Positions 1 through 64,000 of a stretch of DNA of 64,000 bases are shown here, in pieces. Position numbers and translations under genes: made by a program. This DNA is from Alligator mississippiensis (Eukaryota > Chordata > Crocodylia > Alligatoridae). Below the pieces are notes generated by a model. It did no database searches. It was not told where the DNA came from and saw only the letters and a program-made list of their open reading frames with translations. The DNA lies in contig NC_081824.1 of assembly GCF_030867095.1 (NCBI RefSeq), positions 123,450,162-123,514,161 on the forward strand. The letters run 5' to 3'. How positions within the stretch are numbered: position 1 is the stretch's first letter; each line of letters begins with the position of its first letter.

Positions 1-727
1 TGGGGCACCTCTGTCCTATAGCCCACGTGTCTGTAAATAATCACACTATCTATTTTTACACACTTCGTTTGCCAGACAATCCACTTGACTGAGACAGAGT
101 CAGTCAAAATTGTTTTCCATTATTGCCTTCTGTGCTGGTTAAGCAACTACTGGTCAGGATCAAATGACACTGCAACTAAATTAAACCAAAATGGCGTGTA
201 AGCAAATGTAAATAGAAATACTTTCACATGCTGAGTGAGAGAAGGTCTGCCATGAAATGCCTTGAGTGAAAGACAAGCAAGGAAGAGTGAAACAGTAAAA
301 ATTAAAGAATATTACCACTTACATTAATCCAAGATGGTGACAGCCACTTCTTTTGAAATTTAGCTTCTGGCTGACATATGTTCACATGACTTTTGCAGCT
401 AAAATACAAAAGCCTCAGCTGAGGCAAAGCTATAGTAAGAGTACAGTTATGTTGGAGATGTTATGTAATAGGGAAATTTGGTTTGACAAACATAACTTCT
501 AGTAGGGAAGAATGCCTCACTGTCAGTCACATTAACAACCCCCTGCACACACTTATCTTCCCCTCTGTATTCCACGGCTGACTAGCTTCCATCTGAACAT
601 ACACATTTAGTGTTGTCCTTTTCTGGGTTTTGTGCTTTATTTCAAAGGGTGCAAGGTCTAGACAGAAAGAATACCCCTCTCTTACACTTATCCCATATGT
701 AAAGAAGGACCTACAGATAATATAGAT
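1..727. other. AT-rich sequence without a recognised gene
   Basis: No exon, RNA gene or clear repeat boundary was seen here. Short open frames have no recognisable domain and look accidental. Confidence 0.5.
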
Positions 728-1101
728 CAATGATTCTTTAAACAGGGTGCTGCAGCACTCTGGGATGCTACAAGAGCCTTTCAAGGGTCCTGCAGCATGG
801 ATGCCACAACTACTGTCAGTGCTCCTCCGTGTGCCTCATGTAGAGTCAGACCAGAACTGCAGCAAAAGCATGTACACCTGCCTGCATTAGGATTATCAGA
901 CAGACAGAAGTGCCGACTCTGTGGCAGCCCTTCCCAGTTCAACCCTGCATGCTACTCCCAGAAACAGCATGGTATAACCGCAGTTGAGAACCACTGAGGT
1001 TAGCTGATGAAGCCTAACAGTAGTTCTCAACCAGGATGGTGCCAAATACAAGAAAGTGTTACGGAGAGGTGCCCAGAATATAAAAAGGTTAAGAACCACT
1101 G
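728..1101. mobile_element. hAT-like non-autonomous element (MITE)
   Basis: The left end reads CAATGATTCTTTAAACAGGG and the right end is the complement of CAGTGGTTCTTAACC, the terminal repeat typical of small hAT elements. The flanking 8-mers ATATAGAT (720-727) and GATTAGAT (1102-1109) share their last five bases, as expected for an old 8-bp target duplication. An internal pair of similar ends (about 980-996 and 1018-1032) suggests a nested or duplicated copy. There is no coding capacity. The terminal motif is seen directly; the hAT assignment is from the motif and the 8-bp duplication. Confidence 0.6.
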
Positions 1102-1289
1102 GATTAGATCATGCTTTGAAAAAGTGTGACCCTGTCTCTGCATGCCTTTCCTTCCCTTGTAATGCGAAAGGTGGTTTGAGGAATAGGGTAAAGGAAAATT
1201 AAAATTGTGGCTGTTCAGATCCACTAAATCTAAGCCACCTCACCTTTAGTGGGAAACAATGAGCAAAGGCCTCAGCTACCACTACCTAT

Positions 1290-1696
1290 CAGTGGGCACG
1301 TCTACACATGAAATTGGACGCAATAAACTCTGGCACGGTGCGCACTGGAATTTATTCCTCCCAGGTGTGGTGTTGACACATACACCTGGGACTGCAGCAT
1401 GCTAAGCAGGGAGCAGATGCCCCATCAGTCTTCCAGCCTGGAGCTACTCTGACCCAGCTCAACATGCTGCGGAGGGGCTAGCTGGGGCATGAGGATGCTA
1501 CAATGCAGGGCTAGCCAGCTGCCAGCCCTTCACTGCAGCACCCTCATGCCCCAACCAGCCCTGACCAGCATCTACACGTGCACTGCAACAAAGTAAATAA
1601 TTCTGCCTTAAGACAGTACTTGTGTTGGGCAGTACTATCCTACAGCGGAGTTAATTAGCTTACTCTAGCATAATAGCACCATGCATGTAGACACTG
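1290..1696. mobile_element. Non-autonomous terminal-inverted-repeat element, family A
   Basis: The left end CAGTGGGCACGTCTACACAT is matched at the right by the complement of CAGTGTCTACATGCATGG, sharing the GTCTACA-ATG core. A related copy with the same end motif and the same internal CTGGGGCATGAGGA motif lies at 63473-63788. No protein is encoded. The target duplication is not clear, so the superfamily is open. Confidence 0.5.
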
Positions 1697-4600
1697 ACAC
1701 TTTACTGCAGAGCTAATTAGTCAACTTCACAGTTAACTTCTTCTGTAAAGGTGCCCAGGATGTAGTGTAGCAATTACAAAACCACTAGGCACCATTTTTG
1801 CAGGCTGAGGAAAGCAGTGGAAGATTTCCCTCCTTAAAGAATTAGCCTTTGTCACTGTTTGTCTGCGAGTTACCTTAGCCCTCATAAAAAGTATCACATC
1901 ATCAGTCTTGGAGAATGAAATCAGCACAGCCAAGTAGCAGGACAAGCATTCCCCATCTCTGCTTCAGAGGAGCCACAGTTCCATTTGCATGCCCATTCAT
2001 GCCTCTCTGCTGAGACTGTTCACAAACATGACAACTGAAATGTTTTGTTCTTATGAAATTACACAAATATCACAAACTTATTTCATGGAGGCCACTAAAA
2101 AGCTACCAGATGGTAACATCTTTCAATTATTGGTGAACCAAGCCAACATCCGACTACAGATTCAACTGGTGCTGAATATCTTTAACATATCTCTGTTCTT
2201 CCTCTTAATATCTTGGGGACTGAAAGCAGTGATAACAACCAAACAAAGCAAAAGAGATGCACTATGTGAACTGCCCTACAATTCTACCAGGTTGTGATTG
2301 TTCTGCCTTGTAATCCTGCTCCTTTCCGAAGACAGCTTTCCAAGCCAGCGCTAAGAGTTACACCAAAGTACATTATAGTCTTTAGTAAAGAATGGATCAT
2401 TCTGAAGCTTTCTAAAGAGCATTCATAACCTGTCATGATAAATCAGGTCAAAGTCATGAATAATTCTGTACATTTTTTTTCCTGGGAATTTAAAAAATGT
2501 GGTAAAAATAAAAGATGTGAACAGTATGTAACTACAAACAGACTTTAGATTGCTCATGAACAATCCCCATAATGGAGGTCAACATCAGCAACACATGCTT
2601 CTATACCATTGTCTTCATCCCAGTTTCCTTCCTACCACATTAACTGTGGAGTTAGCAGCACAAAAAATTTAAAAAATCAAAATCTTTGCTATTTTGCTAA
2701 CATCAGACCATGATTTCTTCATCAGTTACATTACTTTTATTAGAAACTAAAATCCTAGTGAAAATCACACATTGGTTCAGGTATATTGGTAACATCCTAA
2801 TCAAGCATTTTCAGGAATCAACTATATATCAAAAAGTCAAATGAAATGAAAATAATCTGCCCACAACTTAAGTTTTAGGGAGCACTTACAGACTGTATCT
2901 AACAGCTCAATCTTACGGTTGGCAAAATTCCCATTTACTTCTGTGGGAACTTTGCCTCTATCAGGACTGGAGGACTAGGCACAAATCATCGATTAACATG
3001 CTACATTTTGTGTTCCACTTTTGAGAAGGGCTGTGAAAACAGTTACATACAAATACTTTGGAAGGTATAGTAAAGAAAAAACTCTTCTAACCTTTATTTA
3101 TTTAAAATGGATCTGTCTATGGTCTGCATTATGCACATCAAATCAGACTGTCATAAGGATGGTTTCTTATCTTAAAAAGTATAGAAAAATCTTGCCTTTG
3201 TTGTCATAAATTAAGAAACTCCCATGGATCTCCCATTAATGAAATCCTGGTTCTAGTAAAGTCAATGGAGAAACTCTTGACTTCAACAGGATAAGGTTTT
3301 AATTCTATGAACCTGTATACGTCCAGTTTTTCTTTTTTAAAAACCATTTTTGTCCCACCAAGCAAGAAAAACAAATGCATTTAATCTTACAAATGTAATG
3401 GACCATGTAATCTTGTTAGAAGACAAATGCAATTATCTTCCTTCTGGTTATTTTCACAAGTTGTAGTTACATGTAAAACAAGCATTGTAAGATTTCAAAA
3501 AAATCCACTGCACCAAGATGCTAGAAATTATCACACACACACACACACACTGGCTCATATAAACTACATGGTTTAGTCCTGTTCTCGAAAGTGACTAGGC
3601 AAAAATGCCACCACTGAACTCAGTAGGTCTACCTGCTCAACTTATTTATAGTCCTGTTTTTTCACCAGAATTCTTTTGTGACTTTTTTTTTACTTTTTTA
3701 TTCTTCCTCTCTGCATATCTCTGGCCTTCTAGGAGAGACTGAGTTGGATTTTACTCTGCCTCCTGGAACATCCAGGGAATCAGTTACAACTGGGCACAAA
3801 GGCTGAAGTCAAGAGGAAGAAAATACACAAGGTACAACTTTAGGCAATCCGGCAGCACAGGTTTCAATGAGGGCCAAGTTTGCTTTCGTCAATTTATTTT
3901 TGGTGATGTTTACTTGTCATCAGAAGCATTTTATCTGGGAATCACTTAAAGACAATACATGTGGAATTCCAAAATGAGTAGAAATATACTTAGAAATCCT
4001 TGAACCTTATTCCAGACACTGCTAATTCTCATCACAAGCATCTGTTCTGCTGCATATTGGCCATTCTCTGTAACTAAATATTATCACATCTTCCTGTCAA
4101 CAAAGAACACCCCCATTATTAGCCCATAAATCAGTGTGTTAAATGTTTCTTGACTAGTTTTGACATGTTTAGGCAACAAAAAGTTATTTTTGTTTTATGA
4201 TAGCCACAAACCAAATTAAAGGCAAAATGCATATGACTTAATAGTAGGTTTTATGCTACTGTCACCATTAAAAAGGTATGCAGTAAATTTGTATTATACA
4301 GTTATCTTGAAAAAATCTAACATGCACTTTTTAGTGAATTACCCTACTGTAAACAAAGTACTATGCATGTGCCACATTTACTTCATAGTTAACATATGGG
4401 TCCTTGTGTTTGTATAATAGGACGTACCCCATGCTTATTTTATTTCAAAACAAACTCCATAAAAACATGGAAATGGAGAAAGCACTATTTTAATTCAAAT
4501 GAAGACCACACTGATACCATGCTGACAAAATATGCAAAACACCCTGACTGAAAAGATTATTTTTTTTAACTTAGACAATTGCTCATTAAATAAAACTTTT

Positions 4601-6336
4601 TAACAAATATTATTTTTGTTATATTTTATGAATTATATCGTTTTGTACATGTATTTGAGTATTTCTTTCAAATTTTTGAACTGCTTATTATAAGTCTTCA
4701 ATATCAAACCTTATTCATAATACTCTTTATGAAAAATTATAGGGCCCAGTTCTGTACCCACCCCCCCTTTCCCCAACTCTCCAGTTGGCCCGTTAAAAGA
4801 TATCACCCCAAAAAATCCTTGCCCCTCACATAATTCCTGGCCCATCAAAGCTAAAACATCGCTCTAACACTATCATTCTTTTCAATAGATATTTTCAAGA
4901 GAAGTGTTTGAAACCATAGGTTCATAGCATTACTGCAGACTTAAAGGTCAGAAAACACATTATACTAAAATATTGAACATATGATCATATTTTCCCAATC
5001 TAATTTTTAATTTACAGACTCAAACCCATACTTTTTCACAGGTTGACTTTTACAAGTAGTTTCAATTCCCTTCACCTCTTTTTTACAAAACTATACATGC
5101 AAATTATGTAGCTTCTTTCCGGTGTAATCTTTATATAGAATTTATGATAAGCACTATTCTAAAAAGAAACACTTTTATAGCAATCAAGTTTTGGGCCTCT
5201 CTTATAACATAAAGTAGCAATTAAAGTGCACCTTTCAAAAAAAATACAGTGCACTCCTTTTCCTTTTTGGCAGTTTGTGTAAAACCAAAGATTTTAGCCA
5301 ATGAAAATATAATTTAAGTAAGAGTACCAGCTGTCAAGGCTGTAATCAAGTGAACTTGCAGTTTAAAACAGAGACTTAAAATATTTTTAAAATTACTTTT
5401 GAAGGGAGGGAGAACTGATGTTTTGTTTTGTTTTGTCTTTGGACATTGGGAAGTGCAAGAAGAGAAAGAATGTCAAATACACTGAAGGTAAATCAAACTT
5501 CTACTAAATGGAGAAAAAAAGTAAGAACCAGTATAAAACATGCAAAATGTTCCTATAAACTATTTAAAAGTTCTGAACCAAAGACAATGTATCATTTTTC
5601 AGAAAAAGAAAACTTGCAATAAGACCTAGCCTTATACAACAGTTAAGTGGGTACAATCCCAAATATGGCCACAGTCATAGTTATAAAGGTGCTCAGAGTA
5701 CACATATAAATTATAACATTTATAAAAGTATCATTGTTGCCACACTGGTGTACTATACCACTTTATCTATGCTAGTATTATTAAAAACAATACAGTTTGT
5801 ATTTGTGTGCACAAGCCCTTTTGTGCCCACCCAGAGGAAGCATAGAAAAAAAACAGATGAGACTATATGCTGACTCATATAAAACTTACCCTTACTCAGA
5901 AATCAATGAAAATGTAAAACACCAGATTTTCAGCTATGCCTTCAATTTTATGCTCAGGAAAATGTGAAAGAATGCAAGCCCATAGTGGCACATACTAAGA
6001 CAGATAAGCAAACAAAGAAGTGGGCAAAAATGAGATGGTCCAGACATCACTGCTATTACACCAGTAAATATAGATCAGAATCTGACCATTTTATAGCTAT
6101 CCGGATCAGAAGGCCAGTAAAAAGGTAAGCCATAATCTACAAAGTTTCCGTATATAATCTAAGATACAAACATATGTTCAACGTATATAGAACAAGGAAG
6201 AGAAGGAGGAGAAGTTATATCACAAGGTAAACAAAATTGGATGTTCCTGGAGATTAGTATGCTTTTTTAGCCCTGTTGATGATCTCTTCAGCTCAGAAGA
6301 AAGGTTAGCATGGAGCAACCTGGTCATCATAAAACC
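1697..6336. other. AT-rich intergenic or intronic sequence, no gene seen
   Basis: No recognisable exon was found on either strand. Two short stretches (about 2888-3000 and 3224-3305) carry the phrase 'gtcaatgg..gacttcaa' or similar, which recurs in very old amniote interspersed repeats, so they are probably ancient repeat relics. The 102-codon open frame at 1989-2297 has a hydrophobic stretch but no known domain or splice context, and I treat it as chance. Confidence 0.45.
3532..3550. repeat. (CA)n microsatellite
   Basis: An uninterrupted alternating C-A run of 19 bases. Confidence 0.9.
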
Positions 6337-6480
6337 AGAGAAAAGTAGGGCTAGAAGAGACTTGAGGAGATCATCTAGTCCAACTTCCTGCTCAAAGCAG
6401 GATAATCCCTATCTCAGCTAACTCAGTCAAGTGTTTGTCTAACCTGTTCTTAAAAACTTTCAAAGTTACTATCACTTACA
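6337..6480 (-). mobile_element. CR1 LINE 3'-end fragment
   Basis: The reverse complement matches the end of the CR1 3' region, including the stretch read here as 'gagatcatctagtccaacttcctgctc'-like wording of CR1 tails. It is severely 5'-truncated, and only untranslated sequence remains. Confidence 0.75.
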
Positions 6481-9400
6481 AAGGAGTTTTGCTCTCATGC
6501 TTTTAAGAATCTTGCATACATTAAAGAAGAAAAAAGAGGCCCTTATGAAATATTCCTTTTTTATATTTCCTATGGAACAAAACTTGATGCAATGGAAGAA
6601 TTCCTAAAAATTGCTAGAGATACTTGTTAATATCTGAAAATATATTTTTTTTAATTAATGATATATGCTTTTGGTACCATTAAAAAGAAGTTCACATTTC
6701 TGCCTCATAGGTTAGAACCCGGTATCATGAAAATAATATCCAAGATTAATATGATTGAAAGATATTAGTGAAACACCTTATTATTCTTTCCTCCCTCCAT
6801 GTCTTTACTTTGTGCCCTAGTAATTTAACTATTTCCTCTGTACTGTTAAGTAATCAGTTCCTTTTGCTGAAAAGATCCTTATAAACTTCACCAGGTGAGG
6901 AAAACAATAATTTTTCTACTTTATTTTTTTTTAAATTGGAATGCACCATGTAAAGGAGACTGTAAAAACTGAATTAAAAAAAAAACAGCATTAAGCAATA
7001 TTAGATTGACTTTGTCTCTTTTCAAGAAACATTGGCAAGAATCAATTAACAGCAAAGTCTCCTTGTCACTTACCATACCTTAATCAAGTACAGAAGGCAT
7101 ACAGTCTCTGCATACCCTTCTGTTCAGTTCTCTGGAGAATGAGTAATTAACTTTTGTTGACAACTACAACCCATCACAGTTAATAAAAATTATGCATGTC
7201 CCTTGTTAGGAAAACAGACCCTTTAAACCCATATCTTTTTCATTTTTACCTCATCTGGAAAACAGAGGTGAATTAGATCATTCTTTCCTCTGCCCCCTCT
7301 GAATGCCACTACCATAAAGAATACAACTCTTAGAGTATCTGATTTAAGTTAATGACTCGAGCCAACTGGAGAAAATTGTCATGCGAGTCTGACAGTTTAT
7401 CTGGAATTCTTATGTAAAAACCAGTAATAATCACATGGAAGAAATTCCAGCTGTACTCCCCCATTTTCAGGGCTGGACTAACAGCCATCTATATGAATAC
7501 GGAACCACATTTTAGTACAATCCCCCACTCTATTGAAATTTGAAAGACAGATGGCTTCTCTTCTTTCACAATAATTTACATGTCACATAACTGATCTTAT
7601 CAGCTTACCACCTACAGTGAAATTGTTTAAGAGCAGGCATTTTTCCTCTGAAAGATAAGGATTACAGCATTCAGCAAAGTAAACCACTGCTGCCAGACAT
7701 ACTGCTTCCGTATTCCAGCTGCCTTTCCCCAAATGGTAGTATCAGCAACTGTCCTTTTAATGACTCAGGGGAAAAAACCCACCAAAATGGCATTTGTTAC
7801 TTTCACTTTTGCTAAAACCCAGTTTGCAACTGCTCCTTCCAAAAGGAACCATCTAAATACCAATAAATAAATAACATCTAGTATGGAGTATACACTAAAC
7901 TTACTCCTCTATGATAAGCTTTCTTTCTCTAAAGTTTTTAAGCTCAGCCTGTAAATATTAAGACTGGTATCTCAAATGTATTTTTAAAAGTGCTCTTTTA
8001 AAAGTATTAGAGCTGATATACCAAGAGAATAGGCATTAAGTTGCCACCAAGCAATCTAAACACTTTACAGTGCCAAACATTCAAGCAGACACATGTACCA
8101 TTATTCAGCAAGAACCACATGGATGCATATGGTTCTCTGTTTTGTCTTCATGGTAACAAGATGGTTTGTAAACAGATCTCACATAGGAGGCAATCCAGTC
8201 ACTTGAGGATCTCAAAATATGTCTTTGTGAAGAACAGTTTTGCACTGTTGCCACACAATAGGCCTTCGCTGTGTTAATTTTCAATTACATGTCTTCCAGA
8301 TTTGTACTTTAGGCCAAATTCTGCTCTATTCTACCCTCATAGTACCAAATGAACTGAAATGTATGACTAAATACAGATAGTATTTATATCCCTTGCTGTT
8401 AATAACAATCAGTAAATATGAATGCTATATGTTGTATAATACTAAGCAGTCAAAAGATTTAAACAACTATACCCAGGTTAATCATACTTCGGTTTTGTGC
8501 CACATTGTTTCTACCTTTTGCCCAGGCAAAACCCAAAGCAATCTCGAATTTATTTACAGAAATAAAGAAATAATAATACAGCACAAAAAATAATACAAAT
8601 CCAGCACATTGTTCTGTGTTAACAATATTTTAGAAGCAGGCAAAACAATCAAAGCCATACAGAATCTGTCAACCCACCAAATCCCCAGAATGCTGAAAGT
8701 GACCCCTAACTTCAGAATCAAGGAGAAACTGAAAATACAGGGGTAAAAAAACCCAGAGTTTTGAGAGTCAGATGCACTAAAAGTATGCCTGAAGACTACA
8801 AACCTACCTAGCAGACAAAGCCTTTAAAAACAATTATATTACACTAACACATTTACATATCATTTTCATCATCAAAGTACAAATGACTGTGTACCCTGTC
8901 CTTACATTAACCTGAAGATTAAATTCCTGAAGAAGTTTAGCTCCTGAAGGGAGTTTAGCTTAGCCCATGTAAAGAGTTAAAGAATTGGATCCAGAATTTA
9001 CTTTTAACTCCATGACTGACCAGCTGTCCTTTCACTTTCATAAATACTATAATTTATGTTCCAGTATCACCTAGAATAGAGATCTGAGACCCTTTGTGCT
9101 AGATGCTGCGCATAGAGGGAAAGATTGTGTCTACTCAAACAGCTTCATACAGTGACATACCCAGCAAGGAATTATTTGTGTTCTCTGCAAATCACTTTGA
9201 TGACTTCCCCCTTTAATAACTTCCCCCACTTTAATAATAAAATACAACATAGATTCAGTGTAAGATCAGTTTATCAGAAAATTAGTATCCCTTATTCTGC
9301 ATGTACCTTCTACTGCCATTAGGATACAGAACTATCACAATTCTAAATTAGTGCCCTTCATTCGGCATGTACTTTCCACTGCCCTTTGGAAGAACCAGAA

Positions 9401-9824
9401 CCAGCCAAATTCCAATGGTGAAACCTGCTCCAGCCCAGAAAGAACAGGAATGGGTTAAAAACTGGGTTTGAATTACAGGAGAACTGGGGGGGGGGGACGA
9501 CATAAGAGACAAGAAGCCCCCTGTAAGATTTGAAAATCATAACCTGAGGAGTCAGAATACAGGGGGATTTTATTAGGTTATTGTGATGGGCAGCCCAATT
9601 GTTTTTTTGTGGACCTCCCAAAGAGCCAAAATGTAATTCAAATGCTGGTTAAAAAAATATTTCTAGTAAAAGGTCATTTCCCATTAGTTTCATTTAAACA
9701 GTACCTCAAAAATCCCTGAAAATTGTTTTGAGAGTCATACTTTTAGTACACGTTTTATCTGGTTGATTGCTATGTCAAGACAGCAGCTTAGAAATAAAAA
9801 CAATATTCTGCATATTCCTGAAAT
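6481..9824. other. AT-rich sequence, no gene seen
   Basis: No exon or RNA gene is recognisable. A run of 11 G occurs at 9486-9496. The short open frames have no known domain. Confidence 0.45.
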
Positions 9825-9839
9825 GGGGGGGGGGGGGGG
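9825..9839. repeat. Poly(G) tract, 15 bases
   Basis: Fifteen consecutive G residues lie within AT-rich DNA, a candidate quadruplex or slippage site. Confidence 0.85.
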
Positions 9840-10369
9840 TTTAGTGGCTTAAGGGTCAGAGCTTTAATATTAAAAAAGAAAAGCCCCAAACAGTTGAAGC
9901 CTTTAGGTGAGGGCAACAGTGATTGGGATTCCAGCTGCATATCGGACCCATAAGGAAGAAGGCTCTGCAAAGCAGCATTGCCATGAAAATACTGGGAAGA
10001 GAAAGGGCCTTGAGCCTCCCTAAATGGGACTCTTCATTATATCAGTTGCACAAAATGACATAATTTGGAGAATGAAGGCTTGGAAGTGCGTGGAATCGAG
10101 CAGAAAGAGGGGCTCCTTCCTCTCTGCTGCAGGTCCCCAGGTATCAAAGCGGGGTGATGCCATGCCCTGGCGGGAGGAAGGAGAGGGGCATGTCCAGGAA
10201 ACGCTTGGGGAAGGGGAAAGACCTGCAGCCGGCCTGGGAGAAGCACTCTCGAGCCAGGCTGCAACCTGGGATTTCCCCTTCCCATCTGATTTTCCCATCA
10301 TCCCCGAGGAACTAGAGGCCAAGGCAAGCTGGGGAAAGCAGCCTCCCTTCCCCCCCACTCCTGCCCGGG

Positions 10370-10735
10370 GACAACCCCTGCAGGGCAGCAGCCGGCAGTG
10401 CCGGCGGGGCTGGGCGCGGGGGCACGAGCCCGGCTGCAGGGGGGGTCGTTGTTACATAACCCGAGGGAGGCAGCCGGACCTGCAGCCACCTCTTATATAA
10501 CACACTCGCTCCGGCGAGGGGGAAGCCGGTCTGGGAGGGAGGGCCGGAGCCTCCCCCATCCCCCGCGCGGACAGACGAGCCGGGCTCCCCGGGGAGCGGC
10601 TCGCCTTCCAGGGGGCAGCACATCTGCTGCGGCGGCAGCGGCGCACCCCTTCGGTCACCCCCTTCCCCGGCCTGCTCCACGTCATGGAACATTCCCGGAA
10701 CGGGCCAGGGCCCGCCCCCGGCACCGACACGCTCG
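10370..10735 (+). promoter_or_regulatory. Candidate CpG-island promoter with TATA box
   Basis: The base composition changes abruptly from AT-rich to GC-rich with many CpG dinucleotides. A TTATATAA motif at 10493-10500 is followed about 25-30 bases downstream by GC-rich sequence, and an SP1-like GGGCCCGCCCCCGG stretch lies near 10705-10720. No exon of a known gene could be identified, and the TATA motif is palindromic, so direction is uncertain. The same region gives long open frames on both strands only because stop codons are rare in GC-rich DNA. The promoter call is inference. Confidence 0.35.
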
Positions 10736-11205
10736 CGCGCACACACACACGCATGCATCTACCCCCGTGCGCGCATACACGCATGTACCTACCCCCACAC
10801 ACACTCACACTCATGGAGCTACCCCCATGCACGCACACACACGAAGGTATCTACCACACACACTCATGTATCTATCTCCCAGTCACACTCTACCCCCATG
10901 CACACACACGCGCGCGCGTGTACCTACCCCCACACACATTGATGTATCTACCACATACACACGTATCCTAACCCACATGCACACATATACATGTATCTAC
11001 CACATACACACACCCTCATGTATCTACCCCCATGCATACACTCATACCTCTACCCCATGCACACACACACATCTACCACACACTCATGCATCTACCCCCA
11101 CACTCACACTCATGTATCTACCCCATGCACACACACACGCATGTATCTACCCCCCACACACTCACTCTCATGTATGTACCACACACACACACGTCTCCAT
11201 CGCCC
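10731..11205. repeat. CA-rich minisatellite
   Basis: An irregular array of (CA)n blocks is separated by a recurring CATGTATCTACCCC-like unit, found about ten times with variable spacing. CG/GC alternation occurs near 10911-10919. The array produces spurious His/Thr-rich open frames. The alternating purine-pyrimidine content could favour Z-form DNA. Confidence 0.85.
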
Positions 11206-12082
11206 CCACATAACCCGCCCTCCCACCTTCTTCCTCCCCCTCCCAGCCCACGCGCCTCAGCACAAATCAGCAGCCAGAGCCACCTCCAGGCTCCATCCGT
11301 GCCACCTCCCACAACTGCCCCCCACCTCCCCGGTGCCACTGGCATGCCAGCAGCCACCCCCGTGCAGCTCTGCGCGCAGCCCCACAACCCCTGCACAAGC
11401 GTCTGCAAGTGTCTCCCCCCCCACTTCTTTCCACCCGCTCCCCACACATACACAGAGTCCCTGCAAGAACACACACACACATTATATGGTCACACACGCA
11501 TACACTCTACAGGATCAGACATACACCGTGTCCCTACAGGGGCGCACACACCATTTATTCCCGCACTAGGCGCCCAGCGCGGGGCCCAGGCCCGCAGCCG
11601 CCCCCCCTCCCCCCATTATAACCCCGCACATTCCAGTCCCCGGCGCAGATTACGCAAGCCCCTCGCTCCTCATCTGCATACACTTACATGCTGGGTATTC
11701 CCCACATTTCCTAACAGCCTGCCACTAACAAAGACCTTCCCTAGCCTTTCCAAGATGGGGGGGAGGGGGGGCAGGCACACGCAGTGTCCGGGGAGACCGG
11801 GGCTGATTCAAACAACAACCCCCAACTCCCCCAGAGGTGCCTTTCCAGGCTGATCTCCCACCCCCCTCCCCCCATCTACCTCCGCGGCCCCAGGGCTGAG
11901 CAGCAAGTTGCGAACAGATCCCCTTGCAAGTTGCAGGCGCAGGGTGATTTCCTGCCCCCCCTCCCCCAACTTGACAAGTACTTTCCCCTGCTCCAGTGAC
12001 ATATTGCATCCCTCCACCCCCCACCGCCATTCCAAGAGGGTCTCCCCCCACCTCCCAGAGGTTGTCAGCTGGTGCCCATGAC
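11206..12082. other. GC-rich sequence flanking the candidate promoter
   Basis: This C-rich, moderately CpG-rich DNA has no identifiable exon. A CEBP/ATF4-type ATTACGCAAG motif lies near 11650. It may be 5' untranslated or promoter-proximal sequence of an unidentified gene. Confidence 0.3.
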
Positions 12083-12137
12083 AGGGGACAGGGAGGGGAG
12101 GGGAGGGGAAGGGAGGGAGGGGAGGGGGAGCAGGGGA
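12083..12137 (+). repeat. G-rich tract with quadruplex potential
   Basis: At least six runs of three to five G are separated by one to three bases, which meets the usual G-quadruplex pattern on the plus strand. Confidence 0.7.
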
Positions 12138-12695
12138 GATCCTTGCTGGAGCAGCTGCTGCTCACCTGGGAAGCCAGCGAGGAGGAAGGAGGAAAGCCCT
12201 GCTGGTGCCCTTGTTGTGTTGCTGGTTGTTGATCCCGCCGTGGGCGCTCTGCTGCGGGCTCCTAAGGTTGTGCCCGTGGCGAGGTGGCTCGTACGGAAGG
12301 GCAGATAGCGATATTCCAGCAGCCAAGGGGCGTCTGTTTCATGTGGGTCCCTCTAGATCATTGCTCTCTCTCTCTCTCTCTTGCCTTTCTAAATGGTGAG
12401 GTTTTGTTTGGTTTGATTTTTTTTTTTTTTCTCTAAGGGAGACACAGAGGCCCGGACAGCCGCAGTTTTCCTCTTTTTTTTTTTTTTCCCCTCTGCTGGA
12501 GGGAGCCTCTCTGATCTGCAGACAGACTGGGTTATTCCTGGCACCACTTCCCAGAACAGAAGTTACAAGGAGAAGAGAGCGAGAGAGGAGGGGGGGGAGA
12601 GCTCAGCCAGTGATGTCATCGGATCCCCCAGCGCGTCCCGGGGAGGGAGGGAGGCTGAACCAGCAGATCCAGTTCTGAAGAATGATGGGCTGGTT

Positions 12696-12696
<1 letters not shown>

Positions 12697-12765
<69 letters not shown>
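12697..12765. repeat. Compound (GT)n(GA)n microsatellite
   Basis: About 22 GT units (12697-12740) run directly into about 12 GA units (12741-12765). Confidence 0.95.
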
Positions 12766-12769
<4 letters not shown>

Positions 12770-12965
12770 ACTGTGCAGACAGGGGGGGAGGAGGAGGCAG
12801 GGCTTCTGAGTGCAAAGCAGCAGCCTCTCCCAGCCAGAGGAGATCTGTTTCCCCCCCCCCTCCCCCTCCTTTGAAAAGGGAACTCCCAGGAGAGCCAGTC
12901 TCAACTTGCCATGCAAAAGTTGTGCGTCTTCCCAGCTTGAGAATTTCCTTTAAGGATGTGGGATC

Positions 12966-13024
12966 CTCCTCCCCCCTCCCTCCCTCCTTTCCCCCCACCC
13001 ACCCCCACCTCCTTTCCCTTTCCC
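12966..13024. repeat. C-rich polypyrimidine tract
   Basis: An almost pure C/T tract with many CCC runs, giving quadruplex potential on the minus strand. Confidence 0.7.
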
Positions 13025-13330
13025 TGGTCAAGATCACGTTATGTGTCAGGAAGAAGAAAATAATCCTGGAGCCCCTGCCGCTGCCGCCTAGGGAGAGCGT
13101 TTCAACCTGCTGCCTTGCGGTTTCCAAGGCATTCATTCGGCTCTAACGTGTGTCATGCACTGCGTAGTTTCAATCATGGGTGGCTTTGTCCTCCCTCCCA
13201 ACAGGAAGGGGGAGCAGCAGGGCTCCCAGCGGCTCCTCCAGGGCTCTTCCAGAAAGCGGGGGTTTGCCATCTGTCAGCAAAGAGCCCCCGGGGAGCCGGG
13301 TGCGTGCAAAACAAGTGAAAATCATGCCAT

Positions 13331-13964
13331 TTGCAGTCGCAGGGCTCCTTGCTGTATAGACAGGCAGTCAGGTGACATCCCTCTTGAAGAGCACTGGATG
13401 CATGCACTGAGCTGCTATCGCAGTGTTTCTTTTCCAGGCTGCTGTTCCCAATCCAGACGCCTGCAGCAGACAGTGTAATTGCAGTGACTGGACAAATGCC
13501 CCTCAAACTTGTGCCCAATATGGTCTCTTTGCTTTGCAATTAGCTTACATGGGGACCCTGGCAGCCAATGAGCATTCAAAACGTTTTATATCCGTGGCTG
13601 TTTCTCTCTATTCTGTAGAGAGAGAGAGAGAGATGAAGGGCAGGGATAGGGGGCAATACCAATCCTTCTGCAGCAGAATATCTGTGCCTGCCTTTCCTTA
13701 GTATAGTTTCTCCCCAGCAAACATGTAAGCCAAGGGAAATCATTCCATCTTTGCACTATCTAAAGCAAAGAAGTTATTTTTTTATGCTGGTCCTCTTTCA
13801 TAAAATTAAAAAGAAAAAAGTCTTTGGCATTCAGACTCGGTAGTTAAACAGGAAGAGAATGTCAAGATAAAAATAGATTTTAATGGAAGTCCTTACCTGT
13901 GTTGTTAATAGAAACCTTTTGATAACCAGAATCAGATGCCTTTGTGACAGGCAAGGATTTTTGT
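13331..13964. other. Non-repetitive sequence, no gene seen
   Basis: Composition falls back to AT-rich here. A (GA)n run lies at about 13617-13632. No exon was recognised. Confidence 0.4.
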
Positions 13965-14020
13965 GGGTGATATCTTTTACTGGACCAACAATACAGGTGG
14001 TCCAATAAAAGATAACACCC
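13965..14020. repeat. 23-bp inverted repeat (hairpin)
   Basis: The left arm (13965-13987) and right arm (13998-14020) are inverted copies with about two mismatches and a 10-base spacer. The arm core TATCTTTTA..TGGACCA resembles the end of an old interspersed repeat of amniotes, so it is probably a relic of a hairpin-ended transposon. Confidence 0.7.
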
Positions 14021-15570
14021 ATGTTTATTTTTTCACCATTTGTGCATTTTTGGTGACACGTTTTGCTCAGAGAGTAAAACTAATTTGGCTATAGTTTCAC
14101 TTGGTTTCTAGGCACTTTGAGTCAATTTTACTTCCTGATTCTCTGGCACTAGCACAATGGTGGTGTTGTTTGGTTTCCCATTGCCTTGGGGAAGTGTTTA
14201 TTTATTAAGTATGGCTCATTTTAATTTTGAACTAGAAAACTTCTCCATTCCTATTCTGTTTTGGAAAACTTTTAACAAAAAATTGGGCTTGCACTATGGT
14301 AATTTGATGCTGCATTACTGCCAACTTGCAGTTTTATCGCAAGTTTTGGATTGGCATTTCATATAAGCTCCAGCTCTTGGACCTGTAAGATTACATGAAA
14401 ATTTAAACTTTAATTTAAAAAAGAGAAAGAAAGAAGACAGTATATGTGTGAAACCTGAAGACTGTAATGTAATCTAGAAACTAAATTTAAAGAAACCAAA
14501 AATTATTATTTTTGTTGGTTCAGTGTCATATTTTTCATGTCAGTCTCATTATTTTTTAGACCTGATTCACAATATTTTAATATTTTGGGCTGGTAATAAT
14601 ATGAGAGAATCTCTTAATTCATATTGTAATGTTTTACTCTCTTAGGGTCTGATCCAAATTGACCACATTAGCCTTTGGATCAGGTACAAAGGGCCTGGAG
14701 CAGCAGGTTCTCAGAACCTTGTGGACCTCATCTTGTTGCTCCAAGTGTCTTACATGATTATGACCAATAATTTTACAATGGCAGAATTATCTTTAATTAA
14801 TTAATTTAATTGTAAATTAATTATGAGCAGGCCTCCACCCTGTACTTGGAGGGCTTAACCCTTTAAAGGAGTGGACCAAAAGCTAACAAAGAATTAAGTA
14901 CTCCCTGATTTGTTATGCTTACATATTCTTCTTATTTTGTTTTTCAAGTTTTCAATACAAGCTGTATTATAACTGTCTTTCCTCTTTCTGAATATTTTCT
15001 GGATACCTCTATTTTGTCCAACTGAAGATCTTGAACTTGACCTGGAGATACTGATCCAGCCAAAGCAAATTACGTTGCTTTGAACCTCACCTGAGTCATA
15101 TTTGACAGAGTTTGGTTTAATCTGAGATTGCCCCCATCCTGCCCACTTTCATAGTAACCACATTTACCTTGACTTTTCCCATCCTACTTCACCAAGGACT
15201 GAAGCCAGTGTCTTGGAAGGGCCTTCTGGGAAGTAGTGCACTCCTGACCTAGGGATCTGACACTTGCTCCTTTTCTGGTGCTTGCAGCATTTCAAAAGTT
15301 CATTTTCTTTCTCCCTGAAAATAGGTCTGATTGGGTACTTCAGTAATAAGTGAGGCCCAAAATCATCTTAAAGAAAGAAATGTTCATTCAAAAATGACTG
15401 AGTGAGCTGTAAGTGTTCTCAGTAATAGCTTCATAAAAGAAGGGAAACTCAGTTACTGTTGATGACATCAAAAGAAGTCTCACTTTGTATCCTGCTCTTG
15501 ACATGATCTCCCTGTAGCATTTGAATCACAGCCCTCTGAAACTCTTTTTAGTCTCTGATTCTACAAGGTA
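14021..15570. other. AT-rich sequence, no gene seen
   Basis: No exon was recognised. A TAATTA-rich stretch (about 14790-14825) is nearly self-complementary. A short old-repeat-like phrase lies near 14643-14690. Confidence 0.4.
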
Positions 15571-15575
15571 CTTAT

Positions 15576-16473
15576 TGTGCGGGCCAGGGGTGAGCCGGGC
15601 CCGTCTTTGCGCACGCGGACTGTGACCAGCAGCCCGGGCACGTGGGGCCGGAGAAAACCGCGGGGCGGTAAGGTACGCGCAAGCTAGAATTAGTTACGGA
15701 GGCATAGTGGTTGATTGAAAAGATTATTTACTTACACCCAAGATGGTCGCGGTGTAGGCTGGACAGTTTCCAGGTGCAGCTCCGCTTAAATCCTCGTTGG
15801 AGGACTCTGACAAACTCGGTTCTTTGGCCCCGGAGTGGTTTAGGCTCCGCGGGTTCGGCAATTCTTTCCTCACGGAGTGGCTGAATCTCCGTGGGTTTTG
15901 TTCGGTTCCCAGGTCCCCCGGAGCTGTTAAGACTCCGTGGGTTCGAAAATTGGGCATATAGGATAGGGATACATCTAGGATTGCGCTCAGCGACGCGGAG
16001 AGGCTAGAGGCTGTTTAAACCTCTGTTGCCTGCTTAAGAAAGGCGCGTTGGGTCCGCAAGGGTCCACATCGCTTGGAGATCTTCACACAGCGCGAAGTCT
16101 CCTCCTCCTGGCGAGTTCTGTATCTCTCCAGTTTTCCTCTCTCTCCAGCTTGGGTGGAAGCTACCCAAGCCTTTTGTATGACTAGCAAGCCAATAGCTAG
16201 CCGCCTCGTATGCCTACATTTAGAACCGGCCAATAATGTGGCGCAAATCTAAATACAAATGGTGGGAACTCCTTTGCACCGTGCATCTCTGAGATGCAAA
16301 AGAAATGCACCATGCAAAGAAGCTGCAAATTGGCGGGAAATCCCCCGTTGCACCAGAGTTCTCTCCCGCAGCAGAGAACTCTACCGTGCAAGGAAACTGT
16401 AATTTTAACGGGAACATAATTTAGCGTTGCCGAAGCACACACAAACAACAAATCACAACTTTGGGTTGTGACA
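15576..16473 (-). repeat. 3' LTR of the minus-strand element
   Basis: This 898-bp LTR begins TGTCACAACCC on the minus strand and ends CA at 15576. It carries a 10-bp hairpin at 16355-16382 (AGAGTTCTCT / AGAGAACTCT), a short palindrome GCATCTCTGAGATGC, ATTGG (inverted CCAAT) motifs upstream of a TATA-like CATACAAAAGG, three CGGAG-N9-CTCCG hairpins at 15831-15937, and a GTAAGT splice-donor-like site. No canonical AATAAA signal was found. Confidence 0.93.
15831..15937 (-). repeat. Three phased 19-nt hairpins in the LTR
   Basis: CGGAG-N9-CTCCG occurs at 15831-15849, 15873-15891 and 15919-15937. Each has a 5-bp stem and exactly nine loop bases, and starts are 42 and 46 bases apart. They sit downstream of the TATA-like motif and so would be in the transcript. 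They recur in the other LTR at 18930-19036. Confidence 0.8.
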
Positions 16474-16485
16474 TCCCCCCTTGCT
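16474..16485 (-). other. Polypurine tract
   Basis: On the minus strand AGCAAGGGGGGA lies immediately before the 3' LTR, the standard position for plus-strand priming. The identical tract occurs in the plus-strand copy at 44557-44568. Confidence 0.85.
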
Positions 16486-16615
16486 GAGAGCATAGCTAAA
16501 TTATGCTATAATCTTCACTCTAGAACCTTGTCATGAGTTGTCAAACGAGCAGACAAGCAAACAAACAAATAAACAAACATAAAATTCGCTGCCCTGGGAT
16601 TAAGTTACATAACAA

Positions 16616-16693
16616 TCAAGAAACAATAATCAACACAAACACATAATCTGATTCATAACAAAATTGCATGATCAGGGCTTCAGTGGGCGTCAT
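16616..16693 (-). pseudogene. Remnant of small membrane-protein frame
   Basis: From the ATG at 16691-16693 this frame begins MTPTEALI, as in the plus-strand copy. It then shifts because the T-run after CAA is two bases shorter, and stops after 25 codons. A polypyrimidine-AG splice-acceptor-like site (AG at 16781-16782) lies upstream, as in the other copy. It is broken relative to the 65-residue frame at 44344-44541, unless that copy is the altered one. Confidence 0.5.
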
Positions 16694-16780
16694 GGCAAAG
16701 TCGCGCATCAGGCCCTCACTTCTTTCGGTGATGTCATCCCTCTCAGGGCTCCTCCTCGCCACGTACTCTGAATATCGGAT

Positions 16781-16800
16781 CTGTAAACAGAAAGCTCTCA
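16781..16800 (-). promoter_or_regulatory. Candidate splice acceptor after gag
   Basis: On the minus strand GAGCTTTCTGTTTACAG precedes ATCCG, a good polypyrimidine-CAG acceptor. The plus-strand copy has an equivalent TTCTTTTCACAG followed by ATCCGG. Conservation of the site in two diverged copies supports use, but no transcript evidence is available. Confidence 0.55.
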
Positions 16801-17790
16801 AAAAATAGATTAATGAGCTTATTCAACAAACTTAAACAATTTCCATGGCTCAATTGGATGAAATCGTTGAGGATCCATCATCTGGCTCTTCTAAATAACG
16901 AAAACCTAACTCATAAGCCAATTGCCATTGGCCTGCGTCTCCTAAAATCCAAAGCTGCCACTTATTGAGTCCGGAACGCTGTAGGAGAAATCCAAACATG
17001 TATCGCTCCTGTAGGGTTCTCGGTGGCAGTGGTGGAAGATCGGATCCATGACGTCTGGTGCCTTGAGGTCCAGTCGGGTGTCGACAGTCCCGATCAAGAG
17101 ACAACCTTGGCTCCATCAGGATACACAGTCGTGGCAACTGACAAAGAAGATTACTCACGGGTTGGTTTACCATTGGACTGAGCAGAATCCGAAGGACGAC
17201 AATGTTCTTTTGCCCATAAATCTCGAGGCAACTATCTAAACTGTGAGAGGTTAGTGGAACGGTTCCAGGATCTCACAAGTGACGGTGAGGCCATGGTCTT
17301 ATTCGCTGGAGTGATGTCAGTCCCAGCGCACATGCTCTCGGGTTCCAAGCACAGTACGAGACGCTGATGAATGCCAGCATGAGATGCTCTGTGCCGGTAT
17401 ATTCTGGCCGTCCTGCATGCCACACGTGGGCTTTCTGACTAATCAGTCCTGCAACAAGCGCGGGTAGTGGAATAGGCAAGTGAGTATTAACTGTTATCAT
17501 GTCGATGTCGGTGACATGTCCTCTACTCCACGAAGCTTGTCTGACTAGGGAGCTTGCTTCTTCTTGATTCAGCAGGTCGGATCCAAGTTCCATGACTAAA
17601 AGTCCTAACCATACAGCTAGAGTCTCTTCAGGTTGAATTTTTGATGCTCTACATAAATCCTGCAACTCAGCTCTGGTGCGAGCATAATAGGTGGTAGCAA
17701 CTCGGTTAGTTGTTGTTGTAGAATAAGCTGCTCCTTCGGGAGATGATGCTGTTATAGGCTGAACTGCTGCCATGGGGGTTACTGCTGCTG

Positions 17791-18015
17791 TTACTGCTTA
17801 AGGCAGGAGGGGCGGATGCACTCCTCCGCTTGACTCTCTCCTTCGTCAGCAGGAAGGCGTGGTCGGCAGAGACGTCGCCGCGTCGCTAGGCGGGGTTGCC
17901 GGAGACGACGCTGCGTCGATGGGCGGAGTCGCTGACTGAACTCTCGCGGGTTCTTCAGAAGCTCCATCCTTCTTTTCCGGTTCTTCCACGCGGTCTCCCT
18001 CTTGCTCAGCGCCAT
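17791..18015 (-). CDS. Overlapping basic open frame inside gag
   Basis: A 74-codon frame in another register of gag starts at an ATG in strong context (CCAAGATGGC) and encodes an Arg/Lys-rich peptide beginning MALSKRETAWKNRKRR. The plus-strand copy keeps the same start and the same basic N-terminus (43021-43188). It may be only the by-product of an acidic, purine-rich gag segment read in another frame. Function is unknown. Confidence 0.25.
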   Translation of the reverse strand: MALSKRETAWKNRKRRMELLKNPREFSQRLRPSTQRRLRQPRLATRRRLCRPRLPADEGESQAEECIRPSCLKQ

Positions 18016-18655
18016 CTTGGACTGGCGTTTCAGGCTCCTTTTTCTCAGCCGCTTCTTTGACCGCTCGGATCGCCATCTGCAGCTGGGTTTTCAAACTTAA
18101 GTTCTTTTGCATTAGATTCATTATAGTATGAAAAGTTGCACTACATTCTCCCCCCTTGTTGTACCACGGGGCCACCCTCTCATTTGCGGCTCGTTCCTTC
18201 TCCATGTCTTCGCAGAGCTCGGATGGTAGCTCGCAACCCCTTAATCTAGCCACCATGAGAGGAGGGAACCGGCAGATCGACTCCGGCTCTTCACTCTCCC
18301 GAGCATATCGTAGGCATCGGGCACGCTCCCGGGTGAAAGTTGGGTTTGTTTCGCCTGCCGGATTGGGTCCGGCGAGGGACACAGTATCGAGGGGCCTGAA
18401 CAGGACCCGCTCGTCTCTCATTATACACCCGAACGCCACGGGGAGCAAATACACTTCCCTCTCTCGGGGCTCCGTCTTTGGAGACTCCCTCTTCTCCCTT
18501 CAGCGACAGGCATCTGCTGACAAATCTCTCACCCGTTCCGCCCGCCTGGTGGTAAGCGATATGCGCTTCCAGTTCCTCAAAGTTTTTCACTTGGCGTTGG
18601 TTATCGCGCCAAGGGCAGTTCTTAACCAATTCTAGCTCTAGCGCGTCTTCTCCTG

Positions 18656-18673
18656 ATCCCATCCTCGTCGCCA
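18656..18673 (-). other. Primer-binding site for tRNA-Ser(GCT)
   Basis: On the minus strand TGGCGACGAGGATGGGAT directly follows the LTR. It is an exact 18-nt complement to the 3' end (with CCA) of vertebrate tRNA-Ser(GCT) as I know that sequence. The match ends after 18 nt, the usual length for such sites. Confidence 0.85.
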
Positions 18674-19572
18674 TGTGCGGGCCGGGGGCGAGCCGGGCCC
18701 GTCTTTGCGCACACGGACTGTGGCCAGCAGCCCGGGCACGCGGGGTCGGAGAAAACCGCGGGGCGGTTAGGTACGCGCGAGCTAGAATTAGTTACGGAGG
18801 CGTAGTGGTTGATTGAAAAGATTATTTACTTACACCCAAGATGGTTGCGGTGTAGGCTGGACAGTTTTCCAGGTGCAGCTCTGCTTAAATCCTTGTTGGA
18901 GGACTCTGACAAACTCGGTTCTTTGGCCCCGGAGTGGTTTAGGCTCCGCGGGTTCGGCAATTCTTTCCTCACGGAGTGGCTGAATCTCCGTGGGTTTTGT
19001 TCGGTTCCCAGGTCCCCCGGAGCTGTTAAGACTCCGTGGTTTCGAAAATTGGGCATATAGGATAGGGATACGTCTAGGATTGCGCTCAGCGACGGGGAGA
19101 GGCTAGAGGCTGTTTAAACCTCTGTTGCCTGCTTAAGAAAAGCGCGTTGGGTCCGCAAGGGTCCACATCGCTTGGAGATCTTCACACAGCGCAAAGTCTC
19201 CTCCTCCTGGCGAGTTCTGTATCTCTCCAGTTTTCCTCTCTCTCCAGCTTGGGCGGAAGCTACCCAAGCCTTTTGTACGGCTAGCAAGCCAATAGCTAGC
19301 CGCCTCGTATGCCTACATTTAGAACCGGCCAATAATGTGGCGCGAATCTAAATACAAATGGCGGGAACTCCTTTGCACCGTGCATCTCTGAGATGCAAAA
19401 GAAATGCACCATGCAAAGAAGCTGAAAATTGGCGGGAAATCCCCCGTTGCACCAGAGTTCTCTCCCACAGCAGAGAACTCTACCGTGCAAGGAAACTGTA
19501 ATTTTAATGGGAACATAATTTAGCGTTGCTGAAGCACACACAAACAACAAATCACAACTTTGGGTTGTGACA
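18674..19572 (-). repeat. 5' LTR of the minus-strand element
   Basis: This 899-bp LTR is nearly identical to 15576-16473, with the same TG..CA ends, hairpins (18930-18948, 18972-18990, 19018-19036) and splice-donor-like GTAAGT (18828-18833 on the minus strand). It would supply the promoter for the gag transcript. Confidence 0.93.
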
Positions 19573-19577
19573 CTTAT

Positions 19578-20944
19578 AAGGTATATTAATAATGTTAAAC
19601 ACAGTAAGGGTCCTATGGAAGAGACTGAAGTTACCTCTGAGTTTAGAGACTTTAGACTTTGGTTCTATAATGTTCTTCAGCTCAGCCCCCAAAGCAGGTT
19701 TTGACAGGCTGAACAACTTGAATTTGGGAAGGATCCCTTTAGGCAGAGAGAGGTCAGTTGTACCCAATTGCTTGGTTCCACATACAAGAGCTTTTTCTGT
19801 CTCCTCTGCAAAACTTGCATGAGGTGAGATCTTATGAGACCGTTATTGTGGGTAGGGGCTGTGGCAGTTTTGGTGTTTTTCTAAACCACTGCCTGTAGTT
19901 CTATTCAGAGGTAGCAAGAAGTGCCTGAATCACCAGATCATCTGCAATCACTCATCTAGCCTGGCTGTCACAAAAAATGACTTAATAGTGTCCACCCTAC
20001 AGCATGGTCTGTTTCCAAACAAAACTTTGGTTTTAACTAAGTTCAAAACTAGAAGTAGGATCATTCCAAAGGGTGAGATTTCCAACTGTGACAAGTATAA
20101 ATTTCACTGACTCACTAGGATCATTCCTTCTTGTCTGTCCGGAAAGCACCTAGTAGCACATCATACCTGCTGATAGAAATAAAATACAGTGAATGATAAT
20201 AATACATAAAGGGGTGGCACACAATTTACTAAACACAGTCATTTGTTTTAAAATATGATTGGCTCCACAAGCATATACATTTGTCAGTTTTGAAAACTAC
20301 TGTTGCTGCCACAACCACATAATAGAAAATATTAAATTATTTTTCTTCATGCCTTCTACTGAGTTGAAATGTTAAACAACTCTTTTGAAAATTACAAACA
20401 GTTTTAAAACAATACATTCATTCATTGGGGATAATTAGTTGTTCTCTGCCTCTCTACCCTGTCCACTTGAGAACCGGCCTACTTCCTCATGAAGTTATTA
20501 CAGAAATAGTGGGACTTTAACAATCTCTCTATCTGTAAAAAAAAAACTTGACAATATTTATCTGGTTCGACATGGTTATTGTGAGGCTAAATTTATGCAA
20601 ATGTATAAAGCTTCCTGACAGTCTCAAAAGGGAGAGATGCAAATTAATAGTAGTGTTATTAATTATCATCATCATTGTAGTAGAAGGAGAAAGAATTGGA
20701 GGAATAATATGATTGCTCCATTAATTGTGTTCTTATGGACGGGATAGTTTAGAAAACTGATAATGAAATGTTAAACCTTTCATTCACAAGAATCCAGGTG
20801 TATGAACAAATGTTAATTGAAAAGCTTGCTGTTAATATCATTTGTGTTTATACTTCTTTTTTCTTTCAATTGAGTGCACGTTTGGGTGTGTCATGCCCTC
20901 ATTCTTTTTCTACCTGCCATATAGTTCATCAGAGTCTGCCTCTA
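19578..20944. other. AT-rich sequence, no gene seen
   Basis: No exon, RNA gene or clear element end was recognised. Confidence 0.4.
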
Positions 20945-22221
20945 GAAATTCAATGCAAACAAATGCAAGGTGCTACACATCGAGAAGAATAATCAAAAAC
21001 ACAAATATAAAATTGTTGACACCTGACTGGATGGCAGCATTATGGAAAAGAATCTGGGAGTCTTGGTAGATCACAGACTCAATATGAGTCTGCAATGTAA
21101 TGCAGCTTCGAAAAGGTTAATGTGGTTTTGGGATACATCAATAGAAGCCTCAGGTGAAAGACATGGCACTGTCTTGCACCTGAAGCTACTCTACTCCGCA
21201 CTGGTTAGGCCTCATCTGGAGTACTATGTGCAGTTCTGGACTTCACATTTTTTAAAATATGTGGAGAAGTTAGAGAGGGTCCAGAGGTGGGCAACCAAGA
21301 TGATAAAGGGCTTGGAAAGCAAGTCATACGAGGAGAGGCCGAAGGAGCTAGGCATATTCAGCTTGTGGAAAAGACACTTACGGGGGGGACAAGATAGCAG
21401 CTTTCAACTACTTGAAGGGCTGCCATAAAAAAGAGGGAAAACAGCTTTTCTCTCTTGCTGCAGAAAGGAGGGTACAGACCAAGGGCTTGAAATTTCAGCA
21501 AATTAAGTTTAGACTGGATAGAAGGAAAAACGTCACTGTTAGAAGAGCGAGGCAGTAGAACAGACTGCCTAGGGAAGTTGTGGACTCTCCATCACTGGAG
21601 GTGTTCAAGAAGTTGGACAGCCACTGGTCAGGGATGATTTAGGTGTAGCTATGCCTATGTTCTACTATGGGTATTTCCCAAGCTTCTGGGCTTTGCTGGT
21701 TTCTCTTGCCCCTCCTTTCTGCTACATGTGTCTGGGTGTTTTTAAGCCTACCTCAGAGGCATTCAGTGTTGACTACAGCCAAGGCCAGAGAGTTTGACTG
21801 GGATATGCCAACATTTGTGCTGGGACCAAAGCCTGAGGTTCCTGGCTAAGGGGTCTTGCCCCTCCACTGAAGGCCAAATCATTCACCCCATTTGGGGTCA
21901 GGAAGAAATTTTACCCCATGGTCAGATTGGTATGGACTGTGGGAGGGTTTGTCTTCTACTATAGCAGGGGACATGACCCTCTACCTGGGATGCCTTGAGG
22001 ATATATTGACATCTTTGTATAGGAGCAGGACATTGACTGACGTGATTCCCGTGCTTTACCTATGGCAGGTTAGGGTTTTATGTCTGGGTTCTATCAGGGT
22101 TGACAGTAGTCTTACATGGAGTTTAAATTACGAATTGGATAGGGATGATCCTGCCTCAGGCAGGAGGTTGGACTAGATGACCTCCAGAGGTCTTTTCCAG
22201 CCCTACTTTTCATCTATGGCT
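20945..22221 (+). mobile_element. Old CR1 LINE fragment with reverse-transcriptase C-terminus
   Basis: The region starts in the reverse-transcriptase C-terminal part (residues like NANKCKVLH) and contains an open frame at 21042-21428 with GVLVDHRLN, ALVRPHLEYYVQFW and LERVQRWATKMIKG, all typical of CR1. It runs through frame-broken sequence into a CR1 3' end (TTGGACTAGATGACCTCCAG near 22170). It is 5'-truncated and non-functional. It resembles the CR1 at 58432-60440 (shared RVQRWATK) more than the younger copies at 36-39.6 kb. Confidence 0.85.
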
Positions 22222-25200
22222 TTTATAACTACTGGCTCAGATAGAATGAATATTTTTGTTTATATAAATATCTAATCTTTTTATTAAGCCTCTTAAACTC
22301 ATGTCCTTGGGGATACCTGTGGCAGTCAGTTATTTATTATGTTTTTAAAAATGCTGCTCTTATCAGTTTTAAATTTGTTGCTTTTAGTTTGATTGAGTGC
22401 TGCTTTGCTTTTGTAGTATAATGAAAGGTAAAGAAGAGGTCCAGTCCCTATACCATTCATTATTTTACATAGCTCTCATATCCACACTTACCTGTCTTTT
22501 CTCTTCTATAAATAAGACTAATCTTTCCTCATATAAGTTTTTTCATGATTCTTCCACAGAACATGATGAAGTCACAATGAAACAGTTCTTTACTGAAGAC
22601 ACTACATCAAGCTCATACAAATATCAAACAAGGTGAAAAAGCCCAAAAGCTGAAGGTGTTTAGCTTTCAACAGCGTATAAAAAACCTGGAGGAGGCAATA
22701 GTAGAAAGGGTGTGCTATTTGCCTGGCAAAAAAATTAATGGAATCATTTCCTTGAGGAAATGTTTATTTGCTACGCTGAGCTTTCCATTGAAAAATGAAT
22801 TTCTGTCTTTAAAACATTTCCAGGGTAAGAATGAACTGGTTCTGTATACGTATATACTTGATAGTAACACACCACCATTTGACATGGCAACTAGGAACAA
22901 AATGAAAGGGCAATTTTCTGAAATTGTAATTAGGTCCTGGGAGAAGTAGTTTTTAAGGCCCACAAATCCTGGAAAAGATTTTGGAAAAAAATTATTTTTA
23001 TTCTTAATTTTTTCACAGCTAATTAGCAAGCTGGCTAAGAGAATACATACTGCTACCTGCAAACTTTGCCAAGCCATTAAGTGCTCTTCTAATTTAAGAT
23101 AAATGAACCCCTTAAGTGCTACCTCCAGCTTGTCTTTGATCATAAATTTTAATATCAGAATCATATTTAGATTTTTTTTTTAATTCTTACTTTTAGGCAT
23201 TTAAAAATACTTTCCTTTGTCAACAACCACCATATGCTAGCAGGCATAGGTTACTTCTCCATCTTTCTTTAATGAAATAGCTCTTATATTTATTTTGCAT
23301 AATATATTCAATCAATTTTTCAGTTTTTCTTAGAACAGATGAAGAGCTTGCCATAGGCATAGTATGATTTAACAGCATCTGAGTTATTTAACTGGAACAA
23401 TTAAATTACTTCATTGTCCAAAAGCTTAACTTACTGGCACATCTTTTCATTCAGGGTCTTCTTAAACAGATCACTTTCATTCTTATATCAAATTCAATTT
23501 AAAAGAAGAAAAAGCAAATGAAAAGGTTTTGGGTTCTGTGTGTTGTAGTTGTAAGAGAAAGTTTGAAATGGTGGCTTGGATAAATGATCACTAGTGAATA
23601 CAGGGAACTTGACTTGATGACCCATGTTCCAGTCCTATGTTCCCATGTAAGGAGAGTTTGAGGCATCTCTAATGTCTCTTCACGGTGAAATACAACATAC
23701 AGTAACAGAAGCTGACAATCTGAATGCAGGTGATAAAGAGTACCATAGTAAAATAAGTAGCAGGGGTATTTGGACAGAAAGCATTAAATTAACCAAACTG
23801 GAATTTAGCCATATTACTATTGCTCATGTGAAACATGACATGAAATCCTTAACAATTGCAAGTGTTTGGAACTTTGGTTTTGTGTCTCCTGATATTTCCA
23901 GCAGTTCAAGGGCCTTTGACACTATGCTGGTACACTGGTTCAGTCCTGACACAGGGGGAAGTGTGCCACCTACAGAACGACTCTGTCACTCTCTGCCCAG
24001 AAGGGCTTTCTTTGGTTCTGTCACATTCATTCACTTCTCAATACTTCATACCACTTAGTTCATGAAAACTAGTAAACTCAAAAGCCAATGAAGCATGGAG
24101 GCAAACATGAACAAGTATAATACAGGCTGATTCAATCTACTACCTGTAACAGTAATACAGCTTAAACTAAAATAAAAAATCTCTGTTCTGAAGGATACTA
24201 CAAAAGTTATACCTTACAGTGGTTAGTGTACCTAATTTTAAAAAAGAACGTTGTAACTAAAAACATGGGACCACTGTACATTATGGGACTATGTTGATGT
24301 GCTGACATTGAAGGTATTTATGGGTGAATCCCTTCTTCATTTCATGTCAGACTGTAGTTGTCTGTTTGTTCACTTTCTTCAATTAATCATTTGGTTGAAC
24401 AGTTACAAAAAAAAACTCTCTCCCAGGGCTGTCATAACTTGTTAAAACACACCTAAAGAAGTCTCTATGCCCACCTACATTTTATGTTATTAAGTTACTT
24501 TATATATTGTATCATTTTGGAATATAACCAGTACCTTGAAAAATTGTTACATACTGTGCATTTAACAACAATTTATCATGATTAGTATCATCTTTACTTG
24601 TCTGGCCTTCTGACAAGTATAAAATAATATATATTTTAAAGTCCATGGGCCAACAGTAGGTCTAAAACAAATAATTAAGATAATTCCTCTCCACAATTTA
24701 AATATTTCCTCCACATAAATAAATTTGATTACAATTTCTGAGACTGGATGATCTATTGTTTTGATTATGAGAACCTGATACTTCAAAGACACTTATTTAA
24801 ATCCAGCTCATGAATACAATCACAAATCTTAAGCGTGTAAATTCCAGTTCATTGAAGTTCCCAGTTATTTGTAAATTTTAGTAGGTAGTCACACTTCAGC
24901 ATTAGCGCTATTTAACAAATGAGGAACTTTTGTTTCAAATTTTAAATGAAATAATTGTATAGCGGTATCATTTTTTTAACGTTAAGTAGCTGGTAAAAAC
25001 ATTTAATTATAAGCCTGCAGCTACATTTTGAAAATTCAACAAATTTCAACCATCTTTCTTTAGCATGTAAATCTTCACAGTTTGGTTGGTCTGTAATATA
25101 TAAATATCTAACAGCTTTACTGAGAAATAAAGATATCAGTACTAGAACAGTCTGAAATTTTCAAGGAAAATAGTCTTTTCCCCCCAAATATAAACTTTTG

Positions 25201-25840
25201 TGGGGAAAAAAACCTTTTAACCTTTTTCTTTTTTCCAGTATTTTTCAGCAGAAGCTTTTGATGAAAAGCTCATCCTTTCTTAAACCCATTTTTCATTCCA
25301 AGAATGAAAATATGATACAGTTGCAAAATTAATTTTACATCTAGCACTCTGAAAAGAGAAACATTTAAATAAATGTAATATTTAGGAAAAAAAAATGTGT
25401 TTTTTTTTCAGGAATTGACCAATTCTGATTTTTAATACACCAATGTATTTTTTCTGAATACCTCATCTTTATAAATGTAAGATATTAATAAAAGAAAACT
25501 TCTGTATTAGATTTTATTCTTTTTTTGGTGTTTTCATGAAATTTTTTAAACATATTGCAACTCCAATTAGATGTGCAACATATGTTTTGCATTTCGTAAT
25601 CCATATACCATTCAGCTGTAATAAAAAATATATAAGGGATGTGAGTCATTAATCATATTCAGAGAGCATATTTCTAAACAATTAATACATGACCATTTGC
25701 CAGTAAGTAGCAATTTGCTACATATAAGGGCAAAATATGGTTTAAACTTGCATATTTTAATAATAGTTTTAAAATATTAAAATGGTAGAAAACCATAATG
25801 TAGCTAGCACTTCTCTAATGAAGTACTGTATTCAGTATCA
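22222..25840. other. AT-rich sequence, no gene seen
   Basis: Open frames at 22397-22636, 22656-22949 and 23672-24058 have no recognisable domain or flanking splice pattern. I saw no RNA gene. Confidence 0.4.
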
Positions 25841-25919
25841 CTTGGGATGTGATCCAACTCCATCTGCAGAGATTCTCACTGACGTCAGCAGAAGATGGAT
25901 AGGGCCTTTATAAACCAGT

Positions 25920-26290
25920 CATTTCAAAAGCCGCCAGTCCCAACATTTCCCCAGGGTTGAGCTCTAGGGTACATCTCCTTAAGTGGGGAAAGTTGGGGCA
26001 TCTCTGTTTATAGAGACATGAACCGGGGAATCTCCAGGGTGCATCTCTGTAAACGAGGAAAGTTGGGGTTCCCTGGAAGCATGTCTCTGTAAGCGGAAAA
26101 CTCCCACTTTCCCCTGTACAGAAACGTGCCCTGGAGATGCCCGGGCATAGGTATCTAAGCAAGAAATGCTAAACAGGCACTTCCAGGGCTTGAGGGGCCT
26201 GATCCTGCATGGGAATTCCTGGGGTGCACAGGACCAGGCCGCTGAAACCCTGGGATAATACGTCGCCCATTGTCCTGCAGCACCAATGGG
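25920..26290. repeat. Fold-back repeat cluster
   Basis: Two direct units (about 25968-26030 and 26036-26095), each with CATCTC/TGTCTC..GGGGAAAGTTGGGG wording, are followed by an inverted version (26100-26145: ACTTTCCCCTGTACAGAAAC..CTGGAGATGC). The whole could fold into a hairpin. It is probably a relic of a non-autonomous DNA transposon. Confidence 0.5.
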
Positions 26291-27331
26291 CAGGACAACA
26301 AGTGGTATATGTTTTGCCTAATGAAGCAGATCAGCCATGCCAGAACACACCCTGGCACAGCTGATCCGCTTCATTTCGCAATGTCTATTTCAAGCCTTAG
26401 AGATGTGTTTTACTTTAAGAGTAGACCTAATGACAAACCCTCTGTGCCTCAGACTAAACACATGTTTTGGTACTTTGTTAGATTAGGCCAGAGTGCTCAG
26501 TACCTTTCAGGATAATTTTATTAAAGCAGACTTTCAAAGGAGTCATAAGTTTTATATATTAATTTTTGTACTATGACATCCACCTACTGAGAGACTATAC
26601 CAGTATGTTGAGGTGTATGTGTACTTACACAAAAGCATGTATATACATAGACATTTTCTGAGATGAAGATTTGTTTTTTCTTTATAATTATTAAAGATAT
26701 CCTCTACTTTCCTGTATGTTGAAAGTGGCGACATAGACAAACTGCTGCTACAGGCTATAAGCTCATCAGATATCAAAGTAAGCAAAGCTTATCAGCTCAA
26801 GGATGAGAAATCGCTGAGGAAAACTCATATTATGCAGGAAGCATGACACAGTGTGTGGCTCTCTCTCTCTTTCTTCAGAAATAAATATTGGTCCATTGCC
26901 CTAGGTACTGTGTTCCTTGCTGTTGGAGTGTCTCTTTCAGATGGGATGTCAAACTTCTGTAAATGTAATTCCTGTGAAGGGATGCAGACATTATTCAAAA
27001 ACTGCCCAACCTAATCTTGGGTCATTACTGTGCAGCAGAACTGCGTATTTTCTCCTGCATGTAGTGATACTTATATGGGACCTTTATATGAAGGAATTAT
27101 CAGTTTGGCACAAATCAAGTGTTTTTTAATACCATGGGTGGCTGCTAATATACTTTAAAAAATTCTTAGTATTATTTGAAAAGTATTTGACATAGATGAA
27201 CTGAAGACAAGGGAAGGAACCCTACCTAAAAACATAAGGTGACATTGCTCATTGTACATTAGTATTTGTGGTTGTGGTCTCTATTTTTTTTTTAATTTCA
27301 TGTAATTATTATTATTTGGAAATGGGAACAA
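26291..27331. other. AT-rich sequence, no gene seen
   Basis: No exon or element was recognised. Confidence 0.35.
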
Positions 27332-27350
27332 GTATTGTATTGTATTGTAT
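27332..27350. repeat. (TATTG)n microsatellite
   Basis: About four GTATT units in tandem lie next to a CR1 tail. Confidence 0.8.
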
Positions 27351-27356
27351 CGTAGA

Positions 27357-27480
27357 ATCATAAAATCAGAGTTGGAAGAAACCTCAATGATCATTTGCCC
27401 CAAATCCCTGCATAAATGCAGGAATGCTGTTCATAAATCATCCATGTGCAACGCTTATCCGTTCTCCTCCTGAAACCTTC
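27357..27480 (-). mobile_element. CR1 LINE 3'-end fragment
   Basis: The stretch AATCATAAAATCAGAGTTGG followed by AACCTCAATGATCAT matches the reverse complement of a CR1 3' end. The copy is short, old and without coding sequence. Confidence 0.75.
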
Positions 27481-28290
27481 CTGTGAGGGGGGTTACTCTT
27501 ACTGTTCTCAGGGGTGCTCAACTCCCAGCCCATTCAACCCGTGGGGATCCCCACAGGTCAGGAAATTTGGCTGTGAGGGAGTGGTGGAAGCTTCACATAG
27601 CCAGATCCAGCCCTGCAGTGCAGTGGTATAGGCAGCACACAGGGGCAGATTAAAGCACAGGCCCATGGGGCCCAAACCCAAGCCCAGGGACCCCTGCCAA
27701 TCAGGGGTCCCATGGGGCACCAGGGGCAGCACAGCCCAAGGGAGCATCCTGGCTGTGGGCATCCGGGTCATGCAGTGTATGCCTCCTCCCCTCCAGCCGG
27801 GCCAGGGCCAGGGACGGGTCCAGGTGCTAGGGGCAGGCACAGGGCTCCCACCAGGTAGCGAAGGCTTCCTGGGGCTGTCTGCTGCCAGAAAGTACCATGG
27901 GCATCTCCGCTCCCCCTCACTGCTGTCTTTGGGCGGTCACTGACATCAGCGCTACTGGGATAGGATGGGACAGCCCCACCCCACTCAGCCTGGCAGAGGG
28001 GCAAGCAGCTGGGGGTGGAGCTCGTGCCCCCTCCAAGCTGGCTCCAGCCCTGGCCCTGGCCCTGGCCCATCCCGCAGCGTTGGTGGACCACAGCTCTGGC
28101 TGTATGATACCTACCAGATGGAGGGGCCCAGGCCATCTTCACCTCATGCCCCCTGACTCACTCCAGATGTGTTGAGGAGGCCGGGTGGGCTCAGCCGCAG
28201 CCCCCTGGCAGGCGCAGTGGGAACCTGTCCACACCTGGTGGGGGGCTTCCGATTTTCTGCTTGCCCATGGCACGAGTAAATCTTATTCTA
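27481..28290. repeat. GC-rich segment, probable non-autonomous element
   Basis: Sharply bounded GC-rich, low-CpG sequence with many GGGGCCC-type words lies in AT-rich DNA. Similar segments occur at 31.0, 32.2-33.1, 40.6-40.9, 45.7-46.3 and 47.8-48.2 kb. This island-like pattern suggests internal parts of DNA transposons, but terminal repeats could not be fixed here. Confidence 0.3.
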
Positions 28291-30838
28291 CCAGTGGCAG
28301 TGCCAGTCTAGGCAGTGGAAGGGCCAGCTACAGAGCGTGAGCATGGTGAGCAGTGACAAAGCAAGTAACAGCAAGGCAAGCAGGGCTGTGTTGATACAGC
28401 CCTCACTACACCCTTGCCACCAACTGCCATGCCCAAAGGGGCCCCAACACCCCAAATTCAGTGACAGCTCCCTCCCCCCCTCCACTAGCCCTAGAAGCCA
28501 TATATTTGATGACCTGACACAGACATTTAGCTGCATAAGTGCTACTTAGCCATCTAAAGGTGGAATTGGATTTGGACCTATGGACTAAATGTAGTTTTGG
28601 CTTACAACCTGTGCAATTCATCCTAAATCAAAGAATAGCCTAGAGCACAAATGAGCACCGAATTTGGCTACAAGCACCAATGAAAAAAATCTTTTAGTGC
28701 ACAGATAACATGAAAGGAGGTATTATTGTGAAAAAAATCATTGAAACTATTCGCTCAAGATACAGCTTCAGTCAAACAAAAGGAAATAAGGTGTGACGTT
28801 GTATCAGTAGAGACACTGTACAGCCCCCCTCCCCCCCCCGAAAGTGAATTTATTACAAGAATAAATTCTCCAAGGTTTAATGTTTTGTCTGTCCAGGGCC
28901 TCTCTCTAGATATGGGTAAATTCCCTAACAAAAGGAATACTAAAATCTGGGAAAACAACATGTTCCATGGAGTTTGACTTAAGTCTGGTGCTGCAGAATA
29001 GTCAGTAAAATTGTTGCTTTCGAATTAGAAAACAAAGTTTTACATGTGCTCTGGGGGTGGTGATGCAGTGTCTGTGTCTCATGTTTATGTTTTTTTCAAA
29101 AAACATAGAGACCACAACCACAAGCTTTAGTTAAAGTGTCCCCGCCACCATTTTGAAGTGCAGGGACACTGATACACGAGATGTGGAGGCTCCTGGATGC
29201 ACACTAGTTAGCGCACTCCAGCAGTAATTACTGTGCTTCAAAGCAGCCTCCCCACATGTCTGCAGGCACCCACCCAAACCTGCTAGTGGCTCCCTGAATT
29301 TCTACCACATCAACAAGCAGGTGATCCTAAACTTTGGCCAGTACTTTGGGATCACAATTCACGCTGCCTCAAAGCCATTTATAGAGCAATATTTATACAT
29401 TTTTCTGCACCATGGTCTGCCTTTTCAAGAACAGAGGATGGTATTGCTGTTAGAGGTCATGCAGAAATAGATGTTACTTCCGTACAGTGATAAGGTTCAG
29501 TGCAAGTAGAGCATATAAAGAGGCTGTTTTAGAGCACTTTAAAGTCTCTAGGCTGTCTGCGCAGACTTTTTTTAGCTTTGGATCAGTCCCACACACAGCA
29601 TAAGACAAGCAAGAAAGTGAGAATGCCTGGTATACAGAGCAAGGAAGGAAATACAGGAACAAGTTAAAACATAAATTAAAGAAAAAAAAAAAAGAGAGAC
29701 AAAGAAGAAATCAAGCTGGGTAGGAAGAGAAGATGTATTGAGGAATTGTTTCATAATTTTCAGCTTTCCTTAGTCAGTGCCCACATGTTTCAATTCGGGT
29801 ACATAGTTAAATCCCTTCTTAAACTGGGGCCCTATTTACTGCATCTCCCAATGCTTAAGGTTAAGCATATGCTTAAGTACTGGCTTTAAAGAGGGATTAT
29901 TAATTTCTGAGCCTTAACATTTTTGTGAAGGAAGCAAGCATGTGCCAATGTACAAATATCTTAATGCAGAAATGGTTCGAAAAACAGATCCATGTAAATG
30001 CCTGGAACTAAATAATAAATAACAATTTGCATTTTCAAAAAAAACATTTCTGAAAATTGTTTATTTCATGAAGAAATGCCTGACAGATGGTATGAGTAGC
30101 GGTAAGGCATTTAAAACAGTACAAATTTCCTACTGTTCTGTCCATTATTTCCATGCTCTGTTCCATCCATTAAACACTGAGGGATTTTTCCTTCATAAAC
30201 TTTAGCTTGGCCTGCTAATACATATAGTGCTTTGTCTAGGCACTGCAGACTGAAAAGTATGATAATACATAAGAAAAAAAAAATCTCAAATAACCCATAT
30301 TGATGCCAGTGAAATGATGTTGCTTGAATGATCTGCCTCCACCGTATAATATATATTAAGCATGTAACTCAGGGAGCACCGATTAAATAACAGTAACCAT
30401 TAAAACCAATAACACTGACCCTTTAAATACTATTCATCTGGGTAGCATGGTTAGCACAGTAATACATTATGATTAATAAATAAAATCCACTATAAACAAC
30501 CCAAATATCTAATCAGCCTAGTAATGGAATGGACACAACCATTAACATCAACTGCTGTATTACATGATAGATAATACTTTATTAACCATCCAGACTTTTA
30601 ACCTGATCTACTAGCATTTGGAATTGTGATAAATTGACATAGACTACATATACAACACCTATACAATTTATGAAATTCATTTTATAGCACATGCAATCAA
30701 TAATTACTTTTTTCTCCTTTATTAGTTACATTATTCTTATGTCCCAAGCAGTTAATCCTCAAGGACTGTGAAGTTTAACTATAGATCTGTTTTTGAAACT
30801 TTGTAAGCCTTAGATTAATAAAAATAATAATGCAGACC
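28291..30838. other. Mostly AT-rich sequence, no gene seen
   Basis: No exon was recognised. A stretch at about 29160-29260 (GATACACGAGATGTGG and following) may be a diverged copy of the elements at 1290 and 63473. Confidence 0.35.
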
Positions 30839-31821
30839 TACTAGAACGGGGCAGACAAAATGCAGCCCGTGGGCTACATCTGGCCTGCCAGGCCCTTCTA
30901 TCCAGCCCACAGGGCACCTAAAAAATTTAGAAAATTACTATTTATCTGCTCCTGGTTGCCTGTAAAAGATGACAGGAGCCAGAGGCAGTAGGACCCAGGA
31001 GCCCAGCCCTGCCCCACCCCCAGCCATTTCCCTACTTCCCTGCCTGTGCAGTGCTCTAGCACCACCTGGCTCCCAGTTGCACCACCAGACCATGGGAGCA
31101 TTGGGCACGCGCTGGTACCGGGTGTGTGTGCATGTGGGTGTGTTAGTTGGGTGAGTCCCATACATACATCCCATGATACACATGCATACACACCCCTCCT
31201 CACACTGCCATACATGCACAGCCCCTCACACACCCCAGCCACCCTCCCTCCACAAACAGCGCCTCCAAACCCCATACCCACTCACACCCACATATCCACA
31301 CACACACGCTCCCTCACCCCACACATACCTCCCCCACACCTATCCACCCCCCACAGATACACCCTCCCCCACATCCCACACACCATCAGCCCCCCACAAA
31401 TCTATACTCACCCCTGCAGGTCCCCCATCCCCCCCCCAATATACAAGAGTAAGATTTCATTTTAGCTATTGTGCAATCATCTCTGTGTATACTACACAAA
31501 CACATGTAAATCAGGACAAAATTATTTTTTGAAATCAAATTAATGAATGTTGTAGGTATTTGCTTTTTAGATCATAATTTGGTATTTTTTTGGTTCTGAG
31601 ACAGCAAAACCCCTTGCTGAAAGGAGTACTTCCAGGGACAAGGGGAGAGACTTCTGGTGGCAAAGGTCAGGGGTCAGGGGGTGGGACTTCCAGTCACAAG
31701 ATAGTGACCAGGGGGCAGAACACCTGTCAAGGGGCAGGGATACCCATGTGGTCCTCGACAGCTTGCCAAAACTTGGTAAGTGGCCCTCCACCCAAAATAA
31801 TTGCCCACCCCTGCACTAGAA
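30839..31821. mobile_element. hAT-like non-autonomous element, 967 bp
   Basis: The element (30847-31813) is flanked by 8-bp near-identical duplications TACTAGAA (30839-30846) and CACTAGAA (31814-31821). The right end TTGCCCACCCCTG is the complement of CAGGGGTGGGCAA, a known hAT terminal motif, and the left end CGGGGCAGACAAAAT is a decayed version. The GC-rich interior contains a CA/C-rich block (about 31130-31430). No transposase is present. Confidence 0.75.
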
Positions 31822-34800
31822 GTATCTGGACTAGGGGGAGATAGAATGTTAAATAGGTTTTTCAGAATATAAGACAAATATATTATTACTGTTCCCACTG
31901 AGTCAGAACTGACTTATAGAGCTGAGTGTTCATGTGATGGTCTGCTGGGACAGACTGAGATCTAGAGGGATACCATAAAAAAATGTCAGTCCTTTAGAAA
32001 AATCAGTGGAGATTCAGAAGTGTGCTAAGGAGAGTTTTATGAGAAAGGTTTTTAATATTTTGAAAGAAAATGTGTCTTTTTATAAGCCATAGTTATACCT
32101 ATTGTGACAACAAAATAGTTTGCTTTATGAACTTTCTTATTTAGAAAGAGTTGTATTTCAATTTATTTGTATGTGTTTTGGTTGGTATGTAACCAGCCCA
32201 ACATAGGTGACTGGTAGGTGAAGCATGGGGGGGCATGTGCCCCCCTTGACAGGGCCGTCCCCGCTGCCAATGCCAAAGCCAGTCTCTGCAGGTACTTGGC
32301 AGCTCTGTCCCCACTACCACCACCGGCATCTGCGGGTGCTCGCCAACTCCATCCCCACTGCCAACACTCCCGCCAGTGTCTGAGGGTGCTCGCCAGCTCT
32401 GTCCCCACCACCATCACCTCTGCCACTGCTGCTGGCTTCTGCAGATGCCCCACCAAACTCAGGAAGCACCAGTCACCCATGCAGCCCAAGGTAAATTGTA
32501 GGATTTAGTGGAAATATATACTTCAGTCTGTTCCTGCTCCTGTTGAAGACTGCCTTTCTAGTGAACTCCACCATGGTTATATCTGATTGGTTCTCAGAAA
32601 TGAATCCTTTATCCTCATAACATTCTTTTAGAAGTTGGGAAATATATAATTATCCACATTTTTCAAATGGGCAAATTAAGCAAAGAGGTCGTGACCTAGC
32701 CATGGATAAAGGGGCATAAGGGGATAGTAGCCCTCCATATTCCCCTGTGCAACTTCTTTTATGGAGGCAGCCATTGAATGCTTAGTCCACTTGTGGTTTA
32801 GGGTGAGGGGCAGGCAGTGCCATAGCGATGAAGTATAGTGCCCAGGCCAAAGCCCACAGTGGCAACCTGCCCTTGCCCTGCACACAGATCTGGGGGGCAC
32901 ATACCCCCCTTGCTTGCTCAGGAGTGCACACAGCAGTGGAAGTCACCCTTTCCCTGTCCCTGTGCTCCCCAAATGATCTGCTTGCAGCTGTGTCTGGCAC
33001 CCCACCCAGGCTGGGCAGCGCCTGTTAGCGCCTCTTCACTTTGGCACCCAGGGCAGTCGTTCTGCTCCCCCTGCATCCTGGATGGCAGTGGGGGCAGGAG
33101 AGGGAAGGGGGTAAATATGCGTGGAGAAAATCAAAAATAGGAAGAGCTATAATTCTGTTGGTTAGGGTCTACCCAGTTCCACTGAGCCAACACAGAAGTT
33201 GAGACGGTCACTGTCCAGGCCAGTAGTAGATTGCTGTCTCCCAGGACCAAGGAAACTGACCCTCTGAAATGGGTAAGTCTTTCCCATAGGCAGCACAGCT
33301 AGGTTCACACAGGGTTAGGAATAAATGTTTAATCTAACACTAAAGGCCTGGTACAAAGCTGCTGAATTCAAAAGAGAGACTTCTACTAACTAGAGGACAT
33401 TGGATCAGGTCCCGAATGATTTTACATAGGAACCTCAACACAGAGCCAGGCATAAAGCATAAAACACCCAAGTCCCAAGACAGTGCTTTAATAAGGAGCC
33501 TAGACTTGTTAGGTCAATCACAAACCTCCCATTGATTTCAAAGGACATGTGATTGGGTCTCTTCTGCATGATTATCTAATAAACTGGCAAATAAAAAAAA
33601 CTGCACACAAATTAGATTGCTTGAAAACATAACATAAGTAGGGTGGGGTGAGTAAGGCAAGTAAGGCACTAGCCCCAGGCACCAATGTAGAGGCATTGGT
33701 GGTGGGGAGGCAGCACCACCCCACAGCACTTTGCACCCCTGTTTTCTGGCACTTGACAACATCTCTACCCAAGAAACCAAAATCACTAGTTACGCTTCTG
33801 GCAGAGATACATGCAAGGGGTTGTTTATAGTTCAGATGTAATTGTGCTCTGTTATAGGCACAGTCTGAAACAGCTTAATTGTAGCAGGGATTCTAAATGT
33901 AATAACAAAACCTGTGAAGAAGGGAAAAGGTAGGTTATCACAACTAAGCTATTCATAGCCCCACGTTGTAACAAGGCTTGTGGCAAGATGTCTGCTTCTT
34001 GAAGTTGCTATTCACTACTTGTTTTTTCCAGAATTCAGCCATAATAGATATTCTGACTGAAAGTCAGAGATTTTTAGTATTATTTTCCTGCTTCCATGGT
34101 TAAAAGCCTTTTAAATTCCACAAAGGAAGACACTAACTGGAATCACTGTCAAATACTTTTGAAATCTTAGGGCACTAATTATCTCTTGATCTATTTTCCT
34201 TTCCTTTATTTTGGGCCTTTGAGAATTAAGAAACATCTGATTTTGGGGTGCAATGTTTAAAATTTTCCTCTACAAAATAGGCAGTTGAAAGGACATAGTG
34301 TTTTTCCGTTAACATTTAAAGAAAACGGATTTTATTTTTTTGGCTAAATTGCACAGACATATATTCTGCTTTTACTGCTGTGATTTTTTTCTTCTTTGGT
34401 ATATGGGATACTGTTATTTCTGCTCTTTCTTTCTGTATAAATAGAGAAACTGGGCTATTTCATTCTTTTAACTTTTTTCTTCTTTTTTAAGTTAAGGATA
34501 GGACATTAGCTAATCTCTGATTTCATTTGCATTATTATTACAGTATTATATGTGTGCCTTGAAAATGAATAGGCACCCAATTCTCTCCTATAAGGACTGT
34601 TTGAACTCAGCAGAGTGGAAAGCCTGTGAGCTGTAGCTCATGGAATTTTCCTGTAATTCTTCTACTATGTGTGTGGGGGGAGGAGGAAGGTAGAGAAGCA
34701 GTAGGGGTTTGAAATCACTGTATTTACAATTTACAGCATTGTAACTGAAAGCAAGATCTAAATTCATATGACTTATTCTGGAGACATAATGAGATTCCAT

Positions 34801-35581
34801 TTGGAGACTATAGGGAAAGAGAAACTGATTTGTAGTCAGCCAGCGAGTAAGCCAGCCAATGCTGCATTTGAACTGCTAGTGAGGAAATGTCTCCTTAAGA
34901 AGAACATAGCTGAAAGCTGTAGCTCAACATCTCTGCAAAGAAAACATTTAGTCAAGATGAATGAGAGGAGTGGATACTGTGGATTATTTAAATAGGCAGA
35001 GATTTTGGTCTTAGTATTGTTGAATGTTCCTAATGGTTTCTTGAAGTCCAGTCTTTTTGGTGAGCAAGGAGCCTTTAATGCTGTGGAGGAAAAGCTTTGG
35101 GGGTTTTTTGTTGTTTTTTTTACTAACTGGAGACTCTTGTTGTGGCACCATCTCCCCAAGAATTGCCAGAGAGGATGAAAAACCTCCTTTCCAACTATAG
35201 GGTGGGAGTTATTAAGACTGATTTTTACTAATGATTATTTCAATAACCAAGTGAATGACGATATTTCTTCCACTGCAGGTTAGCTCAGGGTCTTGTGAGT
35301 ATATTTCAACCTACTTCATAAAAAAAAAAAATTCTCAAATTCAGACCAGACTGTCTCTTACACAGAGGAAAAAGGTTGTAAAATTGTCTCTGTTTGAATT
35401 GCAGTTAATATAACTTATATTGATCCTAGAAGTACTCAGAATATTCAGGTCATGACACAAAAACTTACGTCATGTTTTTTGTTGGCTGAAATTTAACTTG
35501 TGTTAAATTTGGCCCGTTATTAGAAAATAATTATCAGGATTCATAAGCCAAATCAAGCTGAATTTCTTGAAGCTGCTGTTT
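31822..35581. other. Mixed AT-rich and GC-rich sequence, no gene seen
   Basis: No host exon was recognised. Two G-run/C-run hairpins, GGGGGGGCATGTGCCCCCC (about 32226-32246) and GGGGGGCACATACCCCCC (about 32891-32911), lie in GC-rich patches that are probably old element interiors. The remainder is AT-rich. Confidence 0.35.
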
Positions 35582-35947
35582 CATAGTTTCATAGTTGATA
35601 GGGTCAGAAGGGACCTGAGCAGATCATCAAGTCTGACCCCCTGCCATGGCCAGGAAAGAGTGCTGGGGTCAAACGACCCTGGCTAGGTGATTATCTACCC
35701 TCCTTTTGAAGAGCCCCAGGGTAGCAGCGAGCACCACTTCCCTTGGAAGTTGGTTCCAGATCCTAGCCACCCTGACTGTGAAGTAGTGCCTCCTGATATC
35801 TAGCCTGAACCTACTCTCACTCAACTTGTAGCTGTTATTCCTAGTTACTCCAGGTACTGCTCAGGGGAACAGGACCTCTCCCATTCCCCGCAGGTCCCCC
35901 CTGGTAAGTTTATGGACAGCCACCAGATCCCCTCTCAGCCTTCTGTT
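35582..35947 (-). mobile_element. CR1 LINE 3'-end fragment
   Basis: It begins with TTTCATAGTTTCATAG, the inverted CR1 3' microsatellite, followed by the 3' untranslated region and the last codons of the reverse-transcriptase frame. It is 5'-truncated at about 35947, and lies just before a larger CR1 in the same orientation. Confidence 0.85.
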
Positions 35948-36257
35948 GGGCTGTCACTAAAAAGTGCTCCATGTTGGGCATTCTCTAGATGCAGAGAAAC
36001 TTACAGATTCATAGATTCATAGATGTTAGGGTCGGAAGGGACCTCAATAGATCATTGAGTCCGACCCCCTGCATAGGCAGGAAAGAGTGCTGGGTCTAGA
36101 TGACCTCAGCTAGATGGTTATCTAACCTCCTCTTGAAGACCCCCAAGGTAAGGGAGAGCACCACCTCCCTTGGGAGACCGTTCCAGACCTTGGCCACTCT
36201 GTGAAGAAGTTCCTCCTAATGTCCAATCTAAATCTGCTCTCTGCTACCTTGTGGCCA

Positions 36258-37097
36258 TTATTTCTTGTAACTCCCGGGGGGCGCCTTGGTGAATAAAACC
36301 TCACCAATTCCCTTCTGTGCCCCCGTGATGAACTTATAGGCAGCCACAAGGTCGCCTCTCAACCTTCTCTTGCGGAGGCTGAAAAGGTCCAGTTTCTCTA
36401 GTCTCTCCTCATAGGGCTTGGTCTGCAGGCCCTTAACCATACAAGTGGCCCTTCTCTGGACCCTCTCCAGGTTATCCGCATCCCTCTTGAATTGTGGTGC
36501 CCAGAATTGCACGCAGTACTCCAACTGCGGTCTGACCAGTGCCCAATAAAGGGGAAGTATCACCTTCTTGGACCTATTCGTCATGCATCTGCTGATGCAC
36601 GATAAAGTGCCATTGGCTTTTCTGATGGCTTCGTCACACTGCCGACTCATGTTCATCTTGGAGTCCACTAGGACTCCAAGATCCCTTTCCACTTCCGTGC
36701 CACCCAGCAGGTCATTCCCTAGGCTGTAGGTGTGCTGGACATTTTTCCTCCCTAGGTACAGCACTTTGCATTTCTCCTTGTTGAACTGCATTCTGTTGTT
36801 TTCTGCCCACTTGTCCAACCTGTCTAGGTCTGCTTGCAGCTGTTCCCTGCCCTCCAGCGTGTCCACTTCTTCCCATAGCTTTGTGTCATCTGCAAACTTG
36901 GACAGAGTACATTTCACTCCCTCGTCCAAGTCGCTGACGAAGACATTAAAGAGTATCGGTCCAAGGACCGAGCCCTGTGGGACCCCACTGCCCACACCCT
37001 TCCAGGTCGAAGCCAACCCATCCACCACGACTCTCTGGGTGCGACCCTCCAGCCAATTCGCCACCCACCGGACTGTGTAGTCATCCAAGTCACAGCC
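36258..37097 (-). pseudogene. CR1 reverse transcriptase, C-terminal part
   Basis: The frame includes VPQGSVLGPILFNVFVSDLD, the catalytic FADDTKLW motif (YADD-type A/C-block aspartates), the GVLVDSKMNMS segment and LVRPQLEYCVQFWAP, all standard for CR1. It would copy the LINE RNA at the target site. It ends early because of an indel near 36275, since the normal continuation RNNGHKVAESRFRLDIRR lies in another frame. Its upstream part is separated by the LTR insertion. Confidence 0.9.
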
Positions 37098-38015
37098 TGT
37101 GGCAGCGAAGTGCCCCCACAGGCTAGTGAGGGAGAGAAGGGAGGACCCACAGACCCCAGACCCCAAGAGAAAGCCCCCAGAGGGGCATACGTACCGGCTG
37201 AAGAGCAGCGGGAAGAGGAGCCACATCCGCGGCTGCAGCCGCGCGAACCGCCATTACGCCGGTTCTGGCAACAGCTGTTCCCGGCACGGCGAACAGCTGA
37301 GCCAATCCCAGCGGCCGTAGCAGCTGCGGCGGGAAGGTTTAAAAACGCCAGCAGGACAGGGAGAGAGGGGGAGCCAGGGAGAGAGAGTACGGGCAGGCAG
37401 CCCGTGCTGTGGGCTCTTGCACAGAGCGGAGAGGACCCAGCCTGCGGGTCTCAAGCAGGCAGCTTATCTAAGAGCTGTACACCTTTCGCGAACAGCAGAG
37501 TGAAAGGCGGTCAGAGAGTGCAAGCCGAGGCACTCTCTCAGTATCCTGAAGCGGCCGACGCTCAGGAGGCAGGGGAGCGCTCTGCTGCCGGTAGGAGAGG
37601 GGAGACAGCGGAGGCTCCAGGAGGGACCTGGAACCAGGGGGAGCACCCACCAGCTCCTCCTGATTTGGAGGAGTATTTTCTGTAAGAAGGGAGGAAGGAG
37701 GAATCACTCCCAGCAGGAGGGAGAACGACCGGGAACCGGGGACCCGGTCTGAGGCCGTCATACAGGGCCTGGAAACATCTGGAACGCATCACCCAGCAGT
37801 TGGCGTGTGGAAGGGGTGTAGGGGAGGCGGAGCCCCGTGGACCACCGCGTCACTCAACCGTGAGTAACACCGTCTATCAGGAGGCCCCACCCAGGATAAA
37901 GTTCTCCACTGTAGACCCCTCTAAAGGTAATTGATTACATCCAAGTCGTGGCAGGCGAGTTGAGGGGAGGGGCAACACCCCGATAGGCCAGGCGGAGCTA
38001 GACACAGGCTCCACA
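37098..38015 (+). mobile_element. Probable solo LTR of a different family
   Basis: This 918-bp insertion inside CR1 starts TGTGG and ends CCACA, with a 5-bp duplication CAGCC (37093-37097 and 38016-38020). In the plus orientation a CCAAT box (37302-37306) precedes a TTTAAAAA TATA-like box (37338-37345). It also has a 16-bp perfect palindrome CGCGGCTGCAGCCGCG (37228-37243). No internal genes are present, so an LTR-LTR recombination product is likely. The identity of flanks extends to 8 bp (CACAGCCT), which would also fit a hAT insertion, but no terminal inverted repeat supports that. It is unlike the LTRs at 15.6 and 41.7 kb. Confidence 0.75.
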
Positions 38016-39640
38016 CAGCCTCTAGACTTGTTCACCAGTATGGGGTGGGATACCGTATTGAAGACCTTCCTGAAGTCTAAGTATACGACATCCATCCCTC
38101 CTCCTGTGTCCAGGCGTTTCGTAACCTGGTCATAAAAAGAGACTAGACTGGTCAGGCACGATCTGCCTGCCACGAACCCATGCTGGTTTCCCCTCAGCAT
38201 AATTTGTCCTGCCGGGCTCTCGCATATGTGAGCCTTGATAATTTTTTCAAAGACTTTGCCAAGGATGGAGGTGAGACTGACTCGGCTATAGTTGCCCGTG
38301 TCCTCCTTCCTCCCCTTTTTGAAAATGGGGACCACATTGGCCCTTTTCCAGTCCTCCGGGACTTGGCCTGTGCGCCACGAGCATTCGAATATTCCCGCCA
38401 GTGGCTCTGCAATGATGTCGGCCAGTGCCTTTAGCACCCTCGGATGGAGCTCATCCAGGCCTGCCAACTTAAAGGCATCCAGTTCTTCCAAGTGACTCTG
38501 CACCATCTCAGGGTCTACGCATGGAAGTGTGGCGCCTTGCTGCTGCCTCTCTACAACCCCAGTGAGAGACTTGTTGTGTCCCTCGCTTAGGAACACTGAG
38601 GCAAAGAACTCGTTGAGGAGTTCAGCCTTGTCCCCTCTGTCTGTCACCAATTGTTTCTGCCCATTTAGCAGGGGTCCTATTCCTCCCTGGGCCTTCCTTT
38701 TACTCCCTATATATCTAAAAAACAATTTCTTGTTGTCCTTTACTTGGGATGCCATCCTCAGCTCCATGGTAGCTTTGGCCCGTCTAACTGCCTCCCTACA
38801 AGCACGAGCAGAGGAGGTATATTCATCTTTGGTGATCTCTCCTTGTTTCCACTTTTTGTGTGCTCCCCTTTTGGCCCTTAGGCTGCCCTGGATTTCTGCG
38901 GTCAGCCAGGGAAGCCTCCTGGCCCCTTTCCCTCTTTTACCCCGCATGGGGATTGTCTCGCTTTGTGCCCGAAGGATCGTTTCCTTAAGGCACAGCCACC
39001 CTTCTTGGGCTCCCATCATTTCAAAACTCCTACTCTGCAGTGCGTCCTTGACTAATCGCCTGAGTTCATTTAAATCAGCTTTCCTAAAGTCTAGTACTTT
39101 CACCCTACTAGTTACCTTACCCACTCGACGTCTTATGGTGAATTCTATTATTAGGTGATCGCTGTCCCCCACATGGCTACCAATCTGTAGGTCCCCTACC
39201 ATGTCATCCCCCATTGCCAATACCAGATCCAGTATGGCATTCCCCCTAGTGGGACCGTGTACCTCCTGTGTCAGGTGGAGGTCCTGTGCACAGGTTAGAA
39301 ACCTGTGTGAGCAGTGGGACTTTGCCGTCTGTGTCTCCCAGCAGATGTCTGGGTAGTTTAGGTCCCCCATGACTACTGCCTCTTTAACTTTTATGGTCTC
39401 TGAGAGCTGCCTCAGGAGCCCCGCATCTATTTCTTCCCCTTGATGTGGGGGTCTGTAGCAGACCCCTACCACCAAATCCCTTTCTCCTTGCCCCCCATGT
39501 AGCCTAACCCACAATCCTTCTACTTCTTCATCCTTGGATTCCGTCTTGATGAGGGTTGGCGTATATTGCTCATTGACATAGAGCGCAACCCCTCCCCCTT
39601 TTTTCCCTACCCTGTCCTTTCTGTACAAATACAGATACTT
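38016..39640 (-). pseudogene. CR1 endonuclease and reverse-transcriptase N-terminus
   Basis: An open frame of about 540 CR1 codons (the reading frame continues to 37877 inside the LTR). The order is: apurinic-type endonuclease with RVGKKGGGVALYV, MGDLNYPDICW and GDSDHLIIEF, then a linker with KRANVVPIFKKGRKED, and the reverse-transcriptase start with FVAGRSCLTSLVSFYDQV and VYLDFRKVFNTVSHPILVNK. The endonuclease would nick target DNA. The N-terminus is lost by 5' truncation. It is largely free of stops, so relatively young. Confidence 0.93.
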
Positions 39641-39660
39641 GTACAAATACTTGTCAATAA

Positions 39661-40493
39661 TCATCATGTGGTTACTTTGTCATTTTAGGGAGGGGTATTG
39701 AGAAGAACATGAGATGACTCTGTCAATACTCAGGCTCTAGATTTCCTTGAAACCTGCTAATCTGACTTTGACCCTGGGCATGGCATGGAAAGTGATCTGG
39801 TCTCATTGGCCAATAATCAACCCTCTTTTGACAGATTATAACTTCTTCAAATAACAGTAATAATCCAAAGTTTTGTTTTTGTTCCAATGTGTCTTCCCCT
39901 GGAACTTCTAATTTAATGTCTAATACTTTTACTCTAAAAATGCCAATATATCTATGTGTATTGCCAGAAAGTAACCAAGTGTCAATTTTCTGAATAATAT
40001 GCCCTTAAGAAGATAAAAAAATATTCTATTGTCATATAAAACAAATGGACTTGGGAAGAAAATATCATTCTTCTTCCTGAAGCAAATACCTTTAAGAGTC
40101 AATAATGAGAAATGGAGTCTGGAAGAGCTGTTGCATAGCAAGTAGAACTCAAGAGCTATGTAAAATAGTTCTGTTTTTTATGTTATATAATTATATGGTG
40201 ACTCATTCTCTGCATAGACTGAACAAGGTTTTCAAAGAATCTCTGTACCCAGTATGTTGAATTCCTTTGACAATCTGTCCCCAGCTATAAGTGCTTGAGC
40301 CGTTCCAAAAACTGCAGCCATAATGCATTGTTCTTGTTTCTGTTATACTGCTTTTGCAAGGGTCTCAATAGAGCTGTTTATGTATTATGACTGCTTATTG
40401 GATGCTTCTTCGGTTGATGTTCTTCTACATGCTCAGGAAGGTAGTACGTACACATGCAGGGGAGAACATACATGTTTAGAGATAGACTAAATA
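39661..40493. other. AT-rich sequence, no gene seen
   Basis: No exon or element was recognised. Confidence 0.4.
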
Positions 40494-40943
40494 TACCATA
40501 TTTACTTGCATATCACATGCACTTTTTTGCCTCACAAACAGCCCTCCCATTGGAAGTTGGAGGGCCGGGCCAGAGGGCGTAGCCTGACACTGGGCCACAG
40601 GGCACATGGAAATCAGTTTGCAAGAAGGTAAGCAAGGACTCAGACAGCTTCACTTGCCCTTTAGCCACTTTGCCCATTGCTACTGCCACTGTCCTAACTC
40701 TTTGGCTGCCAACCAAACTACCACCCCATGGTGGAGCCAGTACTACTGCTGGGGCATGGGGCATGTGGCAGTGGCAGCAACTCTGGCTTTAACATAGGGC
40801 ACATGGTAGCGATGGCAGCTCCTGGCTCCAGCTCCAGCACAGACAGCCACTGCCAGAGCAGCTACCTCCACCACCACCATCAGCCTGCAAGGAGCCTTGT
40901 AGTCTGGATCCAGCCCTGGGCACAAAGTAGTTTGACACCTCTG
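40494..40943. repeat. Composite DNA-transposon relics
   Basis: The left end ACCATATTTACTTGCATATC followed by a T-run matches the end motif of the element at 60538-61193. The right end TTTGACACCTCTG is the complement of CAGAGGTGTCAAA, a hAT-type terminus. The GC-rich interior has no coding sequence. Whether this is one element or two joined pieces is unclear. Confidence 0.4.
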
Positions 40944-40951
40944 TAAAGAAA

Positions 40952-41570
40952 CCTAGGCAATGTCCAAAATACAGTGCTATACAATCAGTATAATCAGTAT
41001 ATACTGAAACCATATTGCCACCAAGCTTATATCACACACAAGAAATCCAGTTTCTAACAGGAACACACATCCCATAATTCATCATTGGGCTAAACAGCAG
41101 CATACATTCCTGAACCAAAAACACCAGAGACAGGAGCACACTCAGCGCAACAGGCACATCCATCAAGCTCTATGCAAGTAGCAATGCTGACATACATACT
41201 ACATAGCAGTTGTCCAATACTATGATACCCACATTCCTTAGGAAGGCTAAAGATTGTGTCTGTGTCATCTCCTGCATATTCCCATGCCCTGGGCCTCCCT
41301 GCCCTTTGTCTGGGAACTGACATTTGCCCTTTGCTGTGTTCACAGTTTGCTAATCTGTCATCTCTGTACTATGGTCTGCTGTCACTACTATGCATGGATA
41401 AACATGGCACACGTTTCACTTTATTTCTGTTTTCCATGGGCCCTACTGAACAAAGGGGTGTAAATGACATGGTAGAGAGTGCTGCTCAGAAATAAATATA
41501 TATTTTTCTTTGTTTGTTTGTTTTTGTTTTAATTTTTTTTCCTCGTGGTTACTGAAGTTGCCAGTCACAT

Positions 41571-41573
<3 letters not shown>
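40952..41573. other. Unassigned sequence, no gene seen
   Basis: Two overlapping open frames near 41254-41495 have no recognisable domain. Confidence 0.35.

Positions 41574-41622
<49 letters not shown>
41574..41622. repeat. (GT)n microsatellite
   Basis: About 24 uninterrupted GT units end 35 bases before the target duplication of the plus-strand LTR element. Confidence 0.95.
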
Positions 41623-41624
<2 letters not shown>

Positions 41625-41662
41625 GGTAAGGATGATTTTAGAAATATTTTATATGTATATGT

Positions 41663-42354
41663 TGTCATGACCCAAAGGGTATGATTTTGTGCGCGCTTCG
41701 GCACTGCAGAATTATTTCCCGCCACATGGAGCTTTCTTTGCACGGTGCAATTCTCAGTTGCATAGAGAAAACCCCGGTGCAAAGGAGTTCCCGCCACCCG
41801 TATGTAAATTTGTTTCCCACTATTGGCTGTTTCTAAATTATTCCCATGTGGCGGCTAGCGATTGGCTTGCTAGCCGTATAAGAGGCTTGAGCAGTTTCCG
41901 CCCAAGTTGGAGGAGGAGAACTTCATATCCATCTCGTGAAGAACTCTAAGCGCGCTGTGGAGCCTAACAAACTCCGCGTGTGCCTTAAAAGAGGATACAG
42001 GGGCCTGATCAACCTCTAGCCTCTCCCTGTCGCCGCCTGATCCCTCGACGTACCCTTCCCTGCACGCTTTCAGTCGGTCCACGGAGCCTAGCAAACTTGT
42101 GTGTGTGTATCCAGAGCTCTGTCCAGGTTGTTTTAAGAGGCTCGAGTTTTCTACGGGTCTTGTTCGAGTTTTGTTTTCATTTTGTAATTGCAACTCAAGA
42201 ATGTTTTTCTGCCTGCACCGCAACCACCTACGGTGTAAGTAAAATAATCTTTAATCAACCTCTATGCGTCAGTGCCTAATTCTAGTTCACCGTGCCGACC
42301 ACTTTCCCCGGCCCACGTGCCCGGGCTGCTGGCCACAGCCCCTCGGCCCCGACA
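41663..42354 (+). repeat. 5' LTR of the plus-strand element
   Basis: A 692-bp LTR runs from TGTCATGACCC to CGACA. Two ATTGG (inverted CCAAT) motifs (about 41822 and 41860) precede a TATAAGA box at 41877-41883. Two copies of an imperfect hairpin (GGAGCCTAACAAACTCCG near 41962 and a weaker one near 42080) parallel the triple hairpins of the other subfamily. A GTAAGT splice-donor-like site is at 42235-42240. No AATAAA signal is visible. Confidence 0.93.
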
Positions 42355-42372
42355 TGGCAACGAGGATGGGAT
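42355..42372 (+). other. Primer-binding site for tRNA-Ser(GCT)
   Basis: TGGCAACGAGGATGGGAT directly follows the 5' LTR. It matches the 3' end of tRNA-Ser(GCT) at 17 of 18 positions (A for G at position 5), and the minus-strand copy matches exactly. Confidence 0.85.
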
Positions 42373-43020
42373 ACGGGGAAAGCATGATAGAACTAGAATT
42401 AGTTGAGAACTGCCCTTGGCGAAGTGGGAAACGCGACGTAGCAAGCGTTGTGGAACTGGAGGCGCATATCGCTTACCACCAGGCAGGCGGAATGGGTGAA
42501 AGGTTTATCAGCGGACGCCTTTCACCGAAGGGAGAAGAGGGAGCTTCCGAAGACGGAGCCCCAAAAGAGAGGGAAGTGTATCTTCACCCCGCGGCATTCG
42601 GGTGTATAATGAATGATGAGCGGGTCCTGTTTAGGCCCCTCGACACTGTGTCCCTCACCAGAGTCAGCCCGGCAGGCGCAGTAAACCCAACCCTCACCCG
42701 GGAGCGTGCCCATTGCCTAAGATGTGCTCAGGAGAGTGAAGAACTGGTGCCGATCGACCGGTTCACCCCCTTTATGATGGCGTCTAGATTGAGGGGTTGC
42801 AAGCTTCCATCCGAGCTCTGCGAAGATCTGGAGACGGAGGAACGCACCGCAGATGAGAGGGTGGCCCCGAGATACGACAAGGGGGGAATGTTAACTGCAA
42901 CTTTCCGTACAGTAAGTGATTTAACGCAAAAAAATTTAAGTTTAAAAGCCCAGCTGCGTATGGCCGTTCAAGTGGTCAAAGAGGCGGCTGCGAAAGAAAA
43001 TCTTGAGACGCCATGCCAAG

Positions 43021-43188
43021 ATGGCTCCGAGCAAGAGGGAGACCGCGTGGAAGAACCGGAAGAGAAGGGTGAAGCTTCAGAGGAACTCACGAGAGTTCAA
43101 CCGACGCAGCGTTGCTTCCGGCGACCACGCCTTCTTGCCGACGGAAGGGAGAATCGAGCGGAGGAGTGCATCCGCCCCTCCTGCCTGA
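43021..43188 (+). CDS. Overlapping basic open frame inside gag
   Basis: A 55-codon frame begins MAPSKRETAWKNRKRR at an ATG in strong context (CCAAGATGGC), overlapping the acidic linker of gag. The minus-strand copy has the equivalent start and a longer 74-codon frame. An RNA-binding or nuclear accessory peptide is possible, but the basic content may just mirror the acidic gag codons. Function is unknown. Confidence 0.25.
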   Translation: MAPSKRETAWKNRKRRVKLQRNSREFNRRSVASGDHAFLPTEGRIERRSASAPPA

Positions 43189-44239
43189 AGCAATAACAGC
43201 AGCGATGACTCCCACAGCAGCAGTTCAACCTGTAGCAACAACCAGCCGAGTTGCTACTACCTATTACGCTCGCACCAGAACTGAACTGCAGGATTTGTGC
43301 AGAGAATCAAGAATCCAACCTGAAGAAACTCTAGCTGTATGGTTGGGACGTTTGGTCGTGGAACTTGGGTCCGACCTGCTGAACCAGGAAGAAGCAAGCT
43401 TCTTGGTCAGACAAGCTTCGTGGAGTAGAGGACACATCACTGACATTGACATGGCGGCGTTCAACGTTCACTGGCCTATTCCACTGCCAACGCTTGTTGC
43501 AGGACTGATCGGTCAAAAAGCCCACGCATGGCATGACGGACGGCCAGAACATACTGGCACAGAGCAACTCATGCTAGCGATTATCAGAGTCTCGTACTGT
43601 GCCTGGAACCCCAGAGCATGTGCACTAGGACTGACATCACTCTAGCGAATAAGACCATGGCCTCACCGTCATCTACGAAATCCTGGAACCGTTCCAGTGA
43701 CCATTCACAGCATAGATAGTTGTCTTGAGGTTTATGGGCGAAAGAACATCGCTGTCCTCCCGATTCTGCTTAACCCAAAGGTTAACCAACCTGTGAGTAA
43801 TCTTCTTCATCAATTGTCACAACTGCGTATCCTGATGGAGCCAAGAATATCCAGTGATCGGGAACGTCGACACCTGACCGAGGCTCAAGGCGCAAGACAT
43901 CACGAATCCGATCTTCCATCATTGCCACAGAGAACACCAGAGGAGCGATACATGTTTGGATTTCTCCTACAGCGTTCTGGACTCAATAAGTGGCAACTTC
44001 GGATTCTAGGGGATGTAGGCCAACGGCAACTGGCCTATGAGTTAGGTTTTCATTATCTGGAAGAGCTAGACGATGGCTCCTCGACGATTTCATCCAGTTG
44101 ATCATGCAAGAGAGAGTTGGCTCCACTCTAGCCATGTTTAAACACCTGTATTATATGTTTTGGGGAAGTGGTAGTGCGTTTAACTAACCGCCCTATTGTG
44201 TGCGGGTTTTTGTAAATATTAGTGAAATAACTGTTTTAA

Positions 44240-44256
44240 GAGAATTCTTTTCACAG
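44240..44256 (+). promoter_or_regulatory. Candidate splice acceptor after gag
   Basis: TTCTTTTCACAG (AG at 44255-44256) precedes ATCCGG. The same arrangement occurs in the minus-strand copy. Together with the GTAAGT in the LTR (42235-42240) it would produce a spliced RNA lacking the gag ATG. Confidence 0.55.
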
Positions 44257-44343
44257 ATCCGGAACTCAGAGTGCGTGGCGGAGAGAAGCCCCAAGAAGGA
44301 TAACATCATCGGCAGAAGCGAGGGCTTGACGCGCGACTTCGCC

Positions 44344-44541
44344 ATGACACCCACTGAAGCCCTGATCGTGCAATTTTTTGTTATGAATCTGGTTATGTGT
44401 GTATGTATTTGTGCTGGCTATTATTTAATTCGATCCCTGGAGGACGAACTTCTTATGTTAGCTGATTTTGTGTTTACCCGTTTAGTTCAACGACCCGTTA
44501 TAAGAGCTACTGGCAACCCGAGTGACAAGCATGTGGTATAA
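44344..44541 (+). CDS. Small single-pass membrane-protein frame
   Basis: From an ATG in good context (GCCATGA) a 65-residue protein is encoded, the first ATG after the candidate splice acceptor. Residues about 9-29 form a strongly hydrophobic segment with three Cys (MCVCIC). A charged stretch (RSLEDELL) and a basic tail follow. It ends just before the polypurine tract, the position of env or an accessory gene in retroviruses. No envelope motif is present, so it may be an envelope remnant, a leader-like peptide or a new accessory protein. The minus-strand copy shares the first residues but is frame-broken. Upstream, the frame is open back to about 44200. Confidence 0.4.
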   Translation: MTPTEALIVQFFVMNLVMCVCICAGYYLIRSLEDELLMLADFVFTRLVQRPVIRATGNPSDKHVV

Positions 44542-44556
44542 TTCAGCTGTGCCTTC

Positions 44557-44568
44557 AGCAAGGGGGGA
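44557..44568 (+). other. Polypurine tract
   Basis: AGCAAGGGGGGA lies immediately upstream of the 3' LTR and is identical to the tract of the minus-strand copy. Confidence 0.88.
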
Positions 44569-45257
44569 TGTCATGACCCAAAGGGTATGATTTTGTGTGT
44601 GCTTCGGCACTGCAGAATTATTTCCCGCCACATGGAGCTTTCTTTGCACGGTGCAATTCTCAGCTGCATAGAGAAAACCCCGGTGCAAAGGAGTTCCCGC
44701 CACCCGTATGTAAATTTGTTTCCCACTATTGGCTGTTTCTAAATTATTTCCACGTGGCAGCTAGCGATTGGCTTGCTAGCCATATAAGAGGCTTGAGCAG
44801 TTTCCGCCCAAGTTGGAGGAGAACTTCACATTCATCTCGTGAAGAACTCTAAGCGCGCTGTGGAGCCTAACAAACTCTGCGTGTGCCTTAAAAGAGGATA
44901 CAGGGGCCTGATCAACCTCTAGCCTCTCCCTGTCGCCGCCTGATCCCTCGACGTACCCTTCCCTGCGCGCTTTCAGTCGGTCCACGGAGCCTAGCAAACT
45001 TGTGTGTGTGTATCCAGAGCTCTGTCCAGGTTGTTTTAAGAGGCTCGAGTTTTCTACGGGTCTTGTTCGAGTTTTGTTTTCATTTTGTAACTGCAACTCA
45101 AGAAAGTTTTCCTGCCTGCACCGCAACCACCTACGGTGTAAGTAAAATAATCTTTAATCAACCTCTACGCGTCAGTGCCTAATTCTAGTTCGCCGTGCCG
45201 ACCACTTTCCCTGGCCCACGTGCCCGGGCTGCTGGCCACAGCCCCTCGGCCCCGACA
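44569..45257 (+). repeat. 3' LTR of the plus-strand element
   Basis: A 689-bp LTR nearly identical to 41663-42354, with a 3-base deletion in the GGAGGAGAAC region and scattered substitutions. Confidence 0.95.
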
Positions 45258-45262
45258 TATGT

Positions 45263-45629
45263 ATAATGCAATATATGTTTTACACCCCCGCTCTAGTGCA
45301 AACTTTTTCTATCTTAGTGTTCCATGTTGCCCTTGTATTTTATGACATAACTATGTGTACACTTTTATATTAACTGGGTTGTCATTGAGCTGTCTGACCC
45401 CCTGCAGCACTGCTTCCCCCTCTTATAAGCTTGGTGAAGTCCAAAGGCATCTTCCTATTGACTGCACAGTTGCCTTCAGTATTTTTCTTTTTCTTTTTTT
45501 TATGATGGTGATAACATTAAAATGGTGTTGTCAATGTTGCATTTCCACCCCACAATACTAGTACTCCTTCTTGTGCCTGTTGGAAGGATTTAGGGCCTTT
45601 TACTGAATAACATTTTTCCCAAATCACAG
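45263..45629. other. Unassigned AT-rich sequence
   Basis: No gene or element end was recognised. Confidence 0.35.
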
Positions 45630-46425
45630 ATGATTCTGAATTTAAAATGACCCCAATAAATAGATTAATTCCCCTACCACTGCAGTGGCAAGCAGTGGCT
45701 ATGGGGAAGGTGGTGGTGGGACAGGGACAGAGGAGTCAAGTTATGTGACCCCTGCTCCTTGCCACCTGACCCCCTTCACCACTTGCTCCCCTGGTTGCTT
45801 GCCCTCTGCCACTGAGGCCTCCCCCTGTGGTACTTATACCCCTGCCATATGCCTCCTGCACTTGTATGGACCCCTCCCACCTGCCACCCCAGCACTGCTA
45901 TCCCAGTACCTGTCCCTCCTGCTTGGCCATCTTGCCACTTCCCTCCCTCCTGCCTCCCCCTTGCTGCCTGCTCCCTGCCCTCCACCCCTACTACTACTTA
46001 CCTTCCCCTTGCAGTTCCAGCTCCAGCAGGGGCCCCACTCTGGCCTGGGACAAAGCACAGAGCACGTGCGGCGGTCCAGCACACCAGCTGTTGCAGTGGC
46101 AGCAGCTCTACCACTGGAGCTGGGGTCAGAGCTGCAGCTGCTGTGGGGCTGGGCTGGGGCTGGAAGCAGAACATGTTCTCTGCCCTGGCTGGAGTGAAGC
46201 CCCAGCAAGAGCTGGAGCTGTAAGAGGCAGGTAAACAGTGGTGAGGAACAAAGGTAGGGTGAGTGGAGGCTGTGGGGGTAGGTGGCAGGCAGGGGCAGTG
46301 GTTGTTGCAACTGTGACCTACAGCTGCTGCCCACACTATTGTACTCAAATCTAAGACTTGGGGCTTTTTCCCTAGTAGCGAATGGGAGGAAAACCCCTCA
46401 TCTTAAATTGGAGAGTAAATATAAT
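45630..46425. mobile_element. Non-autonomous element with hairpin-like end
   Basis: The right end (about 46347-46425) forms an inverted repeat, AAATCTAAGACTTGGGG against CCCCTCATCTTAAATT. A related end lies at 52262-52345. The left end GAATTTAAAATGACCCC (about 45638) resembles the same motif. The interior is GC-rich and produces long spurious frames on both strands. No transposase is present. Confidence 0.45.
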
Positions 46426-46574
46426 AATAGTTAGTAACTCTCTTACCTCCCTACACAAGCTTAAGGCCAAAACAAAAAGCTTAACATCCTATTCACCTTG
46501 AAACAAAAATGTTTCATATCAGCCACTTGCAAGAAAATAAAAAAAATGGAAACAGCAAGAAAGCTAAGGCATAT

Positions 46575-46657
46575 ACCAGGATGGCCGAGTGGTTAAGGCG
46601 TTGGACTTAAGATCCAATGGGTGCATACCTGCGTGGGTTCGAACCCCACTCCTGGTA
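46575..46657 (+). tRNA. tRNA-Leu (anticodon TAA)
   Basis: The 83-nt sequence folds into a complete class II tRNA. The acceptor stem is ACCAGGA/TCCTGGT, the anticodon stem TTGGA/TCCAA with loop CTTAAGA (anticodon TAA at 46608-46610), followed by a long variable arm and T arm GTGGG-TTCGAAC-CCCAC, with discriminator A. The A box TGGCCGAGTGG (46582-46592) and B box GGTTCGAACCC (46636-46646) are intact. It matches vertebrate tRNA-Leu(TAA) closely except in the variable arm. There is no intron. A Pol III terminator follows. It is likely functional, though the CR1 tail downstream leaves a SINE-like origin possible. Confidence 0.96.
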
Positions 46658-46664
46658 GCTACTG

Positions 46665-46668
46665 TTTT
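46665..46668 (+). terminator. Pol III terminator of the tRNA gene
   Basis: A TTTT run begins eight bases after the mature tRNA end, the normal position for Pol III termination. Confidence 0.85.
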
Positions 46669-46711
46669 CTCTTCCAGAGAAAACAAGACAGGTACTTTGC
46701 TGAGGTCACCT

Positions 46712-46797
46712 GACCCCCAGTTGTCTTTCCTGCTTGGTGCAGGGGGCTAGACCCAATGATCTTCCAAGGTCCCTCTGGCCTCACAATCTATGAATTT
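46712..46797 (+). mobile_element. CR1 LINE 3' tail
   Basis: TTTCCTGCTTGGTGCAGGGG, then GATGATC-like and AATCTATGAATTTATGA wording, match the last 85 or so bases of CR1. It lies 55 bases downstream of the tRNA gene in the same orientation. Confidence 0.75.
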
Positions 46798-46961
46798 ATG
46801 ATTCACAAAACTGATAGAGAAGGAGCTCCCCTTTTAATATATATATTTATGCAGTGTAGTACAAAGCTTTCTATGGCATCCTTAGCTTACCCACAGACTT
46901 ATAAACACACACACAGGGTATGTGACTGAAGACTTCAATTACTAAGAAAAAAGATCAGATA

Positions 46962-47110
46962 ATCATAAAAAATTAGGGTTGGGAGGGACCTCAGGAGGTC
47001 ATCTACTCCAACCCTCTGCTCAAAACAGGACCATCCCCAACTAGATCATCCCAGCCAAGGCTTTGTCTAGCTGGGTCTTAGAAACCTCCAAGGATAGAGA
47101 TTCCACAATA
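46962..47110 (-). mobile_element. CR1 LINE 3'-end fragment
   Basis: AATCATAAAAAATTAGGGTT followed by GGGACCTCAGGAGGTCATCT is the inverse of a CR1 3' end. It is a short, old copy. Confidence 0.8.
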
Positions 47111-47461
47111 AAAAATCTAATTTATTATAATTTTCCATGCCCAGAATCTAATTATTGAAGGGTCACCTGAAATTTGTCTCCCCTGCCACTGCTGCAATGG
47201 GGAAAAGCCATGGCAGGAGGACAGGCAGTGGGGGAGGTAGCAGTGAGGGAGACACTAGGGGGATAGGTGGCAGGTGGCAGATGGTAGGGGAAGCAGTGTG
47301 GGGGCAGTGGGGGAGCAGGAAGTGGGGGTAAAGCAGCTTGAATCCTGCCTCTTGCCAGAGTGCTGCAAAGGTAAGTGGCCGGGGCAGGGGAGGGATGCCA
47401 GGGGACAGGCTGCAGAGAAGGGAAATGGGGTCACCATCACAAATCCCTAAACTCAAAGATG

Positions 47462-47777
47462 ATCAGTGGAAAATAGGTGAGGCTCTATTCCCCCAGGCAC
47501 CACCTGGGATAACAAGGAATAACTGCCACAAATTGATTGAGAGTAGGTTCAGGCTTGATATCAGGAGGCATTACTTTATGGTTAGGGCTGCCAGGCTGTG
47601 GAATGGGCTCCCAAGGGATGTGGTGCTGTCCCCTACCTTGAGGGTCTTCAAGAGGAGGTTGGATAGATATCTGGCTGTGGTATTATGATCCCAGCACTCG
47701 TTCCTGCTCAGGGCAGGAGCTCAGACTTGATGATCTGTTCAGGTCCCTTCCGACCCTAGAAACTATGAAACTATGAC
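47462..47777 (+). mobile_element. CR1 LINE 3'-end fragment
   Basis: It begins within the last reverse-transcriptase codons (NNCHKLIESRFRLDIRRH) and continues through the 3' untranslated region to CTATGAAACTATGA at the end. It is 5'-truncated. Confidence 0.88.
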
Positions 47778-48232
47778 AGAGCCATGGTCCACTCCCAACA
47801 TGTCCCTGCGATGGGTGCAGATGCCGCAAGCAAGGGACACCCAGGGAGTAGATCGCTGCTCTACCCCAGGCCCTGGCCCTGGCCCCAGCTCTGTGCTGTC
47901 ATAGCCCAGGGATCCCGGCCCCAGCCTCATCAGCCCTAGAATGCTACTCCCTGCCCACCTGTGGTCCCATCCCATTCACCCAGCCAAGTACACCCTGCCT
48001 GTAGGAGTCCTTGGCTGGTCTCCCTGGAGACCCCACCCACCTGCCCACTCCATCCAGCACTTCTAGCAATGGTTGCATGGCAGATGGGCCAGGTCCATCA
48101 GAGGCAACACTGGCAGCAGCAGCTAAAAGAAGCCACCACCATGGGGATCCAGGTGGGGCCGAGGCACCTGCCACAGTCCCTTGGCAGGCTGGATCCAGCC
48201 TGCAGGCCATATTTTGCCCATACCTAGATTAA
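47778..48232. mobile_element. hAT-like element relic
   Basis: The right end GGCCATATTTTGCCCATACC is the complement of a GGTATGGGCAAAATATGGCC terminus, the same type as the element at 30847-31813. The left end abuts the preceding CR1. The interior is GC-rich and has no coding sequence. No target duplication could be confirmed. Confidence 0.5.
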
Positions 48233-48802
48233 AGCATTTATTTATTATATATACGGTCCCACTAGGGGGAATACCTTACTGGACTTGGCGCTGGCTATGG
48301 GGGAGGACCTGGTAGGAGAGCTGCAGATTCTTGGTCACTTTGGGGACAGTGACCACCAATCAGTCAAATTCACCATACAATGTGGGTGAGTAAGATAACT
48401 AGTAGTGCTTGACTTTAGGAAGGCTAACTTCAGTATGCTCAGAGATGGGAGTCCAGGAAGGTTGGTCGTTCCTAAAGGAAGCAATCCTTCGGGTGCAGAG
48501 AGAGACAATCCCAGTTGAGGGAAAAGTGGGAAAGGAGCCAAAAAACTTCCTTGGCTAAACAGGGAAATCCGGGGGAGCCTAAGGGCAAAAAAGAAGGCAT
48601 ACATGTGGTGGAAGCAGGGTGAAGCTACCAAGGAGGAGTATACCTACTTGGCCCACACTTACAGGGAGGCAGTTAGAAAGGCCAAAGCAACTACAGAGCT
48701 GAGGTTGGCAACACAAATCAAAGACAACAAAAAGTCTTTTTTTAGGTATGTAGGGAGTAAAAGGAAGGCGCAGGGCAGCATAGGACCCCTAGTGAACAAG
48801 AA

Positions 48803-49420
48803 GTGACAGAGAGGGGGGACAAAGCTGAGCTATTCAATGAGTTTTGTGCCTCCGTGTTCCTGAACAGGGCTCAAGATAAGTCTCCTGATGGGTTCTTAGA
48901 TGGACATCAGAGGGACACCAGCCCACTAACTGTCGACACTGACTTGGTGCAGAGTCACTTGGATGGACTGGATGTGTTCAAGTCAGCAGGCCCGGATGAG
49001 CTGCATCCAAGGGTACTGAAGGAATTGGCCAGTGTCATAGCAGAAACACTGGTACAGCTGTTTGAGTGCTCATGGCGCTTGGGTCAGGTCCGGGAGGACT
49101 GGAAAAGGGCCAATGTGGTCCCTATTTTCAAGAAGGGAAGGAAGGAGGATCTGAGTAATTATAGGCCAGTCAGTCTCACCTCCATCCTACCAAAGGTCTT
49201 TGAAAAGATTATGAAGGATCATATTTGTGGGAGTCCAGCAGGAAAAATAATGCAGCAGGGAAACCAGCACAGATTTGCAGCAGGTAGATCATGCCTGACC
49301 AGTCTGGTTTCACTTTATGACACAAAATGCTTAGATGCAGGAGTAGAGCTGGATGTCATTTTCTTGGACTTTAGCAAGGCCTTCAATGTGGTATCTCATC
49401 CTATTCTCATAAATGAATGA
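48803..49420 (+). pseudogene. CR1 reverse transcriptase, N-terminal part
   Basis: A 205-codon frame contains KRANVVPIFKKGRKEDLSNY, AAGRSCLTSLVSLYD and IFLDFSKAFNVVSHPILIN, the first catalytic block of a LINE reverse transcriptase. It ends in a stop after ILINE. The FADDT block continues in another frame at about 49620-49640. Confidence 0.88.
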
Positions 49421-49981
49421 AGAGGCTGTGACATAGTTCTTTACACGGTCTGGTGGGTGGCAAATTGGCTTAGCGGTCACACCCAGAGAGTGGTAGTAGA
49501 CGGGCTGGTATCGATCTGGAAGGATGTGGGTAGTGGGGTCCCATAGGGTTTGATCCTTGGACCTGTACTCTTCAATATCTTCATCAGTGACTTGGATGTG
49601 GGTGTGAAGTGTACTCTGTCCAAGTTTGCGGATGATACTAAATTGTGGGGTGAAGCGCACACTCCGGAGGGTAGGGAATGATTGTAGGCAGACCAACAGG
49701 TTGGAAAAGTGGGCAGTTCACAATAGGATGCAGCACAACAAGGACAAGTGCAGAGTGCTGCACCTATGGCTCAAAACAGCACATCTACTGGCTGGGAAGT
49801 GACCCTCTCAGCAGCACAGAAGTGGAAAGGGATTTCAGAGTCATAGTGGACTCCAAGATGAACATGAGTTGTCAGTGTGACAAAATCATCAGCAAAGCTA
49901 ACTGTGCTTTATCATGCATCAGTAGCATCATGGATGCAAGAAAAATAGATCCAAGGAGGTGATATTCCCCTCTATGCAGCA

Positions 49982-50392
49982 TTGGTCAGACCGCAGTTGG
50001 AGTACTGCATGCAGTTTTGGGCACCGTACTTCAAGAATGATGTGGATAGACTTGAGAGGGTCCAGAGGAGGGCCACTCATGTGGTTAGGGGCTTACAGGA
50101 CAAGCCCTATGAGGAGAGACTGAGGGACCTGGACCTCTTCAGCCTCCGCAAGAGAAGGCTGAGAGGTGATCTTGTAGCCACCTACAAATTCATTTGGGGG
50201 ACGCAGCAAGGGATCAGAGATGCTCTGTTCACCAGGGCACCTCTTGGGGTAACAAGGAACAATGGTCACAAATGGACAGAGAGCAGATTTAGGCTAGATA
50301 TCAGGAAAAAACTTCTTCACGGTAAGGGTGGCCAAAATTTGGAATGGGCTTCCAAGGTAGGTGGTGCTCTCCTCTACCTTGGGGATCTTTAA
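49982..50392 (+). pseudogene. CR1 reverse transcriptase, C-terminal part
   Basis: The frame contains VRPQLEYCMQFWAPYFK, LERVQRRATHVVRG and FSLRKRRLRGDLVATYKF, typical of the CR1 C-terminus. It belongs to the element starting near 48245 and is separated by frameshifts from the catalytic block. Confidence 0.88.
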
Positions 50393-50515
50393 GAGAAGGC
50401 TGGATAGGCATCTGGCTGGGGTCATCTGATCCCAGCAGTCTTTCCTGCCTAGGCAGGGGGTCGGACTTGATGATCTGTTGAGGTCCCTTCCAACCCTAGC
50501 ATCTATGAATCTAAC

Positions 50516-52261
50516 CATTCCTTAACCCAGCCATGTGGCTTTCTCCATACCCTCTCAGAATGGGCCAGTCACTTCTGAGGCATTGTCTTACCTGAACCAA
50601 GTACAGTAGTCCCCATGAGAATGGGCCCAGGTAGGAATGGGAGAGATACACAAAAGATAAAGACTCCATTGAAGTTCCTTCTACTAAGGGAGTGGTAGAT
50701 AGGGAGGACATAGGGCTGAGATGCATGGAGTTGGGGGATAAGAAAGAAGGAGGAGGTCATGAAGGAATGTGGTGGCAGAGGGTCCCCACATGGACAACCC
50801 AGTGACATTGGTAGGTCCCCAGAAATATACTCTCTCTGGCAGCTGACCCTCTAACTTTGCCTGAAGAAGGGGAGTTCAAAGAGGTTTCCTTTTTCCTAAT
50901 CTCATCATGATTTTTTATGGGAAGTTTGATCCGGCCCCTGGAAAGTTTGAAGCTATGAAGCGAGGTAGGATTCATCAGACCTTTCATCAGACACAGCAGG
51001 ATGAGGGGGGATTATTATTAGTAACCCTCAGCACAACTTTTGACCTCCTACCTTAACACCCCAGCCTCACCCAGCCCCACAATCCAGACAGAAAAATCCT
51101 CACTCTTCCTCCAAAAAACAAAAAACAACACATTCTTTGTGTTGCTGAAAACTGCAAAATAAAATGGAAAACACAGAAACCAGAGGATGAGATTTCCCTG
51201 GCAAATAAACTAGCAAAACAGGAGAAATAACTAATAATAAACCCAACTGATGAGGAAGCTACAAAACCTGCCAACACACCTGCTAATCACAGGGCTAGAT
51301 GATTTACCAGCCAAATGCATGAAGGGCTTTTGTGCAGCTTGTCTGGAAGACCCTAGGATATTCTTTCTTCCATAGAAATCTGCTGAAATAGAAATTTGAT
51401 TTTCTGGGTTCTTCTTTGAGCTTCAGATTTGAGGAGCTGCTATGTCTCCTCCTTCTGCTGAGATGAAGCTTTTCCGGCAGGTTTTACTCCTGCGTTGTGC
51501 TTTCCCAAAGAAGCCTTTTCCTGTCATTTTTTGTGTCTTCTTTACCATTCTACCTGGAACCCTGAGTCCTACTCAAGCAGAGTAAGACCTTCTCTTCCAG
51601 CTGAGGAGGGCTTGGATCTTGATGTCACTCTCATGTAACCAGTCTGTTTTGATGGGTGGTATAGCCAATGGATTCAGCACAGGACATATAGTTGAGAGCT
51701 TTAAATCCCTTCCAGAGTTCCTTAATAATGAGCTCTAGAGTTCTGCAGTTGTGGGCAGGACAGAGCACCTTTCATGAAAACACTGTTGGAGAGCCTTGCA
51801 GACTTTGGTCTTGAAGAGATTTGATGTTGAAAAATCTTCACATTGCTTTGAGCTGTTTTCAGTGTTTTTGAGCAAGCCAGGTGTTCATAATGGATCTAAC
51901 AATAAGACGATCTGTCCAGCAGTAGTTGATACCTCACATGGCTCATGATACGAATATCCATCTGATTAGAGACTTTAACAATAACATAGACAAGGAGGTG
52001 CCACTGCTTAGAGTGAAGGCATCTTCAGATAGTTTTGCATTTGTTACTCTGTAGATGGTGTTTAACTGTTTATAATGACGTTTGTGCTTGATGCATTTGC
52101 TCAGGAAAAAGATGCCGCTGGAGTTGACCAGTAAGAGGGGTTGGTAAGAGTCTACAGGGACTGACAGGAGTAAGGACAGAGGCTGCAAAGTGGATGGGGA
52201 GAGGCAAAAGATCAGAGGTGGTGGGGGAGCAGGTAGCAGCTGCTTGCCCTGGCACCATTGC
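50516..52261. other. Unassigned sequence, no gene seen
   Basis: No exon, RNA gene or clear repeat was recognised. Confidence 0.35.
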
Positions 52262-52345
52262 ATACACAAATCCAAGGTGAGGGGCTTTTTTCCCCATGTT
52301 AAATGGAGGAAAAAACCTCATCTTGGATTCAAGTAAATACAGTAG
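52262..52345. repeat. Hairpin-ended repeat relic
   Basis: AAATCCAAGGTGAGGGGC and the inverted CCTCATCTTGGATT form a hairpin. The sequence matches 46347-46425, so both are ends of the same element family. Confidence 0.55.
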
Positions 52346-52379
52346 TTTTTACCCAGCTTAATGTAAGTATTGTTGAGGT

Positions 52380-52890
52380 CATTTTTCCCAGATGCATTAC
52401 TTTGCACTTGTCATCACTGAAGTAAATCTGCCATGTTTTGGTCACTCACTTGGTGAAATCCTCTCCATCAATTAGGCATTTGATCACTGGGAATAATTTG
52501 GTGTCATCTGCAAACTTTGAGATTTCACTGCGCACCTCCATTTCTAGGTCATTGATGAAAATGTTGAACAAATTAGGGACCAGCACAGATCCCTGCAGGA
52601 CTCCAACTTTTACCCTCTCTCTGTCCTGAAAAGAGACCATTTAGCCCCAGCCTTTGCTTCCTATCTTTTAACCAGCCCTAAGTCCACAAAGAACCTTCCC
52701 TCCAGTCATATGGAAACAGTTTTTCTAAAAGCCTTTGCTGAGGAGTCTTGTCAAAAAAAATTTCAATGTCTAATCATATTATGTCAACTGGATCCCCCCT
52801 GTCCACATGCTTGTTTACATCCTCATGCCAGCAGATTTGTTAGGTAGGATTTCCCTTTACAAAAACCACGTTGACTTCTCCAGAGACTCA
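52380..52890 (-). mobile_element. Old CR1 LINE internal fragment
   Basis: The minus strand encodes [20 protein letters not shown] and [11 protein letters not shown], the catalytic part of the reverse transcriptase, flanked by broken sequence of the preceding codons. The 3' end is missing, so this is an internal remnant of an old subfamily. Confidence 0.85.
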
Positions 52891-53108
52891 GTGGTCTTCC
52901 AGGAAGAGGTGCATGGAGTAGGTGGAACTGTCCTGCATTCCTCTGTTTCTGGAAATAGTTAGTGGGTGGAGGGGAAAGACTAGAAAGGGCTGCAGCAAGA
53001 AATAGTACTCCTGGATGCTTAGGCTTATCAGACAACCCTAATGCAGGCACAAGAAGGTGGTGGCAACAGCATCCCAGTTTACCACTGAAGTACACTGAGG
53101 CAGCACAA

Positions 53109-53189
53109 CAGTGGTTCTTAACTAGGGTGCCACCAAATTTTAAAAAGTTATAAAGTGGTGCTCTGAATCTAAAAAGGTTGGGAACACTG
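53109..53189. mobile_element. Short hAT-like MITE
   Basis: CAGTGGTTCTTAACTAGGGT is matched by the inverted CAGTGTTCCCAACCTTTTTA at the other end, 81 bp in all. Flanking sequence (about 53020-53080) resembles, in inverted orientation, the interior of the element at 728-1101, so this may be the end of a longer copy. No clear target duplication was found. Confidence 0.55.
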
Positions 53190-53197
53190 ACATCAAC

Positions 53198-54559
53198 TGT
53201 TTTGAGGCTGGGATTAAGTTACCAGAAGCCACGAATCCAACTTTCATCAGAGTTCCATGGGTGTCTGGGCCTGGATAAATGGACCTGACACTAGTCATTT
53301 TTACTCCTTCTTCCGTCTACCCTTGCAGATTTCTGCTTTTGTGAGACAGAAAGTGGGATATAGATGTTACCCCTGCAAGGAGTGGAAAAACCTGTTTCCA
53401 TTGATTTTCCTTTGGTCCATTCACTGGGACAGACTTTGGTGGTGACTCCCAACCAATTTTGTTTAAATAGAAAGGAAAAAAAAAAATAGGTTATGTCTGC
53501 TTGGTCTGTCTTGTTAGTAATAAATAATCTATACATGTTATGATGCCTAGACTATATTTCAGTATAACAGTAATGATAGTAGTAGCACACTGTTTGATTT
53601 GTACTTCTTTCTGTGTTACCATAGAAAGATGAGTTTATTTTCTGACAGCATATTTATGAGGTGATAAAAATGAGCTAAATTAAGAATGATCAGGGAACCC
53701 CATTCACTCTTATTGAAGCATCAGACAGTAAGTGCAAGAGACAGGTGGCATAAGTGTTAAAACAAGGGTGGAGAGTATGTGCTGCAGGGAATCAATCCAC
53801 TACATTAACAGCTAATGGCACACTTAGTATTTATCCATTATTTATCACATAAATAAGTATTACTGTTTAGACTGCAGAGGTGCTTTCATAGAGCAGTGAC
53901 ACTGATTACTGAAAATTAAGGAATGAAAGCTGATCTTAAATTAATTGAAAATTAGTGAATTGCAACTGACTCCAAATGGTGCATACATTCAACCTAAAAA
54001 TACTAGATTTCCTCTGAAAATTAAGTTATTGTCTTTTATTACTTGCTGGACAAATGTTATCATTTTAGTGTTAATATAATAACAATAACAATATCCATAT
54101 TTCTGGAAAAAAGATGAAGGGTTTATGATATAGCCACCACTGATTTTGAAAATAGAAGACCTTTTTTATACATGCTATTTCATTTGAACTTTGTTATGAT
54201 TTTGTTTTAAAATTCAGGTTATTCTTTCCTTTTTGGCTTATTGCCACAATCCAGTGAAAGCAACTGAGAACATTACTAATGATTCTGGAAAGAGTAGTGC
54301 AATCGAGCAATATTAGTCAAGATTTATTCTTTACTAGATATATCCTATCTTATGTACTGATTTTAAATTTCATTTTCCCCTACGTAGATAATCCATTACA
54401 GTATGATTAAAGAGGTCTTTATTCAGGTCTGTTAGACCTTGAAGGGAACAAGGTAGTGCACTTGCTCCCTTGTAATCAGCTACTTAATGTTCAATTCTGC
54501 CTTATGCAACATATAGCCACACAGACTTAACCCTTACTAGTATAGATAGTTAGTGGGGC
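53198..54559. other. AT-rich sequence, no gene seen
   Basis: No exon or element was recognised. Confidence 0.4.
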
Positions 54560-55090
54560 TGTGTGAAGCTTCAGTCACCAATTCAATTTCAGTGAGATTC
54601 GACCTGATTTGGTGGCCGGATCTCCAAATCCATATCAAATCGGGAGACCTATTAAAAGGTCTGAATCGAACCCAAATCCTCTGAACTGATTCAGAAAAGA
54701 TTCAGAGAGATTCAGAGATTTGGATTGGCCAGGGAGAGGCAGGCACAGCCAGGTGGCTGCAGGTTCCCCTGCAGCTTCTCCGGCTGTGCCTGCCTCTCCC
54801 CAGGTGGGGGCAGATGCAGGAGAAGCCCCCATGGCTGCCCAGCCCAGCCCAGCCCAGCCCAGCCCTATCTCCACCCACCCCCAGTCTCCTGGCGTCTAAA
54901 AAAAAAAAAAAAATTCCTGCACTCACCGGGTGCAACAGCAGAGATCAGGGCCTCTGAGGGCTCATGGCAGAGCCCCCCTGCCATGCAGTACAGGACAGTG
55001 GGGGCAGTTGGGGATCACCCCCACTCCTGGCACCTGTGCATCAGCTGCCCCATGGCACAGGTGCAGCACAGCTTGGCACCTGCGCCATGG
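54560..55090. repeat. Probable interspersed repeat with GATTCAGA motifs
   Basis: Repeated GATTCAGA/GATTCGA/AATCGG words at 54595-54720 lead into GC-rich sequence with CTGCCCCATGGC-type words that recur in inverted orientation (CTGCCCCATGGCACAGG near 55042 and CCTGCGCCATGGGGCAG near 55079). The end structure suggests a non-autonomous element, but its borders are uncertain. Confidence 0.35.
54837..54865. repeat. (CCCAG)n microsatellite
   Basis: About six GCCCA units in tandem. A short A-run follows at about 54898-54913. Confidence 0.9.
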
Positions 55091-55142
55091 GGCAGCTGTC
55101 TAATAAAAAAATCCTTTGATATTTTTGTTGCTATTTTGTGAG

Positions 55143-55915
55143 TTTCATAGTCTCATAGTTGGTAGGGTTGGAAGGGACCGGAGCAGATCATCAAGTCCAA
55201 CCCCCTGCCATGGCAGGAAAGAGTACTGGGGTCCAACTACCCCTGCAAGGTGTTTATCCAGCCTCCTCTTAAAGACCCCCAAGGTAGAAGCCAGCACCAC
55301 TTCTCTTGGAACTTGGTTCCAGATCCTAGCTGCCCTGACAGTGAAGTAGCGCCTCCTGATATCTAGTCTCAATCTACCCTCTGCCAGCTTGTGACTGTTA
55401 TTTCTTGTCACTCTTGGGAGTGCTTGGGGGAACAGGGACTCCCCCAATGCCTGCTGGTCCCCCCTGACTAGTTTGTAAATGACCACTAGATCCCTCCTCA
55501 GCCTTCTCTTGTGGAGGCTTAACAGGTTCAGGTCCCTTAGCCTCTCCTCGTAGGGCCTGCCCTGCTGCCCCCTGATCATGCAGGTGGCCCTCCTCTGGAC
55601 CCTCTCCATATTGTCCACATCCCTCCTGAAGTGCGGTGCCCAGAACTGGATGCAGTACTCCAACTGCAGCCTGACCAGTGTCGCATAGAGAGGGAGGATC
55701 ACCTCCTTGGACCTGCTCGTGATGCATCTGTGGATGCATGACAAGGTACGGTTGGCCTTCCTGACCGTGTCCCCACACTGTCGGCCCATTCTCATTTTGG
55801 CATCAATAATGACTCCAAGATCCTTTTCTGCCTCTGCACTGATGAGAAGGGAGTTCCCCAGCCTGTAGGTATGCTGCTGGTTCTTCCCCCTCAGGTGCAG
55901 TACCTTGCAGATCCA
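55143..55915 (-). mobile_element. CR1 LINE, 5'-truncated
   Basis: The 3' end TTTCATAGTCTCATAG is at 55143-55158. The minus strand then carries an almost uninterrupted C-terminal reverse-transcriptase frame (to about 55910) with GVIIDAKMRMG, LVRLQLEYCIQFWAP, MERVQRRATCMIRG and RVTRNNSHKLAEGRLRLDIR. Truncation at about 55915 removed the catalytic region. A young CR1 by its open frame. Confidence 0.92.
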
Positions 55916-55945
55916 GAGTCCAATGAAATTAAATGGTGTTCTTTC

Positions 55946-58431
55946 CACTTCATTCAGTAGGCTTTGAAGCAGGCCTTTGACCCATCTGGAAATAAAAATC
56001 CTTTTCTATTTCATAAGGCTTTTGTTCCAAGTTATTTAAATATGATCATGAGGATGGGGCCAGGGAATGTAAAACTATACAAAAATTGAAGCCCCCCCTG
56101 AAAAAGGGATGTAATTGTTATAAATCAAAAATTTACCAGAAAAAATAATCAAAATCTTTAAAAAATTCCAACATAGGAAGTATAAAACTGTTTTCTACTC
56201 ATGTTAGTTTTGTCATGGCAGCAACTACTGAGATTTGCCAGATAATAGACTCTTAGAAGGGCCCCCAAAGGCTTTCAAATTTATCATCATCATTTTTACA
56301 ATCTATCAACTACTCCCTCCTCTGAGGCTACTTCCAGCAAAGCCATCATAATCCATCCTCCTCTCTTGCTTCTGTTCACACCATTCTATTTTCTTAACAC
56401 TCAAAATGATGCAACCTATCACGTACATGCATGAGGTAATCCTCATAGCAAACCTATGAGGTAAATATTCCATTTCTAAAAGGAACATAATCACAACTGA
56501 GCTAGAGGGACTTACCCAAGTCTATTCAGTGAGAAAATAGCAAGACTGAAATCTGAGGTCAGGAATTCATGGCTGACTATTGTTTTTCTCAATGAACTCA
56601 GTCATTAGCCTCCCTTTCTTTCCATTCATCAGGGATGGGTTGGTTTTTTGTTTTTTGAGGGTTTTTTGTCCTCTGTAGGCCTCCTGTGCAACCCAGAGGA
56701 GACACACTGTTCAGGAAACAGGCACTAGTCATGTTCTGCTTGATCTGCAGAGAGATGAACACTATGAGGTGTCTCAAAATATATGTTTATACCAATTACC
56801 AAGCATTTAGGAAGTAATTCGCTAAGTTAATTTATTCACGTGTGTTTCTAGTGAGATCACCCAAGATTGTGTGTCTACAAATACAGTACAGCTGGTTTCC
56901 ACTTAAGTTTGGGCTAGACCTGACTTTCCCTTCTCTTTTCTAAGGCACCATCATAATTTTGAAGCAGTGACATTTGCACATCTTTCCAATCAGGGCACCC
57001 AACAAGGAAAAAGAATATGGTGCTACTTTCTGGGATGATATCAGTGTCAATGAATGAATCATCAGACCATCATTACATATGCACTGTTTGCAGAAACATT
57101 TGGGTGTAAACACAGCAGGCAAGTCAGTGAGCATATTCACAATGGAATGCTCTATCATGAACTTAAAATATATTGGATTTGTCTGGGTAGAAGCGCAGGT
57201 TGTTAAGAGGCTGGGAGACTATAAATTAGGCTTCCCTAAACATGTTTTAGAGCTGACCCTCTTTCCCTAACCTCTCCAAACGTGGATAAAGATGTGACCC
57301 AAATACTGTACAGAGGAAATGAGAAGATCACTGTGGACAACCACCCTATGAAAGCATCACTATACAAGATAAAATGTCAACAAAATGGTGGTAGGGTGCC
57401 TTGCCACTGTGGTTAACATAGAGACAAGTAGACCATGCAGCAGCAGCATCGTGCATCCCAGAGGAAAAAAATGCATGGTAGCAGCAATGACAGCAGCAAA
57501 AAAAATGCATGGTAGCAGCCATGACAGCAGCAAATAGGACAACAGATGGACACTGTGTACACACCTGGACGGGCAGAACAGCATTTTCCAGCTGGTGGCA
57601 GTAACAGCCCTATTGCTGGTGCACTTGTCTGGGAAGTGGTACAAGGCAGAGATGTGGCTTGCTGCTAGGAAGCTACTTTTACTGAGGAAGCAGGAGATGG
57701 CCTTTGTAAGCATCTCCAACAGAAGGGCTGGTGGATACTATCAAAGGTCTTGGAAGGTGAGGCACTTAAGGAAGAGCCAGAGACATCAGTTTGGCAATCT
57801 AATAGTAAGTAAGTATTGATTTGTGTGAAGTCAGAAAGGCCAGGCAAAATGACACTCAGCCTGTTCCAGATCCTTTGGCTGGTAATTTGCTTATTAATCC
57901 TTTATTATTTATTTATTACTAATCAGCAGGATTTTTCCTGTCACCCTGTGCTGCTGAAGGGAATGCTTCCACTATTCCTCCTCATGGATCATCAGGAACT
58001 GACTATTCTTCCTGGACTAGTTATGTCTTGTCACACCTAAGCCAGGTTCTACAGATGTATTTGGAAGTAAAGAATACTCCACATTTACTTGTATTTTTGT
58101 AGTACTGTCATGTCATGTTGGTTGTTTATAGAAAATGATTTTTTCCAAAGTAGCTCTTAAAAGCCCTAATTATGTTTGGTAGAGGCACAGTGTGGAAAAA
58201 CATGCTTAGGGCAGCCATCTTTCATCCTTCCTGTGGCCTATCTCCTCACTTGCAAGCACAAGAATGACAGCAAACAGAGAGCTGGGCAGTGTCATGGAGT
58301 ACAAGACTTTCTGAGAATCATTCTCTAGACTAGCAGTGGAGTTTAATGCCACTGGGGAATAACTTTCTCCTACTTGTTTCTCACTGAAACCTACATCCAG
58401 ATGGCAAAAAACTGCTGAATTCACAAAGAAG
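55946..58431. other. AT-rich sequence, no gene seen
   Basis: No exon was recognised. Two short direct repeats of AAAAAATGCATGGTAGCAGC type lie near 57467-57520. Confidence 0.4.
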
Positions 58432-60440
58432 CAGGGCTGGAACAGACCTTCAGAGTCATCTAGTTCAACCCCCTACCTGAGGCAGGATCATCCCTAACAA
58501 ACTATCTTATATAAATCCTTTGTCTAACCTACTAGACAAACTACATAATCAATCCTGACAGAACCACAAGACATAACACCATACCCTCCTGCAGGTAAAG
58601 CACAAGGACCATTATTCACCAATCCCCATAGCCCATACCAGTCTGATCATGGAGTAAACTTCCTTCCTAACCCTAAGTATGGCTATCAGTCTGACCCAGA
58701 GGGGAGAAGTCAGGAACTTCTCAGTTTAAATCCCATTGGCACACCCAAGTTGAAATCCCTAGTTGTGGCTACAGCTAACACTCAATGATTCTGCGGAAAG
58801 TGGAAAAAAATAAAATAAAAAAACCCAAAACTCTGATACATTGCAGCAGCAGCAGGAGGGGAAAAAATTGCCTCTCAGCCCCATGTGGCAACCAACAAAG
58901 CCGAGAAGTATGAGAAATACTCACAGTAGAACATAGACAAAGCTATGCCTAGATCATCCTCAACTTGAACACCTCTAGTGATGCAGATGCTACAACTTCC
59001 CTAGGCAGTCTGTTCTACTGCCCCACTGTTCTACCAATGAAGAAGTTCTTCCAGGTATTCGATCTAAACCTGCTTTGCAGCAACTTCAAGCCATTGATCG
59101 TTGTCCTACTCACTGCAGCAAAAGAGAAAAGGTGTTTCCCTTTTTCTTAATGGCAGCTTTTTAGACATTTGAAGATTGCTGTCATGCCTCCTCTTAAGTG
59201 TCTTTTCCATAAACTGAATATGCATGCCTATTTCCTTCACACTTTCCTCATATAATTTGCCATCCAAGCCCTTTATCACTTTTGTTGCCCACCTCTGGAC
59301 CCTTTTGCATCCTTTTAAAAATGTGAAGACCAAGACTGCACAAAATATTCTGGATGAGGCCTACCTAATGCATAGTCAAGTGGCATTATCACTTCCTATG
59401 TCTTGTACCTAATGCATCTATTGATGCATTCCAAAACTGCATTTGCCTTTTGTGCAGTTGCATCACATTGCAGACCAAATTGAGTCTGTGATCTACCAAG
59501 ACTCCCAGATCCTTTTCCATAGTTCTGCCATCCGGTCAGGTGCCACACATTTTGTATTTGGTTTTTTTTAATTATTCTATCTGAGGTGCAGCACCTGGCA
59601 TTTGTCAGCATTGAGCATCCTACTGTTAGCTCCAGCTCAGCTTTCCAATCTGTCAAGATTCTTCTAAATCTTTCTCTTGTCCTCCAGTGTGTTCATAATT
59701 CTTCCCAGTTGCATGTTGTCTGAAAATTTGCGCAAGAAGCCTTCAATGCCAGCATCCAAACCTTTAACAAACACATTGAATATCACTGGGCCCACAACAG
59801 ACCCCTGAGGGACTCTGCTCAAAACTTCCTGCCATTCTGACGTGGATCCATTCATAATTACCCTTTGCTTATGGCTAGTGAGCCGGTTGTCTATTCATCT
59901 AATAGTAGATTAAGCTAACACACATTTCTTCAGTTTTTTTTATGAGAAGGTCATGTGGGATCTTCACAAGACACACTGTACCCACAGTATTCCCTTCACC
60001 CAAGTAGCTACTTTGTCAAAGAAGGAGAACAAGTTTGTTTCACACAGTTTGTTCTTGGTTAATCCACACTGGCTGCTTATAGTCAGCCTTTCCTCCTCCA
60101 GATGCTTGCGAATGGCCTTCCTTAGGATGTGCTCCAAATACTTCCCAGGTATTGAGGTGAGGCAATTCAGTCTATAGTTCCTCAGGTTTTCCTTTTTGCC
60201 TTTTTTAAAGAGGACAATCATACTGGCCTTTTCCAGTCCTCTAGCATGTCACACATCTTCCACAACTTCAGAACTATTATTGCCAAGGGCTCCTGGATCT
60301 CCTCGTCCATATCTTCAGGACCGTGGGATGAAGTTCATCAGGCCTTGCTGATTTGAATTCATTCAGACCCATCCAAAGCTCCCCACTTGTTTTGTTATTT
60401 CACCCTTCAGCTTGTCCTCTTCCTTCAGTGACAAGAAATG
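58432..60440 (-). mobile_element. Old CR1 LINE with degraded reverse transcriptase
   Basis: Reading on the minus strand, pieces in order are VLFKKGKKENLRNYRLNC (near 60200), the block VPQGSVVGPVIFNVFVKGLD (59780-59840) followed by a decayed FSDNMQLG in place of FADDT, then RVQRWATKVIKGLD (near 59290), and a 3' region ending near 58432 without the ATTCATAG tail. Many frameshifts are present. It belongs with the copy at 20945-22221. Confidence 0.87.
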
Positions 60441-60537
60441 GGAGCAGCATTTTTTAGACCAAATGCTGGTCTACAAAATTATGATTCCCAGGATGCCTTG
60501 TGCTCTATGACACACATTGCCTCTGTGGACTGCCCCA

Positions 60538-61193
60538 GATTTTCTCATATATCTTGTTTTTGAAGGTCAAATGAAGAAAAAAAAGCTTTTTTTGAAAATA
60601 TTGGTAAGCATGGTATTTCTTCAGGGAAAACACAGACAGCTGAATTACAGAGGCACACAAAACATTGCGGCTGCTCTATTAACTCCATAACTGTGGGATG
60701 CCGTAAGATACTGCTGGCTGAGCCAACATGCATGACCCCTCTTCTCTTCTGGAGCTGAGCTGGGGGATCTCTAAGGTTAGCTGAGATCTCAGTCCCAGCC
60801 AGCAGCACCAGCAGAATCAGCTGAAGGCCCACACAGCTGATTCAGCAGGAGCCTCTGCCCTGGCAGTAGTGGCTTGGCTCTGCTTTAAAAATACAGTGAA
60901 ACTTCTGCAGCATGAGCTTCTGCCAGGGGCAAGGGAAAGTAATGCTGCACACAGATGATGCAGGGAGCATGCAAGGCTCCTACTGTCCACAGCTAGCAGC
61001 TAGGAAGCACCACATGCTCATTGTGCTGCCCCTTGGGCAGCATCTGTGGTGTTACTTTATCTTTCCCGTGGCAAATGCTCCTGCTAAAGAAGCTGCTAGT
61101 TCCAGTTTTCCTCACTTAAAATATGCACCTTAATTTCTAGCACCTGATGTTTGGAAAAAAAAGGTGTATCTTGTATGTGAGAAAATACAGTAT
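60538..61193. mobile_element. Non-autonomous terminal-inverted-repeat element, family B
   Basis: The left end ATTTTCTCATATATCTTG and the inverted right end ATTTTCTCACATACAAGAT are terminal inverted repeats followed by A/T-rich runs. The interior is GC-rich without a transposase. A matching end occurs at 40494. Confidence 0.5.
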
Positions 61194-62655
61194 TTCAAAT
61201 ATAGAGGAGACCATCTCTCTTTTCATGACAGCGGGATTAGTTAGGAAGTTATTCATACTTAAGGTTTGGAATGTATGGTACATTACAAAGCAAGATAATG
61301 GGTGAACTGAAAATGCTTATTTTTTATTGTGCTAAAAATGATAGTCTTTAAAAGACCCAGGTGGGAACAGATAAATCAGTCATACTCATAACCAATTTAC
61401 TATGTTTTCCTCACCTGGGAGGATGTGCCCCCTATAAATCCCTAGGTGGCAGTAGAAATGGGTTAATAAAATTTGTAAACCCAATTAGCCTTTCCTGGCT
61501 GCACCTGCAGGTCAGACAGGTAATTGAGTTCATTCAAGCACACATGCAGAGGAGTTAGGTTTCCCTTAGAAGGCCAGGGAAAGCCCAACAGAAGGAAGCT
61601 CTGAGAGGGAATTTTTTAGTTTGCTGGATGGAGGCCTTAAAGAGTGGGACTTATAATGTGGCAGACTGAAAGATGCCTGGAAGACTAGTAACTTAAGCTG
61701 CAGGTGAACTGATGTTGTTTAATTTGGGGTTTTCCTTAAGTACTGCAGGGAGATTCTAGGGATTTTCTGCATTCTCTTTTTCTGAAGAGACTTCCAGGAT
61801 GTAAAAAAAATGACATGCTATTGAAAATCAGTATGGTACAAGGCTGCCCAATATTGAAGCTGCTGGGGCCCACCTGCTCTGCAGGTGCTTTCTTCTCCCA
61901 TCAGGCACCCTGTGTATGGGCCCCAGGCTCCCACTGGGCTGTGCTGCCCTGCCCAGTCCCATCCCCGTGAGTGAGGACTGGCAGCTGAAGCTGTATGAGG
62001 GAGGGGGAGCCCAGAGCCCCTGGTAGCAGTAACATTAAAACAGTGGAGGAAGCAGTGCTTGAGCAAGAGCTTGTGAGCCACAAATTAATCCTCCATGGGC
62101 TGCCCATGGTCCACAAATTAGACAGCCTTAGCTTAGGCCATTCACTTAACCTGAAATTTAAGAATCCACAGTTCTTAGGGGTGGGTCACAGGAAAAATAG
62201 GATGCCGCAAGTCTTATAGCAGCAGTGCTTCACATAAGGATTTAAATTCATGATGTTATGCTCAGTCATGAAGCTGTGCAGCAGTTGGTGAGTTGACCTT
62301 CTATGGTGGAGTTAAAAGTCTGAGGAGGAAAAGAGACAGCTAAAATGTTTTGAAGATTTCAGGACCTTGGTGCATGAAATCAATTCCTCTCTGTAGTGCT
62401 CTCAGAGTTATGACTTGCATCTCATTATTGTTAAAACTTGCAGGGACTATTGGTGTCTAGTCTCATTTCCTATATGCTACAGGCTGCTGAATTTTACTGG
62501 AATACATAAATTCAAAGGTGTTAGTAACACAAACCATCTCACCCTTCAGAAGACCAAGCAATGCTATCGGTAGAGAACAGGGGACACTGATGTTATGGAT
62601 GTACATACATTTGGAGCCATTTTCAAGTGGGAACACTTCAAAAGGACCTGTTAAG
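61194..62655. other. Unassigned sequence, no gene seen
   Basis: No exon was recognised. A GC-rich patch at 61855-62060 may be an old element interior. Confidence 0.35.
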
Positions 62656-62938
62656 CTGTAGTTCAGTGGTTCTCAATCTTTTTTGGGGGACCACTTGAAA
62701 ATTGCTGAGGGTCCAGCAGACCACTTAATAAACTCTTTTGTTCTACAAATCAAAGAACACAATTCATATTTTAATATCAGTAGTCTTACCTTTCTAATGT
62801 GATGGATGTGGCTGTTTTTTCTGAGCAAAATTCTGGGAAGTCAGGTGTAATGTTTGTCAGCTTTAGCCTTAGGTCACCTTTCTCCAGACCACCTGAATGG
62901 AACTCACGGACCATAGTTTGAGAACATCTGCTGTAGTT
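62656..62938. mobile_element. hAT-like MITE with perfect 8-bp duplication
   Basis: The element 62664-62930 (267 bp) starts CAGTGGTTCTCAATC and ends GTTTGAGAACATCTG. It is flanked by an exact 8-bp duplication CTGTAGTT at 62656-62663 and 62931-62938, diagnostic for hAT insertion. It has no coding sequence. Confidence 0.88.
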
Positions 62939-63472
62939 GTTACCTGTTGACAAGCTTGGAGTGATGGAAATGTAGTAAAACTATTTTGTCCAGGATATTC
63001 ATAGTAGGGTGGGTAAGGAAATTTGATTGCATAGAAGTCCTTGCTTCTTCATTTTTCTTTAACAATAGCTTTCCCAGCTGACAAATTGATTTGGTCTTTA
63101 TTCCTCCAAGACTTCCCTTTGAAGAAAAGTTCAGGCACAAAGAATGTTTCCCTTTGCTCAGTTGGAGGAGTCTCTTCATTGTGGATTGGCTCATGGAATT
63201 ATTTCTTTCCCAGTTGCTGACCCAAGAGTTGAAGGAAACTTCTTCCTCTTGCTCCTAAACAAGTACAAGAACCTTATCTATGCTTTTGCTTCAGGCTTCC
63301 TCTTCATGACTAGAAGTAGGACACTTAAATGATCCTAGGAGAGGTTCATTCAAGAGAGAGTTTTAACTGCTCATTACCTGAAAGATGCTAGATGTGTGTC
63401 TTTGCTATGAAAAAAGAAAGCCCTCCTCCTTCCCAAGGCTATTTGAGTTAGATTATTTTAATAGAATAAAAA

Positions 63473-63788
63473 CAGGGCACATCCACACATGTCATTAATG
63501 TGCAGCAATGAACTCCAAAGCTGACTGCTCCTGAGTTTATTGCTCTGGGAAGCTCCTGGGCATGCAGTTTACACATGTGCCCAGACCACCGCACATTAAG
63601 CCAGGTCAGAGCAGCCCCAGGTGGCAGTGGTCCCAGCGGGTCAGCCTGCCAGCCCCAGGCTGCTCCAACTGGGGTCAATGTATTGAGGAGGACCTGGCTG
63701 GGGCATGAGGAGGGTGCTTCAGTCTAAGGGTAGCTGACAGGTCTGCAGTAAATATCAGTAAATGTATCCTATAGATGCGCCCACAGTG
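63473..63788. mobile_element. Non-autonomous terminal-inverted-repeat element, family A
   Basis: The left end CAGGGCACATCCACACATGT and the inverted right end CACTGTGGGCGCATCTATAG correspond to the ends of the copy at 1290-1696, and both share an internal CTGGGGCATGAGGA. The third LTR is inserted only five bases beyond it. Confidence 0.5.
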
Positions 63789-63793
63789 ATACA

Positions 63794-64000
63794 TGTCACA
63801 ATCCAAAGTTGTGAGTTTTTGTTTGTGCGTGCTTCGGCATCACTAAATTATGTTCCTGCTAAATTGCAGCTTCCTTGCACGGTGGAGTTCTCTGCTGCAG
63901 AAGAGAACTCTGGTGCAACAGGGAATTTCCCGCCAATTTGTAGCTTTCTTTGCATGGTGCATTTCTTTTACATCTCAGAGATGCACGGTGCAAAGGAGTT
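63794..64000 (+). repeat. LTR of a third copy, cut by the window end
   Basis: It starts TGTCACAATCC and follows the long-LTR subfamily of 15576-16473 throughout, including the 10-bp-type hairpin (63885-63910) and the GCATCTC/GAGATGC-like palindrome. No polypurine tract precedes it, so it is a 5' LTR or a solo LTR in plus orientation. Confidence 0.9.

Follow-up and report, generated by a model that had tools for sequence, protein, structure and literature searches.

Can translation of gag begin on the very site at which a tRNA primes reverse transcription? The question is raised by a 64,000-nt stretch of the Alligator mississippiensis genome (2.35 Gb), C1:123450162–123514161, hereafter the window, which contains two complete LTR elements, A (41663–45257, plus strand) and B (15576–19572, minus strand). 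Both show the defining features of LTR retroelements, that is, direct TG...CA LTRs, a target duplication, a primer site and a purine tract (Table 1). The LTRs have TGT...ACA ends, with within-element identity of 97.1% and 97.0%, respectively, by self-alignment, and 5-bp target duplications are also present in all nine other copies whose LTR start could be aligned from base 1. Judging from sequence comparison, we consider it likely that A and B are gag-only elements in which translation of gag begins on the primer site, at the ATG spanning the LTR junction (Met1), at a second in-frame ATG (Met5), or at both.

Table 1. Features of elements A and B; positions are those of the window.
Feature	Position	Strand	Details	Basis
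A, 5' LTR	41663..42354	+	692 bp, ends ...CCGACA	self-alignment, ends and flanks
A, junction ATG (Met1)	42354..42356	+	G at –3, G at +4	sequence read
A, primer site	42355..42372	+	tRNA-Ser(GCT), 17/18	site scan, tRNA pairing
A, Met5 (second in-frame ATG)	42366..42368	+	ATG at +12, entirely within primer site; A at –3, G at +4	
A, N-terminal open frame of gag	42354..43196	+	starts at junction, 280 aa	
A, capsid-like part of gag	43073..44101	+	different frame; pieces 43073–43645 and 43646–44101	dN/dS vs B
A, polypurine tract	44560..44568	+	AAGGGGGGA, adjoins 3' LTR	
A, 3' LTR	44569..45257	+	689 bp; 5-bp target duplication TATGT at both flanks	
B, 5' LTR	18674..19572	-	899 bp, ends ...CGCACA	self-alignment
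B, junction ATG (Met1)	18672..18674	-	C at –3, G at +4	
B, primer site	18656..18673	-	tRNA-Ser(GCT), 18/18	
B, gag in pieces	17273..18674	-	junction frame, then 17846–18499 and 17273–17797	
B, polypurine tract	16474..16482	-	AAGGGGGGA, adjoins 3' LTR	
B, 3' LTR	15576..16473	-	898 bp; 5-bp target duplication ATAAG at both flanks	

As an earlier sequence-only reading of this locus had stated, in both elements the A that closes the LTR and the TG that opens the primer site make an ATG, and the primer site then reads Ala-Thr-Arg-Met-Gly, the one base difference between A and B (GCA/GCG) leaving Ala unchanged; the frame from the junction runs M-A-T-R-M-G-... in both. The primer named there, tRNA-Ser(GCT), fits both sites, which pair with the 3' end of a vertebrate tRNA-Ser(GCT) (Table 1); ARAGORN classed the tRNA sequence used as Ser(gct). 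With up to three mismatches allowed, these two are the only primer-site matches in the window, the chance expectation being 0.03. The junction ATG is automatic, arising wherever a terminal CA of the LTR directly adjoins a primer site that begins with TGG, and its presence or conservation alone is therefore no evidence of translation. Similarly, the peptide encoded by the primer site is conserved regardless of translation, because the site must pair with the tRNA. As both are forced, the real tests are the frame past the primer site, whether other starts are lacking, and whether gag has been under selection.

Scanning of the whole genome with a 20-nt junction pattern, at most one mismatch allowed, yielded 1,739 places (836 + 903), and none with the reversed control; the exact primer site occurs at 968 places. 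A-type copies were sampled with a 297-nt query from A lying across the junction (40 scored of 2,315 candidates, 30 taken as loci), and B-type copies with a 305-nt query from B (40 scored of 4,057 candidates, 30 loci, of which L075 was unalignable at the junction, leaving 29). The junction ATG is present in 30/30 A-type and 27/29 B-type copies (the exceptions being one ACG and one GTG), and Met5 in 29/30 and 29/29, respectively. Over 80 codons, frame 0 contains no stop in 25 of the 30 A-type copies, and over 70 codons the same is true of 27 of the 29 B-type copies; neither frame 1 nor frame 2 is open in any copy of either type. Since both queries contain the junction and hence are biased to copies that keep it, a query starting 36 nt past the junction was added (40 scored of 1,588 candidates, all 40 junctions read). 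The sequence-only reading had called for such an alignment of family copies and had held that most copies lacking the ATG, or having a stop soon after it, would speak against it; in this sample, found without junction letters, the ATG is kept in 38 of 40 copies (one ATT, one GTG), the first 22 codons are open in 39 of 40, and Met5 is retained in 37, according to the list of primer-site changes. In the copies read, the check thus came out in favour of that reading. Each of these samples covers the family members most similar to A or B rather than every copy, and the counts reflect common ancestry rather than independent cases.

Among the first 100 exact primer sites listed, all in C1, ACA immediately precedes the site in 92, and the other eight include one GTG (L070) and two sites in the repeat copy L099. 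Eight further copies, picked by position among exact sites with ACA, so that the ATG is there by choice, span three gag types and include L103, L104 and L107; frame 0 is open in all eight over 24–27 codons, frame 1 is closed in all eight and frame 2 in five. The same 100 sites include three close same-strand pairs, with spacing of 42, 42 and 69 nt, and all three doublets are in frame, with the gag frame kept: MATRMGSSEILAAH-MATRMGSNEILAAH-MATRKG in L098, VATRMGSSEILAAH-LATRMG...ELELVENCP in L099, and MATRMG...AAHMATRMG in L100. The repeat units, of 42 and 69 nt, consist of an LTR-end-like stretch and the primer site and lie at the start of gag; L098 and L099 are not independent, because they have the unit in common.

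The third test is selection on gag, for which we compared A and B, the dN/dS ratios being point values without error bars. In the two pieces of the capsid-like part dN/dS is 0.22 and 0.27, against 0.52–1.22 in the other frames. In the N-terminal part it is 0.51 in the gag frame (codons 7–243, no stop in either element at ungapped codons), against 0.61 in frame 1 and 1.02 in frame 2, with numerous stops; the third part of this region gives 0.46 for the gag frame and frame 1 alike. Fixed A/B differences are distributed over the three codon positions as 5:4:6 in codons 13–35, which gives no sign of codon-position constraint there, and as 1:1:3 in codons 36–67. From these comparisons gag looks like a selected gene, with a capsid-like part that looks selected and an N-terminal part that looks weakly constrained.

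This weak N-terminal constraint, together with an ATG that comes free at CA|TGG, leaves room for the explanation that the junction ATG is an accident and the open frame incidental, gag starting elsewhere, at a non-AUG codon in the LTR, through a spliced leader, or at a downstream Met. Moreover, as the primer site itself is stop-free in every frame, only about six codons before the conserved core test the frame. One deposited protein (P0015) is modelled from the Met at the gag core (MELELV), and a GTAAGT-like motif in the LTR at about –121/–161 makes it conceivable that a splice donor lies ahead of the primer site. We nevertheless regard such an accident as unlikely, given that the frame is kept in nearly all copies, in three gag types and across the in-frame duplications of the primer site, and that in B-type copies the first Met beyond Met5 lies about 80 codons further on, so that a start there would lose the conserved ELELV.NCPW region.

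A start upstream of the primer site has a precedent in the yeast element Ty1, whose primer site lies within the GAG ORF (PMC4974528), with the 5' UTR at 1–53 and the primer site at 95–104 (PMC5454406). Ty1 translates its primer site as a part of Gag, and its RNA serves both as mRNA and as template; the same would hold for the alligator family, in whose copies the frame through the site is open and common. The two differ in that the Ty1 AUG lies in the LTR, some 40 nt before the primer site, whereas the proposed alligator start either spans the junction or falls within the site, and in that Ty1 is primed by the initiator tRNA-Met and the alligator family by tRNA-Ser(GCT). By analogy, the normal product could be an N-terminally extended gag begun in the LTR. 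An open in-frame upstream ATG is indeed present in element A and six further A-type copies (7/30), and protein P0004 is modelled from a Met in the LTR, with M[AV]TR[MI]G following 22 LTR-coded residues. These ATGs are however scattered (–39, –84, –87, –90), and the 3' LTR of A has neither of the two extra ATGs, the –90 one reading ACG there, so that they arose after insertion. Within the 240 nt of LTR that precede the junction, no B-type copy (0/29) has an open in-frame ATG, some having out-of-frame ones, and no upstream AUG is common to all copies (30 A-type, 29 B-type). We thus hold an LTR-begun product to be very improbable.

As the frame is open, no other start is common to the copies, and gag looks selected in its downstream part, initiation is most likely at Met1 and/or Met5. 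The sequence-only reading had named the junction ATG alone; its ATG and frame stand, but Met5, inside the primer site, is an equally good candidate. The context of Met1 has G (28/30) or A (2/30) at –3 in A-type copies, and C in all 29 B-type copies; every one of the 30 A-type copies has G at +4. For Met5, the two elements agree, with A at –3 and G at +4. Leaky scanning at Met1 could yield both products. In RNA folding, the mean unpaired probability of AUG1 is 0.63 in A and 0.53 in B, the stretch as a whole having 0.39, a difference too weak for us to build on.

At least 18 distinct gag-like proteins have been deposited, all gene predictions, 16 of those listed from A. mississippiensis and two from A. 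sinensis, and no homologs outside these two species are found among the matches listed. Twelve of these 18 cover the N-terminus, and M[AV]TR[MI]G is present in nine of these, in eight as the protein start. Two proteins have other beginnings, MASRTG (P0014) and MASQTG (P0018) instead of MATRMG, which may reflect a decayed primer site or a different primer tRNA; P0018 is annotated in A. sinensis as an isoform of the host gene bis(5'-adenosyl)-triphosphatase. Gag has no match among Pfam families and PDB chains, no relative of its N-terminus was found among viral contigs, and an AlphaFold model of P0014 (16 alignment rows) has pLDDT of 34.5, too low for use.

When retroviruses replicate, the tRNA serves as template for one strand of the primer site. 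This part of the earlier claim, that the N-terminus of gag is rewritten from the host tRNA, agrees with general retroviral biology, but rewriting "in each cycle" was an overstatement, because the second strand descends from the RNA; for this family the rewriting would follow from that biology. The per-site difference between A-type and B-type copies is 6.7% in the ATG and primer site, compared to 36.8% in the following 18 nt. Such low divergence fits resetting by the primer with decay after insertion, and the needs of priming alone predict the same picture. In the 40 copies obtained with the query that starts past the junction, CpG transitions constitute 20 of the 29 primer-site changes. The changes G5A and C4T occur in the ratio of 11 to 2 in the A-type junction-based sample and 7 to 5 in those 40 copies, and as the excess of G5A shrinks in the latter, we read it as query bias and CpG decay. 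An inherited variant at primer-site base 5 was considered and rejected: the 11 A-type copies with G5A require 10 changes on the tree, the mean for shuffled data being 9.2, that is, they do not cluster.

The internal parts of A and B (42355–44568 and 16474–18673) are about 2.2 kb long, and the pieces scanned gave no match to reverse transcriptase, protease or integrase. Both elements thus consist of LTRs and a gag ORF without pol, as in the TR-GAG type. Ten of 20 fetched A-type copies (L031–L050) align along the full 2,214-nt internal part of A, and nine are shorter, with common breakpoints, four lacking about 897–1440 and five lacking about 897–1821; one is cut short. The pol-less form is therefore the A-type norm, and shorter derivatives have spread too. 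Downstream of gag, A has a frame of 117 aa that includes a hydrophobic stretch (window 44188–44541, plus strand); compared with B, it gives no clear sign of being coding (dN/dS 0.70).

A third lineage (L103, L104, L107) has the same junction and a clearly different start of gag, ...EKNLI.CCP.... About 3.2–4.0 kb downstream of one of its primer sites there is a frame open throughout 801 nt (L109, 1–801; 266 codons), unlike anything in A or B and without matches in Pfam and PDB. The order of its motifs (SDGT, E, AIDSQ, HTKSH...D) suggests an RT–RNase H region. If this assignment is right and the frame is pol of the same element, an autonomous partner would use the same start.

With their TGT...ACA ends and 5-bp target duplications, A and B have the traits of class III ERVs, which Ty3-like elements can show too. 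These traits are given for class III in PMC8278194. The Xenopus class III element XtERV-S is similar to the alligator elements in both respects and in having a serine tRNA primer, and different in that this primer is tRNA-Ser(AGA/TGA), a 158-bp leader separates LTR and gag, and pol and env are present. Plant TR-GAG elements share with A and B the LTRs, primer site, purine tract and single gag gene, with pol absent, and one of them reportedly transposes in Arabidopsis; the portion of that account available to us (PMC8704663) does not mention a gag start on the primer site. Chong et al. (2014) described 45 groups of crocodilian ERVs and a class ERV4 in the same hosts as the present family (PMC4299795); the words "primer" and "tRNA" are absent from the main text of that paper. 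The sequence-only reading had called the start position unusual among retroviruses. For vertebrates this holds as far as the literature searched goes, where no element with a gag start on the primer site was met; more generally it needs qualification, as a primer site translated within gag is known from Ty1. What looks unusual, relative to these sources, is the start codon at or inside the site, in a vertebrate family.

In the reading that we prefer, a start at Met1 and/or Met5, transcription would proceed from a TATA-like box (a motif only) about 220 nt ahead of the junction, and ribosomes would scan an R-U5 leader of about 200 nt and initiate at Met1/Met5, producing a short M-A-T-R-M-G tail before the gag core. 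Gag-aided annealing of tRNA-Ser(GCT) would hide the start codon, and as the annealed tRNA covers it, we propose that one RNA is not primed and translated simultaneously. Reverse transcription would reset the primer site from the tRNA on one of the two strands, integration would leave CA|TGG intact, and pol would be provided in trans.

Should translation of gag begin on the primer site, the host tRNA would be both primer and template for a part of the coding sequence, the tRNA–RNA duplex would have to hide the start codon, and priming as a switch from mRNA to genome would become a testable question. If indeed no RNA separates the primer site from gag, packaging signals have to be in R-U5 or within gag. 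The 1,739 junction places provide many natural variants for testing the idea. More tentatively, one might suppose a vertebrate family, with gag-only and pol-bearing lineages, that takes its start codons from the primer: the host tRNA gene would write the N-terminus each cycle, a change of primer would recode it at once (MASRTG and MASQTG being candidates), priming would exclude translation, and in-frame repeats would build arrays of N-terminal peptides.

Whether gag is translated from any copy now is a separate matter. The junction frame of A stops at 43196 and that of B within about 130 codons, so both window copies are broken, and of 19 fetched copies having both LTRs, 18 show a difference of 2.7–11.1% between the two, the other (L032) being rearranged. 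Hence the arrangement may be a relic that functioned while the elements moved, with the frame translated from no present copy, to which we give an even chance. Several gag-like proteins deposited without interruption, albeit as predictions, point the other way, and a relic is compatible with translation from the primer site as proposed here, which concerns the period of activity.

Other sequences of the window include the beginning of another B-like LTR (63793–64000), 91% identical to the start of the B 5' LTR and running off the window end, and pieces of non-LTR retrotransposons at 36258–39679 (minus strand), 48761–50306 (plus) and 55145–56005 (minus). The first of these matches Pfam endonuclease and reverse transcriptase families, and the other two resemble it at the DNA level. 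ARAGORN calls a tRNA-Leu (TAA) at 46574–46659 (plus strand). Elsewhere in C1 of the same assembly (G000), three primer sites on the minus strand at 56057695, 56060785 and 56063875 are spaced by 3,090 nt, like a tandem array of LTR elements.
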